A DNA stretch of 64,000 nt from Acidimicrobiales bacterium (GTDB taxonomy: Bacteria; Actinomycetota; Acidimicrobiia; Acidimicrobiales; MedAcidi-G1): NCBI GenBank assembly GCA_030748555.1, contig JASMLT010000002.1, positions 1 to 64,000 on the forward strand, written 5' to 3'. The position numbers and the translations under genes were made by a program. Below, one piece after another: positions 1-64,000 of this stretch; within the stretch, counting starts at the first letter, position 1, and each line of letters begins with the position of its first letter. The notes beneath the pieces are model-generated. The model was not told where the DNA came from, did no database searches, and worked only from the letters and a program-made list of their open reading frames with translations.

Positions 1-63
1 GAACCACCAACAACCACAACCGAACCACCAACAACCACAACCGAACCACCAACAACCACCACA
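1..63 (+). repeat. 21-bp tandem repeat (about 3 units) encoding (EPPTTTT)n
   Basis: gaaccaccaacaaccacaacc repeated; in frame with downstream CDS; extends beyond window start. Confidence 0.9.
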
Positions 64-1014
64 GTTGCTCCTACAGCAACTTCACAGGTAGCAAATACTC
101 CCGTTTCAAATGATTCAAAAATTGATCTGATCAACTTTAGTGCCACCCCGACTTCAGCTCTCATGGGCTGGGCTAACTTTGCATCTGGCAAAATGGCGGA
201 AAGAACTGCAAATATTTTAATTGTCGCATACAACATTGGTGAATACCTAGGAGGAGAAATTCCCGGTATGCCGTTCAACACTAATGAGATCGTACTTTCA
301 CAGTCTGAAATAGATCTCCTTATGACTCAAATAGAACAGTGGATGCTGAATGACTCCTGTATGGGGCACGACGAAGAACGGGATCATCTGAGTGAAGAAC
401 TGGAACGTTATCGTTTCTGGTTGGAAAATGGTGCAGATACTTCGACTCATCGGGGTCTTTGCGAGCGGACACGTTTCGTAATGATGGCATGGAAAGATGG
501 TCAGCCCACTTGGAATCTTCAAAATTTTCTAGTTCACGAGCTCTATCATGCTTTCCAACGCGATATCGAAAGTGACTGTAATGACATTATCGACCGTCAG
601 GGTCGTGGCGAATACGTACATGCTGTTGTAGAAGGTGCAGCTGATTACTTTACTTACTTTACAGCAGACGAAATATACACCGATGAGGATCGAAGAAACT
701 ATGACCGTCTTGATTATAGAAGTCCGTCAGATAGCTTAATGCGAGAAGCTACAGGCCTCATGAACGAAGATGGCACAAATGACGTGACAGGATCAGGGAT
801 TGCCACAAGGGCGGCAGTCATGCTTCGCCTGATGGTGGAAAAAGGCTGGCTTTCACATGAGAGCATTCTGGATGGAAGCTTCCACCACAACTGTGCACGT
901 GCCGAATTGAATCCTTCTAATCCTGATTTCGTTTTCGCTTGGGAAAACTGGTTCCGATTTGAGGAACTACAAAACGGGGAATGGCGTTTTTTAGATTCAG
1001 TGTTAAACAACTAA
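1..1014 (+). CDS. Secreted/anchored protein (5' truncated) with Pro/Thr repeat linker and HExxH metallopeptidase-like domain
   Basis: Frame 1 is open from base 1 (EPPTTTTEPPTTTTEPPTTTTVAPTATS...) into the 163-1014 ORF; motif HELYHAF followed by EGAADYFTYF resembles gluzincin HExxH...E. Confidence 0.7.
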   Translation, partial: EPPTTTTEPPTTTTEPPTTTTVAPTATSQVANTPVSNDSKIDLINFSATPTSALMGWANFASGKMAERTANILIVAYNIGEYLGGEIPGMPFNTNEIVLSQSEIDLLMTQIEQWMLNDSCMGHDEERDHLSEELERYRFWLENGADTSTHRGLCERTRFVMMAWKDGQPTWNLQNFLVHELYHAFQRDIESDCNDIIDRQGRGEYVHAVVEGAADYFTYFTADEIYTDEDRRNYDRLDYRSPSDSLMREATGLMNEDGTNDVTGSGIATRAAVMLRLMVEKGWLSHESILDGSFHHNCARAELNPSNPDFVFAWENWFRFEELQNGEWRFLDSVLNN

Positions 1015-1051
1015 GGCCGACCTCGTTTATCCAACTTTTTTGATGTAAGAA

Positions 1052-1399
1052 TTGTTGATGGACACAATTATCCGCCAACATCCGGATTGGAAACCTCCAT
1101 ATTTTGCAACTATTTTCACAACTCAACTCGGTGACGCCCTTGAAGGGTACGACGAAGCTTCTGATCTGATGACTGAATTAGTCGAAAAATACGATGGTTT
1201 TATGGGTATGCATTCTGCACGTGATGACGACGGATACGGAATAACTGTCTGCTATTGGAAAACGGAAGATTCTATTACAGCGTGGCGTGAAGACCTTGAG
1301 CATCAGGCAGTACAGTTGAAAGGTCGAGGTGGATGGTACAGCAAATACACGATTCAACTCGCTGAAGTGAAACGTTCAACATTTTTTGAGGAGGCATAG
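1052..1399 (+). CDS. Antibiotic biosynthesis monooxygenase (ABM)-like domain protein
   Basis: ORF 115 aa, small dimeric alpha/beta barrel-like sequence (FMGMHSARDDDGYGITVCYWKTEDSITAWREDLEHQ). Confidence 0.65.
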   Translation: MLMDTIIRQHPDWKPPYFATIFTTQLGDALEGYDEASDLMTELVEKYDGFMGMHSARDDDGYGITVCYWKTEDSITAWREDLEHQAVQLKGRGGWYSKYTIQLAEVKRSTFFEEA

Positions 1400-2289
1400 T
1401 GCTGAGTCTGCGAGCACGAGGTCTACGTTTAATTATGAGACGTGCGAAACCAACAGAAGAACGAACCCTGGAGGAAGATAGAGAGAACTTCAAAAAAATC
1501 ACTAGTTACCCTCCTCCAAAAACAGTTTCCTGTGAAGAAATAACTCTCGGAGGGATACCTTCTTTACGTTTCACTCCACAAAATCCAGAACCTGGATGCC
1601 ATATCCTCTACTTGCATGGTGGTGGTTACATGATGGGTTCACCGGAGATCTACCGTTCTCCGGTGGGTCTTATTTCCCACATGGCAAACACTGTTGTGAC
1701 TGCAGTTGATTACCGTTTAGCTCCAGAAAACCCTTACCCCGCCGGTATCGAAGATTGTGTTGCCGCTTATTTAGCTTTAAAAGATGAGACAGGTGGCGCA
1801 ATAGCCGTTGCTGGCGATTCTGCTGGCGGCGGAGCGACACTTGCTACAGCTATTTCTCTACGTGACAACCACAGTCTTTCACCCAGTTGTCTTTATATGA
1901 TTTCCCCTTGGTTGGATTTAACCCATTCCGGAGAATCTATGAAAACAAAAGGTGAAGTGGACGTGATGCTCGCTCCAGATTGGATTCGCACAGCAGCTGA
2001 CCGTTACATAGGTAACGAAGATGCTAGCAATCACGGGATTTCCCCTCTTTTTGCTGATTTAGAAGGTCTGCCCCCAATGCTCGTTCAGGTTGGTGACGAA
2101 GAGTTGCTTTTATCTGATTCGGAACGACTGGCCGATCTTGCCTCAAAAGCCGGAGTCAAAGTCGAAATTGAAATCGCAAAAGGATTATGGCATGTATATC
2201 CACTTTTCGGTGGATTCATCCCTGAGGCGAAGAAGTCATTAAAAGAGGCTGTTAGATTCATTAATGAACATAACAAGTCCGAAAATTAA
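1399..2289 (+). CDS. Alpha/beta hydrolase, hormone-sensitive lipase-like
   Basis: HGGGYMMGSPE oxyanion motif, GDSAGGG nucleophile elbow; GTG start overlapping upstream gene. Confidence 0.88.
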   Translation: MLSLRARGLRLIMRRAKPTEERTLEEDRENFKKITSYPPPKTVSCEEITLGGIPSLRFTPQNPEPGCHILYLHGGGYMMGSPEIYRSPVGLISHMANTVVTAVDYRLAPENPYPAGIEDCVAAYLALKDETGGAIAVAGDSAGGGATLATAISLRDNHSLSPSCLYMISPWLDLTHSGESMKTKGEVDVMLAPDWIRTAADRYIGNEDASNHGISPLFADLEGLPPMLVQVGDEELLLSDSERLADLASKAGVKVEIEIAKGLWHVYPLFGGFIPEAKKSLKEAVRFINEHNKSEN

Positions 2290-2300
2290 CTGATAACAAA

Positions 2301-2735
2301 ATGATTGAAAAAACTATTGAGAACTGGCATGCTTTCCTACGCGGCGATTTAGAACTTGACGACCTTCTACATGAAGACTGCGTCTTCTTGTCTCCTGTTG
2401 TTTTCAAACCCTTAAAGGGCCGGGAGTTGACAAAGCTTTATTTAAATGCCGCTTATAAAGTTTTCCCAGGTGACGAAGAGAACCAAGAAAATAATGATTC
2501 ATCAACAGGTTCTGGATCTTTTAACTACACGAAATATATTCTCGACGGAAACCATGCAGCTCTCGAATTTGAAACAATCATTGATGGGATAGAAGTCAAC
2601 GGTATCGACATTATTACCTGCGATGAGAATAATCTCATAACTGAATTCAAAGTCATGATCCGACCCAAAAAAGCTGTTGAGAAAATTCAGGAACAAATGT
2701 CATCAATGCTTGAATCAATGACTGAACCTTCATAA
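2301..2735 (+). CDS. SnoaL/NTF2-like fold protein
   Basis: 144 aa; ENWHAFLRGDLELDDLLHEDCVFLSPVVFKPLKGRE pattern typical of NTF2-like proteins. Confidence 0.6.
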   Translation: MIEKTIENWHAFLRGDLELDDLLHEDCVFLSPVVFKPLKGRELTKLYLNAAYKVFPGDEENQENNDSSTGSGSFNYTKYILDGNHAALEFETIIDGIEVNGIDIITCDENNLITEFKVMIRPKKAVEKIQEQMSSMLESMTEPS

Positions 2736-2738
2736 TTG

Positions 2739-4127
2739 ATGCCAAATCAAAAACGTATAACTATAGGTGCGAGTCTTTGTGGTTTTGTTTCAGGTTGGGA
2801 AGCAACAACTATGTTTTTTCTCTTTCCTGAAATTCGTGACGTTCTGGCTTCCGGTGACGCCACAGACGCTGCATGGATACTCACAATCACCGGAGTTATC
2901 AGCTCTTCCCTTCTGCTTCAGGGTGGTCGCCTAGGGGAAAAATACGGGTATCAGAACCTTTACAAATGGGGAATAGTCTTCTTCGCTTTCACTAACCTAT
3001 GCTGTGCCCTTTCACCAAACTTATGGATCCTGATCGCATTCCGAGGCTTGACCGCAGTGTCTCTAGCTATTATTTCACCTCTGGCAGCTGCGATCCTCGT
3101 AGCAAAAGCTGCACCCGGTTCTGAAAACATGGCTTTAGCCCGTGTAGGTGTTTTTGTAGGAGCATCTGGTGTAGCTGGACCTATTGTCATAACACTGCTT
3201 ATAAGTTCATTCTCATGGCGTTTCGGATATTTTTCGCAAATCCCAATTGCTCTTCTAGCAGCTTTTCTCTCCTGGAAAGACGCTGATGTTCCTGGAAGGA
3301 ATACCAAACGAAAAATAGATTTCATTGACTCCACACTTGCTGTTTTCGCAGTCGGTTTCTTAGTTTTTTCACTTTCCAAAGCCGATGAATGGGGTTGGCT
3401 TTCCTTCAACTTTTTAGGCACCATAACCCTGTCACTTCTCTTGACGTACATGTTTTTACAACGTTCAAAAATCAGCAATGACCCTCAAATACCTTTACCT
3501 CTTTTCAAGAGACGAAAATACAGATTCACTGCCTTTTTAGCTTTCACTGTCGCATCCGTTTTTTTCTCACACTGGCTAGTGCTTCTCCTTTACTTAACCG
3601 ATATTTGGGAATTCGGTTTGATAAAAGCAAGCATCCTCCTGACTGTTATGCCAGGCATGGTTGTCTTGACGTCAATTCCCACTGGTCGGATCGCGGATAA
3701 GTGCGGTCACTTTCCTGTAATCCTCTGTGGAATAACCGTATACACACTTGGGTTCTTACAATTTTGGATTTTTGCTGGGGAAAAAGAATCAATCATATGC
3801 CTTCTAATAACAGTTACGTGTGCAGGTTTTGGCATGGGCACTATTTGGCAATTGCTTTCCGTTTCAGCTTCTCAGAATGTTCAACCTGACCGAATAGGAT
3901 CTGCATTAGCTTTCATCAATTCGATACAACGGGTTGGATCTTCTTTTGGTATTGCCCTAGCCGCTACTCTTACATTTAGCGAATCAGGTCAGCCAACTGT
4001 TGCTTTATACCAAAGAGGTGTCGGTTTCATAGTTATTGTCTCGCTAATTAGCCTGCTACTGACTTTTGGGTTAAGAGACGATGGTGATAAATCTGTCAAA
4101 TCAGACCATCTGGACCAAGGATTCTAG
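2739..4127 (+). CDS. MFS transporter (multidrug-type)
   Basis: Multi-TM 462 aa protein, GRLGEKYGYQ loop motif; ATG at 2739 follows the upstream stop closely. Confidence 0.85.
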   Translation: MPNQKRITIGASLCGFVSGWEATTMFFLFPEIRDVLASGDATDAAWILTITGVISSSLLLQGGRLGEKYGYQNLYKWGIVFFAFTNLCCALSPNLWILIAFRGLTAVSLAIISPLAAAILVAKAAPGSENMALARVGVFVGASGVAGPIVITLLISSFSWRFGYFSQIPIALLAAFLSWKDADVPGRNTKRKIDFIDSTLAVFAVGFLVFSLSKADEWGWLSFNFLGTITLSLLLTYMFLQRSKISNDPQIPLPLFKRRKYRFTAFLAFTVASVFFSHWLVLLLYLTDIWEFGLIKASILLTVMPGMVVLTSIPTGRIADKCGHFPVILCGITVYTLGFLQFWIFAGEKESIICLLITVTCAGFGMGTIWQLLSVSASQNVQPDRIGSALAFINSIQRVGSSFGIALAATLTFSESGQPTVALYQRGVGFIVIVSLISLLLTFGLRDDGDKSVKSDHLDQGF

Positions 4128-4762
4128 CTTTCTGGACGCTCCCATGATGTGCCGTCATATTGACGTACTACTCTTGCCGGACTGCCAACAGCAACTGAGT
4201 ATGAAGGAATTTCGCCTGTAACAACTGAATTAGCGCCGATCACCGTATGGTCCCCTATTTTTGAACCAGGTAGAATTATGGCACCCGATCCGATCCAACT
4301 GTTTTTCCCTATCATGACGGGCTGCTCATTGGGCAGTTGTTTCCCAATTGGCAAGTCAAGATTTTCATACCCATGATTTTGATCGGTTATATAAACGTTC
4401 ATCCCGGTGTAAACATCGTCACCTATTTCTATTGCTAGATGCCCAATTATTGACGTGCCTCGGCCTATGAGGCAACGATCCCCAATTCGAACAACTGGAT
4501 TAGTAACCATCTCTTGTCCAGGCCCCATACCTGCTGACAAAGTCACATCCGCCGCTATCAGCACATCTTCACCTATCCATATCCACTCCTCGCCGAAACC
4601 TGAACCAGTAGGCCAGGAAATACTTGAACCTACCCCGAATTTTCCAAACCGTTTAGAACGAATATCCTTGGGGCCGATTACAGCCAAACGCGTAAAGAAT
4701 TCTGAAGTTGTTCTTATAACTCCGCCAATTACCGGCCGGATGAAACCAAAAAGTGAAGACAT
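4124..4762 (-). CDS. Acyltransferase, left-handed beta-helix (hexapeptide repeat) family
   Basis: Hexapeptide repeats (IGDRCLIGRGTSIIGH, IGKNSWIGSGAIILPGSKIGDHTVIGANSVV, VGSPARVV). Confidence 0.85.
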   Translation of the reverse strand: MSSLFGFIRPVIGGVIRTTSEFFTRLAVIGPKDIRSKRFGKFGVGSSISWPTGSGFGEEWIWIGEDVLIAADVTLSAGMGPGQEMVTNPVVRIGDRCLIGRGTSIIGHLAIEIGDDVYTGMNVYITDQNHGYENLDLPIGKQLPNEQPVMIGKNSWIGSGAIILPGSKIGDHTVIGANSVVTGEIPSYSVAVGSPARVVRQYDGTSWERPES

Positions 4763-4781
4763 TAAATGACCCTACTTATAA

Positions 4782-5120
4782 CTATTCGATGTCATACGGT
4801 AATTCATGGGGTGGAAGAGGTGTATTTGACTGGTTCCATGCATTTAATTCTTCTGAATCACAATTAGGACAAAGGTATACGACACTAAGTGATTGAATCG
4901 AAAGTTGGGTACCGCGAGACTTGTCAACTATTGAACGTACCGCTGCACGTAGGTCTTCCGATGAGCAAGTAGAGCATCTGGGGGTAAGATCTCGTTCCCA
5001 TTTTATTTCACACGTCTCACAAATTACAGTGACTTTTTCTGCGTTTCCAGATTCTTTGGAGTCGCCTTTAAGGTTTTCCTCTTCACCACAATTCGGACAA
5101 ACTACCTCGTTCACGGACAC
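4782..5120 (-). CDS. Zinc-ribbon protein (several CxxC pairs)
   Basis: VCPNCGEEE..ICETCEIKW..RCSTCSSE..LCPNCDSE. Confidence 0.6.
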   Translation of the reverse strand: MSVNEVVCPNCGEEENLKGDSKESGNAEKVTVICETCEIKWERDLTPRCSTCSSEDLRAAVRSIVDKSRGTQLSIQSLSVVYLCPNCDSEELNAWNQSNTPLPPHELPYDIE

Positions 5121-5132
5121 AATTATTGATGC

Positions 5133-5750
5133 TTATTTTTTTCTGAGGACCGCTACCCAGCCACCTATGTCAGCTCCCGGCAGATGGTCACCATATTCTT
5201 CGAATAGCAACTCGACGGCACCCTCTTCAGAAAGGGCTCTTATTTTCTCGCCAACAGAGTCACCGTCCCAATAATGTTCGTTCAAACCGATTACTAGTAA
5301 ACCGTTGCTTTTTATGACTCTAAGCATCTGTCGTAAAGCCTCAGTCCTGATATGTGCAAATGCTAAAACACCGACTGCGGAAACTGCATCATAAGTTTCT
5401 GCTTGTATATCCAATTCTTCATTTATGTCAGCTAAGAATAGTTGTCGGTAAACATTTGTATTTTTGGCCTTTTCGAGCATCGCAGGAGAAAAATCACACC
5501 CGTCGATATTTTTGAATCCTGAATCTCTTAAAGCCACACCTGAAAGTCCACTACCACAACCAATGTCTAATACGTTGACTTCTTGACTAGTTGAATACTG
5601 GGCTAGAGCTGAGGCGCATCTCTTCGGTTGAGCATAATCATTTTCTGTTATCTCTTCGTCATATGTCTCAGCCCAGGCTTCATAATGGGCAAGAGTTTCT
5701 TCTTGTGTTTCAAGCCGATACGTCTGATTCAAAAATTTTTCTTCAGGCAT
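5133..5750 (-). CDS. Class I SAM-dependent methyltransferase
   Basis: VLDIGCGSGLSGVAL motif I; EYGDHLPGADIGGWVAVLRKK C-terminus. Confidence 0.85.
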   Translation of the reverse strand: MPEEKFLNQTYRLETQEETLAHYEAWAETYDEEITENDYAQPKRCASALAQYSTSQEVNVLDIGCGSGLSGVALRDSGFKNIDGCDFSPAMLEKAKNTNVYRQLFLADINEELDIQAETYDAVSAVGVLAFAHIRTEALRQMLRVIKSNGLLVIGLNEHYWDGDSVGEKIRALSEEGAVELLFEEYGDHLPGADIGGWVAVLRKK

Positions 5751-5905
5751 TTCCCCACCTCTACTATTAACACTATCTAAATAGGGTAATTAGTGGAAGG
5801 TAATACTTGAATCATTTGGACTTTAACCGCAATTCCTTAATCCCTCGTAGACTAAAAACATCATGTCATCAGACATGAATGAATTAATGTAAGGAAATAA
5901 AAGTT

Positions 5906-6106
5906 ATGCCTACAGGCACAGTAAAATTTTTTCTAAATGAAAAAGGGTTCGGATTCATTTCCGTAGACGACGGAGAAGACATATTCGTCCATTATTCCAA
6001 TATCGAGGGTGACGGATACAAAAGTCTTGATGAAGGACAAACCGTAGAGTTTGAAATCGGTGAAGGTAAAAAAGGCCCAGAAGCCTTGAACGTAAACAAA
6101 ATCTGA
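5906..6106 (+). CDS. Cold shock protein
   Basis: [30 protein letters not shown] = CSD RNP1/RNP2 motifs. Confidence 0.95.
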
Positions 6107-6141
6107 TAATTAAAATCTTAATTTCGTTCTCTTAGCCACTC

Positions 6142-6222
6142 CTAAATAACCTTCTGAACAATTTCTGGTTGTTCTGGTAGCAGCGCGTATCCGGAATCAG
6201 GCACGATAACTAATTTTGAAGT
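6142..6222 (-). pseudogene. 3' remnant of an alpha/beta hydrolase gene
   Basis: Minus-strand frame TSKLVIVPDSGYALLPEQPEIVQKVI* looks like the C-terminal His-bearing region of an alpha/beta hydrolase but has no upstream body. Confidence 0.4.
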
Positions 6223-6264
6223 TCATAAGATCGATCTTGATAAGTTGATGATGTTTCCCTGGAG

Positions 6265-6432
6265 TCACTCATAATCAGTCCCCTCTTCTTCCATCACTAA
6301 ATCCCAACGGTCCATGCATTCAAGACATCTGTATGCGACTACATCCCCAGGTTCAATTTCTTTTTCTGGATGCATTAAAAGTTTGCATTCGCCGCCGCAA
6401 TCAACACAAATAATCGTTTCTGGAGCTTTCAT
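6265..6432 (-). CDS. Small zinc-ribbon-like protein, 55 aa (absent from the supplied ORF track)
   Basis: Manual translation: MKAPETIICVDCGGECKLLMHPEKEIEPGDVVAYRCLECMDRWDLVMEEEGTDYE*; CxxC...CxxC. Confidence 0.6.
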   Translation of the reverse strand: MKAPETIICVDCGGECKLLMHPEKEIEPGDVVAYRCLECMDRWDLVMEEEGTDYE

Positions 6433-6514
6433 ACCTTTACACTACTTCTTGCCCACTGTCGCCGTTGCACAAGTTTTTTAGCTACTGTTATCCGATGCCT
6501 GATGGATTTAAAAA

Positions 6515-7360
6515 ATGATATTGACAATTCTTCACCCGGGAGAAATGGGTGTTTCTGTTGCAGTTGCTGCAGTCAGTTCAGGCCATAGGGTTTTATGGGT
6601 TTCCGAAGGGAGATCTGAAGCAACCAGGAAGCGTGCTTCGGATCAAAAACTGGAGGACATTAGAACACTTTCTGGAATCCGTGAAAGTGACATGGTTTTT
6701 TCGATCTGTCCTCCACAATCAGCTATAGAGGTCGCGAAAGCTGTTACAGAAACTGGATTTAAGGGTCTGTACGTGGATGCAAATGCAGGATCGCCCGAAA
6801 AGAAACATTTAATTCACAACCTTTTAGAGGCTAATGATATCGACTTCGTGGACGGTGGGATTATCGGACTTCCGGCCAGCTCAGAAGGGTCTACACGACT
6901 TTACGTTTCCGGTGAAAGGTCCAACGAGGTTGAAGCTGTTTTTACGGATGGTTTTTTAAGCGTTCGTTCACTTGGAGATGAGATAGGGAAAGCTGCTGCT
7001 TTGAAAATTGCTTATGGTGCTTGGACCAAAGGGTCGAGTGCATTGATTCTTGCCGTTCGGGCCATGGCGAGAAGCGCCGGTGTCGAAGAAGATCTACTCC
7101 ATGAATGGGGTTTGTCTCAACCCAATGCTGAAACGATGACTTTATTGGCAGCAGCTTTGAATGCCCCTAAGGCTTGGAGGTTTATTTCAGAAATGGATGA
7201 AATTTCTAAAACTTTTGCTTCGAACGGAGTTCCAAATGTTTTTTGGGATGCTGCTGCTGAAGTTTATGAACGTTTGGAGGGTTTCAAGAATCTTCCTGAC
7301 GATCAGGTAAATATAGATTCAGTCCTCCGAAAACTTATTGAACCAAATGAAGACATTTAA
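6515..7360 (+). CDS. NAD(P)-dependent oxidoreductase, 6-phosphogluconate dehydrogenase-like with DUF1932-type C-terminus
   Basis: N-terminal Rossmann (ILHPGEMGVSVAVAAVSSGHRVLWVSEGRS), FVDGGIIGLPA. Confidence 0.75.
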   Translation: MILTILHPGEMGVSVAVAAVSSGHRVLWVSEGRSEATRKRASDQKLEDIRTLSGIRESDMVFSICPPQSAIEVAKAVTETGFKGLYVDANAGSPEKKHLIHNLLEANDIDFVDGGIIGLPASSEGSTRLYVSGERSNEVEAVFTDGFLSVRSLGDEIGKAAALKIAYGAWTKGSSALILAVRAMARSAGVEEDLLHEWGLSQPNAETMTLLAAALNAPKAWRFISEMDEISKTFASNGVPNVFWDAAAEVYERLEGFKNLPDDQVNIDSVLRKLIEPNEDI

Positions 7361-7441
7361 ACTCTTTGAAATTAGACTCCTGTATCGAGTCTTTTCTTGT
7401 TAAGAAAAATTATGACCACTATTATTCGGATTTTTATTTAA

Positions 7442-8578
7442 ATGACTGAAATTAACGGAACTTTTGAGCCATCTTTTGCAGCCGTTGCGGAAGCTTTCGA
7501 AAAGAACTTCAACGAAGGAGACTTGGGTGCCTGTTGCGCTGTTTTCGTAGATGGAGAAATTGTCGTCGACCTTTGGGGCGGAATCGCCAACTCGGAAAAA
7601 GGGACTTTGTGGGAAAGGGACACAATCGTGAATGTGTGGTCAACCACAAAAACGATGGCGGCTATTTGCATCTTGATGCTTTTTGATCGGAGGGTAATTG
7701 AACTAGATTCCCCTGTTTGTGAGTATTGGGAAAACTTCGCCCAAAACGGAAAAGAAGGAGTGCTCGTTAGTCACCTGCTGTCTCATTCTGCTGGATTACC
7801 GGGATTTGACGCCCCTATAACTGAAGACCAGCTGTTTGACTGGGATTACACATGCAACCGACTAGCATCTCAGTCCACCTGGTGGGAGCCAGGAACCACT
7901 TCGGGCTACCACCCAATGACTCAAGGCTGGCTACTTGGAGAACTGCTCAGACAAGTAGACGGTCGCACTTTAGGGACTTTTTTTAAAGAGGAAGTTGCTA
8001 ACAAGGTAGGCGCAGATTTTCATATCGGATTGTCCGAAGAGCATTTTGATCGAGTCGCCCTTCTGGACACTGACTCTCTTGACGGCCCTGTAGTTCTGAC
8101 TGACCAAGCACCTCACCCTTTTGTGGAACGTGTTGAGAAACATGGAAGGATGGGTGCAAAATTAGCTAATACTGATCGTTGGAGAAGCTCTGAATTCCCA
8201 GCTGCTAATGGGCATGGAAATGCACGGTCTGTTGCTCTTGTGCATAGTTTGATTGCACAAAATGGAAGTTCAGACAGTTTTAAACTCGTTTCCTCTGACA
8301 CCGTTGATAAAATTTTTGAAATCCAAACTGATGGAACAGACCACATCCTCGGTGTCCCAGTCCGTCACGGTATGGGTTTCGGTTTACGAAGTGATCAGAT
8401 GCCTATCAGCCCTAATGAGAAAGCTTGTTTTTGGGGAGGCTGGGGAGGCTCTCTGGCAGTAATCGATGTTGATGCAAACATGTCATTTGCTTATGTCATG
8501 AACCGTATGGCTCCGAGTCTTCAGCATGACACGAGGGCGGGTCGTCTGCTCATGGCGACCCATGCTGGGTTATCTTAA
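7442..8578 (+). CDS. Serine hydrolase, beta-lactamase (class C/EstB-like) family
   Basis: STTK (SxxK) motif, SHLLSHSAGLPGFD, HGMGFGL. Confidence 0.85.
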   Translation: MTEINGTFEPSFAAVAEAFEKNFNEGDLGACCAVFVDGEIVVDLWGGIANSEKGTLWERDTIVNVWSTTKTMAAICILMLFDRRVIELDSPVCEYWENFAQNGKEGVLVSHLLSHSAGLPGFDAPITEDQLFDWDYTCNRLASQSTWWEPGTTSGYHPMTQGWLLGELLRQVDGRTLGTFFKEEVANKVGADFHIGLSEEHFDRVALLDTDSLDGPVVLTDQAPHPFVERVEKHGRMGAKLANTDRWRSSEFPAANGHGNARSVALVHSLIAQNGSSDSFKLVSSDTVDKIFEIQTDGTDHILGVPVRHGMGFGLRSDQMPISPNEKACFWGGWGGSLAVIDVDANMSFAYVMNRMAPSLQHDTRAGRLLMATHAGLS

Positions 8579-8595
8579 GTAATTCATCTGGATAA

Positions 8596-9828
8596 ATGGA
8601 CCATTCATCGACTCCGAAAATACCTTTCGGTATTTATGTGTTGATGGTCTCGGGCTTTTTCGCATCATTGTCTCAGATCGGTCAAATTACGATTATCGGC
8701 AAGCAAGTGTGGGACATGACTGGAAACGAACTTGATCTGGGTTTGATTGGTGTGGCTGAATTTTTGCCAGTTGCCCTTCTCGCACCAATAACTGGATCCA
8801 TTGCTGACCGTTTCGATAGGAGGCGAGTGCTAGCGATAGCTCTTTCAGGTGAGGTGATTATTTCCATTCTCCTCTTTTCCTATATTCGCACTGACCCAAC
8901 CTCTTTAAAGCCAATTTTTGCTTTAATTCTCCTGTTCAGTGTCTTCAGATCTTTCGCCATGCCTGCGAATCGCGCTCTCCCTATTGACCTAGCTCCACCG
9001 GGAACTGTTGAGAGAGTGGTCGCGTTAAAAGCACTCTCTTTTATGGGCGGAACCGTTGCCGGTCCAATTATTTTCAGTTTTCTATTCGTAGCCGACATAG
9101 CTCTTCCCTATCTGATGGCCGCAATCGGCCTTTCAACTGGAATAGCACTTCTTGCCTTGGTTCCGAAACCCCCAATCGTCCAATACAAACCAACTGGAAC
9201 AAAGCAAGTAGTAAAAGACGCTTTTGAAGGGTTGCGTTTTATTCGTAGAACTCCAATTCTATTCGGGGCTATAAGTCTTGACCTTTTCGCAGTCTTGTTC
9301 GGTGGAATAATTGCTTTACTCCCTGCAATAGCTGAAGAACGTCTAGGGGTTGGAGCTATTGGGCTTGGGTGGCTGCGCGCCTCAGTAGGGATCGGCGCTG
9401 GAATAACAATGCTCTCTCTTTCATTTAGACCGTTGAAACGCAATGTGGGTAGAAGACTTATTCAAATGGTTGGAATTTTTGGAATAGCAACCATAGCTCT
9501 TGCCATGACGCGAAGTTTTACTATTGCTTTAGTTCTAATTTTTATAGCTGCATCTGCTGATGCTGTCTCAATGTTCATACGCGCCAGTCTCGTGCCTTTA
9601 GCCACTCCAGAACAAATGAGAGGGCGTGTACTGGCCGTAGAGAGTGTCTTTATCGGTGCATCTAACGAACTCGGAGCGGCAGAGTCAGGTGTCACAGCTG
9701 CTTTATTTGGTTTGGTAGGTGCCATACTTTTCGGAGGCGCCGGGACTCTCTTAGTTGTTGTTTTATGGTGGCAACTTTTCCCTGCACTGCGTTCTGTAGA
9801 TAGATTCGAAGACATAAGAGCAACTTGA
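8596..9828 (+). CDS. MFS transporter (enterobactin exporter-like)
   Basis: Multi-TM 410 aa; GSIADRFDRRRVLAIAL motif, MRGRVLAVESVFIGASNELGAAESG. Confidence 0.85.
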   Translation: MDHSSTPKIPFGIYVLMVSGFFASLSQIGQITIIGKQVWDMTGNELDLGLIGVAEFLPVALLAPITGSIADRFDRRRVLAIALSGEVIISILLFSYIRTDPTSLKPIFALILLFSVFRSFAMPANRALPIDLAPPGTVERVVALKALSFMGGTVAGPIIFSFLFVADIALPYLMAAIGLSTGIALLALVPKPPIVQYKPTGTKQVVKDAFEGLRFIRRTPILFGAISLDLFAVLFGGIIALLPAIAEERLGVGAIGLGWLRASVGIGAGITMLSLSFRPLKRNVGRRLIQMVGIFGIATIALAMTRSFTIALVLIFIAASADAVSMFIRASLVPLATPEQMRGRVLAVESVFIGASNELGAAESGVTAALFGLVGAILFGGAGTLLVVVLWWQLFPALRSVDRFEDIRAT

Positions 9829-9855
9829 AAAGCGTTCAAATGCAGAAAGTAGAAA

Positions 9856-10905
9856 ATGGATAACAAAACTTTAACTGTTCTGTCAGATAAGACTTCTATA
9901 GTCGAAGTTTCCTTGGAGAACAGCAGGCCTTGCATTAAAAAAACCGATGTTAAAGAAGTTTTGGGTTGGGAACTTAAAGACGAAGGACTTTGCAAAGAAA
10001 CAACCTGCGTCCCTGTGCCTGCAGACTTAGCTTCTAGCTCATCTGAGTTCGTTGACCTGTTAACACTCACCGAGGCACTCGGATTTTCGACTGTTCTCGA
10101 TACAGAAGCAGGATTTCTTGCTGTAGATTGCTTCTCTTCACTCCGTCACTCTGCTCTTTCAGAACGAAAGGCCCCAGACTTAAACCTTCCAGACCTTGAT
10201 GGAACTATACGTTCCCTTTCCGAATGGAGCGATAAGAAAAAGTTGCTTGTAGCTTTTTCGAGTTGGTGAGGATGTGCTTTTGATCTGCCAGGTTGGCAGA
10301 CGCTGTTTGAAGATTTAAAAGATGAAAATTTCGTCGTCATAGCAGTCGCTATAGACGAAAACATTGAAGCAATCAAAGAACTTGCAAAAGAAGCCACTTA
10401 CCCTGTTCTAATTGACGCTGACCATCTCTTCAGCGACCTTTACGCTGTCAGTAATGTACCAACTGTTATTTGGGTTGACGAAAACGACATTATTATCCGA
10501 CCAAATGCCGGAGAGTTTGGTAGTGACACTTTTGCTGAGTTAACCGGCATTTCTTGTGCGGACCACATGAATCAGGTCAAAGACTGGGTCACGGAAGGTA
10601 TCATCCCTGACGACGCTAACCATATTGTTGAAGACTTTGATCAAGATGAAATTACCGCTCGTCTGCATTTCAGAATTGCCGCTAATTCACTTAGAGTCGG
10701 ACTTGATGAAGTCTCCGAACAGCATTTTGAAAAAGCCGAAGAACTAGCGCCTTTGGATTTCACGATCGTACGGGCGTCCATGCCGCTTCGTGGCGGTAAT
10801 CCTTTTGGAGAGGAGTTTTTTGACCTTTATGAGAGGTATCAAAATGCTGGATCCCCTTATCATGGAATTCCACGTCGAACAGCAAGATTGGAAAAAAATG
10901 ACTAA
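9856..10905 (+). CDS. Redoxin/ResA-like thioredoxin-fold selenoprotein candidate; in-frame TGA (10267-10269) read as Sec, 349 aa
   Basis: ORFs 9856-10269 and 10567-10905 are in the same frame; the frame stays open between them (U-GCAFDLPGWQTLFEDLKDENFVVIAVAIDENIEAIKELAKEATYPVLIDADHLFSDLYAVSNVPTVIWVDEN...). Motif FSSW-U-GC plus NVPT cis-Pro loop of thioredoxin fold. Confidence 0.85.
10284..10300 (+). promoter_or_regulatory. Candidate bacterial SECIS hairpin
   Basis: TCTGCCA-GGT-TGGCAGA: 7-bp perfect stem, 3-nt loop beginning with G, loop 22 nt after the last base of UGA. Confidence 0.8.
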
Positions 10906-11971
10906 GAACGTAGTTGTCTGGGGAACTGGAAATGTCGGCAGGCTTGCAATAAGAGCAGTTGCTTCCCACGAAAAATTGAATCTAAGTGGTGTAATTGTTC
11001 ATAATGATTCCAAAGTCGGAAGGGATGCTGGATCTATAGCGGGTGTAAGCGACTTAGGAATAGTTGCGACCGATGATATTAAAATTGCAGAGTCGACTGA
11101 CGTGGATGCTGTTGTTTATACAGTGAATGCTGATTTCAGGCCCGACGAATCACTATCAGAGATTCTTCCTGTGCTTAGGGCTGGCACGAATGTGGTCTCG
11201 ACAAGTTTTCACCCATTGCTGCATCCACCATCCACTCCAGAGCCTATGCGTTCACAAGTTATCGAAGCCTGCGAGGAGGGTGATTCTTCTATTTTTGTTT
11301 CTGGCATCGACCCTGGTTGGATAATTGATGTGCTCCCCATCTTTTTGGCGAGTATGGGCTCGAATATTACCGAAGTGCGTGCTCAGGAAATCGCCAACTA
11401 CGCCGGTTATGACCAGCCGGATGCTGTCAGATTTTTATGCGGCTTTGGGCAACCAATGGAATACGAAGCCCCCATCCTGACTGATTGGGCTCTTATGCAA
11501 GTTTGGGCACCCATGATCAGGGTTTTAGCCGACGGTTTTCAAGTAGAACTGGAAGAAATTACAACTGAAGTTGACAAACGTCCTCTTGAAAAGAATGTTT
11601 TTGTTGAAGGAATGGGAGATTTCGAAACTGGAACTCAAGGTGCACTCCGTTTCGAAGTCAAAGGAATAGTTAATGGTAAACCTCTCTTGGTGATAGAGCA
11701 TGTAACAAGAATTGATGATGACTGTGCTCCTGATTGGCCGAAAAACAGCCCGGAGGGTGGGTTCCATAATGTGATCCTCACCGGAGATCCGTGTTTGACA
11801 GTTTCAGTCCATGGCGAAGACCCGGTTGACCCTGGTGCTGCATCAGGTGGAAATTTCACTGCGGCAAATCGAATTGTTAATGCAGTGATACCAGTTTGTG
11901 AATCTGAGTCCGGAATAATTCACCCACTTGATTTACCGACGAACCTAGGCTCTTCTCAGATAAAACAATAG
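10898..11971 (+). CDS. Dihydrodipicolinate reductase-like / amine dehydrogenase-like NAD(P)-binding protein
   Basis: MTKNVVVWGTGNVGRLAIRAVASHEKLNLSGVIVHNDSKVGRDAG; overlaps the selenoprotein stop by 8 bp. Confidence 0.75.
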   Translation: MTKNVVVWGTGNVGRLAIRAVASHEKLNLSGVIVHNDSKVGRDAGSIAGVSDLGIVATDDIKIAESTDVDAVVYTVNADFRPDESLSEILPVLRAGTNVVSTSFHPLLHPPSTPEPMRSQVIEACEEGDSSIFVSGIDPGWIIDVLPIFLASMGSNITEVRAQEIANYAGYDQPDAVRFLCGFGQPMEYEAPILTDWALMQVWAPMIRVLADGFQVELEEITTEVDKRPLEKNVFVEGMGDFETGTQGALRFEVKGIVNGKPLLVIEHVTRIDDDCAPDWPKNSPEGGFHNVILTGDPCLTVSVHGEDPVDPGAASGGNFTAANRIVNAVIPVCESESGIIHPLDLPTNLGSSQIKQ

Positions 11972-11978
11972 AACCCTT

Positions 11979-13082
11979 TTATAAAATCGAGGGGGTCGGG
12001 TTATTTATTCCCAAATACTTAGCCAATGAAGCAGTAACCATATTGGGTATGGCTGGATTGGAATCCTCTTGCATGAAACCGGCATTCACAAGACGGTCAC
12101 CAAGTCGTATGAAGATAGAACAAAATCTCATCGTGGCAAAGACCTCCCAATAATGGACATTCCTGCTGGCTTCTCCTGTGAATGTTTCATAGATCGAAAT
12201 CATTTCCTCTCGAGTCGGATATCCCTCCATTCTTTCAACACCCATGTCGTCAAAGCTCATACGATCGAACATTAGCCACCATCCAAGATCCGCCTCTGCA
12301 GGTAAAAGGGAGCATGCTTCCCAATCCAGAACCGCCGCTGCTTTGTAATTTTGCCAGATGATATTGCCTATTCTTGAATCACCCCATGAGAGACCCACTC
12401 TTTCATCTTTTGGATCATTTGCTTCCAACCAGTTGAAGGCCTCATCTAAAACCGGATGTTCTCTACCTTTAAGCTCTGACAATGAATAATCTCGCCAAAT
12501 ATCTATCTGATTCTGCGTGGTCGGTTTTCCTGTTCCGCTGGAATCAAGCCACTCAAGACCGGCCTCTTTCCATTTGATTGAATGAATTCCTGCCATTGCT
12601 CGCAGTCCATCTTCAATCAGAATTTTTCTCTCCTCAGGAGAGGATGAATCGACTAGAAAACCCTCAACTGTATAACGAGGATTGTCACTAGGTATCTCGC
12701 CTTCAACAAAACTCATTGCAAAAAAAGACCTTCCCAAAGGTTCAAGGTTCTCCTCGAAACTCAACAATTCAGGCATTGGGGCGACTCTTTGATCTGCAAC
12801 AATTTGCATGATTCTGTGCTGCAAGTAACAAGATTCTTCAAGACCACTTTGTTGAACAGGAAACATGCCGCCATCTTTAGGTTCAATACGACCTACAAAT
12901 TTTTCACTGTGTTCTTTTCCTCCTTCCTCCCATTGGGCTGTGAAAATAATTGTTTCATTGGAGAATCCAGTCGCTACGGGAATATCAAGCTCAACAATTT
13001 CAAGATTACTTGCGTCAGGTTTTTCTCTGGAAAGGTAATTCTTTAGGGCGTTTTCATAGCCTTCATGATCAGTTGGCAACAT
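11979..13082 (-). CDS. Aminoglycoside phosphotransferase (APH)/ChoK-fold family protein
   Basis: LSWGDSRIGNIIWQNYKAAAVLDWEACSLLPAEADLGWW = Brenner-type motif and DxE. Confidence 0.85.
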   Translation of the reverse strand: MLPTDHEGYENALKNYLSREKPDASNLEIVELDIPVATGFSNETIIFTAQWEEGGKEHSEKFVGRIEPKDGGMFPVQQSGLEESCYLQHRIMQIVADQRVAPMPELLSFEENLEPLGRSFFAMSFVEGEIPSDNPRYTVEGFLVDSSSPEERKILIEDGLRAMAGIHSIKWKEAGLEWLDSSGTGKPTTQNQIDIWRDYSLSELKGREHPVLDEAFNWLEANDPKDERVGLSWGDSRIGNIIWQNYKAAAVLDWEACSLLPAEADLGWWLMFDRMSFDDMGVERMEGYPTREEMISIYETFTGEASRNVHYWEVFATMRFCSIFIRLGDRLVNAGFMQEDSNPAIPNMVTASLAKYLGINNPTPSIL

Positions 13083-13929
13083 TTGTCGAACTTTCGGATA
13101 AAACCTTTCGCGCCACCTTTTCTCCTTCTTCCATCAGGTTGGGAACATTCTGGAAATCAATGTCTAAGTCACCATCTGGGTCTTGAAGTCCGATATGTAT
13201 TACTTTTACATTTTTTGGCACGTCAGCCCACTCTTGTCGTGACAATTCAGCCGAAGCAGCACGAAATCCAATCATCATCAACGAGATCGCTGTCTGTTTT
13301 TCAGGTGGCAGGAATCTTGTTGCAACGTCTAAGACAATTACTCTTGTTGGCTTTAGAGAAACCGCTTTTCTTAAAGGGATATTTGAAACAACGCCACCAT
13401 CTAAATGGTAATCATCGTTGTCTAGCTTTACTGCAGGTAGGAGCCCTGGGAGTGCCGCAGAAGCAAGAAGTAGGTCTACGCTAGGACCCTTATCCCACCA
13501 ATTGATTAGGCCTGTTGAAGCACTCGTGGTTCCTAAATGAAAAGGTATTTCTGTCCTGCTTAGGTCTGACGAAGGAACATTTTCTTCAAGAAAAAGTTTC
13601 AATTTCTCACCTGTATCAAAACTTGGTTTCCCTCTGAGTATCGATGTAACCCGACGCAGAACATTCCCACTGATCGGGGGATCTTCAACAATGTTAAGCC
13701 AGAGTCTCTCAAGTTCTTTTACTCGGTCAAGAGTTGGGTCGCATGCAAACCAGAAACCGTTTAGGGCGCCTATGGAAACACCTACTATTTCATCTGGTTT
13801 TATTCCTGCTTCGCACAAAGCTTTTAACATGCCTATTTGTGCAGCGCCTCTAACGGCACCACCTGAGAAAACGAAAACCGTCTTTGGTTTTCTCTTTGGA
13901 GCCCAACGAGGCCGATTAGGAAACTTCAT
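13069..13929 (-). CDS. Patatin-like phospholipase family protein
   Basis: FSGGAVRGAAQIGML, GVSIGALNG (GxSxG), DGGVVSNIPL (DGG). Confidence 0.9.
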   Translation of the reverse strand: MKFPNRPRWAPKRKPKTVFVFSGGAVRGAAQIGMLKALCEAGIKPDEIVGVSIGALNGFWFACDPTLDRVKELERLWLNIVEDPPISGNVLRRVTSILRGKPSFDTGEKLKLFLEENVPSSDLSRTEIPFHLGTTSASTGLINWWDKGPSVDLLLASAALPGLLPAVKLDNDDYHLDGGVVSNIPLRKAVSLKPTRVIVLDVATRFLPPEKQTAISLMMIGFRAASAELSRQEWADVPKNVKVIHIGLQDPDGDLDIDFQNVPNLMEEGEKVARKVLSESSTNVAN

Positions 13930-13970
13930 AGATCAGTATCAAGGTAGCTTGCTTGACGGGATAAATGCGA

Positions 13971-14129
13971 TTACTTGTTTCTGTAACGGTCAGAAAAAAC
14001 AGCTATCACAGATGTGAATCCGAAAATAACAATGAGGAATAAGACAGCTTTTGTTTCCATAACCCCTGTTATGCCTAAAACGATTGAACCAAGCAGCAGC
14101 AAAAAGGTTAACAAATGAGATCTTTTCAT
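13971..14129 (-). CDS. Small membrane protein, 52 aa (absent from the supplied ORF track)
   Basis: Manual translation MKRSHLLTFLLLLGSIVLGITGVMETKAVLFLIVIFGFTSVIAVFSDRYRNK*; two hydrophobic segments. Confidence 0.6.
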   Translation of the reverse strand: MKRSHLLTFLLLLGSIVLGITGVMETKAVLFLIVIFGFTSVIAVFSDRYRNK

Positions 14130-14211
14130 GTTTGGCTCTTAGTGAATTTGTAAGTAGAAAAGAAACTCGCAAAGGTGACTTGAATTTTATTTCCTAATTG
14201 ATTTGACAATT

Positions 14212-14730
14212 TTAATTTTCTTTTGGCCATGCTTCAGATATGCGTGTCCAGGTGTCTGTAAGAGCTTCAGGTATGACCCGAGTGTTAGCTGTAACAGTGG
14301 TGAAGTTTGTGTCTCCACTCCAGCGAGGGACTACATGAACATGCAAATGATCTGGCACCCCTGCTCCTGCTGCTTCACCTTGATTCAAACCTACGTTTAT
14401 TCCCTCAGGGGAAAATACTTCCTGCAGCGTTGTGGTTGCGTCTGTAACCATTTTCCATAAAGATTCGTGCTCTTCGCCGCTTAACTCTGCAAGGGTTTCA
14501 ACAGGCCTTCTTGGAACAATCAGAAGATGCCCACTGGTATATGGATAAGCATTGAGTAGAGCCATTGTCAGAGTTCTTTTTTCTATAACAAAAGTTTCTT
14601 GATCTGGCAACTGACTTTGGTCAATAGCTTCAAACAGGGTCTTCTCTGAATTGTTTTTATGATTGTCACTATTTGTGAAAGTCAAATATTCTTTCCGCCA
14701 TCCAGCCCACAAACTTTCTAATTTGTTCAA
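14212..14730 (-). CDS. HIT-domain protein
   Basis: DHLHVHVVPRW (HxHxHxx); start overlaps thrS stop. Confidence 0.93.
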   Translation of the reverse strand: MNKLESLWAGWRKEYLTFTNSDNHKNNSEKTLFEAIDQSQLPDQETFVIEKRTLTMALLNAYPYTSGHLLIVPRRPVETLAELSGEEHESLWKMVTDATTTLQEVFSPEGINVGLNQGEAAGAGVPDHLHVHVVPRWSGDTNFTTVTANTRVIPEALTDTWTRISEAWPKEN

Positions 14731-16694
14731 ACTTTCTTCTCCACTTCTTCATTTAAACGAAGTAAAAACTCTTGTATTGATAAACCTCGCTCAGGTTCAT
14801 CGCTATTTCGAATGTTGTCAGCAACAGTATTATTTTTTATATCTTCATCCCCCACTACCAATAAATGCGGAATTTTTTCAACTTTCCCTGACCTGACTCT
14901 TTTCCCAAGAGGTTCATCAGCAATATCTATGGTGGCTCTGAAGCCTTCATTCTCTATTTCAGCTAAAAGCAACTCTGCATAATTTTGGTGCTCTGCCGCC
15001 ACAGGCAATATTCTTACTTGCTCAGGAGATAGCCACGTAGGGAAAGCACCTGCATAGTGTTCAATTAAAACTCCAATAAATCTTTCAATCGAACCTAATA
15101 AAGCCCTATGTATCATCACCGGTTGATGTCTAGCCCCATCAGTTCCTATGTATTCAAGACCGAAACGGTCAGGAAGGTTGAAATCCAATTGAAGGGTGGT
15201 CAATTGCCATGGCCTGCCAATCGCATCATTAACATCCATGTCAATTTTAGGACCGTAGAAAGCACCCCCTCCTTCTTCAATAATGTATGGAAGTTCTTCT
15301 GTTTCAAGTGCCTGCCTTAAGCCTTCTGTGGCTAGATCCCATAGCTCATCATCACCCACAGATTTCTCCGGGGGTCTTGTAGAAAGTTTTGCTTGGAAAT
15401 CCGTAAAACCAAAATCTCTCAACAGGGAAAGACAGAAAGCTAAAAGAGAGGACAATTCTTCCGGAACCTGTTCGCGGGTGCAGAAAATATGAGAATCATC
15501 TTGAGTGAACCCTCTACTGCGAAGGAGTCCATGCACAGCACCCGAAAGCTCATATCTGTAAACAGTTCCAAGTTCAAAATAACGTGTTGGCAGATCCCTA
15601 TAACTACGTTGAGAACTCTTATAAACCATTACGTGAAAAGGACAATTCATTGGTTTCGGATAATAAGTCGCTCCATCCATTTCCATGGGTGGATACATAC
15701 CTTCAGCGTAAAAGTCTAAGTGACCGCTGGTTTCCCAAAGAACTGATTTAGCTATGTGAGGGCTGAATACAAAGCTGTAACCACCATTTTCATGCCTCGT
15801 GCGGCTGTAGTCTTCAATTACCTTTCGAATCAATGACCCTTTCGGATGCCATACAGCCAGCCCTGGTCCTAAATCTTCCGGCCATGAAACGAGATCAAGT
15901 TCTGTCGCTAATCGGCGATGATCTCTCTTCTCTGCTTCAGCCAGTCTCTCCAAATAATCCTCTAAATCCTTTTTACTCGCCCATGCTGTTCCATATATAC
16001 GCTGCAGCATCGGCTGTTTTTCATCACCTCTCCAATATGCTCCAGCAACTTTTTGCAAAGCGAAATGACCCAGTTTCCCAGTTGATGGCACATGGGGCCC
16101 TGTGCAGAGATCAACAAAATCTTGGCCGTTTTTGTAATAACTAATAGTCCCGTCTGCTGCAGCTTCATTTGAAATTTCACTATCCATCTCACCAGTTGAG
16201 ACTCTTTCTATAATTTCTCTTTTAAATTTGTGATTTTCAAAAAGTTCTAAAGCTTCCTCAGGTGGGATCTCATGTCTTTCGAAATTCTGATCTTCCTTAA
16301 TTATTTCGCGCATACGCTTTTCGATATTTATCAAATCATCCTCTGTGAAAGTAGCTCCGCCTGGAAGTTCAAAATCGTAATAAAATCCATCTTTGATAGG
16401 TGGACCTATCGCATAAGTGGCTCCTTCCCAGATGCTCAGAACAGCTTGAGCCAAGACGTGCGCTGTTGAATGCCTTAAAACATACAAACCGTCTTCAGTG
16501 TCTGGAGTTATAACTGACACTGCGTCTCCGTCAGAGAGGGATTTGCTCAAGTCTTTCGTTTCACCATTGACATTTAAAGCAATAGCTGCCTTAGCTAAAC
16601 TCCTTCCTACATCAGCTGCTAAGTCTGCGCCGGTGGAACCTTCGGGCAAAGCACGAGTTGACTCATCTGGGAGAGTAACTTTTATTTCAGCCAT
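14727..16694 (-). CDS. thrS: Threonyl-tRNA synthetase
   Basis: TGS domain N-term, HSTAHVLAQAV, MNCPFHVMVYKSSQRSYRDLP, anticodon-binding C-term. Confidence 0.98.
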   Translation of the reverse strand: MAEIKVTLPDESTRALPEGSTGADLAADVGRSLAKAAIALNVNGETKDLSKSLSDGDAVSVITPDTEDGLYVLRHSTAHVLAQAVLSIWEGATYAIGPPIKDGFYYDFELPGGATFTEDDLINIEKRMREIIKEDQNFERHEIPPEEALELFENHKFKREIIERVSTGEMDSEISNEAAADGTISYYKNGQDFVDLCTGPHVPSTGKLGHFALQKVAGAYWRGDEKQPMLQRIYGTAWASKKDLEDYLERLAEAEKRDHRRLATELDLVSWPEDLGPGLAVWHPKGSLIRKVIEDYSRTRHENGGYSFVFSPHIAKSVLWETSGHLDFYAEGMYPPMEMDGATYYPKPMNCPFHVMVYKSSQRSYRDLPTRYFELGTVYRYELSGAVHGLLRSRGFTQDDSHIFCTREQVPEELSSLLAFCLSLLRDFGFTDFQAKLSTRPPEKSVGDDELWDLATEGLRQALETEELPYIIEEGGGAFYGPKIDMDVNDAIGRPWQLTTLQLDFNLPDRFGLEYIGTDGARHQPVMIHRALLGSIERFIGVLIEHYAGAFPTWLSPEQVRILPVAAEHQNYAELLLAEIENEGFRATIDIADEPLGKRVRSGKVEKIPHLLVVGDEDIKNNTVADNIRNSDEPERGLSIQEFLLRLNEEVEKKV

Positions 16695-16758
16695 ATTACG
16701 AGGTTAGCTAATCAGAGAGGGAAGATTCAGTGTTTTTAATACTTGAAGCACTAAATAT

Positions 16759-17418
16759 TTAATTTTCTTCAATACCTATAAATCGCAACGCTGCTCTTGT
16801 CTTATATCGACTATTCAATTGGAGGATCACAGCACTAAAAGCTTCAATAGCAGTTGCATTCGACAAACCTCCAGCGTCTAAAGGTCGAATCCCTGGAATC
16901 TTGGTTAAAAGCTCCGAAGTTATCTCTGTTGCTTTACTGTGATCTGAGCAGACCAATACGTCGCTTTCGACATCTTCATTTAAATCACCCAGTTCATTAG
17001 CAGGAACATGGTGCATGGCAGCCGCAACATACGAATCCTGAATCACAGATTGAACCGTCGCCGCTACTGATCCGCGAGGCGGAACTAAAGGCTGGAATTC
17101 TCCCGCAACTCTAGCTATCGCATTAGACATACAAATAACAACTTTTCCATGGAGGTGCTCTGCAACAGAACGAGCAGTTGTGGCAGCTGCATCCCACGGA
17201 GTAGCTATAACTATTAGATCTGCTTTTGCGGCATCAATATTTTCGGCCGCTGTGATTTGTAGTTCTTTCTCCGGCCATGCGGAAACTATCTCATCTCTAA
17301 TTTCCATAGCACGATATTTGCTTCGAGAACCTACTGTGATTTCATATCCCACTGATGCAAGTCTTGCAGCTAAAGCTTTTCCAGCAGGTCCTGTTGCTCC
17401 TAATAAGCCTATTTTCAT
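16759..17418 (-). CDS. npdG: NADPH-dependent F420 reductase-like
   Basis: MKIGLLGATGPAGKALAARLASVGYEITVGSRSKYRA; ATPWDAAATTA; start chosen at ATG 17416-17418. Confidence 0.82.
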   Translation of the reverse strand: MKIGLLGATGPAGKALAARLASVGYEITVGSRSKYRAMEIRDEIVSAWPEKELQITAAENIDAAKADLIVIATPWDAAATTARSVAEHLHGKVVICMSNAIARVAGEFQPLVPPRGSVAATVQSVIQDSYVAAAMHHVPANELGDLNEDVESDVLVCSDHSKATEITSELLTKIPGIRPLDAGGLSNATAIEAFSAVILQLNSRYKTRAALRFIGIEEN

Positions 17419-17543
17419 GGTGATGATCATAGGCAATATTGAGCCTCGAAACACTGATGGAATGTTTTTTATATACATCCGTCAAAGAATTCACGAATTA
17501 TAGTTGTAGCACGTAGTCTTTTGTTGAGAAAGGAGCTTTTACT

Positions 17544-18311
17544 TTGGGTTTATTAAGTGGTAAGAGACTTCTCATTACTGGTGTATTAACAGACTCTTCG
17601 TTGGCTTTTGCTGTTGCGGAACGTTCAATCGCAGAAGGCGCTGAAATTGTTCTTACAGGAGCAGGCCGAGGACTGAGTCTTACTCGTAGAACTGCAAGAA
17701 AATTAGACGGCCAGCCGGAAGTTTTAGAGTTTGATGTGACGTCCGTTGAACAGGCGAAGGACTTAAATACATGGCTTAAAACAAACTGGGGTGAAGTGGA
17801 TGGAGCGCTTCATGCAATTGGTTTCGCACCTGAGGCCTGCCTGGGGGAAGATTTTATGTCCGCGACGTGGGATGATGTGAAAGTCGCAATGGAGATTTCC
17901 GCTTACTCTTTGAAAACTCTTGCTGAAGTAGTTTCTCCATTAATGCCTAGAGGAAGCTCGATAGTCGGTCTTGATTTTGACGCACGTTTCGCTTGGCCTG
18001 CTTACAACTGGATGGGAGTTGCAAAAGCTGCACTTGAATCGACTTCTCGTTACCTAGCTAAATCCCTTGGGCCCGATGGTATACGGGTAAACCTTGTCGC
18101 AGCAGGTCCGATAAAAACCATGGCAGCAAAAAGCATCCCAGGTTTTTCTGAATTTGAAGATGCTTGGGACGGACGATCCCCTCTTGGTTGGGATGTTGAA
18201 GACCCTGAGCCCGTGGCGCGCTCCTGCGTGGCATTGTTTTCCGATTGGTTACCTGCGACTACAGGAGAGTTGCTCCACGTGGATGGCGGGTACCACTCCA
18301 TTGGTGCTTAA
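17544..18311 (+). CDS. fabI: Enoyl-[acyl-carrier-protein] reductase (FabI/InhA type), TTG start
   Basis: MGLLSGKRLLITGVLTDSSLAFAVAERSIAEGAEIVLTG, YNWMGVAKAALES, GPIKTMAAKSIPGF. Confidence 0.93.
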   Translation: MGLLSGKRLLITGVLTDSSLAFAVAERSIAEGAEIVLTGAGRGLSLTRRTARKLDGQPEVLEFDVTSVEQAKDLNTWLKTNWGEVDGALHAIGFAPEACLGEDFMSATWDDVKVAMEISAYSLKTLAEVVSPLMPRGSSIVGLDFDARFAWPAYNWMGVAKAALESTSRYLAKSLGPDGIRVNLVAAGPIKTMAAKSIPGFSEFEDAWDGRSPLGWDVEDPEPVARSCVALFSDWLPATTGELLHVDGGYHSIGA

Positions 18312-19243
18312 TCCCACTCAAAATTTCCATAAGAAAACAAATACTTCTCTCTTTCTTCATCCTCAGTGTGATTTAGCGGCATCTCTATAGGAATCCTGTT
18401 TGTGCACCTACGATTTGCTATTTGATACGGATTGACTTCATTGCCTCTCCCTGCAGGTCCGGGATGAAATTCAAAATGCAAATGGGGGCCTGTAGCATTT
18501 CCTCCAGCACCTAATTGACCTATTACATCTCCAGCTGAGACTTTTCCGGATTTTTTTCCGTAACGGTATAGATGGGTTCCAAAATAATAGTCACCATTTT
18601 CAGCAACGATTCTGAACGATTTACCTCCTACGGAATCCCAGAAAAAAGTTACTTCTCCATCTACGGGAGCGTAAAGATCTGCACCGTGAAAGCCGACTAT
18701 ATCGACACCTCTATGAATCCCTCTAGGCCTCTTTTCGTTCCACGAGTCGTAAAATTTTACGGTATTGGAGACCGGACAAACCCAGTCCTTGGAATTGGCT
18801 AGTTTCATAATTTTTTCTATATTTTCGTATTTTTTCTTATCTTCCTGAAGGCGTTCTTTATCGACCTCTTCGATATTTTTTAATTTTTCGGCACGATCGA
18901 TCATTATTTTCTCGGCTTCTTCGATCCGTTCAAGTAGGACTCCCGCGACATTTTCTAAGGATTCTTCCACTATTTCTTGGCGTGAACGTATGGATTCAAA
19001 AGTTGTCGCCAGGTCTGTGAGGACAGTAGTCGTTCTTTCAATACGATTTTCAATTATTGATACAACTGCCGAAGCTTTAGAAGTAAAAAATGGAAGTGTC
19101 AGTTTGCGTTCTAACAAAAATGGTGAATCATTTTCTCCCATTTCAAGGAGTGGCGGCTGGTTCTCTTGTGCATTTGAATGACCTACAGGTAGGAACAGAA
19201 GGAACAAGAGAATACTTAGAACGCAAAAATTTCTGGACATCAA
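18308..19243 (-). CDS. M23 family metallopeptidase with N-terminal coiled coil (LytM/EnvC-like), secreted
   Basis: HRGVDIVGFHGADLYAPVDGEVTFF...GPHLHFEFHPG; N-terminal signal peptide-like segment; Lys/Glu-rich coiled coil. Confidence 0.88.
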   Translation of the reverse strand: MMSRNFCVLSILLFLLFLPVGHSNAQENQPPLLEMGENDSPFLLERKLTLPFFTSKASAVVSIIENRIERTTTVLTDLATTFESIRSRQEIVEESLENVAGVLLERIEEAEKIMIDRAEKLKNIEEVDKERLQEDKKKYENIEKIMKLANSKDWVCPVSNTVKFYDSWNEKRPRGIHRGVDIVGFHGADLYAPVDGEVTFFWDSVGGKSFRIVAENGDYYFGTHLYRYGKKSGKVSAGDVIGQLGAGGNATGPHLHFEFHPGPAGRGNEVNPYQIANRRCTNRIPIEMPLNHTEDEEREKYLFSYGNFEWD

Positions 19244-19300
19244 TTAACAGTACATTTCTGGATTGCTTGTGTCTCGGCAAACGTGCTTAGAAAGTCAAGT

Positions 19301-20347
19301 TTATTTGGTCGCGAGATCAGATTCATCTTCAATCTCTCCTACAAGTTCCTCTATTACATCTTCGAGTGCTACCAGACCCAGAAGTATCCCTTCAGAATTT
19401 TTAACTCCAGCTAAATGACTACGTGATCTGCGCATCTGCAGAAGTAGATCGTCCAAAGGCAAATCGGGTGGCACGATCAACATTCTACGTATCATTTCCA
19501 AAGGCACTGGTTCGCTTTGTGATTGCTCTGGCAAGCGGAGGAAATCTTTAACATGTAAAAATCCGAGTAAATCATTCTCGGTATTCCCAAATACTGGAAG
19601 TCTGGAATGGCCGCTTGCTAAGACAACCTCTTCTATTGAAGCTAAGTCCATTTTCCTATCAACTGTGACCATTTCACTGCGAGCTATCATGATAGATGAA
19701 ACAGGCCTTTGTCCTAAATCTAAAGCACTAGTAAGAAGCTCATGCTCGAAACTTTCTATGAGTCCCTCATCTCTTGAAGCTTTAATAACCGCTAAAAGCT
19801 CGGTCATCCCTAATGCACTATCGTTCCCAACTTGTAATTTGTCACTTAATGGTTTGACTGCGATGGCAACTATTTTGTCTAGAAGCCAAATCACAGGCCG
19901 CGCGCTTTGTACAAAAAATCTTTGGATCGGCATGACCCGAAGGAGAGTTCTTTCCGGATCAGCGATGGCTATGTTCTTAGGAACTATTTCTCCAAACATC
20001 ATCTGCAACATTGCTGCTATTGCTATTGCTGAAATCCAAGACGCTGTTTGTGATGCCCCACTTGGTGCGCCTAAATTTTCTAGAAGCGATCTGATTACCT
20101 CACCGACTGAAGGTTCAGCAAGGATTCCGAGAATCACGCTGCTTAAAGTTATCCCAAGCTGAGATCCAGAAAGTTGTTTTCGTAAATCCTTTCGGGCTTC
20201 TAAAGCTATTTTTGCAGTTTTAGAACCTCCTTCAACTAATTCTTCTAATCGTGAAATACGACTTGCAACCAAAGAAATTTCTGTAGCTACAAAGACAGAG
20301 TTGACGAAAATCAGAAAAATCGCTGCTACAAGTATTACAAAAAGCAT
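19301..20347 (-). CDS. CNNM/CorC (hemolysin-like) protein, DUF21 + CBS
   Basis: DUF21 TM domain; SGSQLGITLSSVILG; SGHSRLPVFGNTENDLLGFLHVKD CBS. Confidence 0.88.
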   Translation of the reverse strand: MLFVILVAAIFLIFVNSVFVATEISLVASRISRLEELVEGGSKTAKIALEARKDLRKQLSGSQLGITLSSVILGILAEPSVGEVIRSLLENLGAPSGASQTASWISAIAIAAMLQMMFGEIVPKNIAIADPERTLLRVMPIQRFFVQSARPVIWLLDKIVAIAVKPLSDKLQVGNDSALGMTELLAVIKASRDEGLIESFEHELLTSALDLGQRPVSSIMIARSEMVTVDRKMDLASIEEVVLASGHSRLPVFGNTENDLLGFLHVKDFLRLPEQSQSEPVPLEMIRRMLIVPPDLPLDDLLLQMRRSRSHLAGVKNSEGILLGLVALEDVIEELVGEIEDESDLATK

Positions 20348-21637
20348 CTAGTTGCTCCTTGTCCTTGGATTATTCGGAGAAACTATACGAAGGTTGGCTA
20401 CCCTAAGTCCCTCTACGGCGACTACTTCTATTTTCCAACTGTCTAATTCTATAATTTCGCTTGGTTCTGGAATATGCCCAAGTCTGAAAAGAACATACCC
20501 AGCAACCGTCTCGTACGGTCCTTCTGGGACTTTCAAGCCAGTTGTTTCTTCAACTTCATATAAATTTAATCGACCGGAAATAATCGTGCTTCCCAAGCCT
20601 TCTGCTCTGGTCTTGACCTCCATATGATCATATTCATCTCCTATTTCGCCGACGATCTCTTCGAGGACATCTTCGATGCTGACTATGCCTGCTGTTCCTC
20701 CGTGTTCATCAGCTACTACTAATAGCTGGTTACGGTTTTGCCGCATATCGTCTAAAACGTCATCCAAGTCTCGTGTTTCTGGAACTGTTAAAACGGGAGT
20801 CATCAATTCTTCTACTGATAACGCCAGCCGTGTTTTCATAGGAAACTTGTATAGAGATTTGATGTGAACGACCCCTTTTATATCGTCTAAATCAATTCCA
20901 AATACAGGGAATCGCGAAAAACCAGTTTTCACAGAAAGATCAATAAGTTTTTCCACTGAGTCTTGTCTTTGCAATGCGCATACTTCTACTCGTGGGACTA
21001 GGACATCGGCTACTGTCTTGCCTGTGAACCTTATTGACCTTCTAAGAAGAGTCACCTCTTCGAGATCAAGAACACCCTCATCGCCAGACGTTTCAATCAA
21101 GTGCTCAAGTTCACCGAGTGTATGAGAAGCAGACAGCTCACTCTTCGGTTCAATTCCCAGTCGGTTAACTACACGATTCGCAAAGTAATTCAGGAAGGCA
21201 ACTACTGGATAGAAAAGCTTTCCATATATCTGAATAAGAGGCGCCAAAATAAAAGTGATCTTCCTGGGAGCCGCTAGGGCTATGTATTTAGGTATCTGTT
21301 CGCCAATTACCAGATGCAACGAAGTCGCTACTGCGACGGCCAAAAAAACACTTAAACCTGAATGATCGTCTCCACCGGTGAGAATCTTTGCAACTGTAGG
21401 TTCGGCTACGAAACCAAGAGACAATGCAGAAAGGGTGATTCCAAATTGAGCTCCTGATAGATAAACAATTAGGTTTTGAAGAAGTTTCCTAACTCTACGG
21501 GCACGTGAATAACCATTCTCTGCTTCTGCTTCGACACTAGCTCTGTTGACCGCTACAAGAGAGAACTCCGCTGCAACAAAAAAAGCGTTTAGCGACAGAA
21601 GAAGGGCAGCAATGAACAAGCCAGACCAGATTGACAT
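20348..21637 (-). CDS. CNNM/CorC (hemolysin-like) protein, DUF21 + CBS + CorC_HlyC
   Basis: LSGAQFGITLSALSLGFVAEP; DEHGGTAGIVSIEDVLEEIVGEIGDEYD. Confidence 0.92.
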   Translation of the reverse strand: MSIWSGLFIAALLLSLNAFFVAAEFSLVAVNRASVEAEAENGYSRARRVRKLLQNLIVYLSGAQFGITLSALSLGFVAEPTVAKILTGGDDHSGLSVFLAVAVATSLHLVIGEQIPKYIALAAPRKITFILAPLIQIYGKLFYPVVAFLNYFANRVVNRLGIEPKSELSASHTLGELEHLIETSGDEGVLDLEEVTLLRRSIRFTGKTVADVLVPRVEVCALQRQDSVEKLIDLSVKTGFSRFPVFGIDLDDIKGVVHIKSLYKFPMKTRLALSVEELMTPVLTVPETRDLDDVLDDMRQNRNQLLVVADEHGGTAGIVSIEDVLEEIVGEIGDEYDHMEVKTRAEGLGSTIISGRLNLYEVEETTGLKVPEGPYETVAGYVLFRLGHIPEPSEIIELDSWKIEVVAVEGLRVANLRIVSPNNPRTRSN

Positions 21638-21722
21638 CGTAATTACACTCTAGCGAGGTGTAAAACTGCTTATACCTTGTAGCAGTTAAATCATTTTGAA
21701 ATCAATCCGGTACTGTGAACCA

Positions 21723-23534
21723 ATGAATTATCCGGTTGGCCTTAACTCCGAACGAAAAGGGCACATAATTTCTGACGTTTCCATAGATCCTGATGTAAAC
21801 AAACGCTGGTTTAAGCGCTTGTACCCACTTATAAAAGAACAGAGAAACTCCTTCTTAATTACTTCTTTTTGCGGAATCGCAGGTCTCACTATTCAAGTAT
21901 CAGTGCCTATGGTTATTCGTGAAGCCATAGATAATCCCCTTGCAGGCGGTTCTGGGGAAATCAGTTCGTACCTGTGGACACTAGTTGCAATGGCTATATG
22001 CGCCTTTCTTCTTAGATATACATACCGTTTTCTGCTTTTCAAAACTGCTTATCGAATTGAGACTCAACTGAGATCACTTATTTACAGGCATTTAACTAAA
22101 CTCTCATTTTCTTTTTTTGACCGAATAGCTAGTGGAGAAATTATCTCTAGAGCCAACTCTGATATCCGGTCCATCCAACTGCTATTAGCTTTTGGACCTT
22201 TAGCAATGCTTTCACTACTTAGTTTCTTTTTGGCTCTAATCTTCATGCTCTCTATCCACCCTCCTCTTACTTTTGTCACTATTGCCTGCATGCCGTTCGT
22301 GTACGTTCTTGCTCAAAAAATGAGAAACAAAGTTTTTCCACTTTCCTGGGTCACACAGGGACGTATGGCAGATTTAGCAATGGTCGTTGATGAAAATATC
22401 AATGGGTCAAGAATAGTAAAGTCCTTTGCTGCTGAAAGGAAACAAATCGAATTGTTAGCAAAAAAAGCTCAACGTTTACGTTGGTCTTCAACTGCTTTGA
22501 TCGATTCACGAGCGCGTTTTAACCCTCTGATAGAGGCTCTACCACGTTTGGGGATGGCGAGCATTTTGATGTATGGCGGTTGGCTTTCTATAAATGAGAA
22601 AATCAGCATCGGTGCACTCATAGCTTTCAGTAGCTACGTAATCATGATCTCTGTTCCTTTCAGAATGCTGGGATTTGTTCTCCTGCAAGCACAAAGAGCC
22701 GCTGCTTCCTCTTTACGTATTTTTGAAATCCTCGACGAGGAGCCTGCCATAGGGAATAAATTGACAGCACGAAAAATTATTTCACCGATAGGTGATTTAA
22801 GTTTCAGAAACGTTTCTTTTTCCTACCCCAATGATGAAAATCCAGTAATTCTGGACGACTTCAACCTCGAAATTGCAGCTGGTGAAACTGTTGCACTGGT
22901 TGGACGAACAGGGTGTGGAAAATCAACTGTTGCACGACTATTACCTCGGTTTTATGACATAACTGACGGATCTATTCTTCTAGATGGTACTGATATACGA
23001 GATTTTTTAGTTGAAGATTTACGAACCCATATAAATGTGATTCCTGACGAACCTTTCTTGTTTTCAGAGTCAATCAGAAACAATATTGCTTTCGCTCGTC
23101 CAAACGCTAAAGAAGGAGAAGTGATCGCTGCAGCTAAAGCAGCTCAGGCAGATGATTTTATCACAGAGCTAACGAACGGGTATGAGGAAATTGTAGGTGA
23201 AAGAGGCTACACACTTTCGGGAGGACAACGCCAAAGGATCGTTATAGCAAGAACACTTTTAGCAAATCCTAAGATCCTTGTGCTCGATGATTCCACCAGT
23301 TCGATTGATGTCGAAACAGAGTCTCTTATCCACTCTTCCCTGAAAAAGCTTTTACAGGATCGGACGACTTTGGTCATTGCCCATCGGCTATCAACCATTG
23401 CTTTAGCTGACAGAGTCGTACTTATGGACTCGGGTAAAGTCAAAGCTGAAGGGACTCATGAATATTTATTAGCTAACTCACCGGAATACGAGTCAATACT
23501 TGCCTCTGGTGCAATGAGTGCACGGGGTAACTGA
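21723..23534 (+). CDS. ABC exporter (TMD-NBD), degenerate-site half
   Basis: GRTGCGKST Walker A, LSGGQRQR signature, VLDDSTSSID Walker B; overlaps next gene (ATGA). Confidence 0.92.
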   Translation: MNYPVGLNSERKGHIISDVSIDPDVNKRWFKRLYPLIKEQRNSFLITSFCGIAGLTIQVSVPMVIREAIDNPLAGGSGEISSYLWTLVAMAICAFLLRYTYRFLLFKTAYRIETQLRSLIYRHLTKLSFSFFDRIASGEIISRANSDIRSIQLLLAFGPLAMLSLLSFFLALIFMLSIHPPLTFVTIACMPFVYVLAQKMRNKVFPLSWVTQGRMADLAMVVDENINGSRIVKSFAAERKQIELLAKKAQRLRWSSTALIDSRARFNPLIEALPRLGMASILMYGGWLSINEKISIGALIAFSSYVIMISVPFRMLGFVLLQAQRAAASSLRIFEILDEEPAIGNKLTARKIISPIGDLSFRNVSFSYPNDENPVILDDFNLEIAAGETVALVGRTGCGKSTVARLLPRFYDITDGSILLDGTDIRDFLVEDLRTHINVIPDEPFLFSESIRNNIAFARPNAKEGEVIAAAKAAQADDFITELTNGYEEIVGERGYTLSGGQRQRIVIARTLLANPKILVLDDSTSSIDVETESLIHSSLKKLLQDRTTLVIAHRLSTIALADRVVLMDSGKVKAEGTHEYLLANSPEYESILASGAMSARGN

Positions 23535-25462
23535 TGGGTTTTGGTGGTGGAATTGGAGGTTTCTCAATTGGCCCTTCTTCAGTTCAATCTAACGCTGAAG
23601 CAGGACTGCCTTTTGCGGAGTTACCTGAAGACTTCTTCGAAAGAATTGACAAAGTCTTAGAAAAAGAACCCGAACACCCTGATCCAGAAATTTCCTTTTC
23701 ACATAGCAAATGGGAACGTGCACCTCTTACTCTTAAAACTTTTCTTTCTTCCCACGTTTTTTTACTTTGTCTTGCTCTTCTTTTAGTCGTCTTAGAAACT
23801 GGACTTCAGCACCTTGGGCCTCTGCTCACACAAATTGCTATCGATGAAGGCATCGCTACTAAGAACACCCAAGTGTTGCTTGTCACTTGTATTTGTTATG
23901 TGGCTTCTATAGCAGTTTCCGCAGCGGTTTCCTTTGTGCGGACTTCTTTCACAGGGAGATTAGGGGAGAAACTTGTTTATAAATTAAGAATACGAGTTTT
24001 CACTCACTTGCAAAGACAGTCATTTAGTTTTTTCACAAATGAAAAAGCAGGTGTCCTTATGACGCGTATGACAAGCGATATCGAATCTTTAACTGTTCTT
24101 TTTCAAGAAGGTCTGGTTAATTTCGCTGTTCAGATAATCACTTTGCTTGTGATCACTACCTATCTGATAGTTCTTAACCCGCATCTGGCAGTAATATCTC
24201 TTCTGCTAGTAATACCAATAAACATAGTTCTGACTTTATGGTTCAGAAAAGTTTCTATTTTTGGTTATCTCGCTGTTCGAGACAAGATCGCCGATATTCT
24301 TTCAAACCTTTCCGAAAGTCTTGCGGGTATGCGAGTAATAACTGCTTTCAATCAACGCAAATACCGTTCAGAAATGCATGACAAAATAACGATCTCTCAT
24401 TTTGAAGCAAATCTTTACACAGGCAGGGCACAAGCACTCTTTGGGCCTGGAACGGAGTCAATAGGGATCATTACTCAGGCGACAATTTTATTTGTCGGTG
24501 GGAACATGGTTCTAAAGAATCAACTAAGCATTGGCGAGTTGACCGCTTTCATATTATTTCTAACCTCTTTCTTTGCTCCGATCCAAAGTCTCGTCCAGTT
24601 ATACAATCAGTACCAGCAAGGTAGTGCTTCAATCGAGAAACTCCGAGATCTGCTTTCTACTGCTCCCAGCGTCTGTGAAAAAGAAAACGCTACCGAAATG
24701 CCCAAACTTGTTGGCCATGTTGAATTTAAATCGGTCGATTTTAATTATGAGGAAGATAAACCTGTACTAAGCGGCATTAATCTAAAAATTGAATCCGGGG
24801 AAGTTCTAGCTTTAGTAGGTCCGACCGGGGCAGGTAAATCAACTATAGCGAAACTTATTTCACGTTTTTATGACCCAGATAGCGGACAGGTTTTAATTGA
24901 CGGATACGACTTACGTGATGTTCAACTTGAATCTCTCAGGAGACAGGTTGCTGTAGTCCCTCAGGAACCTTTTCTTTTCAATGGAAGTATCAAAGAGAAC
25001 ATAATATTTGCTCGACCTGAAGCTAACGAAAAAGACATTAAAAGGGCTTGCGAAGCAGCAGGATTAACTGATTTAATTAACCGTCTTTCGAATGGAATAG
25101 ACAGTCCTGTTCATGAAAGAGGTGCCTCCCTCTCAGCGGGTGAGCGCCAACTTCTTGCACTCGCTCGTGCTTTCTTGTGTCAACCTCGACTTTTGATTCT
25201 TGATGAAGCAACCACTAATCTAGATTTACTTTCAGAGTCTTTAATAGAGGCAGCTTTAGACAATTTGCTAGACGGACGAACAGCTATCATAGTCGCTCAT
25301 CGAATTGCAACCGCTATGAGAGCTGACCGTATAGCAGTAGTCGATAATGGGTCGATACTAGAAATAGGAACGCATAAGGAACTAGTGGACTCAAAAAGAA
25401 GATACGCGACCATGTATAAGACTTGGACTGATCAAGGTGGAATGGAGTCAAGCCAAATATGA
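23534..25462 (+). CDS. ABC exporter (TMD-NBD), partner half
   Basis: GPTGAGKST, LSAGERQ, ILDEATTNLD; translationally coupled. Confidence 0.92.
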   Translation: MGFGGGIGGFSIGPSSVQSNAEAGLPFAELPEDFFERIDKVLEKEPEHPDPEISFSHSKWERAPLTLKTFLSSHVFLLCLALLLVVLETGLQHLGPLLTQIAIDEGIATKNTQVLLVTCICYVASIAVSAAVSFVRTSFTGRLGEKLVYKLRIRVFTHLQRQSFSFFTNEKAGVLMTRMTSDIESLTVLFQEGLVNFAVQIITLLVITTYLIVLNPHLAVISLLLVIPINIVLTLWFRKVSIFGYLAVRDKIADILSNLSESLAGMRVITAFNQRKYRSEMHDKITISHFEANLYTGRAQALFGPGTESIGIITQATILFVGGNMVLKNQLSIGELTAFILFLTSFFAPIQSLVQLYNQYQQGSASIEKLRDLLSTAPSVCEKENATEMPKLVGHVEFKSVDFNYEEDKPVLSGINLKIESGEVLALVGPTGAGKSTIAKLISRFYDPDSGQVLIDGYDLRDVQLESLRRQVAVVPQEPFLFNGSIKENIIFARPEANEKDIKRACEAAGLTDLINRLSNGIDSPVHERGASLSAGERQLLALARAFLCQPRLLILDEATTNLDLLSESLIEAALDNLLDGRTAIIVAHRIATAMRADRIAVVDNGSILEIGTHKELVDSKRRYATMYKTWTDQGGMESSQI

Positions 25463-26175
25463 GTGTTATTGAAGTAGTAGCTGGCTGCCTTGTTTATGCA
25501 GTAGGTTGCACACTTCAAGGTGTTCTAGGTTTTGGTGCAAACCTTCTCGCAGTACCAATTCTCGCTCTAATAAACCCAGATTTTGTTCCGGGACCCGTAC
25601 TTTTAATAAATCCTCTACTTTCAGGTTTTTTCACTTTTCGAGAAAGAGGTCATACAGATAAGTATGGTTTAACATGGACTGTTCTGGGAAGGCTCCCTGG
25701 AATTGCTTTAGCTGTATTAGCACTTAGTCTCGTAGCAGAGGAAAGAATCGGAGTGCTTTTCGGTTCTCTTCTGCTTTTTGCAATCGCCTTAAAAGTAAGC
25801 GGTTTGAAATTCGAACGATCACAAAAAAATCTGATGCTTGGTGGATGTGTTAGTGGCTTTATGGGCACGGCAGTCGGCGTTGGGGGACCTCCGATTGCCT
25901 TGCTTTACCATGACGTTTCTGGATCTGTCCTTAGAGCAACCCTTTCTCCTTACTTCTTGATTGGAACTGCTATATCTATAAGTGCTCTTGCGGCAACGGG
26001 AAATTTCGATTCAGGAGATTTGCTAATAAGCATTTATCTTCTTCCATCAGTGTTTATAGGGATGGCTGTATCAGGGCCTCTTCGAAAAACACTCGATCAT
26101 AAATGGATAACCCCTGGCGTTTACCTCTTGTCTGGCACAGCCGCAATTACGCTGTTGGTAAGATCCTTGTTCTAG
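25459..26175 (+). CDS. TauE/SafE family sulfite/anion exporter
   Basis: GCTLQGVLGFGANLLAVPILALINPDFVPGPVLLINPL; GTAVGVGGPPIALLYHD. Confidence 0.88.
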   Translation: MSVIEVVAGCLVYAVGCTLQGVLGFGANLLAVPILALINPDFVPGPVLLINPLLSGFFTFRERGHTDKYGLTWTVLGRLPGIALAVLALSLVAEERIGVLFGSLLLFAIALKVSGLKFERSQKNLMLGGCVSGFMGTAVGVGGPPIALLYHDVSGSVLRATLSPYFLIGTAISISALAATGNFDSGDLLISIYLLPSVFIGMAVSGPLRKTLDHKWITPGVYLLSGTAAITLLVRSLF

Positions 26176-26185
26176 TGTCAATATC

Positions 26186-26977
26186 ATGTCTCTTTTAAAA
26201 TTAACTTCGGTCAGTAAAACAGAATCAGGCACGAAAATACTTCAAAACATTGACTGGGAAGTTAATCCCGAAGAAAACTGGGTCGTTCTGGGGCCTAATG
26301 GCTCAGGTAAAACTTCATTACTCAATATCGCCTCGTTGAATCTCCATCCGAGTAAAGGTGATGTAGAAATCCTTGATCATGTTTTAGGTAAAACGGATTT
26401 GCGTTTACTGAAACCAAAAATCGGTTTTATGTCAACTTCGTTGAATTACAAGTTTAGATTCAATATAAAAACGATAGAAGTGGTAGTAACAGCTATTACA
26501 GGAGCAATTGAGCCTTGGTGGGATACTTTCAGCGCATCTGACTGGGAGCGTGCTCATCGAGTATTAGAAAATGTGGGTTGCGGGAAAAAATCTGATCAAA
26601 CATTCGGTACTTTATCCACTGGGGAAAAGCAAAGAGTTCTTTTAGCTAGAGCGCTAATGCCAGAACCGGAAATACTATTTTTAGATGAACCAACTAGCGG
26701 TTTAGATTTAGGGGGTCGTGAAGAGCTCTTAATAGTTCTTTCAAATTTAGTGAATGAAGAAAAATCTCCTCCAATGGTTCTAGTGACTCATCACATAGAA
26801 GAGATACCAGTTGGTTTCAGCCATCTTCTTCTACTAAAAAATGGTGAGAGCGTTGCGTCAGGAAAGATGAGCGAGGTCATGACATCAGAAAACATCTCTA
26901 GATGCTTTGACGTGGATACTTCTATAGACAACACCGCTGGACGCTGGAACGTTCATATCCTTAAGGGCGAAAAATGA
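26186..26977 (+). CDS. ABC transporter ATP-binding protein (ModF/YlmA-like)
   Basis: GPNGSGKTSLL, LSTGEKQRVLLARAL, FLDEPTSGLD. Confidence 0.9.
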   Translation: MSLLKLTSVSKTESGTKILQNIDWEVNPEENWVVLGPNGSGKTSLLNIASLNLHPSKGDVEILDHVLGKTDLRLLKPKIGFMSTSLNYKFRFNIKTIEVVVTAITGAIEPWWDTFSASDWERAHRVLENVGCGKKSDQTFGTLSTGEKQRVLLARALMPEPEILFLDEPTSGLDLGGREELLIVLSNLVNEEKSPPMVLVTHHIEEIPVGFSHLLLLKNGESVASGKMSEVMTSENISRCFDVDTSIDNTAGRWNVHILKGEK

Positions 26978-27603
26978 ATACCGTGCACGCTCTTATCGTT
27001 ACCGGGGGACCTTTACCTTCTTGCGATTTTCCCCTACCTGAGACACAGTTGGTTATTGTTGCCGATTCTGGCGGTGATCATGCTGAAGAACTAGGTCTAG
27101 AAGTTGATCTAATGATTGGTGATTTTGACTCCTGCTCAGAGGAAGCAATTGAGAAAGCTAAAGAAATCCGAAGGTTTCCAGTAGATAAAGATGTGACGGA
27201 TCTGGAATTGGCACTTGCTGCTGCTATTGAAAAGAATTGTTCCTCAGTAACAATTATCACTTCAGCACGAGGAAGATTTGATCACACCTTCGGCAATATC
27301 GTCGTGGCTAGTTCAAACCGCTGGAGTGAACTGGAAATTGATTTGCTTGTTGATGATAGCTACGTAAAAATAATCAGAGATAAAGCAAAATTAACCGGCA
27401 ACCCTTCTGACAAATTGACACTACTAGCTATTGGGGGCACTGCTTTTGGTATCACCAGCAACGGGCTGAAATGGGAATTAGATGGACTTGATCTTAGTGC
27501 TGGCTCAGGTTTAGGTATTTCTAATGAATTCACAGCCCACGAAGTGGAAATTTCTGTTGCTGAAGGAGCTGTTCTCTCAATTCAATCATTCGATAACTGT
27601 TGA
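26974..27603 (+). CDS. Thiamine diphosphokinase
   Basis: VADSGGDHAEELGLEVDLMIGDFDSCSEEA, FPVDKDVTDLELAL, GRFDHTFGNI. Confidence 0.9.
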   Translation: MNTVHALIVTGGPLPSCDFPLPETQLVIVADSGGDHAEELGLEVDLMIGDFDSCSEEAIEKAKEIRRFPVDKDVTDLELALAAAIEKNCSSVTIITSARGRFDHTFGNIVVASSNRWSELEIDLLVDDSYVKIIRDKAKLTGNPSDKLTLLAIGGTAFGITSNGLKWELDGLDLSAGSGLGISNEFTAHEVEISVAEGAVLSIQSFDNC

Positions 27604-27702
27604 AACCTCGCTTTTTTGGTTATTGGTTAATTCGACTTTCACGGGATTACCTGCCGTGAGATAGATTAAATTTGTGAACAGGCGCCCAAACAAATTTCAT
27701 CG

Positions 27703-29409
27703 ATGACAATCAGCGAGGAAGTATCGGGACTCTCGACTCTATTGGATGATCCGAACAATGTTTTGCGCCCAGCGGAAATTGTAATGAAACCCGCAAGTCT
27801 CGGCGCTGTAAGAATGACTCGGTTTAGTTTCAGCCGGTCAATGATCCGCCGAGCATTTAAGAATCAGTGGGAAATCAAACTCCTGGTTGTCGACTTCGAC
27901 GAGTTTGGAAGAGGACACATCATCTATCGCATTCTTGCTGAAGAGAAACTATTTCACTTCGTTGCCTTTACTTCAACCATCGATGAAGCTCTACATACTG
28001 ACCGTGTGATAGCAGATGTGTGGGATGTAACCGCAGCTTTAGTAGAAGGAGAAATAGATAATGATTTACTCCAGTTCTTGAGAGATGAAGTTCCAAAACA
28101 AGAACTAAGCCGCCTCGATCCTCGAGTACTTGTATTAACCAGAGGGAACCGAAGTATTCGATTTTATGACTATTTGGTCGAACGTTTAGCGGATGGTAAA
28201 CAACCAGAGTCAAAAAAACTAGGTGATGCCGGTTACATAATGAGAAGTACAGCTTTCTATGGCAACGGAAAATTTGGCATGCGGTCGTTTTTGGGTTTCG
28301 AAGATCAACATCCACTTTCTGCCCCTTACAGGGCACAGTTTCTCGCTGCATGGCTTTTCAGGGAAGTTAGTTATGAATCGGTAGAGCATTGCGCTAAAGC
28401 AAAGAACCCTAATGCTGTCAGTTTTAACGATGAATGGAGTTGCTTTTTTGGTTTAGGCAATGCAACAGGTTTAGGTCTAGTTCCCTGGGCCATGAAACAC
28501 CCTGGAGAATTGAATTCGTGGGTTGCTATAAGAGAATTGGCTCTTTCTAACGTTCGTTCCCTTAAAGGCTCAACGCAAAGTAAGCAGATTCTTGAGGAAT
28601 GGTTTGATAAGGCTTACCAATATTTCTCCTCACTTGGTGGCGATGATCGCTGGCCTTGGATGGGACCTGATTCTCTGGCAAAAGCAACTTTACTTATCCA
28701 TGACACCTTCCGTTCTTTAAGCGGAAACGACTTTCCTTTCGACGATCTTTATTTGTGGGCTGAAAAGCAAGATATTGAAATCACCGAATTAGTGATTTCA
28801 TTGTTGCTGGAACTCGACAACACGGATGACGAAGTCATCGACAGTCTTCTAATAGTAGGAAACGAAAAAACAGCGAACTTCAATGCCACAGTTGAAGACT
28901 TAAAAAAAATAATTGATGAAAGGTACTTCTGGTTGAACGAACTCAATCTGGATGAAACAGAAGCTGAACACTACTGGTGGGTTATGTCTGACAATGCTGA
29001 GGAACCACGTCGTGCTGAAAGATCTGTTATTGACCCTGCACACAGAGAAATACCAATAGATATTTCTTTGCGAATCAACAAATTGATTAGAGATCTATGC
29101 GAAGCAGATGAAAGTATTTCTGCAAGCGAATTTCTCCACTCTTTCCCAGAACATGGTATTGCCGTCAAACGTCTCCTCGATGATTCCGGGCCTTACAGCG
29201 AACCGAGAGAAAACGTTTGCGATTTTAAACACCTCCCATTGAACCTGCAACGATTTCAACTAGCCATGTATGGAATGGACAACTTCTCCCCACAGTCGAC
29301 AGACTGGCTGAGGGTAACACTTTTCCAAGGAGCCCCTAGAGTGTCAGAAATTGGTTTAAAAGATTCAGATAAATGGATTTTACCTAGACAACCGGGAGGT
29401 CTCGTCTAA
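27703..29409 (+). CDS. Uncharacterised 568-aa protein, first gene of an M19/DUF3726-like/Ldh operon
   Basis: Long intact ORF, stop overlaps next start (TAATG); no motif I recognise. Confidence 0.75.
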   Translation: MTISEEVSGLSTLLDDPNNVLRPAEIVMKPASLGAVRMTRFSFSRSMIRRAFKNQWEIKLLVVDFDEFGRGHIIYRILAEEKLFHFVAFTSTIDEALHTDRVIADVWDVTAALVEGEIDNDLLQFLRDEVPKQELSRLDPRVLVLTRGNRSIRFYDYLVERLADGKQPESKKLGDAGYIMRSTAFYGNGKFGMRSFLGFEDQHPLSAPYRAQFLAAWLFREVSYESVEHCAKAKNPNAVSFNDEWSCFFGLGNATGLGLVPWAMKHPGELNSWVAIRELALSNVRSLKGSTQSKQILEEWFDKAYQYFSSLGGDDRWPWMGPDSLAKATLLIHDTFRSLSGNDFPFDDLYLWAEKQDIEITELVISLLLELDNTDDEVIDSLLIVGNEKTANFNATVEDLKKIIDERYFWLNELNLDETEAEHYWWVMSDNAEEPRRAERSVIDPAHREIPIDISLRINKLIRDLCEADESISASEFLHSFPEHGIAVKRLLDDSGPYSEPRENVCDFKHLPLNLQRFQLAMYGMDNFSPQSTDWLRVTLFQGAPRVSEIGLKDSDKWILPRQPGGLV

Positions 29410-30362
29410 TGCTCGTAGATGGTTTAGAAATAAACAATTGGAACCGAACAACAGTAAAAGAAGTCAGATCTGGCGGGATTGACGTAGTTCACGCTACTTG
29501 TGGAGTCTGGGAGGACTTAGCGGGAGCAGTTACCAAAATCGGAGATTGGCGGCACTTTGCCCGTGAAAACTCTGATCTCGTCAGAGTCGTAAGAAATGTT
29601 CAAGAAATGCATCAAGCTAAAGACGAGGGGGTTCTAGGAGTGATTCTGGGTTTTCAAAATAGCTCCATGCTGGGAGATGATCCTGAGATGGTAGGCGTTT
29701 TTGCGGATCTTGGAATACGAATAATTCAACTCACGTACAACATTTCAAATCATCTTGGATCTAGTTGCTGGGAACCTGAAGACAGTGGACTAACTAGAGT
29801 GGGTCATCGCATGATCAGTGCCTTCAACACATCTGGGGTGCTTATTGACATTTCACATGTTGGAAACCGAACTGGTCTTGAGGCTATAGATAGTTCTGAA
29901 AAGCCTATTGCAGTAACTCACGGCAACCCTTCCTCTTTTTGTGACTCCCCGCGCAACAAACCTGACCATCTGATTGAAGCTCTTGCAGATCGAGGCGGCA
30001 TTATAGGTTGTACTCTCTACCCTCTTTTCATGGGGGGAGACACGATTACACGTCTTGATTGGTGCCATATGGTCGCAGATACTGCAGAAAAGATCGGTGT
30101 CGAGCATGTAGCGATTGGCAGTGATTCAGTAGTTGGGTGGGCACCTGATGCTTTAGGTTGGATGCGGAGTGGACGATGGGATAGGCCAAAACAAGTTGAA
30201 GATATACCCACTTTTCCAACTTGGCCTGAATGGTTTAAGGGGCCAGAGGATTTTGATTCATTATCTGAAGGGCTTTCTGAAGTGGGTTTCTCTTCAGATG
30301 AAATTGCTTCAGTCATGGGGTCTAACTGGATTCGTTTGTTCGAAGATGTGTTCAATGAATGA
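29409..30362 (+). CDS. Membrane dipeptidase (peptidase M19, renal dipeptidase-like)
   Basis: GVLGVILGFQNSSMLGDDPEMVGVFADLGIRIIQLTYN, GVLIDISHVG, AVTHGNP, VAIGSDSVVG. Confidence 0.9.
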   Translation: MLVDGLEINNWNRTTVKEVRSGGIDVVHATCGVWEDLAGAVTKIGDWRHFARENSDLVRVVRNVQEMHQAKDEGVLGVILGFQNSSMLGDDPEMVGVFADLGIRIIQLTYNISNHLGSSCWEPEDSGLTRVGHRMISAFNTSGVLIDISHVGNRTGLEAIDSSEKPIAVTHGNPSSFCDSPRNKPDHLIEALADRGGIIGCTLYPLFMGGDTITRLDWCHMVADTAEKIGVEHVAIGSDSVVGWAPDALGWMRSGRWDRPKQVEDIPTFPTWPEWFKGPEDFDSLSEGLSEVGFSSDEIASVMGSNWIRLFEDVFNE

Positions 30363-30885
30363 AGCAAACATTCTTGTGGCTCCAAGAGAATTAAAGGACC
30401 AAGTCGAAAGGGCCAGTCGTGTTCTTGGTTGTGAAGCTAGTGTTGCTGATCGTTTAGCTGAAGATGTGACTTTCTGTGAAATTAACTACGGTCAAGGAAT
30501 TTCTTCTTGGTTGCAAATAGCAACCTTGGATCCAATAGCTTTAGGTGAGGTTTTGAGAAGTTCACTTCGATTGAGACTGCCAACAGGTACTAAATCTCTT
30601 GATGTGCATTTTGATCCGCCTGTTTTATTTGTTTTACTCGCGCTTACTTTACACAATCAAGAAAGTTGTGGGGTCACTTGGTCGTGCGATACTGAAATGA
30701 CTTGTGGTAGTTCCCCAGTTACCTCCGTTCATCTAAGATCTGATGCTTCTCCTTCCCCATTAACGAATAAGAAGACAGTCGATGCTTTATCAACTGGGTT
30801 AAAGGTTTCACTTCCTGAATGGGAGCAATTAAACGAAATTGCTTCTCAGTTTCTTATGTCAGAGGAGGTTTTGGATGCCTCTTAA
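30355..30885 (+). CDS. DUF3726-like protein
   Basis: MNEANILVAPRELKDQVERASRVLGCEASVADRLAEDVTFCEINYGQGISSW; ATG overlaps upstream stop. Confidence 0.55.
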   Translation: MNEANILVAPRELKDQVERASRVLGCEASVADRLAEDVTFCEINYGQGISSWLQIATLDPIALGEVLRSSLRLRLPTGTKSLDVHFDPPVLFVLLALTLHNQESCGVTWSCDTEMTCGSSPVTSVHLRSDASPSPLTNKKTVDALSTGLKVSLPEWEQLNEIASQFLMSEEVLDAS

Positions 30886-30920
30886 AACAGGTACCTCATC
30901 TAAAGGAATGGCCTATAACA

Positions 30921-31913
30921 ATGGGTAGAAACTTGCTAGTATCCCTCGATGAAATAGAAACGACCACAAAAAAGGCACTTGAAAGTCACGGTGCCTCTGT
31001 TGAAGTTGCTTCTCTGGTAGCTCATGCTGTTCGTACTGCTGAAGAAAGAGGAAACAAGATATGTGGCCTCTACTATGTTGAGAGCTATTGCCTTCAATTA
31101 AGAACAGGTCGAGTTGATGGTGCAGTTGAACCTGTCGTTACTAACAATAAACCTGGAACTGTAAGAGTGGATGGGCGATTCGGTTTTGCTCAGTCGGCTT
31201 TTGCAGCAGGTTTCAATAAAGCTATAGAGGTAGCTCGTAGCAATGGGATATGCGGCTATTCGGTTGAACACACGCAAACTTGTACTTCTTTAGGATATTT
31301 CACAGAGCAACTAGCCAAATCGGGAATGTTAGCTATAGGGGCAACCAATGCTTCTGCAGTAGTAGCCCCTCCGGGTGGTTCAGTACCTGTGCTTGGAACT
31401 AACCCAATTGCTATGGCAGTACCAGATGGTAAGGGAGGAATATCTTTCCAATTTGATTTCAGCACAAGTGCTATAGCGCTAGGTAAAATTACAATGGCAG
31501 CCGCTGCCAATGAACCGATCCCTCTTGGTTGGGCAGTCGATAAAGATGGAAATCCGACCACCAATGCTAAAGATGCTCTAGAAGGTTCCTTGCTTTCTGC
31601 AGGTGGATACAAGGGTTATGGTCTTGGACTCATGGCAGAACTGTTAGCTGGCGCATTAACCGGTTCGAGGTTGAGTATCGAGGTTCCGCCTTTGAAGACA
31701 CCTGAAGGCGAACCTCATGACCTGGGTCAGTTCTACGTAGTAATTGATGTAGAAGCTTACGATGACATGTTTATGCAAAGACTAGAAAAACTGGCTGATG
31801 CAATTGAATCACAAGCAGGTGCCCGCCTACCTGGTGCAAATATTCCTACCCCTGATGAAGTCGAAGTTGATGATGTTTTATGGTCAACCGTAAAACATCT
31901 TTCCAGCAACTAG
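30921..31913 (+). CDS. Ldh family (malate/L-lactate dehydrogenase type) oxidoreductase
   Basis: VARSNGICGYSVEHTQTCTSLGYFTEQLAKSGMLAIGATNASAVVAPPGGSVPVLGTNPIAMAVP; GGYKGYGLGLMAELLAGALTG. Confidence 0.93.
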   Translation: MGRNLLVSLDEIETTTKKALESHGASVEVASLVAHAVRTAEERGNKICGLYYVESYCLQLRTGRVDGAVEPVVTNNKPGTVRVDGRFGFAQSAFAAGFNKAIEVARSNGICGYSVEHTQTCTSLGYFTEQLAKSGMLAIGATNASAVVAPPGGSVPVLGTNPIAMAVPDGKGGISFQFDFSTSAIALGKITMAAAANEPIPLGWAVDKDGNPTTNAKDALEGSLLSAGGYKGYGLGLMAELLAGALTGSRLSIEVPPLKTPEGEPHDLGQFYVVIDVEAYDDMFMQRLEKLADAIESQAGARLPGANIPTPDEVEVDDVLWSTVKHLSSN

Positions 31914-31926
31914 AGATACTCCGAAC

Positions 31927-32523
31927 CTAAAGAGGGTTCTTCTCGGATATTCGTATCATTCGAGCTGCATCCACCGGTAAAAGATTTTTTTCAGGTGGGG
32001 GTGAAATACCTTTAGAGATTAAAGAAGTTGTTAATTCGTTTATAGTTCTGAAATTCAAATAGCCTTTCATTCCTCTATGAACTACCGACCGAGAGTCAGC
32101 GACCCATAGCAACCATTCAGTTAAAAGTGGTATCTGAATAGTAATTCTTGCTTTTTTTCCAGAGTGAGTCTCATATATAACCGGAGGATTCTTCCTGCGG
32201 CTCCAAGCTTTTAAGTTTTTCTGAATTTCCTCTTCTTTTACTTTCAGTTCTTTGGCGAATTTTTTCAAATTGCCTTTACGTTCAATAAAACCCAAAGAGT
32301 CAGGTCTAGCTCCTGCTAGATCAACTAATTTAAACCATTGACTTTGGAAATCCGAACCTCGCATCCCGTAACTTCTGATTGCAACTTTTTTTTCACTAAG
32401 AACGCTTAAAACTGGAGCCCTGATTGAACTGCCTAAGAGATCTGAAGGAGAACAAGAACCAAAGCGTTGAGCAGATTTAAATCTCTCGATCGCTAATTCT
32501 CGATTTTTTTCTAAACCTGCCAT
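31927..32523 (-). CDS. Uncharacterised protein, 198 aa
   Basis: Intact ORF with start near intergenic gap; no motif recognised. Confidence 0.55.
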   Translation of the reverse strand: MAGLEKNRELAIERFKSAQRFGSCSPSDLLGSSIRAPVLSVLSEKKVAIRSYGMRGSDFQSQWFKLVDLAGARPDSLGFIERKGNLKKFAKELKVKEEEIQKNLKAWSRRKNPPVIYETHSGKKARITIQIPLLTEWLLWVADSRSVVHRGMKGYLNFRTINELTTSLISKGISPPPEKNLLPVDAARMIRISEKNPL

Positions 32524-32622
32524 TACATAAGGTTACGACCTCATAGAAGACCACTGAGGGAGCCTCAAAATTAAGCTATTTTAAAGCACTTAAAAGTCAT
32601 TAATTAGATCAATAACCAGATT

Positions 32623-32858
32623 TTAATTTACAAGAGAGAACGCTTCATCAAAGCACTGCGTTTCAGAGAATCCATCGGGGAACGTCACTGTATTGCATCC
32701 AGTAGCCTTATCAAAAGTCAGTTCTATACGCGTTCCATCAGGTTCAACGACAAACCAGTCCCATCAGGACAGTTCGTGCCATATGCTCCACTGGGATCAG
32801 TGAAATTCATACAGCCTGTTTCTTCATCAAACTCCTCAACCACACCGGAATCAGACAT
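32623..32858 (-). pseudogene. Frameshifted small gene with an internal repeat (about 78 codons)
   Basis: MSDSGVVEEFDEETGCMNFTDPSGAYGTNCPDG then frame change to DWFVVEPDGTRIELTFDKATGCNTVTFPDGFSETQCFDEAFSLVN*; both halves share TGCxxxTxPxGxxxTxC. Confidence 0.6.
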
Positions 32859-32879
32859 TTAAATACACTCAACTAGTAA

Positions 32880-32895
32880 TCGAACATATGTTCGA
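32880..32895. promoter_or_regulatory. LexA/SOS box (perfect palindrome)
   Basis: TCGAACATATGTTCGA, within the 20-bp palindrome AATCGAACATATGTTCGATT (32878-32897); matches Gram-positive/actinobacterial GAAC-N4-GTTC box. Confidence 0.85.
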
Positions 32896-32908
32896 TTATG
32901 TTACCTGT

Positions 32909-33268
32909 ATGCCCAACCTTCAACTATTAGATGGATCTTGCGAAAACTGTATCCGCTTATTCGCAGCTCTCGAAGAAATCATGGCAACTGACGCTCCAGT
33001 GGCCATCGTTTTGACTTCTGATGGGTCAATCGTCCTTTATATGGAAGATCGTTTCCTTGTGGAGGACATTCCTCAGAAAAAAAAGGGCAACTCCGATCAA
33101 AATTTTCCAAAGCTAACCGGGAAAGAAAAAAAGAGAAGATTTAAAGAAAACCCTGGAAAACGCATAAAAATACCTAAGGGCAATTTCAGCATCATTTACA
33201 GTGAAACAAACGATAAAAAACAAAATCCGCCCTCAAGAAGGGCGGAAAATCAACGAGCAAGCCAATAA
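32909..33268 (+). CDS. Small putative SOS-regulated protein of unknown function
   Basis: ORF 32888-33268; the 32888 ATG lies inside the SOS box so MPNLQLLDGSCENCIRLF (32909) is the more likely start. Confidence 0.55.
   Translation: MPNLQLLDGSCENCIRLFAALEEIMATDAPVAIVLTSDGSIVLYMEDRFLVEDIPQKKKGNSDQNFPKLTGKEKKRRFKENPGKRIKIPKGNFSIIYSETNDKKQNPPSRRAENQRASQ
33227..33245 (-). terminator. Rho-independent terminator of ygfZ-like gene
   Basis: Minus strand CCGCCCT-TCTTG-AGGGCGG followed by ATTTTGTTTTTT. Confidence 0.75.
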
Positions 33269-33333
33269 CTTACCACATCTAAATTTTCAATGTCGGGTCG
33301 TGCTCATGCTTATTTGAGATTTATTAGAGGATC

Positions 33334-34176
33334 TCAACCTTCTAAAGGCATAATAAAAACACTTTTCTCACTAAAGTCCTCATCAACAATCTGTGCTGTT
33401 GTGGGACTCTCAACCCCTCTTTTTAAGAAACCAAGAGCAAAAAATTCACTACCAATAACTACTTCACTGGTAATAGTTCCGATTTTTTCACCATTATTCA
33501 AAAGAAAACCTTGGCTTGCGGCAATCCTCGAAGTTCCACTTATTCTCACAAGACGATATGGAGTTCCACCTTTGCGACTATCCATACGTGCAACCAACTC
33601 CTGCCCCGTATAGCAACCCTTGGTGAAACTAACGGAAAAATCGACTATTCCCAATGAGGCTGGGATCGTAGAAGTGTCAATTTCTTTACCCATCTCGGGG
33701 ATGCCCGCTTTTATTCTCGCCTCCGTCCAAGTTTGATCATCTATAAGAGTAAAACCTTCAGAAAAACTCTCGGATTTGAAAATATAATCCGTGAATTCAA
33801 AGCCAAACCAAGAATACGGAATTGCAATACAGTCAACGAAATCGTTCTCAGTTCGAGAGTTGCCAATTTCCGTATAAAGAAAATAGTTCAAAATTTCGAC
33901 CGTGCAATCAGTTCGCAACAAGAACCGTTTAAGTCTCGCGAGAACCAACTCTCCATAGTTCTTATCCACATCAAGCAAATAATCATTTTGAGTTTGACGA
34001 GTGATTCTTAGCCATGCGTCAACTTTTCCAGAAGGTTGGAGAAGAAATGTAAACCTTGATTCACCATCCGACATTCCTTCGACATCTTGGCTCAACTGGC
34101 CTTGCAGGTAGCTTTCTGCTTCAGTTCCAGAAATTCTAAGAAAATCTTTTTCTCGCTTTACAACGTCTAATTTCAT
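33334..34176 (-). CDS. ygfZ: Folate-binding protein YgfZ/CAF17-like
   Basis: KGCYTGQELVARMDSRKGG; YLQGQLSQDVEG. Confidence 0.9.
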   Translation of the reverse strand: MKLDVVKREKDFLRISGTEAESYLQGQLSQDVEGMSDGESRFTFLLQPSGKVDAWLRITRQTQNDYLLDVDKNYGELVLARLKRFLLRTDCTVEILNYFLYTEIGNSRTENDFVDCIAIPYSWFGFEFTDYIFKSESFSEGFTLIDDQTWTEARIKAGIPEMGKEIDTSTIPASLGIVDFSVSFTKGCYTGQELVARMDSRKGGTPYRLVRISGTSRIAASQGFLLNNGEKIGTITSEVVIGSEFFALGFLKRGVESPTTAQIVDEDFSEKSVFIMPLEG

Positions 34177-34201
34177 TACCTGACCTCACACCTAATCAAT
34201 A

Positions 34202-34234
34202 ATATTGATTTTATTCCTCACATAAAATCAATAT
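34202..34234. promoter_or_regulatory. 13-bp perfect inverted repeat in ygfZ-leuB divergent intergenic region
   Basis: ATATTGATTTTAT-TCCTCAC-ATAAAATCAATAT. Confidence 0.65.
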
Positions 34235-34293
34235 GGTCGACTAGAATTTTTACCTAGGTGAAATTACCCAACTCATAGAGGCAGAGGCAACTA

Positions 34294-35271
34294 ATGGCAA
34301 ATCGCATAGGAGTGGTTGGAGGTGACGGAATAGGACCGGAGGTAATATCTGAAGGTCTTAAAGTCATACAAGCCTCTGGTATTGATTTAGAAACTGTCGA
34401 ATACGATCTTGGCGGCGAGCGGTACGAACGCGATGGAACCATTCTTCCCGAAAGTGTCTTAGAGGAATGGCGCGATTTGGATGCAATTTATTTAGGAGCA
34501 GTCGGAACCCCCAATGTTCCCCCAGGTGTAATAGAACGTGGCCTTTTACTAAAAATGCGTTTCGAACTTGACCTTTACATCAACTTAAGACCTTTCGTAT
34601 TCCCAGAAGATGAAATAGATTTTCAAGTAGTTAGGGAAAATACTGAAGGTCCCTACGCTGGCGAAGGTGGAGTTCACAGGCTTGGTACACCTTATGAAAT
34701 TGCTACTCAAGGGTCAGTCAATACACGGCATGGTGTGGAAAGGGCTGTCAGGTTTGCCTTTGAATTAGCAATGGAACGGAGGCGTCACCTCACAATGGTT
34801 CACAAGACAAACGTCCTTTCCTTTGCAGGTGATCTTTGGGATAGAACATTCAATGAAGTATCTGAAGAGTACCCCGAAGTTGAAACCGCCTATAACCATT
34901 GTGATGCTGCTTGTATCTATATGGTTCAATCACCTCAGCAATATGATGTGATCGTTACCGACAATTTATTCGGTGACATCTTGACTGACTTGGGAGGAGC
35001 AGTCTCGGGAGGAATTGGGACCGCATCATCAGCGAACCTTAATCCAACAAAAACTGGCCCATCAATGTTCGAGCCAGTTCATGGTTCAGCACCTGATATT
35101 GCCGGACAGGGTATAGCCAATCCTGTGGCCGCAATACTTTCAGGAGCTATGATGCTTGATTTTCTCGGAGAACAAAATGCGGCCTCAAGGATTGTTGAAG
35201 CGTGCAATAAATTAGATCCTGGAATCACAGGCACAATTGAAATCGGCAACGCGATTGCTTCGAATCTCTAA
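34294..35271 (+). CDS. leuB: 3-isopropylmalate dehydrogenase (IMDH/IDH family)
   Basis: [69 protein letters not shown]. Confidence 0.9.
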
Positions 35272-35294
35272 ATCCTCTCTACCAGTAAATAAAA

Positions 35295-36599
35295 CTAAGG
35301 TCTAGTGCCGTCTAGATAATCATCTAAAACGTCGTGAAACCTCTGAACACGTCCTTCTTGCCCGGCAAGCCTCACTCCCCGATACCCGCGTGAAGCAAGT
35401 CCTAGTTGCTGCCCAGTGCTAATTGCCAAATCCTGATCGGCAATTTGTCGATTCATTAGCTCTGTTCCATATTTGAAAAATCTTCGTTCTTCTGGCTCAG
35501 TGACATCAAGACGCGCAGCAGCCCCCTGCGACAAATACATAAAATTGTCGTAATAATGCCGTTCCGGATCACGACGGTGCGGCCGCATTCTTTGAAGCCC
35601 TATATATTCCGATCCGGCGAAGCTAATTGTGACATTAGGAAATATGTTGTAGTGATAAGCATCTGTTAGCTGATCGTCAAAAAGTTGATCAAATTGGTAG
35701 CCGTATTTACTGCCAAGCTGTCTTTTGACCGCCTGGACCCTTTGACGGGTTTCAAATTCTCTTCCTTTAAATTCTTCCACCTTTAAACCCCACGGTTCTA
35801 ACATCTCCCCTAGCTGCTCATCCACCTCGAGTTCTTCACCTGTGAGTGAGCGAGATGGCGTGACCATTGGTATAGACATTCGATTATGTCCTTCCTCACA
35901 CCAGTCGAAATGACAATACTTATAGCTATGTTCTATCCATTTCAGACCCTGAGGGTGAACTGCAGGTAGGTGGTAAGACTCACACGAATTATCTTGCGGC
36001 ACCTTCCAATTGCAATTGACATCGACTGTCGATGAAGGCCCGCGAATCCAATCATCGCTTTCATAAGCTTCGAATTCTTCCCAAACGGGACCAAGATACT
36101 CCCGTAAAGTCATGCATTCAGGATTCATATTTATCCAAATGAAACCAGCAAAAACTTCACAATTCACTTCCACCAAAGTCAAATCATCACAAGGATTTCC
36201 TTCAGGGAAATCTTCAGGGTCTTGGACATATTCCAATGAACCGTCACCAGCCCACTCCCACCCGTGATATGGGCAAACTATTTTATCTGCAGCACCTTCT
36301 TTATTGAAAATAAGACGAGAACCACGATGTTGACAGACATTATAAAAACACCTAATCGAACTATCTTCCTGCCGGATCATAATAAATGATTCAGGTCCAA
36401 CTTCTTCCACCTGATAAGAGCCTGGCTCTCGCATTTCCGAAGAACGACCCATTAGAAGCCACACTTGTGTCCACATAGACGACCATTCCCTGTCAAAGAA
36501 ATCTCGCGAGGTGTACTGCTCTCCTAAAATAGGAACATTTCGAAGTGGCGGACATTCCCAAGGTCTAGCCAAAGCCATCACAGTTTCAGGAACACTCAT
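35295..36599 (-). CDS. Rieske non-heme iron ring-hydroxylating oxygenase, alpha subunit
   Basis: CQHRGSRL...CPYHGWEW Rieske; DNSCESYHLPAVHPQ mononuclear Fe site. Confidence 0.93.
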   Translation of the reverse strand: MSVPETVMALARPWECPPLRNVPILGEQYTSRDFFDREWSSMWTQVWLLMGRSSEMREPGSYQVEEVGPESFIMIRQEDSSIRCFYNVCQHRGSRLIFNKEGAADKIVCPYHGWEWAGDGSLEYVQDPEDFPEGNPCDDLTLVEVNCEVFAGFIWINMNPECMTLREYLGPVWEEFEAYESDDWIRGPSSTVDVNCNWKVPQDNSCESYHLPAVHPQGLKWIEHSYKYCHFDWCEEGHNRMSIPMVTPSRSLTGEELEVDEQLGEMLEPWGLKVEEFKGREFETRQRVQAVKRQLGSKYGYQFDQLFDDQLTDAYHYNIFPNVTISFAGSEYIGLQRMRPHRRDPERHYYDNFMYLSQGAAARLDVTEPEERRFFKYGTELMNRQIADQDLAISTGQQLGLASRGYRGVRLAGQEGRVQRFHDVLDDYLDGTRP

Positions 36600-38341
36600 G
36601 GCAATTCTAAAATCCTCACCTCTCCTGATGTGCCGTCTATCTCTAAAATGGCACCATCAGGTATAAGTGTTGTGGCTTCGTTTACTGAGACCACGCACGG
36701 TATTCCTAACTCTCTGCTGACTATCACGGCATGGCTGATTTGTGCCCCCACATTTACTATTACAGCCTCAACAGCTAAAAAAAGTGGAGTCCATGCTGGA
36801 TCTGTTATTGGCGCAACCATAATGTCGCCAGGCAACAAATCAGGAGGGTTTGAGGGGTCTAGAACTATTCTTGCTCTCCCTTGGGTGCTCCCCGGAGATC
36901 CGGGAACTCCTGTCAAAACATCTCCAACGTTTAATGTAGACATTTTATCTTCCGAGGATTTTAGATCCCATTCGGAAAGACCCGGAACGACTCCATCCCT
37001 GATGAAAAATGGTGGTTCCAAATCCCATAACGCTTTCCAGTCTTTATAGCGTTTCCCAAGTTTTTCAGTAAATGAACCTGGGTTTGCTATAAAAGCTTCT
37101 AACTCTTCATCCAAAAGCATGAAAATTTCTTCATCTGAACCAAGTGTTCCCAATTCTCTATGACGTTTTCCTAATTCACGTATAGTCATACGGCTTTCAT
37201 GAAGCGGTTTAACCAAAGTAGTTTTCGAACGCTCTCGAAAAACCATCATATTCGCTGCAACTATCGCCCCTTCAAAGGTTCCAGTCAGTTCATCGTTTGC
37301 GATTCCTTTCAATTTTTCCCTTACCTCTTCTATGAGGTTTTCTCTTTCCATGGCAAGACGCTCTGCTGCTATTTTTGGAGAACGATCATCATTTTGCGAT
37401 CTAACTTGATCTATAGCTCTTAAAGCTATTGTTGGTTCAGTTTCCCAAGTTTCACTGCTCAGCTCCCACTCATTCGCTCCACGTGAGCCATACTCGTATA
37501 CGAACTCATTGAATGCTTCAAGAAAATCAGCCACTTCTTCGGAATCAGACTTATTAAGTTCATCCAACAGAGATTCAGGATGTGAGTTAAAAATTTCTGA
37601 AATGATTTGCGATTCTTTAACTGAGCGAGACATTTCCCATATTGCAAATGATGGAGCAGCAGAATCTATATCGCCGAGACTAGATAAAAGACGAACAGGA
37701 ATACTTGGATCCCCTATGGCTTCACCCACAGCCGCCAACATTCCAGGCGCAATACCAGATGATCCTGCTGAAACCATTTGGTTGCGTGAGAGATTTTCAA
37801 TAAGTGGTTGGAGATCTCTCAGTCTTTCAAGCAACTCTTCATCACTTAGTGATTTCAGATCCGGTCTTTCTTTACGTTCTTTGTCGGCAAGTTTTCTCTC
37901 TTCATTAAGTTCCGGCCATTCAGAAGCACTAAGAACGAACTGCATATGAGAATCAGCTAGATGCTGTAAATGTGGTTTCTCATCTTCTGGATGAGGTTCA
38001 TATTTCGGAGAATCTGGCTGGTCTCCAAAAATTGCAAGATCGAGCTGTTCAACTGTTATAGCTGGATTTCTTACTGCTTGCATACGTATACAAGAAAGAT
38101 TTATGTAGAAATAACCTCCAAAAAAACCGCACATTTCTGGCGGATCATCTCTGTATTCATCGAGTTCATAAAAACCTGTTTGAGTTGAACCTAATTGCCA
38201 CCCCTTCATTATGCAGTTGTCAAATCCGTAACTTTGACCAAAAGGACTTGCTGGCGTAGGAAGGACCTCACCTGCATTTGCTCGTGTGTAATGCGGCCAA
38301 CGTTTACTTGGGGGGTGGTCAGTAAACCATTTTTCTTCCAT
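36596..38341 (-). CDS. PEP-utilising enzyme mobile (swivelling His) domain protein
   Basis: C-terminal GSTQGRARIVLDPSNPPDLLPGDIMVAPITDPAWTPLF...NVGAQISHAVIVSRELGIPCVVSV with phosphoryl-His; no ATP-grasp motif visible. Confidence 0.85.
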   Translation of the reverse strand: MEEKWFTDHPPSKRWPHYTRANAGEVLPTPASPFGQSYGFDNCIMKGWQLGSTQTGFYELDEYRDDPPEMCGFFGGYFYINLSCIRMQAVRNPAITVEQLDLAIFGDQPDSPKYEPHPEDEKPHLQHLADSHMQFVLSASEWPELNEERKLADKERKERPDLKSLSDEELLERLRDLQPLIENLSRNQMVSAGSSGIAPGMLAAVGEAIGDPSIPVRLLSSLGDIDSAAPSFAIWEMSRSVKESQIISEIFNSHPESLLDELNKSDSEEVADFLEAFNEFVYEYGSRGANEWELSSETWETEPTIALRAIDQVRSQNDDRSPKIAAERLAMERENLIEEVREKLKGIANDELTGTFEGAIVAANMMVFRERSKTTLVKPLHESRMTIRELGKRHRELGTLGSDEEIFMLLDEELEAFIANPGSFTEKLGKRYKDWKALWDLEPPFFIRDGVVPGLSEWDLKSSEDKMSTLNVGDVLTGVPGSPGSTQGRARIVLDPSNPPDLLPGDIMVAPITDPAWTPLFLAVEAVIVNVGAQISHAVIVSRELGIPCVVSVNEATTLIPDGAILEIDGTSGEVRILELP

Positions 38342-38367
38342 TTTTTCCTCTCTTTAAGATCTGAAAA

Positions 38368-39681
38368 TTACTCTATATAGCTATCTATGACGTCATGAAA
38401 GCGCCTGATTCTACTTTCCTGTTCAGATAAAAATCCGCCCCTATATCCTCTTGAACGCAGTCCAAGTTGTTGCATCACAGATACAGCTATGTCTTGGTCA
38501 GGTATTAGTCCCATCGACTGCTCTCCATATTGAATCACTTCTTGTAAATTGCTGGTATCCGTCAATTCAATATTTGTAGCTGAATCTGCGAGTTCTGTAT
38601 TTTTCGTGTAATACCAATGATCAAAAAAACACTTTTGAGGGTCTGATGGGTCTGGGCGCATGCGTTGCAGTAGAACGCCATCGGCGGAAAAAGTCAACGA
38701 ACAATTTGGGAATAAGTTGTAGTGGTGAGAGTCAGTTAATTGAGCATCACGTAAATTTGCATAATGGGAATGCCCTCTGCTAACTCCCAGTTCTCTCATT
38801 TTTTCCTGCAGAGCTAGTCTCACCTCGAAGACACGGTCGGTGAAATCTGCTGGGTCCAATTCCCAATATTCCATTCGCTCAGCTAGAGAATTTGGAAGAT
38901 CAGGGTTTGCTCCACGTAAAGTTCTTGAAGGCGTAGCTCCCATCATGATCATCCGATTGTGACCTTCAAGTGACATGTCGAATTGAGCGTATGCATAGTT
39001 CTCTTCATGTGAATCAGCAAGTTGAGGGTGAACTGTTGGCAGATGGTAAGACTCACAAAAGTTATCCTGCACGACTTTCCAATTGCAAGGAACTGTGGTG
39101 GATATTTTTAGCACCCGAGACCAATCATCAATTTCATATGCTGACCATTCATCCCATAAAGGTCCTAAAAAGTCTTTAAGTGATTGACAATCCGGATCCA
39201 AATTAATCCAGATGAAACCAGCAAAAATTTCGCAGGGAACTTCCATTAAAGTCAGTTCTTCACAAGGGTTGCCTTGAAGAAAGTCTTCGGGATCCTGTAC
39301 CGATAGAAGAGTTCCATCAAATGACCATTCCCAACTGTGGTAAGGACATCTAAACACTTCGGTGGTTCCCTTTGTATTATTGGTTAGACGTGAACCTCTG
39401 TGTTGACAAACGTTATAGAAGGCTCGGACCGATCCGTCTTCTTGACGTACCATGATGATCGATTCAACTCCTATTTCTTCAATCTGGTAATCACCTTTAA
39501 AAGGTATTTCACTAACTCGTCCAAGAAGTAACCAAACTTTGGTCCACATTTGGTTCCACTCTTTTTCATAAAACTCTGGAGATGTATACCTGAAACCCTC
39601 TAGCGCCAATTTTGAGACTTTCGGGTTTTCCCAGCCAGGAGCCAAATCATTAGGTGTATTTTTGTTTTTAGCAATCCTCAT
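38368..39681 (-). CDS. Rieske non-heme iron ring-hydroxylating oxygenase, alpha subunit (paralogue)
   Basis: CQHRGSRL...CPYHSWEW; DNFCESYHLPTVHPQ. Confidence 0.93.
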   Translation of the reverse strand: MRIAKNKNTPNDLAPGWENPKVSKLALEGFRYTSPEFYEKEWNQMWTKVWLLLGRVSEIPFKGDYQIEEIGVESIIMVRQEDGSVRAFYNVCQHRGSRLTNNTKGTTEVFRCPYHSWEWSFDGTLLSVQDPEDFLQGNPCEELTLMEVPCEIFAGFIWINLDPDCQSLKDFLGPLWDEWSAYEIDDWSRVLKISTTVPCNWKVVQDNFCESYHLPTVHPQLADSHEENYAYAQFDMSLEGHNRMIMMGATPSRTLRGANPDLPNSLAERMEYWELDPADFTDRVFEVRLALQEKMRELGVSRGHSHYANLRDAQLTDSHHYNLFPNCSLTFSADGVLLQRMRPDPSDPQKCFFDHWYYTKNTELADSATNIELTDTSNLQEVIQYGEQSMGLIPDQDIAVSVMQQLGLRSRGYRGGFLSEQESRIRRFHDVIDSYIE

Positions 39682-39785
39682 AGAGTCAACCCCCTACTCC
39701 CCCCAAAGGAACTCGTTAAACAATTATGCCACTTTGACGAGTTCTATATAGAGTCCGAAACATAAGCTCTTGATTGCCGAAATAT

Positions 39786-41093
39786 TTAAGTAGTTATCTC
39801 TTTTACAATCTTCTCGAGCCCGACAACGCGACTCGCTTTAAATAGAAGTGCGTCATTTTTACCTAGTTGCATCTCCTCAATTTCGTTTAAGACACTATCC
39901 AAGTCAACAACTCGAGGATCCTCGTAGAGTTTCGTTTCAACCGGTATCACTTCGATTCCTAGCTCTTCAGCATATTTTTTTACGTCTATGTGTGCCATAG
40001 AGGCTTTCTCTCCCAATTCGGCCATGAGACCTAAGAAGGCTATTTTTCTACCGTTGTATGGAAGTAGCGATAAAGAATCAAGAGCTGCTTTCATTGAAGT
40101 TGGGTTTGCGTTATATGTGTCGTTGATCACAGTTATTCCGTTAGAGCTAGTAACAATTTCCATTCTTAACGGCGACAGCTCGACGCAACTCAAGCCTTCT
40201 GCTACCGACTCGATTGGTACCCCGACCGCTAAACCTACGGCTGCAGCCGCCAATGCATTGGAAATCATATGCTGGCCAGCAGCATTCAATTTTATTTCAG
40301 ATCTACCCCATGGAGTCTCCATTGCAAATGATGGCTTCAAATTCTTATCAAATTTCACAGAAGAAGCTCGTACTTCACCTAGTTGACCAAATGTCAACTT
40401 TCTGGCTCGGGTTCTTGGAGACTGCCGTATCACTTCATCGACATCAGCATTCAGCACAGCGCACCCTTCCGAAGGAAGGCGTTCTAATATTTCCCCTTTT
40501 GTATTTGATATCGAATCAAGTGAACCGAATGCTTCAGTATGAGACTCGACGACACTGGTTATGACTCCAATATCTGGATACACAATTTCAGAAAGTTCTT
40601 GTATATCACCCTCTTTTCGGGCACCCATTTCAACTACCAGAAATGAAGATTCTTCTGGGGTGTTTAAGAGTGTTAAAGGAACGCCTATCTCATTGTTGTA
40701 AGAATTGAGGCTCGCATGACCCTCCCCTTGCTGACTTAGAACAGCGTTTGTCATGTCTTTAACTGAAGTCTTACCTACAGATCCAGTTATACCTACAACT
40801 GGAACATGGAATGAAAAACGTGCCGACTTGCCGAGTTGCGTCAAAGCAGTTGCGGTGTTTTCGACACGTATAGATGTTCCTTCTTTTGGCTCTTGTTGGG
40901 TCAGATATGCTGCAGCACCTAACGAAATGGCTTCATCTATATAAGCGTGACCGTCCCTTTCTGAAATCAGTGGCACAAAAAGACATCCTGGTGTTACTTT
41001 TCGAGAATCTTGTGTTGCCCCTTGTATTACTTTCTCATCACCGTTTAGTTCACCCGAAGTGACGTGTGCTACCTGTGAGGTGGTGAATTGCAT
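39786..41093 (-). CDS. murF: UDP-N-acetylmuramoyl-tripeptide--D-alanyl-D-alanine ligase
   Basis: GITGSVGKTSVKDM, EMGARKEGDIQEL, NDTYNANPTSMKAALD. Confidence 0.95.
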   Translation of the reverse strand: MQFTTSQVAHVTSGELNGDEKVIQGATQDSRKVTPGCLFVPLISERDGHAYIDEAISLGAAAYLTQQEPKEGTSIRVENTATALTQLGKSARFSFHVPVVGITGSVGKTSVKDMTNAVLSQQGEGHASLNSYNNEIGVPLTLLNTPEESSFLVVEMGARKEGDIQELSEIVYPDIGVITSVVESHTEAFGSLDSISNTKGEILERLPSEGCAVLNADVDEVIRQSPRTRARKLTFGQLGEVRASSVKFDKNLKPSFAMETPWGRSEIKLNAAGQHMISNALAAAAVGLAVGVPIESVAEGLSCVELSPLRMEIVTSSNGITVINDTYNANPTSMKAALDSLSLLPYNGRKIAFLGLMAELGEKASMAHIDVKKYAEELGIEVIPVETKLYEDPRVVDLDSVLNEIEEMQLGKNDALLFKASRVVGLEKIVKEITT

Positions 41094-41226
41094 ATTTACA
41101 TTCTTTCAGCAGTAAGTATGACAGTGGGGTCACTTTCAAATTGATTTTTATTGTTTTTGATATTTTATGTCTTCTTACACATATCAGTGCCATCACCTCA
41201 ACCTTTTCTTCTCCTAACATGTCAAA

Positions 41227-42309
41227 ATGGACTCAAAGCGCTGTCTTCTTGTTTTATTTGGTGGTCGTAGCGCTGAACACGATGTCTCGTGTGTGTCAGC
41301 CCGTCATGTGATTGAAGCCGCTGACCCTGAACACTATGAAGTCATACCGGTGGGTATAGACAAGAACGGAGATTGGCATCTTGCTGAAAAAGCTATTGAG
41401 GATCTTAAAAGTAACGAACTCCAAGAAAGGCTAGAACCGGCTGGTCCGGTGTGGAATCCCATAGTCGAGTTGCGGAAACTAAGTTCTGAGAAAAACCTTA
41501 TTGTTTTCCCGCTGTTGCATGGCCCACTAGGTGAAGATGGGACTATCCAAGGACTGCTCGAAGTAATAGATGTGCCGTACATAGGTAGTGGAGTTTTAGG
41601 TTCCGCTTTAGCTATGGATAAAATCGCCACAAAAGAAATCCTGACCCATCACAACATTCCACAAGCGCTTTATCGAAGTGTGCACTCCAAACTATTTGAA
41701 GATTTAGATAACGAAGGCATGCAATCAATGCTTTCTAGATTATTTAATGAACTCGGGCCAGTAGTTTTTGTCAAGCCCGCAAATTTAGGTTCATCAATAG
41801 GAGTCTCTAGAGCCAGCGACCTTGATTCATTAAAAAAAGCTCTCGAAAAAGCTTTCGCTTATGACGAATGGGTGATTGTCGAAGAAGCCATAGAAGGAAG
41901 AGAGATTGAGCTATCAGTTCTAGGTGATCTAGTTCCTCAAGTCTCACCCCCAGGTGAGATAAAACCTATGGGTGATTTTTATGATTACGCTGAGAAATAT
42001 CAAAATGACAGTGCTGAATTGATTGACGAACCGGATATTGAGGCACACCTAGTCGTAAACCTGCAACAAATAGCAGCCCGAGTTTTTTTAGCATTGCGTT
42101 GCTCTGGAATGGCAAGAGTAGATTTTTTCCTTCATCCTGAAAGGGGTCCAATACTCAACGAAGTTAATACCATTCCAGGTTTTACACCTATATCTATGTA
42201 CCCGAGGCTCTGGCAAAACGCTGGACTTTCTTACTCAGGACTGGTGGATCGTCTTGCAGATATCGCAATGGAAAGGTTTTCACGAAAGCGTCGCAACACC
42301 GTCATTTAG
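41227..42309 (+). CDS. ddl: D-alanine--D-alanine ligase
   Basis: LFGGRSAEHDVSCVSA, VFPLLHGPLGEDGTIQGLLE, KPANLGSSIGV, EVNTIPGFT. Confidence 0.97.
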   Translation: MDSKRCLLVLFGGRSAEHDVSCVSARHVIEAADPEHYEVIPVGIDKNGDWHLAEKAIEDLKSNELQERLEPAGPVWNPIVELRKLSSEKNLIVFPLLHGPLGEDGTIQGLLEVIDVPYIGSGVLGSALAMDKIATKEILTHHNIPQALYRSVHSKLFEDLDNEGMQSMLSRLFNELGPVVFVKPANLGSSIGVSRASDLDSLKKALEKAFAYDEWVIVEEAIEGREIELSVLGDLVPQVSPPGEIKPMGDFYDYAEKYQNDSAELIDEPDIEAHLVVNLQQIAARVFLALRCSGMARVDFFLHPERGPILNEVNTIPGFTPISMYPRLWQNAGLSYSGLVDRLADIAMERFSRKRRNTVI

Positions 42310-42919
42310 ACTGCATGTAATCAGGGTCTAAAGAAACTCTTAAGAATCTAATCAGTTCACGCCGTCTTACCGTCACAGGGCGTAACGCTTGTTCGATGCC
42401 GGCTGCTCTCAACACTTCGATTTCTGTTGCTAATCCCACAACAGTAGAGTAGGCACTTAAAATAACCAGCCTTGGATCAGTTCGGCGCATTCTTCCAACT
42501 TCCATCTCCGATTGCATCCAAAAAGTTGCTCTGTCCATAAGTGGAGTCATCAGTATTCTTAGTCTTTCTGAACCAGCAGACCCTGGTCTGCTTACCTCTC
42601 TCAAAAGACCGAGCAGTAGTGGTTCGCGTAGAGCAAGTCGAAAAATCATCCTTGCTAAGGCTTCAATTCTTTCCCATCCTTTTAAGTCACTATTTAGAAC
42701 TTCCTCAATTGAATTGATCAGATTCCCTGCCTCCCTCTCAACTACTGCATTTAATAAACCTTTTTTGGTTGTGAAGTGATAAAGGATGGTTTGCTTTCTT
42801 ACTCCTAAAGACTTTGCGACTACGTCAAGCGAAGTAGCATCGAAGCCCGATGTACTGAAGGATTCCAGCGCAGCATCAAGAATTTTTCCTTTTGTTCCAA
42901 ATTTTTCGTACTTTTCCAT
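42302..42919 (-). CDS. TetR/AcrR family transcriptional regulator
   Basis: ILDAALESFSTSGFDATSLDVVAKSLGVRKQTILYHFTTKKGLLNAV. Confidence 0.93.
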   Translation of the reverse strand: MEKYEKFGTKGKILDAALESFSTSGFDATSLDVVAKSLGVRKQTILYHFTTKKGLLNAVVEREAGNLINSIEEVLNSDLKGWERIEALARMIFRLALREPLLLGLLREVSRPGSAGSERLRILMTPLMDRATFWMQSEMEVGRMRRTDPRLVILSAYSTVVGLATEIEVLRAAGIEQALRPVTVRRRELIRFLRVSLDPDYMQSK

Positions 42920-42939
42920 CGGATACCGTTTCTTATTCC

Positions 42940-42974
42940 TTACCGTTTGGTAAGTTTAACTTACCAATTGGTAA
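42940..42974. promoter_or_regulatory. Dual palindromic operator (likely TetR binding sites)
   Basis: TTACCGTTTGGTAA-GTTTAAC-TTACCAATTGGTAA; box centres 21 bp apart, between divergent tetR and SDR-HAD starts. Confidence 0.82.
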
Positions 42975-42980
42975 ATAATA

Positions 42981-45302
42981 ATGATGATAAAGCAAAATTT
43001 ATCCGGAAAACGGATAGCTATTACCGGAGCAACGGGCTTTCTAGGTACTGCACTAGTCGAACGCTTGCTTAGCTCTATACCGGACTGCGAACTTCTTCTA
43101 CTCGTGCGCCCAGGCAGAAGAGGTGCAGAAAAGCGAGCAGAAAGAGAAATCCTTCGTAACGACGCGTTTAACAACCTTCGTGAAAAACTAGGAACCGATG
43201 GTTTTGACAAATTATGCAAAAAAAGAGTTAAAGCAATATCAGGAGATGTGGGCATAGACGGCCTAGGGCTCGATGAAGATGGATTAACCGAACTGGCCAA
43301 ATGTGACTTGTTTATTCATTCCGCTGCGGTAGTTAGTTTTGATTCACCTTTGGATCAAGCAGTTGAAGTCAATCTCCTTGGGCCAGTTCGTATCGCTCAA
43401 ATTCTAAACGAGCTCGCTCTTTCACCTCATCTTATTTCCATATCCACTTGTTATGTGGCGGGAAGCAGAAGAGGAGCCGCACCAGAAGAACCTGTAGATG
43501 CTAGTCCATTCTTTGTTGATGTTGATTGGAGAATTGAAGTCGACGCGGCGAGAAGAATACGGCAAGAAACGGAAACTGCTAGTCGTACGCCTGAACGTCT
43601 GGAAGAGTTTCGCAAAGAAGCCCGCGAAGAGCTAGGAGCTGCCGGTATTCCTGCGCTCGCATCAAAAACTGAACAATTACGTTCACGTTGGGTTGATGAC
43701 CGAATGGCAGAAGCAGGTCGTTCGCGGGCACATTCTCTGGGATTTCCAGATGCCTATGCGTACACGAAGGCATTAGGTGAAATTGCGCTCAGCGAAACAG
43801 CTCACACCATCCCAGTAAGTATTGTCAGGCCTTCAATTATTGAATCTGCCCTAGCCCAACCCTTTCCGGGCTGGATCAGAGGTTTCCGAATGGCCGAACC
43901 TGTCATTATTTCTTACGCAAGAGGACTATTGAAAGATTTTCCCGGAATCCCTGAAGGGACGATCGACGTCATACCTGTGGATCTGGTCACAGCTGCCATT
44001 TGTGCAGTTGCCGCAAGAGGCCCTGTTGAACAACCAGACATTGTTCAAATTGCATCAGGCAGTATCAACCCTCTCAGATACGGACACCTCTTTGATCTGG
44101 TTCGCGCATGGTTTACACTGCATCCTGTATACGACGAGATAGGTCAACCAATTGCAGTGCCAGGTTGGGATTTTCCCGGCATAAGTAAAGTCAGAAAGCA
44201 ACTTGAAAGAGGTCAAACCCTTTTAAACAAAACACAAAAAGCTTTTGACCAACTACCCATTAGAGGCTCTAGGGCTGACGTGATTGCAAAACTCGAAGAA
44301 CAACGTGATCAGATAGAAAAAGCTTTAGGTTACGTTGACCTGTATGGAGCTTACGTCGAATGTCAAGCTATCTATGGTCTTGAAAGCCTGTTGGAGCTTT
44401 GGGATTCTTTAGACGAAGAAGATAAAAACGATTTCTGTTTTGACCCTGAAATAATCGATTGGAATCAGTACGCGAACGAAATTCACCTACCCTCAGTAGT
44501 CAAAGCGGGCAGGGTTCCTATGAGTCCCCCTTCGAAAAAAGGACAAGACAGAGAAACACGTTTAAGAAGTCAGATTCTTTCGCCGGACCGCCACATCGCT
44601 GCTTTTGATTTAGAAAATACCCTTATTGCTTCAAACGTGGTCTCTTCTTTTGCGTGGCTTGCAAGCAGACGACTAAATACGACCGACCGCATTCGTCTAG
44701 TAGTAAAAACATTGGCAGAAGTACCCGGATTGCTTTCTTTGGACAAACAAGACCGAGGTGATTTCTTACGTCATTTCTACAGGCGCTATGAAGGGGCTCC
44801 GGTCTCTCAAATTTCTGAAGATTCCGCTGAACAATTTAGCGACCTTATACTTTCAAAATCCTTTCCTGAAGGTATCCGCAGAGTTAGGGAACACAGAAAT
44901 TTAGGACATAAAACTGTTCTAATAACTGGTGCTTTAGATTTCATAGTTGAACCACTCAAACCTCTTTTTGATGACATAATCTGCCCAAAACTCGGACGAG
45001 ATGGCGACTCTTACGATGGTCGACTAGTAGACGTGCCACCTACAGGAGAATCCAGATACCAAGCTTTAGCTGACTACGCAGCAGCCAATCAACTCGACTT
45101 GCGCGAATCAGTCGCTTACGCTGATTCTGCCAGCGACCTCCCCATGCTAGAAGCAGTTGGGTTTCCAGTCGCCGTTAACCCAGAGGTTCGCCTAGCTAGT
45201 ATCGCTAGAAAACGCGGGTGGCTTGTTGAAGATTTCGGCAAATCACCTGGTGTCAGCAATAAAATTTTACCTTTAGCCCCCCATAGAGGTGGTAGGACAT
45301 GA
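42981..45302 (+). CDS. Bifunctional protein: SDR/fatty acyl-CoA reductase-like domain + HAD-IB phosphatase-like domain
   Basis: ITGATGFLGTALVERLL, Male-sterility-like NAD domain; C-term AAFDLENTLIASNVVSSFAW, TGALDFIVEPLKPLFD, YADSASDLPMLEAVG. Confidence 0.87.
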   Translation: MMIKQNLSGKRIAITGATGFLGTALVERLLSSIPDCELLLLVRPGRRGAEKRAEREILRNDAFNNLREKLGTDGFDKLCKKRVKAISGDVGIDGLGLDEDGLTELAKCDLFIHSAAVVSFDSPLDQAVEVNLLGPVRIAQILNELALSPHLISISTCYVAGSRRGAAPEEPVDASPFFVDVDWRIEVDAARRIRQETETASRTPERLEEFRKEAREELGAAGIPALASKTEQLRSRWVDDRMAEAGRSRAHSLGFPDAYAYTKALGEIALSETAHTIPVSIVRPSIIESALAQPFPGWIRGFRMAEPVIISYARGLLKDFPGIPEGTIDVIPVDLVTAAICAVAARGPVEQPDIVQIASGSINPLRYGHLFDLVRAWFTLHPVYDEIGQPIAVPGWDFPGISKVRKQLERGQTLLNKTQKAFDQLPIRGSRADVIAKLEEQRDQIEKALGYVDLYGAYVECQAIYGLESLLELWDSLDEEDKNDFCFDPEIIDWNQYANEIHLPSVVKAGRVPMSPPSKKGQDRETRLRSQILSPDRHIAAFDLENTLIASNVVSSFAWLASRRLNTTDRIRLVVKTLAEVPGLLSLDKQDRGDFLRHFYRRYEGAPVSQISEDSAEQFSDLILSKSFPEGIRRVREHRNLGHKTVLITGALDFIVEPLKPLFDDIICPKLGRDGDSYDGRLVDVPPTGESRYQALADYAAANQLDLRESVAYADSASDLPMLEAVGFPVAVNPEVRLASIARKRGWLVEDFGKSPGVSNKILPLAPHRGGRT

Positions 45303-46519
45303 AGGCGCTTAGATTCAAAAGAAACATTCCGCGTTATGCGGCTGCCAAGATTGCCGGAAATATAATGCCTGGTTCTGGAGCAAGTTTTGGGCCTATAGAT
45401 CTAATTCAGGAGGAAAGCCCTGAAATACCCGGAAAAGATTGGGTAAAAGTCCGACCAAGACTTTCAGGAATCTGTGGTTCAGATCTAGCAACAGTAGACG
45501 GCAAATCAGCTCGATATTTTGAACCTCTTGTTTCCTTCCCTTTCACACCTGGACATGAGGTGGTCGGCAATCTTGACGACGACACTCGTGTCGTGCTTGA
45601 ACCAGTTCTGAGCTGTGCAAGTCGAAACATTTCGCCACCCTGCACTCCTTGCGGTGAGGGAAACATAGGAAACTGTGAAAATGTGACTCTTGGTGAAATA
45701 TCTTCTGGAATTCAAACCGGTTCATGTCATGACACAGGGGGAGGTTGGGCCACTGAATTTTATGCTCATCCCAGCCAATTGCATTCTGTGCCAGATGAAT
45801 TCTCTGATGAAGCAGCAGTAATGGTTGAACCAACCGCATGCGGAGTACATGCCGCTCTAGCAGCAGAACTCCCAAACGACGGAGTGGTTGCAATATTAGG
45901 AAGTGGAACTCTGGGACAAGTAACAATCTCGGCGCTACGACATTTCACAAACCCAAAAACGATTATCTCAACTGCACGCTACCCAGAGCAAAAGAGAGTA
46001 GCCGCCCAACTGGGATCTGACATTGTTGTAAACCCTGAAGAAATCCATCGTGCAGTTAGGAGAGCTTGTGGGACAAAAGCAATCGCAAATGTTTCAGAAA
46101 AGAGCCCCGACGGGCGTGTGGACCGTCTAACCGGTGGTGCAGATGTTGTAATCGACTGTGTCGGATCTTCAAAAAGCATCAGTGACGCTTTGTCAATAAC
46201 AAAGCCAAATGGAAGAATTGTCCTTGTTGGAATGCCTGCGACAGTCGAACTGGAACTAACCCCCCTTTGGCATCGCGAATTGCAATTAGTAGGTGCTTAC
46301 ACCTATGGAACCGAAAAACTTCCTGATGGGGAAGCAACAAGCACTTTTGACCTTGCCTTTGAACTAGTGAAAACCGCAAAACTTGAGGAACTTGTCTCAG
46401 CTTGCTACCCACTTGATGATTACCAAGAAGCCCTGAAACATGCTGCCAACGCAGGTGCAAGAGGGGCCTTCAAGATTGTTTTTGATCTTAGAGACGAACG
46501 GGAGCGAAATATCAAATGA
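45299..46519 (+). CDS. Zinc-dependent alcohol dehydrogenase (MDR family)
   Basis: RLSGICGSDLATVDG, FTPGHEVVG, VAILGSGTLGQVTI; ATGA overlap with upstream gene. Confidence 0.9.
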   Translation: MKALRFKRNIPRYAAAKIAGNIMPGSGASFGPIDLIQEESPEIPGKDWVKVRPRLSGICGSDLATVDGKSARYFEPLVSFPFTPGHEVVGNLDDDTRVVLEPVLSCASRNISPPCTPCGEGNIGNCENVTLGEISSGIQTGSCHDTGGGWATEFYAHPSQLHSVPDEFSDEAAVMVEPTACGVHAALAAELPNDGVVAILGSGTLGQVTISALRHFTNPKTIISTARYPEQKRVAAQLGSDIVVNPEEIHRAVRRACGTKAIANVSEKSPDGRVDRLTGGADVVIDCVGSSKSISDALSITKPNGRIVLVGMPATVELELTPLWHRELQLVGAYTYGTEKLPDGEATSTFDLAFELVKTAKLEELVSACYPLDDYQEALKHAANAGARGAFKIVFDLRDERERNIK

Positions 46520-48144
46520 ATAACGACAATAAAGAAACCTCACGCCCTTCCCCTAGACCAGGGTTCGTGTTGGATGTGGATAGAAACACTCCACCCATTG
46601 TTTTCCATCACGGGGAGAACTTTCGGTTAGAGAAACTTCCTGCTGGAAGATCACGGGTTGTGTATCCGTCTGAACCGCTAGAAGGACTTCAAGATCCAGA
46701 AGGTGCGATAAAGAACGCCCTTTTGAACCCACTCGGCGATTCAGATCCACTTCCCTCTCTTCTTAAACCGGGAATGAAACTAACGATTGCTTTTGACGAT
46801 ATTTCACTACCCCTTCCCCCTATGCGTAAGCCTGATATAAGACAGCGCATAATAGAAGCTGTACTCGACATGGCAGCAGAAGCAGGTGTAGACGATGTGC
46901 ACCTCATTGCTGCTCTTGCTTTACACAGAAGAATGACTGAAGATGAGCTTCGTCACGCAGTGGGAGATCGGGTCTATGATTCCTTTGCTCCGAGAGGATT
47001 GCTGTACAACCTTGATGCGGAAGACCCAGAAGGAATGGTCGTGCTTGGTGAGACCCCTCACGGGGAAGAAGTCCATTTCTGCCGCAGAGCTGCAGAAAGC
47101 GACCTGCTCATATATGTGAATATAAATCTAGTTTCCATGGACGGAGGACATAAAAGCACAGCAACTGGACTAGCTGGATACACAGGCCTGCGTCACCACC
47201 ACAACGTTCACACTCTAAGAAATTCAAAATCGATAATGGACAGAGAAAATTCTGCCCTACATGCCTCAAATTGGCGCATGGGAGACGTAATAAAAGATGC
47301 AGGGGTGAAAATTTTTCAAATAGAAACGACTGTAAACAACAATACTTTCGGACGGGAAGGCCCTCTCGCCCTTCTTCAAAAACGCGAATGGGAGTGGAAT
47401 ACCAGAGACAGGGGCCAGTTCATAGCCATGCAGCGCGGTTTAGATCTATTACCGGTTAAAGCGAAAAGACGTATTTTCGGAGGGTGGCAGTCACCCTATG
47501 AGTTGACTTCAGTCCAGGCGGGTGAAGTCGAGGCTGTGCATCAGAAAACTATTGAAAATGTATATGCCCAGCAACTCGTAACCGTTGAAGGCCAGACTGA
47601 CATACTTACGATGGGTCTCCCCTACATCTGTCCATACAACGTGAATTCAATAATGAACCCCATTCTGGTGATGTGTCTTGGGCTTGGGTATTTCTTTAAT
47701 CTCTACAAAGGGAAGCCTTTGGTTCGCGAAGGTGGAGTTCTCATAATGAGCCACCCAACACCTTGGGAGTTCCACCCTGTTCATCATCCTAGTTACATTG
47801 ATTTTTTCGAACAGGTCCTAACCGAAACTACCGATCCAATTGAAATTGAAAAAAGATACGAGAAGCAATTTGCAGAAGATGAATGGTACATCCATCTTTA
47901 TCGAAACTCTTACGCTTACCACGGAGTTCATCCGCTTTACATGTGGTATTGGGGTAGTCACGCAATGCAACATCTAGGAAGAATCATTATCGTTGGCGGT
48001 GACCAGAAAGCTGTTCGTCGTTTAGGTTTCCAATCTGCATCGACCCTTCAAGATGCACTCGAAATAGCTTCAGATGTCGTGGGTTCTCAACCAACCATCA
48101 CACATCTAAAAACCCCACCACTCGTCATGGCGGATGTGATCTAA
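46516..48144 (+). CDS. LarA-like (lactate racemase N-terminal domain/DUF2088) protein
   Basis: LTIAFDDISLPLPPMRKPDIRQRIIEAVLDMAAEAGVDDVHLIAALALHRRMTEDELRHAVG. Confidence 0.75.
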   Translation: MNNDNKETSRPSPRPGFVLDVDRNTPPIVFHHGENFRLEKLPAGRSRVVYPSEPLEGLQDPEGAIKNALLNPLGDSDPLPSLLKPGMKLTIAFDDISLPLPPMRKPDIRQRIIEAVLDMAAEAGVDDVHLIAALALHRRMTEDELRHAVGDRVYDSFAPRGLLYNLDAEDPEGMVVLGETPHGEEVHFCRRAAESDLLIYVNINLVSMDGGHKSTATGLAGYTGLRHHHNVHTLRNSKSIMDRENSALHASNWRMGDVIKDAGVKIFQIETTVNNNTFGREGPLALLQKREWEWNTRDRGQFIAMQRGLDLLPVKAKRRIFGGWQSPYELTSVQAGEVEAVHQKTIENVYAQQLVTVEGQTDILTMGLPYICPYNVNSIMNPILVMCLGLGYFFNLYKGKPLVREGGVLIMSHPTPWEFHPVHHPSYIDFFEQVLTETTDPIEIEKRYEKQFAEDEWYIHLYRNSYAYHGVHPLYMWYWGSHAMQHLGRIIIVGGDQKAVRRLGFQSASTLQDALEIASDVVGSQPTITHLKTPPLVMADVI

Positions 48145-48146
48145 AA

Positions 48147-49076
48147 ATGAAATCCGTTTATTCCATTACCAATGATTTTAAGAATAAATTTTTAAGACTT
48201 GGTTTCCCATGGGTTCCAGCTTCAACTCCTGCAGGCGTTGATTCAAGAGTGAAAAATAATTCCCTTGGCGCTAGTTATGACACCGACTGGGCACGTCGAC
48301 CTGCTGCTCGCTTAGCTAGAGCGGTCATTGTGGAAACTTTAATGAGACCCGTGATGTCTTTTCTAGCTACACCTACACGCAAAGGCCTAGATCGCCTCGA
48401 AAACCTTGAAGGGCCGGCAATATTTGCTGCCAACCACCAAAGTCATGCTGATACTCCTCTACTGATTACTTCTATTCCTGAACCATGGAGACATGAACTT
48501 GTAATTGGTGCTGCTGCTGATTATTTCTTCAATACGAAAGCAACCAGCGCAATTTCAGCATTAGCCATCGGAGCAGTCCCTATAGATCGAACCAAAGTTA
48601 GCAGACAGTCTGGTGACATGATTTCAGAGTTGATAGGGGAAGGATGGAGTCTGCTGATATACCCCGAGGGGGGGCGCAGTCCTGACGGATGGGGCCAACC
48701 TTTCAGAGGAGGCGCTGCCTACCTCGCTATCCGGTGCGGCGTGCCAGTTGTACCAATACATATTTCCGGAACAGGGAAAATTCTTCGAAAAGGAAGAAAT
48801 CTGCCAAGACGCTCTAAAAGTACAGTAACTTTTGGATGCCCAATGGACGCCGAAAGTGATGAAAACGCTAGATCTTTCAGTGCCAGAATTGAAAAAGAAG
48901 TTAGAAGTCTTGCAGATGAAACAGCCTCCAGCTGGTGGGACGCTAGGCAGCGATCCTACAAAAATTCCTCACCGTCTCTTACTGGGCCTGAAATCGGAGC
49001 TTGGAGAAGATCGTGGGCATTAAGTGACAATGATGGAAAAACGAGAAAACGTCGACGTCGTTGGCCTGCGATCTAG
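48147..49076 (+). CDS. Lysophospholipid/1-acyl-glycerol-3-phosphate acyltransferase (PlsC-like)
   Basis: AANHQSHADTPLL (HxxxxD), YPEGGRSPDGW. Confidence 0.92.
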   Translation: MKSVYSITNDFKNKFLRLGFPWVPASTPAGVDSRVKNNSLGASYDTDWARRPAARLARAVIVETLMRPVMSFLATPTRKGLDRLENLEGPAIFAANHQSHADTPLLITSIPEPWRHELVIGAAADYFFNTKATSAISALAIGAVPIDRTKVSRQSGDMISELIGEGWSLLIYPEGGRSPDGWGQPFRGGAAYLAIRCGVPVVPIHISGTGKILRKGRNLPRRSKSTVTFGCPMDAESDENARSFSARIEKEVRSLADETASSWWDARQRSYKNSSPSLTGPEIGAWRRSWALSDNDGKTRKRRRRWPAI

Positions 49077-49133
49077 TCCGTCAAGTTCGTCACAGACATC
49101 AATAGGTTAAAATCAATCTGGTAGATTTGAATT

Positions 49134-51413
49134 ATGACCGTTCAATCCCAGACTCCAACAGAACTCGTTAAGAACGTTTACGCAAATCTTGAAAGTCGTC
49201 TATCTGCCGGCAGAGAGGCTTTAGGTAGACCTTTGACCTTGGCAGAAAAAATACTGATCAACCACTTAAAGGATCCAAATTCCACGGAGATGAACCGCGG
49301 GGTCTCATATGTTGATCTCCATCCTGACCGAGTTGCAATGCAAGATGCCACTGCCCAAATGGCTTGGCTGCAATTTATGACCGCTGGTCTTCAAGAAGTG
49401 CAGGTTCCTACAACCACTCATTGTGATCATTTGATTCAAGCTCGCATAGATGCCGAAACTGATCTTAGCGTTGCAGTCGATAACAATTCCGAAGTGTATG
49501 ACTTTCTCGAATCAGTTTGCGCCAAGTACGGAGCAGGTTTCTGGAAACCCGGGTCTGGCATAATTCATCAAGTCATTCTCGAACAATATGCCTTTCCAGG
49601 CGGGATGATGATCGGCACCGATAGCCATACCCCAAATGCTGGAGGTCTGGGAATGATCGCTATCGGTGTTGGAGGAGCTGACGCTGTCGATGTCATGACC
49701 GGATTTCCGTTCAATATCAAGTGGCCTAAATTAATCGGCGTCAACTTGACAGGAGAGTTGAGCGGATGGGCATCGCCTAAAGATGTAATCCTAAAGGTTG
49801 CAGAAATTCTCACTGTTAAAGGTGGCACTGGTGCAATAGTCGAATACCTCGGACCTGGAGCAAGAACGCTTTCGGCAACAGGTAAGGGAACAATCTGCAA
49901 CATGGGTGCAGAAATTGGTGCTACTACTTCTCTTTTCCCTTACGACGAAGCCATCTCTCGTTACCTAAATGCAACTAACCGTGGGGAGACTGCTGAAGCA
50001 GCTGACTCTGTTAGTAGTGATTTGCAAGCCGATCCAGAGGTTGAAAAAGATCCTCACAGCTTCTTTGACCGTGTTATTGAAATAAACCTTTCCGATCTGA
50101 CACCTCATATCAATGGCCCTCATACGCCTGATTTGGCTAGACCTGTTGGTAATCTCGGAGAAGAGGCGACCGCGAATGGTTGGCCCCTCGAGGTAAGCGC
50201 CGGCTTAATTGGGTCATGCACCAATTCAAGTTATGAAGACATAACACGAGCCGCTGGAATAGCACGAGACGCTCTTTCTAAAGGATTGAAATCGAAAATA
50301 CCTCTTCTAGTTACCCCCGGCTCAGAACAAGTTCGAGCTACGATTGAAAGAGATGGCCTTCTTGCTGACCTTGAAGCTATAGGAGCTACAGTTCTTGCAA
50401 ACGCTTGCGGCCCATGCATAGGTCAATGGGACCGACAAGACCTTGATGAAGGTATGCCTAATAGTATTGTTACTAGCTATAACCGTAACTTTCCAAAAAG
50501 AAATGACGGATATGCTTCTACATTTGCTTTTGTAACTTCACCTGAAACTGTTGTTGCCTTGAGCATCGCAGGAAAGCTCGACTTTGATCCTGCAGTTGAT
50601 TCATTAACCTCAGAAAACGGTGAAGAAGTGAAACTTTCTGTGGATATCGGAGAGGAACTTCCAACTAAAGGTTTCGATCCAGGAGAAGAAGGCTTGTTTA
50701 AACCTCCCCCATCTGAAAATTCTGAAATTGAGATTTCCATACCTCCGGAAAGCGAAAGACTTCAAGTTCTCACTCCTTTCGCCCCCTGGGATGGAAATGA
50801 CTTTGAAAATTTGCCCGTTCTGATGAAAGCAAAGGGAAAATGCACTACTGATCACATTTCGATGGCGGGATCTTGGTTGAAATACCGAGGACATCTAGAA
50901 AATATTTCCGGGAACCTCTATTTAGGAGTGGTCAACTCGTTCACTGGAGAAGTCGGAACTGGGATAGACATCACAGACAATGAGATAAGACCTTTTCCTG
51001 AAATAGCAAAGCGTTACCACGAAGCAGGAATTGAGTGGGTTGCAATTGGCGATGAAAATATAGGTGAAGGATCCTCTAGAGAACATGCCGCTATGGAGCC
51101 AAGATTCAGGGGATGTCGTGTAGTAATAGCTCGCTCATTTGCTCGAATCCACGAGACCAACTTGAAGAAACAAGGGGTACTGCCATTGACTTTTGCCAAT
51201 CCTGCTGACTATGACTTAATAGGACAGGAAGACAAAATTTCAGTAATCGCCCTTAAAGACCTGAGCGCAAATAAACCTGTACAAGTGACAGTCACCAATT
51301 CTGAAGGTGTCAGAACCAATATAGAAACGAACCACTCAATGTCAGAAGATCAGATCGAATGGTTCAAGGCAGGAAGTGCCCTTAATTTAATACGCCAAAA
51401 AACCAACGGTTAG
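49134..51413 (+). CDS. Aconitate hydratase
   Basis: GTDSHTPNAGGLGMIAIGVGGADAVDVM, GSCTNSSYEDI, NACGPCIGQW, GEGSSREHAAMEPR. Confidence 0.97.
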   Translation: MTVQSQTPTELVKNVYANLESRLSAGREALGRPLTLAEKILINHLKDPNSTEMNRGVSYVDLHPDRVAMQDATAQMAWLQFMTAGLQEVQVPTTTHCDHLIQARIDAETDLSVAVDNNSEVYDFLESVCAKYGAGFWKPGSGIIHQVILEQYAFPGGMMIGTDSHTPNAGGLGMIAIGVGGADAVDVMTGFPFNIKWPKLIGVNLTGELSGWASPKDVILKVAEILTVKGGTGAIVEYLGPGARTLSATGKGTICNMGAEIGATTSLFPYDEAISRYLNATNRGETAEAADSVSSDLQADPEVEKDPHSFFDRVIEINLSDLTPHINGPHTPDLARPVGNLGEEATANGWPLEVSAGLIGSCTNSSYEDITRAAGIARDALSKGLKSKIPLLVTPGSEQVRATIERDGLLADLEAIGATVLANACGPCIGQWDRQDLDEGMPNSIVTSYNRNFPKRNDGYASTFAFVTSPETVVALSIAGKLDFDPAVDSLTSENGEEVKLSVDIGEELPTKGFDPGEEGLFKPPPSENSEIEISIPPESERLQVLTPFAPWDGNDFENLPVLMKAKGKCTTDHISMAGSWLKYRGHLENISGNLYLGVVNSFTGEVGTGIDITDNEIRPFPEIAKRYHEAGIEWVAIGDENIGEGSSREHAAMEPRFRGCRVVIARSFARIHETNLKKQGVLPLTFANPADYDLIGQEDKISVIALKDLSANKPVQVTVTNSEGVRTNIETNHSMSEDQIEWFKAGSALNLIRQKTNG

Positions 51414-51613
51414 ATTTTTCGGAGTCGGTATCCCCGATTACGAGCTTCAGCAAGTGTGTCAGGAGCGAAACAAATAAAGGTTTCATTTTCAAGAAGCTCA
51501 TCGATAAGAACTTGCATGGATTCAGTTTCGTCTAGCTCATCAAGGTCATAAACCTCCTGAGTTCTCTTATCACCTACAAACCTGTTGTTTTCAAAAACAC
51601 TCAAACGCTTCAT
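51410..51613 (-). CDS. Small uncharacterised protein, 67 aa
   Basis: ORF tail-to-tail (4-bp overlap) with aconitase; acidic composition consistent with a real protein. Confidence 0.5.
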   Translation of the reverse strand: MKRLSVFENNRFVGDKRTQEVYDLDELDETESMQVLIDELLENETFICFAPDTLAEARNRGYRLRKI

Positions 51614-51641
51614 TAGAAAGATGATACCTGTGTATAAAGCA

Positions 51642-51673
51642 TTTCGGGGATGCGCTTAAGCGCACCCCCGAAA
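51642..51673. other. Strong GC-rich stem-loop, terminator/attenuator-like
   Basis: TTTCGGGG-a-TGCGCTTAAGCGCA-c-CCCCGAAA; no clear U-tract on either strand. Confidence 0.65.
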
Positions 51674-51752
51674 ATGAAATATTAGAACTACTTCTGGATT
51701 TCTCAGATAGATCTATTCACTAGTCGGGACCAGAACTAGCAATCAAACCTGA

Positions 51753-51858
51753 GGGTGGCTGGCAATATTACGCCAGATGGTCCAGAACCGCCTAGCGGCC
51801 ACCCACCTCCGAAGTCCCATAACGTTTACTACTAATCTGGACCACCTCCTCTCCTCGG
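51753..51858 (-). ncRNA. Candidate structured leader/ncRNA with alternative stems
   Basis: GGGTGGC(51753)/GCCACCC(51798), CTGGC/GCCAG hairpin, CCGC-CTA-GCGG hairpin, competing TGGTCCAGA(51778)/TCTGGACCA(51836). Confidence 0.4.
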
Positions 51859-51920
51859 TAATTCCGACTATAGGCGCGAAAAAAGAATCGGTCATCAATT
51901 TGCGACAATCTTTTAAGTCG

Positions 51921-52376
51921 CTAAAAGGAAAGATTTCCCTTCAACGAACTCTGCTCAGCACCTGCTTGCACAGCTAAACGGTCGGCTTCATCATTCCATC
52001 GGTCACCTGAGTGGCCTTTAACCCACCTGAAAGAAATATTGCCACGTTCACAATAATTTTCGATCAGTGGTTCCCAGAGGTCCCTATTCTTGACAGGTTT
52101 TTTTGCAGAATTCACCCAACCTCTCCGTAGCCATCCTTCCCACCAACGGTCACGAAAACAATTGACCACATAATGCGAATCACTGACAATGACGATTTCC
52201 TCCTGAAATGCCTTAACGGCTTCCAAGGCAGCTGTTAACTCCATACGCTGGTTAGTTGTCTCCGAATCGCTTCCAGCTGCAAATTCTCCATCTGGCACCA
52301 CCCAAGCCCATCCCCCTGGGCCAGGATTTCCAGAACAGGCTCCATCTGTGTAAACAACCGTGATTTGATTATCCAT
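51921..52376 (-). CDS. rnhA: Ribonuclease HI
   Basis: YTDGACSGNPGPGGWAWV, QRMELTAALEAVK, SDSHYVVN, WVKGHSGDRWNDEADRLA. Confidence 0.97.
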   Translation of the reverse strand: MDNQITVVYTDGACSGNPGPGGWAWVVPDGEFAAGSDSETTNQRMELTAALEAVKAFQEEIVIVSDSHYVVNCFRDRWWEGWLRRGWVNSAKKPVKNRDLWEPLIENYCERGNISFRWVKGHSGDRWNDEADRLAVQAGAEQSSLKGNLSF

Positions 52377-52483
52377 TTCTAAACCCTAATCCGCTCCTCA
52401 TATCAAACGTTCAACAAGTTTTCTTTTTTTCATTTAACAAGAACTAATTTCAAAATTCTTTCTTTCGAACTATTCTTCTAACT

Positions 52484-53071
52484 ATGGCATCTAAATTTTC
52501 AGGTGATCTTGCTGTTACTGGTAGTGACGAAGCAGATCAACTCTTAAACAAGAACCCTCTTGCCCTCTTATTAGGAATGCTTCTTGACCAACAAATTCCT
52601 ATGGAATGGGCCTTTAAGGGTCCTTACACACTTTTGGAAAGGCTAGGGAAACTTGATGCCTCGCAAATAGCTTCAATGGATCCTGAGAAATTTGAATCGA
52701 TCTGCAAAGAAAAACCAGCAATTCATCGTTTCCCATCTTCAATGGCAGCTCGCATTCAAGACCTTTGTGGACATTTAGTTGAAAATTATAATGGCGATGC
52801 CGAAAAGCTTTGGGCTGGTTCAGATTCGGGTGAAACTCTGTATAACCGTCTAATAGACCTCCCGGGGTTTGGTGCTGAGAAGTCGATGATATTTACCGCT
52901 CTTTTAGCTAAGCGAATGGGCTGCTCTCCTCCTGGTTGGCAAAAGTGTGCCGGACCGTTTGCAGACAAAACACCTAGATCTGTAGCGGATATAAATAGCC
53001 CTGAGTCGTTAGCCAAAGTGAGAACATGGAAAAAAGCACAAAAAGCAGCTGGTAAGTCAAAACAAGAGTAA
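52484..53071 (+). CDS. HhH-GPD family protein (actinobacterial uncharacterised type)
   Basis: LLGMLLDQQIPMEWAFKGPYTLLERLG, LIDLPGFGAEKSMIFTALLAKRMG. Confidence 0.85.
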   Translation: MASKFSGDLAVTGSDEADQLLNKNPLALLLGMLLDQQIPMEWAFKGPYTLLERLGKLDASQIASMDPEKFESICKEKPAIHRFPSSMAARIQDLCGHLVENYNGDAEKLWAGSDSGETLYNRLIDLPGFGAEKSMIFTALLAKRMGCSPPGWQKCAGPFADKTPRSVADINSPESLAKVRTWKKAQKAAGKSKQE

Positions 53072-53075
53072 AAGA

Positions 53076-54026
53076 TTATTCTCTTATCTCTCCTCTTGCC
53101 TTAGCGTCACAAAACCACTTATAAGTGCTAATAAGACCCTCCGATAAAGGAATTCTTGCCTTCCAACCCAATTCTGTCAGTTTTGAAACATCCAGAACTT
53201 TCCTAGGCATCCCATCAGGCTTAGAGGAATCGAATACAATTTCCGCTTCGGGGTAAATTAAATCTCTTATATTTTCCGCCAATTCTTGAACACTGTGGTC
53301 CACACCTGTGCCTACATTTATATGTTCCAAATCAGAGTAATTATCCATTAGGAATAAACAAGCATCAGCAAGATCATCTACATGCAAAAATTCCCGTTTG
53401 GCTTTCCCAGTTCCCCAAACCTCAACAGTGGGCTGTTGCTCTTCTTTAGCTTCATGAAACCGTCTCATCAAACTCGGCAGAACATGCCCATTTATTTCAT
53501 CAAAATTGTCGCCCTGTCCGTACAGATTGGTTGGCATGGCAGAAATGAAATCATTTCCGTACTGCCTTCTGTAACCCTCACAAAGTTTTATTCCCGCAAT
53601 TTTTGCTAAAGCATAACTCTCATTTGTAGGTTCCAACGGTCCGCTTAATAAAGAACTTTCAGTTATAGGTTGATCCGCTTCGCGCGGGTAGATGCATGAG
53701 CTGCCAAGATAGATCAACTTCTCAACTCCCACCCTATGACTCGCGTGTACAACTGTCCCATGAATCATCAAATTGTCATAGATGAAATCCGCAGGACGTG
53801 TGCTGTTGGCCATTATTCCGCCAACTGTTCCGGCGACAAGAAAAACATATTTAGGTCTCTCGCTTTCGAACCATGCATCTACTGCTGACTGGTCGCGCAA
53901 ATCAAGGTTTTTTCTTTCTACAACTCTCAAGTCCGAAAATCCCTCAGAATCCAATCTGCGCAAAATTGCAGACCCAACAAGTCCTTTGTGACCTGCAACA
54001 AAAACTGGACTTTTTCGATCAATCAT
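53076..54026 (-). CDS. fcl: GDP-L-fucose synthase
   Basis: VAGHKGLVGSAILRRL, YLGSSCIYPREADQPI, NESYALAKIAGIKLCEGYRRQYG, PTNLYGQGDNFD. Confidence 0.95.
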   Translation of the reverse strand: MIDRKSPVFVAGHKGLVGSAILRRLDSEGFSDLRVVERKNLDLRDQSAVDAWFESERPKYVFLVAGTVGGIMANSTRPADFIYDNLMIHGTVVHASHRVGVEKLIYLGSSCIYPREADQPITESSLLSGPLEPTNESYALAKIAGIKLCEGYRRQYGNDFISAMPTNLYGQGDNFDEINGHVLPSLMRRFHEAKEEQQPTVEVWGTGKAKREFLHVDDLADACLFLMDNYSDLEHINVGTGVDHSVQELAENIRDLIYPEAEIVFDSSKPDGMPRKVLDVSKLTELGWKARIPLSEGLISTYKWFCDAKARGEIRE

Positions 54027-54035
54027 GTATTGAAG

Positions 54036-54524
54036 TTACCCCTGTTCTGTGGATTGACTACCAATCGCACCGATCTCGGTCAAATAAACAACGAGAAGAT
54101 CAAGAACCACGACTACAGCTACCTCGTTTAAAGGGTCTGGACTGTCTAAAGCTCTAGCAACAACTTCATCCACCGCTATGTCAAGGTCTGCAACTGATTC
54201 TGCTTTATTACTTTTCGCCCTACCTTGACCTATTTCTTCTCCATATTCTGATGCCAAACCTGCTGAATCTATCGAGTCGAGCCACCAGCCAATTATTTCA
54301 AAGACCTCATCCTTCCGCAACTGTGAAGCTGCCTCTTCAGGAAGTCTTTCTGATATCCATTCAACTGCATCATCCACTTCAAGGACAGAGGGAAACGAAA
54401 CCTCGCTTAGGTTCTTCACTGTAGAAGCAACGGATATAAAGGCAATCAAAAGAACTAGCAAACATCCGAAAATCGCAAATAATAAAAGCACACTTCGGTT
54501 ATAGCAACATCCAAGTTGCATCAC
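54036..54524 (-). CDS. Membrane-anchored protein of unknown function
   Basis: Single N-terminal TM (LLLFAIFGCLLVLLIAFISVAS) plus acidic soluble region. Confidence 0.6.
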   Translation of the reverse strand: MMQLGCCYNRSVLLLFAIFGCLLVLLIAFISVASTVKNLSEVSFPSVLEVDDAVEWISERLPEEAASQLRKDEVFEIIGWWLDSIDSAGLASEYGEEIGQGRAKSNKAESVADLDIAVDEVVARALDSPDPLNEVAVVVVLDLLVVYLTEIGAIGSQSTEQG

Positions 54525-54635
54525 TCACGCTTTAAGTAAATTCTGCTTATATTTCCCCAGTTTCCCCAGTCAATTAAATCGACATTGACTCCAGAACTAG
54601 TTAAATATAGAAAAATTTAACTATTTAAAGCAGTT

Positions 54636-55751
54636 TTAAATTCCGATCCTTTGTGCTAAAAGTTCTCTGTGGTAGGTGGGGTCTCCGAACAGAAGCTCAG
54701 AACTTTTCGCTCTTTTGAAATACAGGTGTGCAGGATGCTCCCAGGTGAAACCTATACCTCCATGAATCTGAATATTTTCAGCTGTCGTATTGAAATAGGC
54801 TTCAGAGCAGTAAGCCTTTGCCAAGCTTGCTACAGAAGGTAGTTCGTCGTTCATTTCAGCAGCACACCAACCGGCGTAATAGGCAGCTGATTTAGCAGAT
54901 TCAACTTCCAATAACATGTCTGCACACTTATGTTTAATAGCCTGAAAACTACCTATTGGGCGACCAAACTGAACTCTGTCTTTAGCATATTGAACTGCTG
55001 TATCAAGACACTGTTGGGCTCCGCCTACTTGTTCAGCTGCAAGTGCAACAGCAGCTAGATCTAGAACTTTTTCGAGAGTGCCCCAACCCTCTCCTTCTTC
55101 ACCTATGAGGGTTGCTTTAACATTTTCAAAATCTAAACGTGATTGTTTTCTGGTCATATCCATGGTGGCTAGCTGTGTACGAGATAAACCGTCTGCATCA
55201 CCATCAACTTTGAATAATGAAATCCCTTTGTCCGTGCAAGCTGCAACAATAATCAGAGAAGCAGCATTCCCATCAAGGACATACATTTTTGTTCCATTAA
55301 GTTCCCAAGTGTCACCCGAAGCAGTAGCAAGCATTGTTATGCCATCACTTCCCCATTTTCCACTTTCTTCTGTGAAGGCCAAAGTAGCAATCGTCTCACC
55401 GCTTGCTATCCCTGGGAGAAGCTCGGCCTTCGCCGCATCGTCACCTGAATGAATGAGGGTATTAGCCGCAAGAACAACAGTTGAAAAGAAAGGTGAGCAC
55501 AGTAAAGCTCTTCCCATCTCCTCCAAAACCACGATTAGTTCGACGTATCCGAAACCTTGTCCTCCGTACTCTTCAGGAATTATGAGGCTTTGAAGACCTA
55601 ACTGTTCAGCCATCATTGACCATGTTTCCGAGTCATATCCAAGATCAGTTTCCATCAGTTCTCTGACTTTTGACTCAGGCGAATAACTCTCCATGAATTG
55701 ATTAACGAATTCCCGTAGCTGTTCCTGTTCCTCTGTAAAAGCAAAATTCAC
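54636..55751 (-). CDS. Acyl-CoA dehydrogenase
   Basis: LAFTEESGKWG, RVQFGRPIGSFQAIKHKCADM, IQIHGGIGFTWEHPAHLYFKRAK. Confidence 0.95.
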   Translation of the reverse strand: MNFAFTEEQEQLREFVNQFMESYSPESKVRELMETDLGYDSETWSMMAEQLGLQSLIIPEEYGGQGFGYVELIVVLEEMGRALLCSPFFSTVVLAANTLIHSGDDAAKAELLPGIASGETIATLAFTEESGKWGSDGITMLATASGDTWELNGTKMYVLDGNAASLIIVAACTDKGISLFKVDGDADGLSRTQLATMDMTRKQSRLDFENVKATLIGEEGEGWGTLEKVLDLAAVALAAEQVGGAQQCLDTAVQYAKDRVQFGRPIGSFQAIKHKCADMLLEVESAKSAAYYAGWCAAEMNDELPSVASLAKAYCSEAYFNTTAENIQIHGGIGFTWEHPAHLYFKRAKSSELLFGDPTYHRELLAQRIGI

Positions 55752-55862
55752 TTTTTGGCTCCTTAAATCTAATATCAGGAAATATACACTTATTTAAATT
55801 TCAATACTCGACGTTATCGGGGTGAAACCACTCTTGGTTCCTCATTGCTAACATGAGTCATA

Positions 55863-56564
55863 ATGGATAATAACGAAAAACCAGAGCAAATACCCTCTTC
55901 GCCTTTTTCATCACCTTGTTCTCACTCAGATCACCCTAAAACTGGGGTTCCTGGCGTTTCTTTGCATTATTGTGACACTCAGTCTGAAATTCATAGAATC
56001 GTCGTTGGCGATTTGGACAATAACGTTTTTTTTCTGCGTTGCCGTGAAACAGGTGAAAGCGTCCTTATTGATGCTGCAAATGAACACGATAAATTACTTG
56101 ATTTATGCAAGGCTCTAAACGTAAAAACAGTTCTAGAAACTCACGGACACTGGGATCACATACAGGCTGTTCCCGCCATTAGGGAAGCCGGATACGAAGT
56201 CGGTGTAACAAATGCCGATGCAGAAATGCTCCCAAGCTATGACTACCTACTCGAAGATCAATCTGTTATCGAAATAGGGCGACTCCGACTTCACACAATC
56301 ATGACCCCTGGACACACGCCAGGATCTATCTGTTTTCGTTTGGAAGACTCTCCTATTCTTTTTTCAGGGGACACGCTTTTCCCTGGAGGGCCGGGAACTA
56401 CAGAATTCGAAGGCGGTGATTTTGAACAAATAATTCAATCCATAGATAGTCGTCTCTTTAGCCAACTTTCCCCAGAAACTTTAGTTCTGCCAGGCCATGG
56501 GAATGACACAACTATTGCGAATGAAAGCCCTTTCTTAGATGAATGGGCGGCTCGAGGCTGGTGA
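55863..56564 (+). CDS. MBL-fold metallo-hydrolase
   Basis: LETHGHWDHIQAV (HxHxDH variant), TPGHTPGSICF, LFSGDTLFPGGPG, VLPGHGNDTTI. Confidence 0.92.
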   Translation: MDNNEKPEQIPSSPFSSPCSHSDHPKTGVPGVSLHYCDTQSEIHRIVVGDLDNNVFFLRCRETGESVLIDAANEHDKLLDLCKALNVKTVLETHGHWDHIQAVPAIREAGYEVGVTNADAEMLPSYDYLLEDQSVIEIGRLRLHTIMTPGHTPGSICFRLEDSPILFSGDTLFPGGPGTTEFEGGDFEQIIQSIDSRLFSQLSPETLVLPGHGNDTTIANESPFLDEWAARGW

Positions 56565-56956
56565 GACAGAACCCGTCAGCACTTCCAGCTGACGAGAGGC
56601 CTTTCGACTACACACCTATTCATACATGGAAACTACCTGACACTCCTTTAAGGGATAAAAATATAGCTGCACAAGCATGGATAGAAGCTCCAAAAAGCCT
56701 TCTGTCATCTGGAGATGATCTGGGGTCGGTAAAAATTGCTTATAAACGAAAAATCGGCAAATGGTTGCTTTGGCGCGCTGGACCCGCTCGCCGAAGTGAT
56801 GCTAGGTATGTAGCTGTATCACTTGACGAGAATCAGGAAATCTGCACCTTTCGAATTTTTCCTGACGGCACAGGAAATGGCATAGGAGGTGATGGTAAGA
56901 ATTACACGAATTTTAGAGCTTGGAAAATATCTCTCAAAAGCAGGTTACATAATTAA
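56561..56956 (+). CDS. Uncharacterised protein (GTG start, overlapping MBL gene)
   Basis: VRQNPSALPADERPFDYTPIHTWKLPDTPLRDK... 131 aa; coupled by GTGA overlap. Confidence 0.6.
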   Translation: MRQNPSALPADERPFDYTPIHTWKLPDTPLRDKNIAAQAWIEAPKSLLSSGDDLGSVKIAYKRKIGKWLLWRAGPARRSDARYVAVSLDENQEICTFRIFPDGTGNGIGGDGKNYTNFRAWKISLKSRLHN

Positions 56957-57002
56957 ACCTATACAGATAGTGGTAATTAAAAGCTCTCAATAGACTTACA
57001 AC

Positions 57003-57770
57003 GTGCCAAACCCCAGCCAACCATTATTTGAAATTGATGACTTGCATGCTTCTGCCGAAGACGGGACAAGTATTCTCAACGGGATAGATCTCACTATCAA
57101 TAAAGGCGAGATCCATGCCCTGATGGGTCCAAACGGCTCCGGAAAATCAACTCTCGCTTCTGTTCTGCTAGGCAGTCCGGAATACTCAATTACAAAAGGC
57201 TCAATACGCTTCCGCGGTGAAGATATAACAAGTTGGTCTACAGAAATGCGTGGAAAGTCTGGTATTTTCTTAGCTTTTCAATACCCGCATGAAGTAGCTG
57301 GGGTCTCAGTAATTAACTTTCTACGACAGGCACTTTCGGCACGTAAAGATATGAAAATGTCGGTGTTGGAATTAAGGCTTTCGATCATGGAGTGGTTGGA
57401 AAGGTTAAACATGGATCCTTCATTCGCCGAGCGTTATTTAAACGAGGGGTTTTCAGGTGGAGAGAAAAAAAGAAACGAGATCCTCCAGATGGCAATACTC
57501 GAGCCTGAAATGGCAATTCTAGATGAAACAGATTCAGGATTGGACATTGATGCTTTGACCACGGTTGCCAATGGTGTATCAAAAGTCCGTCAGGAAAACC
57601 CTGATTTAGGCGTTCTTGCTATTACCCACTATCAAAGACTCTTGGATCATCTAGATCCGGATTTTGTTCATGTGATTTTAGACGGGCAAATCGTGGCGAA
57701 AGGTGGAACCGAGATAGCTAAAGAACTTGAATCCTCCGGATATGAGTCCTTTCGGAGTGTCAAGCAATGA
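57003..57770 (+). CDS. sufC: Fe-S assembly ATPase SufC (copy 1)
   Basis: MGPNGSGKSTLASVLLG, FSGGEKKRNEILQM, ILDETDSGLDIDAL; GTG start. Confidence 0.95.
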   Translation: MPNPSQPLFEIDDLHASAEDGTSILNGIDLTINKGEIHALMGPNGSGKSTLASVLLGSPEYSITKGSIRFRGEDITSWSTEMRGKSGIFLAFQYPHEVAGVSVINFLRQALSARKDMKMSVLELRLSIMEWLERLNMDPSFAERYLNEGFSGGEKKRNEILQMAILEPEMAILDETDSGLDIDALTTVANGVSKVRQENPDLGVLAITHYQRLLDHLDPDFVHVILDGQIVAKGGTEIAKELESSGYESFRSVKQ

Positions 57771-59005
57771 CTGGAAATACTTTCGAATCTGAAAAAATCA
57801 AAGGAGACTTCCCCCTTCTTGAACGCGAGGTTAATGGAAAACCAATTGTTTACCTAGATTCTGCGGCAACTTCTCAAAAGCCAATCGAGGTAATTGACAG
57901 GATGACAGACTATTACAAGCAGATAAACGCAAACGTTCACAGGGGTGCCTATCACATAGCAGAACTTGCGACTTCCGAGATGGAAGAGACACGTGCCAAA
58001 GTGTCCCGCTTTATTAATGCCTCTTCCGAAAAAGAAATTGTCTTCACTAAAAATGCAACAGAAGCAATAAATCTAGTTGCTTACACTTGGGCGAGAAGTC
58101 AGCTTAAAGAAGGGGACGTGATCCTTTTAAGTTCGCTGGAACATCATTCAAATATAGTTCCGTGGCACCAACTCTCCAGCGAACGCAATATCGAAATTCG
58201 TTGGATACCTATAACACAAGACGGCCAACTCGACCTAAGCAGTATTGATGAATTATTAGCTGGTGTAAAACTTTTATGCGTATCAGCAGTGTCTAATGCT
58301 TTAGGAACGATAAACCCTGTAAAGCAACTAGCCGATGCGGCCCATAAGGTGGGAGCCATTTGTCTCGTTGATGCCTGCCAGTCGGTTCCACATTTTGAAA
58401 CTGACGTGGAAGAATTGGGAGCTGACTTTCTAGCTTTCAGCGGACATAAAATGTGTGGCCCTACCGGCGTTGGTGTTCTTTGGGGTCGTTTAGAGATCCT
58501 GGAAAAAATGCCACCCTTTCTCGGTGGAGGTGAAATGATTCTTAATGTAACTTCAGATGGTTTCACCACTAATGAGGTTCCTTGGAAGTTCGAAGCCGGG
58601 ACTCCGCCCATTGCTGAAATAATCGGCTTAGGTGTTGCTGTCAGCTATCTGGAAAGAATTGGGATGGAAGCCATTAGGGAACATGAGCAGAATCTGACCT
58701 CTTACGCTCTTGATCTGTTAACTGACAGATTCGGAGATGATTTGACAATATATGGGCCTGAAGCAGCAGTTAACAGGTCAGGAGTTATTTCGTTCTCTTA
58801 TCGCGACATTCATCCGCATGACGTAAGTCAGGTGCTGGACCAGTACGGAGTTTGCGTTAGAGCTGGTCACCATTGCTGCAAACCTTTGATGACATTGTTA
58901 GGAGTCAATGCCACCGCCAGAGCTTCTCTGTACATCTATAATGGTGAGTCGGACATAGAGGTTCTAGCCGACGCTATAGATGAAGTTGGAAAGATTTTTA
59001 GTTAA
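57767..59005 (+). CDS. sufS: Cysteine desulfurase SufS
   Basis: YLDSAATSQKPIEVIDRM, EIVFTKNATEAINLVA, SGHKMCGPTGVGVLWG, VRAGHHCCKPLM. Confidence 0.97.
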   Translation: MTGNTFESEKIKGDFPLLEREVNGKPIVYLDSAATSQKPIEVIDRMTDYYKQINANVHRGAYHIAELATSEMEETRAKVSRFINASSEKEIVFTKNATEAINLVAYTWARSQLKEGDVILLSSLEHHSNIVPWHQLSSERNIEIRWIPITQDGQLDLSSIDELLAGVKLLCVSAVSNALGTINPVKQLADAAHKVGAICLVDACQSVPHFETDVEELGADFLAFSGHKMCGPTGVGVLWGRLEILEKMPPFLGGGEMILNVTSDGFTTNEVPWKFEAGTPPIAEIIGLGVAVSYLERIGMEAIREHEQNLTSYALDLLTDRFGDDLTIYGPEAAVNRSGVISFSYRDIHPHDVSQVLDQYGVCVRAGHHCCKPLMTLLGVNATARASLYIYNGESDIEVLADAIDEVGKIFS

Positions 59006-59022
59006 CCAGATCTGGAGAAATT

Positions 59023-59484
59023 GTGCCTGGGCTTGAAGATTTATATAAAGAGATAATTCTTGATCATTATAAGAACCCTCGCAACCAAGGCGAGCTTCCA
59101 GTGCCTCCAGCAGTTATGGAAGAAGGTTTTAATCCTCTCTGTGGTGACGAGGTTAAAGTTTATGTACTTACCGATGGAGATGTGATCAAAGATATACGAA
59201 TAGTTTGTCAGGGTTGTTCCATAAGTCAGGCGTCTGCATCGATGATGGCGGAATCAGTTATCGACAAAACTTTAGAAGAAGCAAAGAATTTGATTGAAAA
59301 ATTCAAAGAAATGATGTCTGTTCATGAAAGCAATCTGGGCTCCGCTGAACTATCTGAAGACAATAACGAAAATTCTTTAGGAGACCTGCAAGCGTTAAAA
59401 GGTGTTGTCAAATATCCGGTGAGAATCAAGTGTGCAACCTTGGGTTGGAATGCCTTCGATCAAATAATTGGCTCTAAAGAATAA
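59023..59484 (+). CDS. sufU: SufU-like Fe-S scaffold/sulfur-transfer protein
   Basis: EIILDHYKNPRNQGEL, NPLCGDEVKVYV, CQGCSISQASASMM, RIKCATLGW. Confidence 0.96.
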   Translation: MPGLEDLYKEIILDHYKNPRNQGELPVPPAVMEEGFNPLCGDEVKVYVLTDGDVIKDIRIVCQGCSISQASASMMAESVIDKTLEEAKNLIEKFKEMMSVHESNLGSAELSEDNNENSLGDLQALKGVVKYPVRIKCATLGWNAFDQIIGSKE

Positions 59485-59495
59485 CTTGGAGCTTT

Positions 59496-59786
59496 CTAAT
59501 CCCCAATAACTGATTCAACCTCTTCTACAAATCTTTGGTCAAGGTGAGTCAAACCATTAGCTGAATGAGTGGAAATCTGAATTGACACTTTATTCCAAGA
59601 GTTTGACCAATCAGGATGGTGGTCTAGAGTCTCAGCTATCTCGGCCACCTGGATCATAAAGTCGAATGCTTCTTTGAAGTCCTGAAATTCAAAAAAACGC
59701 CTTAAACACTCGTCGTTATGTTCCCATTTGGGAAATGTTTTCAATAAAGTTTCCAACTCTTCTGGCTTTAACAATTGATCTTGCAC
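59496..59786 (-). CDS. 4a-hydroxytetrahydrobiopterin dehydratase (PCD/DCoH)
   Basis: FDFMIQVAEIAETLDHHPDWSNSWNKVSIQISTHSANGLTHLD. Confidence 0.93.
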   Translation of the reverse strand: MQDQLLKPEELETLLKTFPKWEHNDECLRRFFEFQDFKEAFDFMIQVAEIAETLDHHPDWSNSWNKVSIQISTHSANGLTHLDQRFVEEVESVIGD

Positions 59787-59792
59787 TTCTAC

Positions 59793-60530
59793 CTACTTTG
59801 AAAACTTTTGATATCCGTCTTTTTCTAACTGCAACGCCAGTTCTGCTGGTCCGGTCTCTACTATGCGTCCATCTACCAGCACATGAACTTGATCAGGTTT
59901 GAGAATGTCTAACAAACGATTGAAATGGGTTATTGCCAGCACACCTAGTCTGTCACCTTTTGCAGCTCTGTTGATTCTTTCTGCGACTAAGGCAAGTGAA
60001 TCTACATCTAATCCGGAATCTATTTCATCCAATATCGCATATTTGGCTTCAGAAACTAAAAGTTGAAGGGTTTCATTTCTTTTCTTCTCCCCACCTGACA
60101 GATCGACATTCAACTCTCTGTCTAAAAGACTTTCATCTATTCCCAGATTCGCTGCTTCCTCGCGAAGTGATGACAGTGATTCTTGCGGGTCGAGTTCAGA
60201 TGCAACTGCTACTTCAGTGAGCAAGTCAGAGATTTTCACACCAGGCACTTCTATGGGGTGTTGCAGAACTATGAACATGCCCGCTTGGGCGCGCTCCCAT
60301 GTTTGAAGAGAAAGAACATCCAAACCATCAATCGTGATTGAACCAGAAGTCACTTCAAAGCCTGGACGACCCATTAGGACATGAGCAAGAGTTGATTTCC
60401 CAGAACCATTTGGGCCCATTATCGCATGCACTTCTGAGGGTTTGATTTGGATATCTACGCCATTAAGAACTTTTTTACCGCCCGCTGTAGCACAAAGCCC
60501 TTCAATATTAAGTAATTTTTCGTTTGTCAT
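59793..60530 (-). CDS. sufC: Fe-S assembly ATPase SufC (copy 2)
   Basis: MGPNGSGKSTLAHVLMG, LSGGEKKRNETLQLL, ILDEIDSGLDVDSL. Confidence 0.95.
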   Translation of the reverse strand: MTNEKLLNIEGLCATAGGKKVLNGVDIQIKPSEVHAIMGPNGSGKSTLAHVLMGRPGFEVTSGSITIDGLDVLSLQTWERAQAGMFIVLQHPIEVPGVKISDLLTEVAVASELDPQESLSSLREEAANLGIDESLLDRELNVDLSGGEKKRNETLQLLVSEAKYAILDEIDSGLDVDSLALVAERINRAAKGDRLGVLAITHFNRLLDILKPDQVHVLVDGRIVETGPAELALQLEKDGYQKFSK

Positions 60531-60844
60531 TCGACCACCAACACAACGTCGTTATCAATGATGCGAACTTCGTAGGTTTTTACACTTTTCGTAGCTGGAA
60601 GACTGAGAGCCTCACCTGTCTCCAAGGAAAAGAGGCTCCCATGTTTCCAACATTCCAATGCACATTCGTCAATGTCGACCTCCCCTTCTGACAGGGAAAC
60701 GTCTTCATGGCTGCAGATGTCATCTAGTGCGTAAATTCTCTCATTCAGTAAGACAATCGATAGTTTTTTTCCTTCTATCTCAATGCGTCGAGGAGATGCC
60801 TCTTCTAGATCTGTTAAATCACAAATCTTTAATTCTTTCATCAC
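60527..60844 (-). CDS. Rieske-type ferredoxin associated with suf operon
   Basis: CSHEDVSLSEGEVDIDECALECWKHGSLFSLETGEA. Confidence 0.92.
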   Translation of the reverse strand: MMKELKICDLTDLEEASPRRIEIEGKKLSIVLLNERIYALDDICSHEDVSLSEGEVDIDECALECWKHGSLFSLETGEALSLPATKSVKTYEVRIIDNDVVLVVE

Positions 60845-62112
60845 TCCCCCTGATCCCTAAAACGGCTTTGCAATATTTCTGTCATTATGGAGTCGATTTC
60901 TTTTACAAGCAGAGGGTCGTCTACTTTTGAAGTAACTTCATCAAAAAAGCCCGCTATTATCAAACGTTCCGCTGCTGAGGTTTCGATTCCTTTGCTCTCT
61001 AAATAAAACAGTTGTTCTTCATCTATTCCTGAAACAGTTGATGCATGGTTGCAAACCACATCATTGGTTTCTATTTCAAGATTAGGGACGCTTTCAGCCC
61101 AAGCATTTTCAGAAAGTTTTATATTTCTATTCGTCTGTTGAGCTTTTGTTCCAACTGCTTCAGGCAGGACTTTTATCAGACCTGAATAGATTGACCTTGA
61201 ATCCCCGTCTAAAGCTCCTTTGAAAAGCAACTTGCTGGTTGTATTCGGAGCTTCGTGTTTTTGAAAAGTACGGAAATCTAAAGTTTGTTCCTCATTTCCA
61301 AAATATGCAGCTGATAAATAGGCCTCTGACCCTCTCCCTTTGAGCTCGCAGCGTATTTCGCTTCGTGCATAGTCGCCTCCGAAGGCAGCGGCAAATATTT
61401 CAACGCAAGAGTCTTTTTCTAGTTGGAAGTTCTGTTTGGCGACCTGCCACGTTTTTTCTCCCAAGTCTTGCACAACACGATGCATCAAACGGCTGCTCTG
61501 ACCAACGTGGGCATCCAAAATGGGAACTGAGAGAGACTCGCCACTATTAGACAAGTGATGTTCGATTATTTTCGCTTCAGAGTTCTCACCCAAATTGACA
61601 ACAATTCTCGGGCATGCAACTGATCCGGCGGTGACAGATTGAACTTTTATGTATATCGGCGATTCGAGAGTCACTCCATCTGGCACGTGTATCAGTAAAA
61701 TTTCAGGATTGTATGAATGATTTAAACAATCGAAAAAATCTTTAGGCTTACTAAGGTGTTTTTCAATGTGAGCTAGATCTGCACCCATATTGGCTAAAGA
61801 ACCTACATACACTCCAGAAGAATCTGAAAGAGTGCTGACTTTTTGCCCTGTCAACCAACCATCAGTAATCTCTACCAACTCCGACTGTTCGAGGTCTAGA
61901 AAACTTGGTTCAGTTTTTTTGTCAGAAGGATTTTTAAGAGAAGGTGTAAGGGATTCCAAGTCCAGGTCAAAAATTTTCGAGTACTTCCACACCTCTTGTC
62001 CTGGGTTTGGAAATTCAGTTTTTGAAAGTTGTTCTAACGCCGAATTACGCGCTTCACTGAGTGGAGCAGTGTCTGGAAAAAAATCTTCGATTTGATTAGG
62101 AAAAGGGTTCAA
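60841..62112 (-). CDS. sufD: Fe-S cluster assembly protein SufD
   Basis: C-terminal VCNHASTVSGIDEEQLFYLESKGIETSAAERLIIAGFFDEV; beta-helix region. Confidence 0.93.
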   Translation of the reverse strand: MNPFPNQIEDFFPDTAPLSEARNSALEQLSKTEFPNPGQEVWKYSKIFDLDLESLTPSLKNPSDKKTEPSFLDLEQSELVEITDGWLTGQKVSTLSDSSGVYVGSLANMGADLAHIEKHLSKPKDFFDCLNHSYNPEILLIHVPDGVTLESPIYIKVQSVTAGSVACPRIVVNLGENSEAKIIEHHLSNSGESLSVPILDAHVGQSSRLMHRVVQDLGEKTWQVAKQNFQLEKDSCVEIFAAAFGGDYARSEIRCELKGRGSEAYLSAAYFGNEEQTLDFRTFQKHEAPNTTSKLLFKGALDGDSRSIYSGLIKVLPEAVGTKAQQTNRNIKLSENAWAESVPNLEIETNDVVCNHASTVSGIDEEQLFYLESKGIETSAAERLIIAGFFDEVTSKVDDPLLVKEIDSIMTEILQSRFRDQGE

Positions 62113-62139
62113 TTAAAACCTGCTGGGTAATATTTTCGG

Positions 62140-62182
62140 AAATTATTCCTTTGAATTTACCCTACCTGTATAGGAATAATTT
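62140..62182. promoter_or_regulatory. 10-bp perfect inverted repeat upstream of sufD
   Basis: AAATTATTCC ... GGAATAATTT (arms 62140-62149 and 62173-62182). Confidence 0.5.
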
Positions 62183-62202
62183 GCTTTATGCAGGGTATTT
62201 GG

Positions 62203-62433
62203 TCACTCTTGAATCAAATGGGATAGAGAACCTGGTTCTATGCGGCAAGTTCTCTCAAAATCTTCTAATTCACTTTCTTTAAGTCTTATAACTCTTCCCA
62301 TTCGGTATGCCGGCAAGCGACCTTCATCTATAAACCTGTACAGGGTGGCTGTCGTAACACCTAGACGTTCGGCGGCTTCATTACTGCTCATCCATTTAAC
62401 TCTCAGGTTCGAAGTCGTTGATTCCTCATCCAT
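62203..62433 (-). CDS. Helix-turn-helix (excisionase/MerR-like) DNA-binding protein
   Basis: WMSSNEAAERLGVTTATLYRFIDEGRLPAYRMGRVIRLKESELEDF. Confidence 0.9.
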   Translation of the reverse strand: MDEESTTSNLRVKWMSSNEAAERLGVTTATLYRFIDEGRLPAYRMGRVIRLKESELEDFERTCRIEPGSLSHLIQE

Positions 62434-62545
62434 TTTTGAATGTTAGACCATCTAAAAATCGATCCTATGCATACTTATTTCATTTTCCCTTGATCCAAAA
62501 ATTTTGTGATTTCGGCTTCAAGGCGTATGGTTTGCATGTCGGCAA

Positions 62546-63049
62546 ATGTCTATCCATAAGAAAAGAATGAACGAAAGTCTGAAAAACCAATCCGATACGG
62601 AGGAAATTTCCGCTCTAGTCGGAGAGTTGCCAACATGGTCGAAAAAAAAGACAGCATCCCAAATAGGCATACTGTTGTTTCTCATAGGTTTAATAATCTA
62701 TTTCACTACTTCTGACAAGAATATAAAGACAGAGGATTCTATTGAGACACCTGTTGTTGTCTCAACTGATGGGCCAATAATCGAACACTCGGGTTACCGT
62801 TACCAATTTGGCGAGCTGGGAGACATGGTTGCTGTCCGTGAATGCAGCGGAACGAAATTGCCTTGGCTTTTAAGAGTTTCAACCGGAGAGCTTTTTCGTT
62901 TTGACAGTTGGGCGAAAACCAATATAAAAGAAGCATCTTTCATTCGGCAAATAGAGGGAGCATCCGGCATTACAGTCATAAAAGACCCCGTATGTGACCA
63001 ACTAGTTATAAACAAATCAGATGCCGACCCATTAATTCTTGCCAACTAA
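62546..63049 (+). CDS. Membrane-anchored protein of unknown function
   Basis: One TM (QIGILLFLIGLIIYFTTS) plus ~110 aa extracytoplasmic domain. Confidence 0.65.
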   Translation: MSIHKKRMNESLKNQSDTEEISALVGELPTWSKKKTASQIGILLFLIGLIIYFTTSDKNIKTEDSIETPVVVSTDGPIIEHSGYRYQFGELGDMVAVRECSGTKLPWLLRVSTGELFRFDSWAKTNIKEASFIRQIEGASGITVIKDPVCDQLVINKSDADPLILAN

Positions 63050-63056
63050 GTTGCAA

Positions 63057-63584
63057 TTAATTCCTGTTTAATACCCATATCCCATGAGGTAATTTTGGGA
63101 AAAACGCCAAAACTCTTTCTTCTAGAAATTCAAAGCCAAGCCGCTTTGCTACAGCCTGTGACCGGTGGTTTTCTGGCAAAATGCAACTAAATAGTTTGTC
63201 GACTTCAAGTTCGTCGAATCCGTAGCGCACTGCTGCTGCTCCTGCCTCAGTGGCATAACCTCGTCCCCAATAATCGGGGTGGAGCGCCCAGCCGACCTCC
63301 ACACCTGGCCAGTCATGACGTTCAGGTCTATGCAACCCTGCCCGTCCGACAAATTGCCCTGAATTCTTCTCTTCAAGAGCCCAGTGACCCGTGCCGCGCA
63401 ACTCCCACTGACCAAGCCATGCCGACATAGCGTGAAACGCCTCAGAGATTCCTTCATTATCTGGAACATGTAAAGCTTCGCGAACTTCGCGACTGTCCAT
63501 CATTGAGAAAAAATCATTCGTATCTTCGTCTTTAAACGGTCTTAATATGAGATTCTCTGTCTCTAAAGTTGGGCAAGCTGACAT
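63057..63584 (-). CDS. GNAT family N-acetyltransferase (RimJ/RimL-like)
   Basis: LETENLILRPFKDEDTNDFF, VGWALHPDYWGRGYATEAGAAAVRYGF. Confidence 0.93.
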   Translation of the reverse strand: MSACPTLETENLILRPFKDEDTNDFFSMMDSREVREALHVPDNEGISEAFHAMSAWLGQWELRGTGHWALEEKNSGQFVGRAGLHRPERHDWPGVEVGWALHPDYWGRGYATEAGAAAVRYGFDELEVDKLFSCILPENHRSQAVAKRLGFEFLEERVLAFFPKLPHGIWVLNRN

Positions 63585-63609
63585 GCAAAAACCTTAGTCA
63601 AAAAATATT

Positions 63610-63882
63610 TTGATGGCCAATAACATTGACGACTTAACTTCCTGCTCAAATCTAGGTGTGAATGAAGTGAAGCTTGAAACACCTGTACAGGGGACTGTTT
63701 GGAAAGTTGTATCAAAAGCAGGTCAGACCGTCGAAGCAGGAGAAACGGTTCTAGTCGTTGAGTCGATGAAAATGGAAATCCCAGTCGACTCCCCTAGCTC
63801 AGGAACACTACGAGAGATTTTAGTCACCGAAGGCGACCAGGTGGAACAAGACAGTGTCGTTGCCGTTATAGATATTTCCTAA
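63610..63882 (+). CDS. Biotin/lipoyl carrier domain protein (BCCP-like)
   Basis: VVESMKMEIPVDSPSSGTLREILVTEGDQVEQDSVVAVI (biotinyl-lysine motif). Confidence 0.9.
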   Translation: MMANNIDDLTSCSNLGVNEVKLETPVQGTVWKVVSKAGQTVEAGETVLVVESMKMEIPVDSPSSGTLREILVTEGDQVEQDSVVAVIDIS

Positions 63883-64000
63883 ATAAGAGACCAGCAGAAC
63901 AAATTTTATGGCCTATACCCAAAACCGGAGGAAGGCCCACCTCGAAGTGGTGCTGCTAGGTTAGCGAATTCGCACAAAAGGGGCCTGGTTTTAGCAGGTT

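Follow-up and report, generated by a model that had tools for sequence, protein, structure and literature searches.

A gene that is seemingly broken by a stop codon very probably represents a working selenoprotein gene in the window, the 64,000-nucleotide stretch of an Acidimicrobiales contig analysed here. With little room for doubt, it encodes a single 349-residue protein in which a downstream hairpin directs the UGA at codon 138 to be read as selenocysteine (Sec), giving a soluble thiol-disulfide oxidoreductase that resembles ResA/TlpA and has Sec-Gly-Cys at its active site. Comparative analysis establishes the conservation of the UGA, the presence of Cys at its position in relatives that lack Sec decoding, the co-occurrence of the UGA form with selA, selection on the hairpin, and the fold. 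Features of the locus are collected in Table 1.

The original prediction of an in-frame TGA joining two open reading frames, with no other stop between them, is confirmed by translation. The frame spans 350 codons; with TGA read as U it yields 349 residues with a single U at residue 138 (LLVAFSSW-U-GCAFDLPGW) and a terminal TAA at 10903-10905. As anticipated, standard ORF calling recovers two pieces only, 9856-10269 (137 aa) and 10567-10905 (112 aa), the second being this short because the first start codon after the TGA lies at 10567. Such calling would thus drop residues 139-237 and with them most of the thioredoxin fold. The likely ATG of the downstream DapB_N-type gene (10898) creates an 8-nt overlap with the selenoprotein stop, an arrangement that fits ribosomes reaching the end of the frame.

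Table 1. Features of the selenoprotein locus (positions in the window).
Feature	Position	Strand	Description
Selenoprotein gene	9856..10905	+	349 codons + TAA; ResA/TlpA-like thioredoxin-fold protein, probably cytosolic
Codons 46-51, Cys46 and Cys51 (GLC-x4-CVP), N-terminal beta-rich domain	9991..10008	+	Invariant in 22/22 sequences
Thioredoxin-fold (AhpC-TSA/Redoxin) domain	10165..10521	+	Residues 104-222
UGA codon for Sec138	10267..10269	+	Aligned with first active-site Cys of ResA
Cys140 codon (TGT)	10273..10275	+	Partner Cys of the U-G-C site; invariant
SECIS hairpin TCTGCCA-GGT-TGGCAGA	10284..10300	+	Stem 10284-10290 / 10294-10300; loop GGU 10291-10293
C-terminal TPR-like helical hairpins	10558..10845	+	Residues about 235-330
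Next gene, DapB_N-type NAD(P)-binding protein	10898..11971	+	Neighbour kept across the genus

Seen in one genome alone, and in an assembly that is incomplete, such a locus would look like a pseudogene or a sequencing error, with the TGA as a nonsense mutation or a miscalled TGC/TGG between two dead or partial ORFs. Genomic comparison makes this reading exceedingly improbable. All ten genomes of the genus carry TGA at the U138 column (in the other nine the column was read directly, and each has a single in-frame TGA), with protein identities of 71-90% (69-90% in the gene-order comparison), the same gene order around the gene throughout, and neighbours that are 68-97% identical. In an order-wide sample of 348 genomes, 145 contained a match at E <= 1e-20, and among the matches listed that could be scored, 107 genomes have the TGA form and 17 an uninterrupted form. 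Direct reading of the column covered 46 distinct sequences, the assignment of the remaining TGA genomes being based only on a count of one TGA inside the match. More than 100 independently assembled genomes therefore share a single in-frame TGA, its column being the same in every sequence read directly; such recurrence rules out a read error. The decay that the original prediction had proposed looking for in relatives is not seen: frame and gene order are kept, there is no frameshift or other stop, and synonymous sites just downstream of the TGA are constrained (see below).

A second alternative, that a Trp or Gly code assigns a standard amino acid to the UGA, or that the codon is passed by nonspecific readthrough, would also give the full-length frame, but it is extremely unlikely. 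The homologue check proposed at the outset found the column of residue 138 occupied by U or Cys rather than Trp or Gly, and where uninterrupted forms were read codon by codon, in G058, G059, G038 and G293, TGC or TGT stands exactly at the TGA column. TGA also acts as a normal stop for other genes of the window, since opening it extends several ORFs only briefly. No other convincing TGA-interrupted frame was seen on inspection of the window and the next 20 kb. Finally, the TGA form tracks selA across the order. Among the matches listed, selA is present in 101/107 TGA-form genomes versus 4/17 stop-free genomes (Fisher p = 4e-10, a statistic that ignores phylogeny and so serves as a guide only). 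UGA-directed Sec insertion is thus the preferred reading, and none of the tests run with the potential to overturn it went against it.

Several individual homologues deserve mention in their own right. One (G334:C94:62842-63450) contains one TGA and one TAG and is a possible decaying copy. Genome G040 encodes about five copies of TGA-containing U-G-C proteins (contigs C193, C140, C156 and C164, and C176 in two pieces), a family expansion. A record titled Dehalococcoidia bacterium (PABN01000066.1, L047) carries a locus 82-97% identical to and syntenic with that of the window's genus, and is probably mislabelled or a mixed assembly. A search of a plasmid collection returned distant ResA-type matches only, plus one fragment on a plasmid of Streptomyces sp. 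NBC_00536 (L165, 14898-15450); this unannotated stretch matches residues 158-336 at 34% in two pieces and is perhaps a gene remnant.

The Sec machinery (SelA, SelB, SelD and tRNA-Sec) was searched in 61 genomes; it is present in the genus, whereas the genome itself yielded SelD only. Among named relatives, this genome is closest to Acidimicrobiaceae and MedAcidi-G1 marine actinobacteria. The other nine members of the genus encode SelA (9/9), SelB (9/9), tRNA-Sec (7/9) and SelD (7/9), selA adjoins selB, and ARAGORN calls a tRNA-SeC with anticodon TCA in 4/4 loci checked. Three of the Cys-form relatives (G058, G059 and G038) lack SelA, SelB, SelD and tRNA-Sec within the 61-genome sample, and no SelA was found in the fourth (G293). 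The window's own assembly (1.35 Mb, 70% complete) encodes SelD, a selenophosphate synthetase, on the same contig about 5 kb past the window end (C22:68972-69895, L117). The SelD gene itself has an in-frame TGA, making it a second selenoprotein gene on this contig.

SelA, SelB and tRNA-Sec were not found in this 70%-complete assembly, which is the point in favour of a third alternative: that the selenoprotein is real in the lineage, but that this species has lost Sec decoding and no longer translates its copy past the UGA. The absence is better explained as a gap, because the whole selAB neighbourhood is missing: the 20-kb selAB region of a 90%-identical sister genome (G005) has no counterpart in the assembly except a 118-base match near one end. 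Loss of decoding is further opposed by the presence of selA and selB in all nine sister genomes, by a SelD that is present with its own UGA, and by a selenoprotein copy that shows no decay; it is accordingly rated very unlikely, and a functional selenoprotein remains the favoured interpretation for this species as well. Candidates for the missing components were rejected. All SelB model matches in the genome fall under cut-off; the best lies in a frame of 408 aa that has one of 736 aa close by on its contig, a pair resembling EF-Tu and EF-G. The best tRNA-Sec match scored 43.8 against a cut-off of 47.

Exceptions to the co-occurrence pattern exist in both directions. Four genomes (G177, G359, G083 and G316) have selA together with a stop-free protein of the window type; here Sec may have been replaced by Cys while the machinery was retained, or the Cys form may be ancestral. 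Three genomes at 84-93% completeness (G037 [L042], G326 and G229) have the TGA form with no selA found, and these absences are probably gaps; G037 also lacks SelB, though SelD is present. Separately, in six genomes (G036:C33, G018:C36, G022:C3, G014:C7, G025:C37 and G055:C33) the main tRNA-Sec gene is accompanied by another, lower-scoring tRNA-Sec-like match (48.6-50.9 bits against a cut-off of 47).

The predicted SECIS element was recovered as described, with a 7-bp stem and a 3-nt GGU loop beginning 22 nt beyond the final base of the UGA. These values lie within the bSECIS limits set out in PMC13188914: a stem of 4-16 bp, a UGA-to-loop distance of 16-37 nt, and a loop of 3-9 nt with G within its first two bases, frequently with G or U next. 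The isolated 17-mer folds at -9.0 kcal/mol (z = -3.2), and in a 40-49-nt context the fold energy is no better than that of shuffles, so fold energy alone is insufficient proof of the hairpin, which is supplied instead by homology and codon evidence. Neither the window nor 10200-10400 gave a SECIS match in an Rfam scan; the sole sub-threshold match, Xist_exon4 (15 bits against a gathering score of 100), is attributed to chance.

The LPGWQ motif of the protein dictates much of the stem (CC/GG and T-A), and for this reason codon usage was analysed in the 46 distinct Sec sequences. The Leu at +6 is encoded by NTG (CTG or TTG) in 45/46, as compared with 14-61% NTG at other conserved Leu columns of the same protein, and the Gln at +10 by CAG in 44/46, as compared with 25-66% at other Gln columns. 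Within the stem, the third position of the Leu+6 codon is paired with the first position of the Gln codon. Both CAA cases (L040 and L129, from separate families) have TTG at the Leu, a change from CTG..CAG to TTG..CAA that is synonymous on both sides of one pair, and the outermost stem pair occurs in both U-A and C-G forms. The covariation score and the number of paired cells were each reached by 1/500 shuffles. Independent signal for the hairpin comes mostly from the third base of the Leu codon, the synonymous Leu/Gln swaps and the outer pair; judged from these sequence patterns, the RNA structure is under selection beyond the needs of the protein.

Structurally, the protein has a thioredoxin fold with extra domains on either side. 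The AhpC-TSA and Redoxin Pfam models both score over cut-off (PF00578, 49.2 bits versus 26), and an AlphaFold2 model (pLDDT 91.8, pTM 0.90) has ResA as its best structural match, with a TM of about 0.8 over the ResA domain. In a profile alignment, the first and second active-site Cys residues of ResA line up with U138 and C140 respectively, the spacing in the window protein being one residue shorter, in agreement with the claim that the TGA occupies a redox-Cys position. The C-terminal helices are similar to TPR repeats in a profile search. Compared with Bacillus subtilis ResA and other TlpA oxidoreductases, the fold is shared, but the U-G-C (UxC) site has one spacer residue in place of the two of CxxC, and N- and C-terminal domains are added. 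Unlike these extracytoplasmic, membrane-anchored proteins, it has no obvious signal peptide or anchor: inspection of MDNKTLTVLSDKTSIVEV for a hydrophobic N-terminal segment revealed none, so the protein is probably cytosolic.

The mention in the original prediction of a curated ResA-like WAxxUGC family proved correct in that such a family exists (NF041054, ResA-like WAxxUGC motif-containing protein, WAxxUGC_long), but the window protein falls outside it, scoring 181.8 bits against a cut-off of 300 and carrying FSSWUGC instead of WAxxUGC. Both types belong to the same order and share the thioredoxin fold, the U-G-C site and the N-terminal domain with its CxxxxC pair (residues 27-224 align to model positions 8-205), while the C-terminal part of the window protein is unmatched. 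Two genomes (G149 and G094) hold both as paralogs, with 522-552 bits for the NF041054 type and 192-213 bits for the window type. A tree of 60 domains separates the two types with 100/100 support. Sec occurs in both clades, and Cys rows lie among the Sec rows of the window clade, consistent with three changes, a count that long branches make uncertain. By sequence, the window protein is thus a member of a sister subfamily of NF041054 lying under the model cut-off, and ordinary gene calling would as a result likely split its gene.

The broader class has been described before. UGC-containing Prx-like selenoproteins (pfam00578, UGC) were reported in 2008 by Zhang and Gladyshev, who tabulated 46 of them from Global Ocean Sampling data (PMC2398784), and are listed again in PMC9312934; a UGC-containing TlpA (disulfide reductase) family is listed in PMC13188914. 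The window protein shares with these the PF00578 domain, a Sec within the UGC motif (SSW-U-GC) and a marine origin. In the accessible portions of these three sources, the class is defined by domain and motif alone, and no biochemical function was found for it. A literature search for WAxxUGC, and for MedAcidi with selenocysteine, returned no paper.

The proposed mechanism follows from this arrangement. SelB and tRNA-Sec(UCA) would read the UGA at codon 138 as selenocysteine, directed by the hairpin that starts 15 nt downstream. Relative to the CxxC motif of ResA, Sec138 would stand in for the nucleophilic Cys at the first position and Cys140 for the Cys at the second. By analogy, given the ResA alignment and general Sec chemistry, the enzyme most likely cycles through a Sec138-Cys140 selenenylsulfide with Sec as the nucleophile, probably reducing disulfides or peroxides. 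The invariant Cys46/Cys51 pair is a possible second redox pair or metal site and, as a guess, may pass electrons to Sec138; equally speculatively, the TPR-like tail may bind a partner or client protein. A fuller picture is offered tentatively and, far more doubtful than the selenoprotein assignment, is less likely than not: that of an undescribed, widespread Acidimicrobiia-type subfamily of cytosolic Sec-Gly-Cys oxidoreductases, with a CxxxxC electron relay and a client-selecting TPR-like tail, in which Sec changed to Cys more than once in lineages that lost Sec decoding.

Knowledge of the mechanism of Sec insertion is unchanged by this gene. While UGC-containing Prx-like/TlpA selenoproteins have been known since 2008, the well-supported addition is a further subfamily that automatic annotation would likely miss, with members in marine Acidimicrobiia that standard annotation would both split and truncate, and a whole sister clade left out by the curated NF041054 cut-off. 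Because Sec use in this family tracks selA closely across the order, it is a useful marker of selenium use in uncultured marine actinobacteria.
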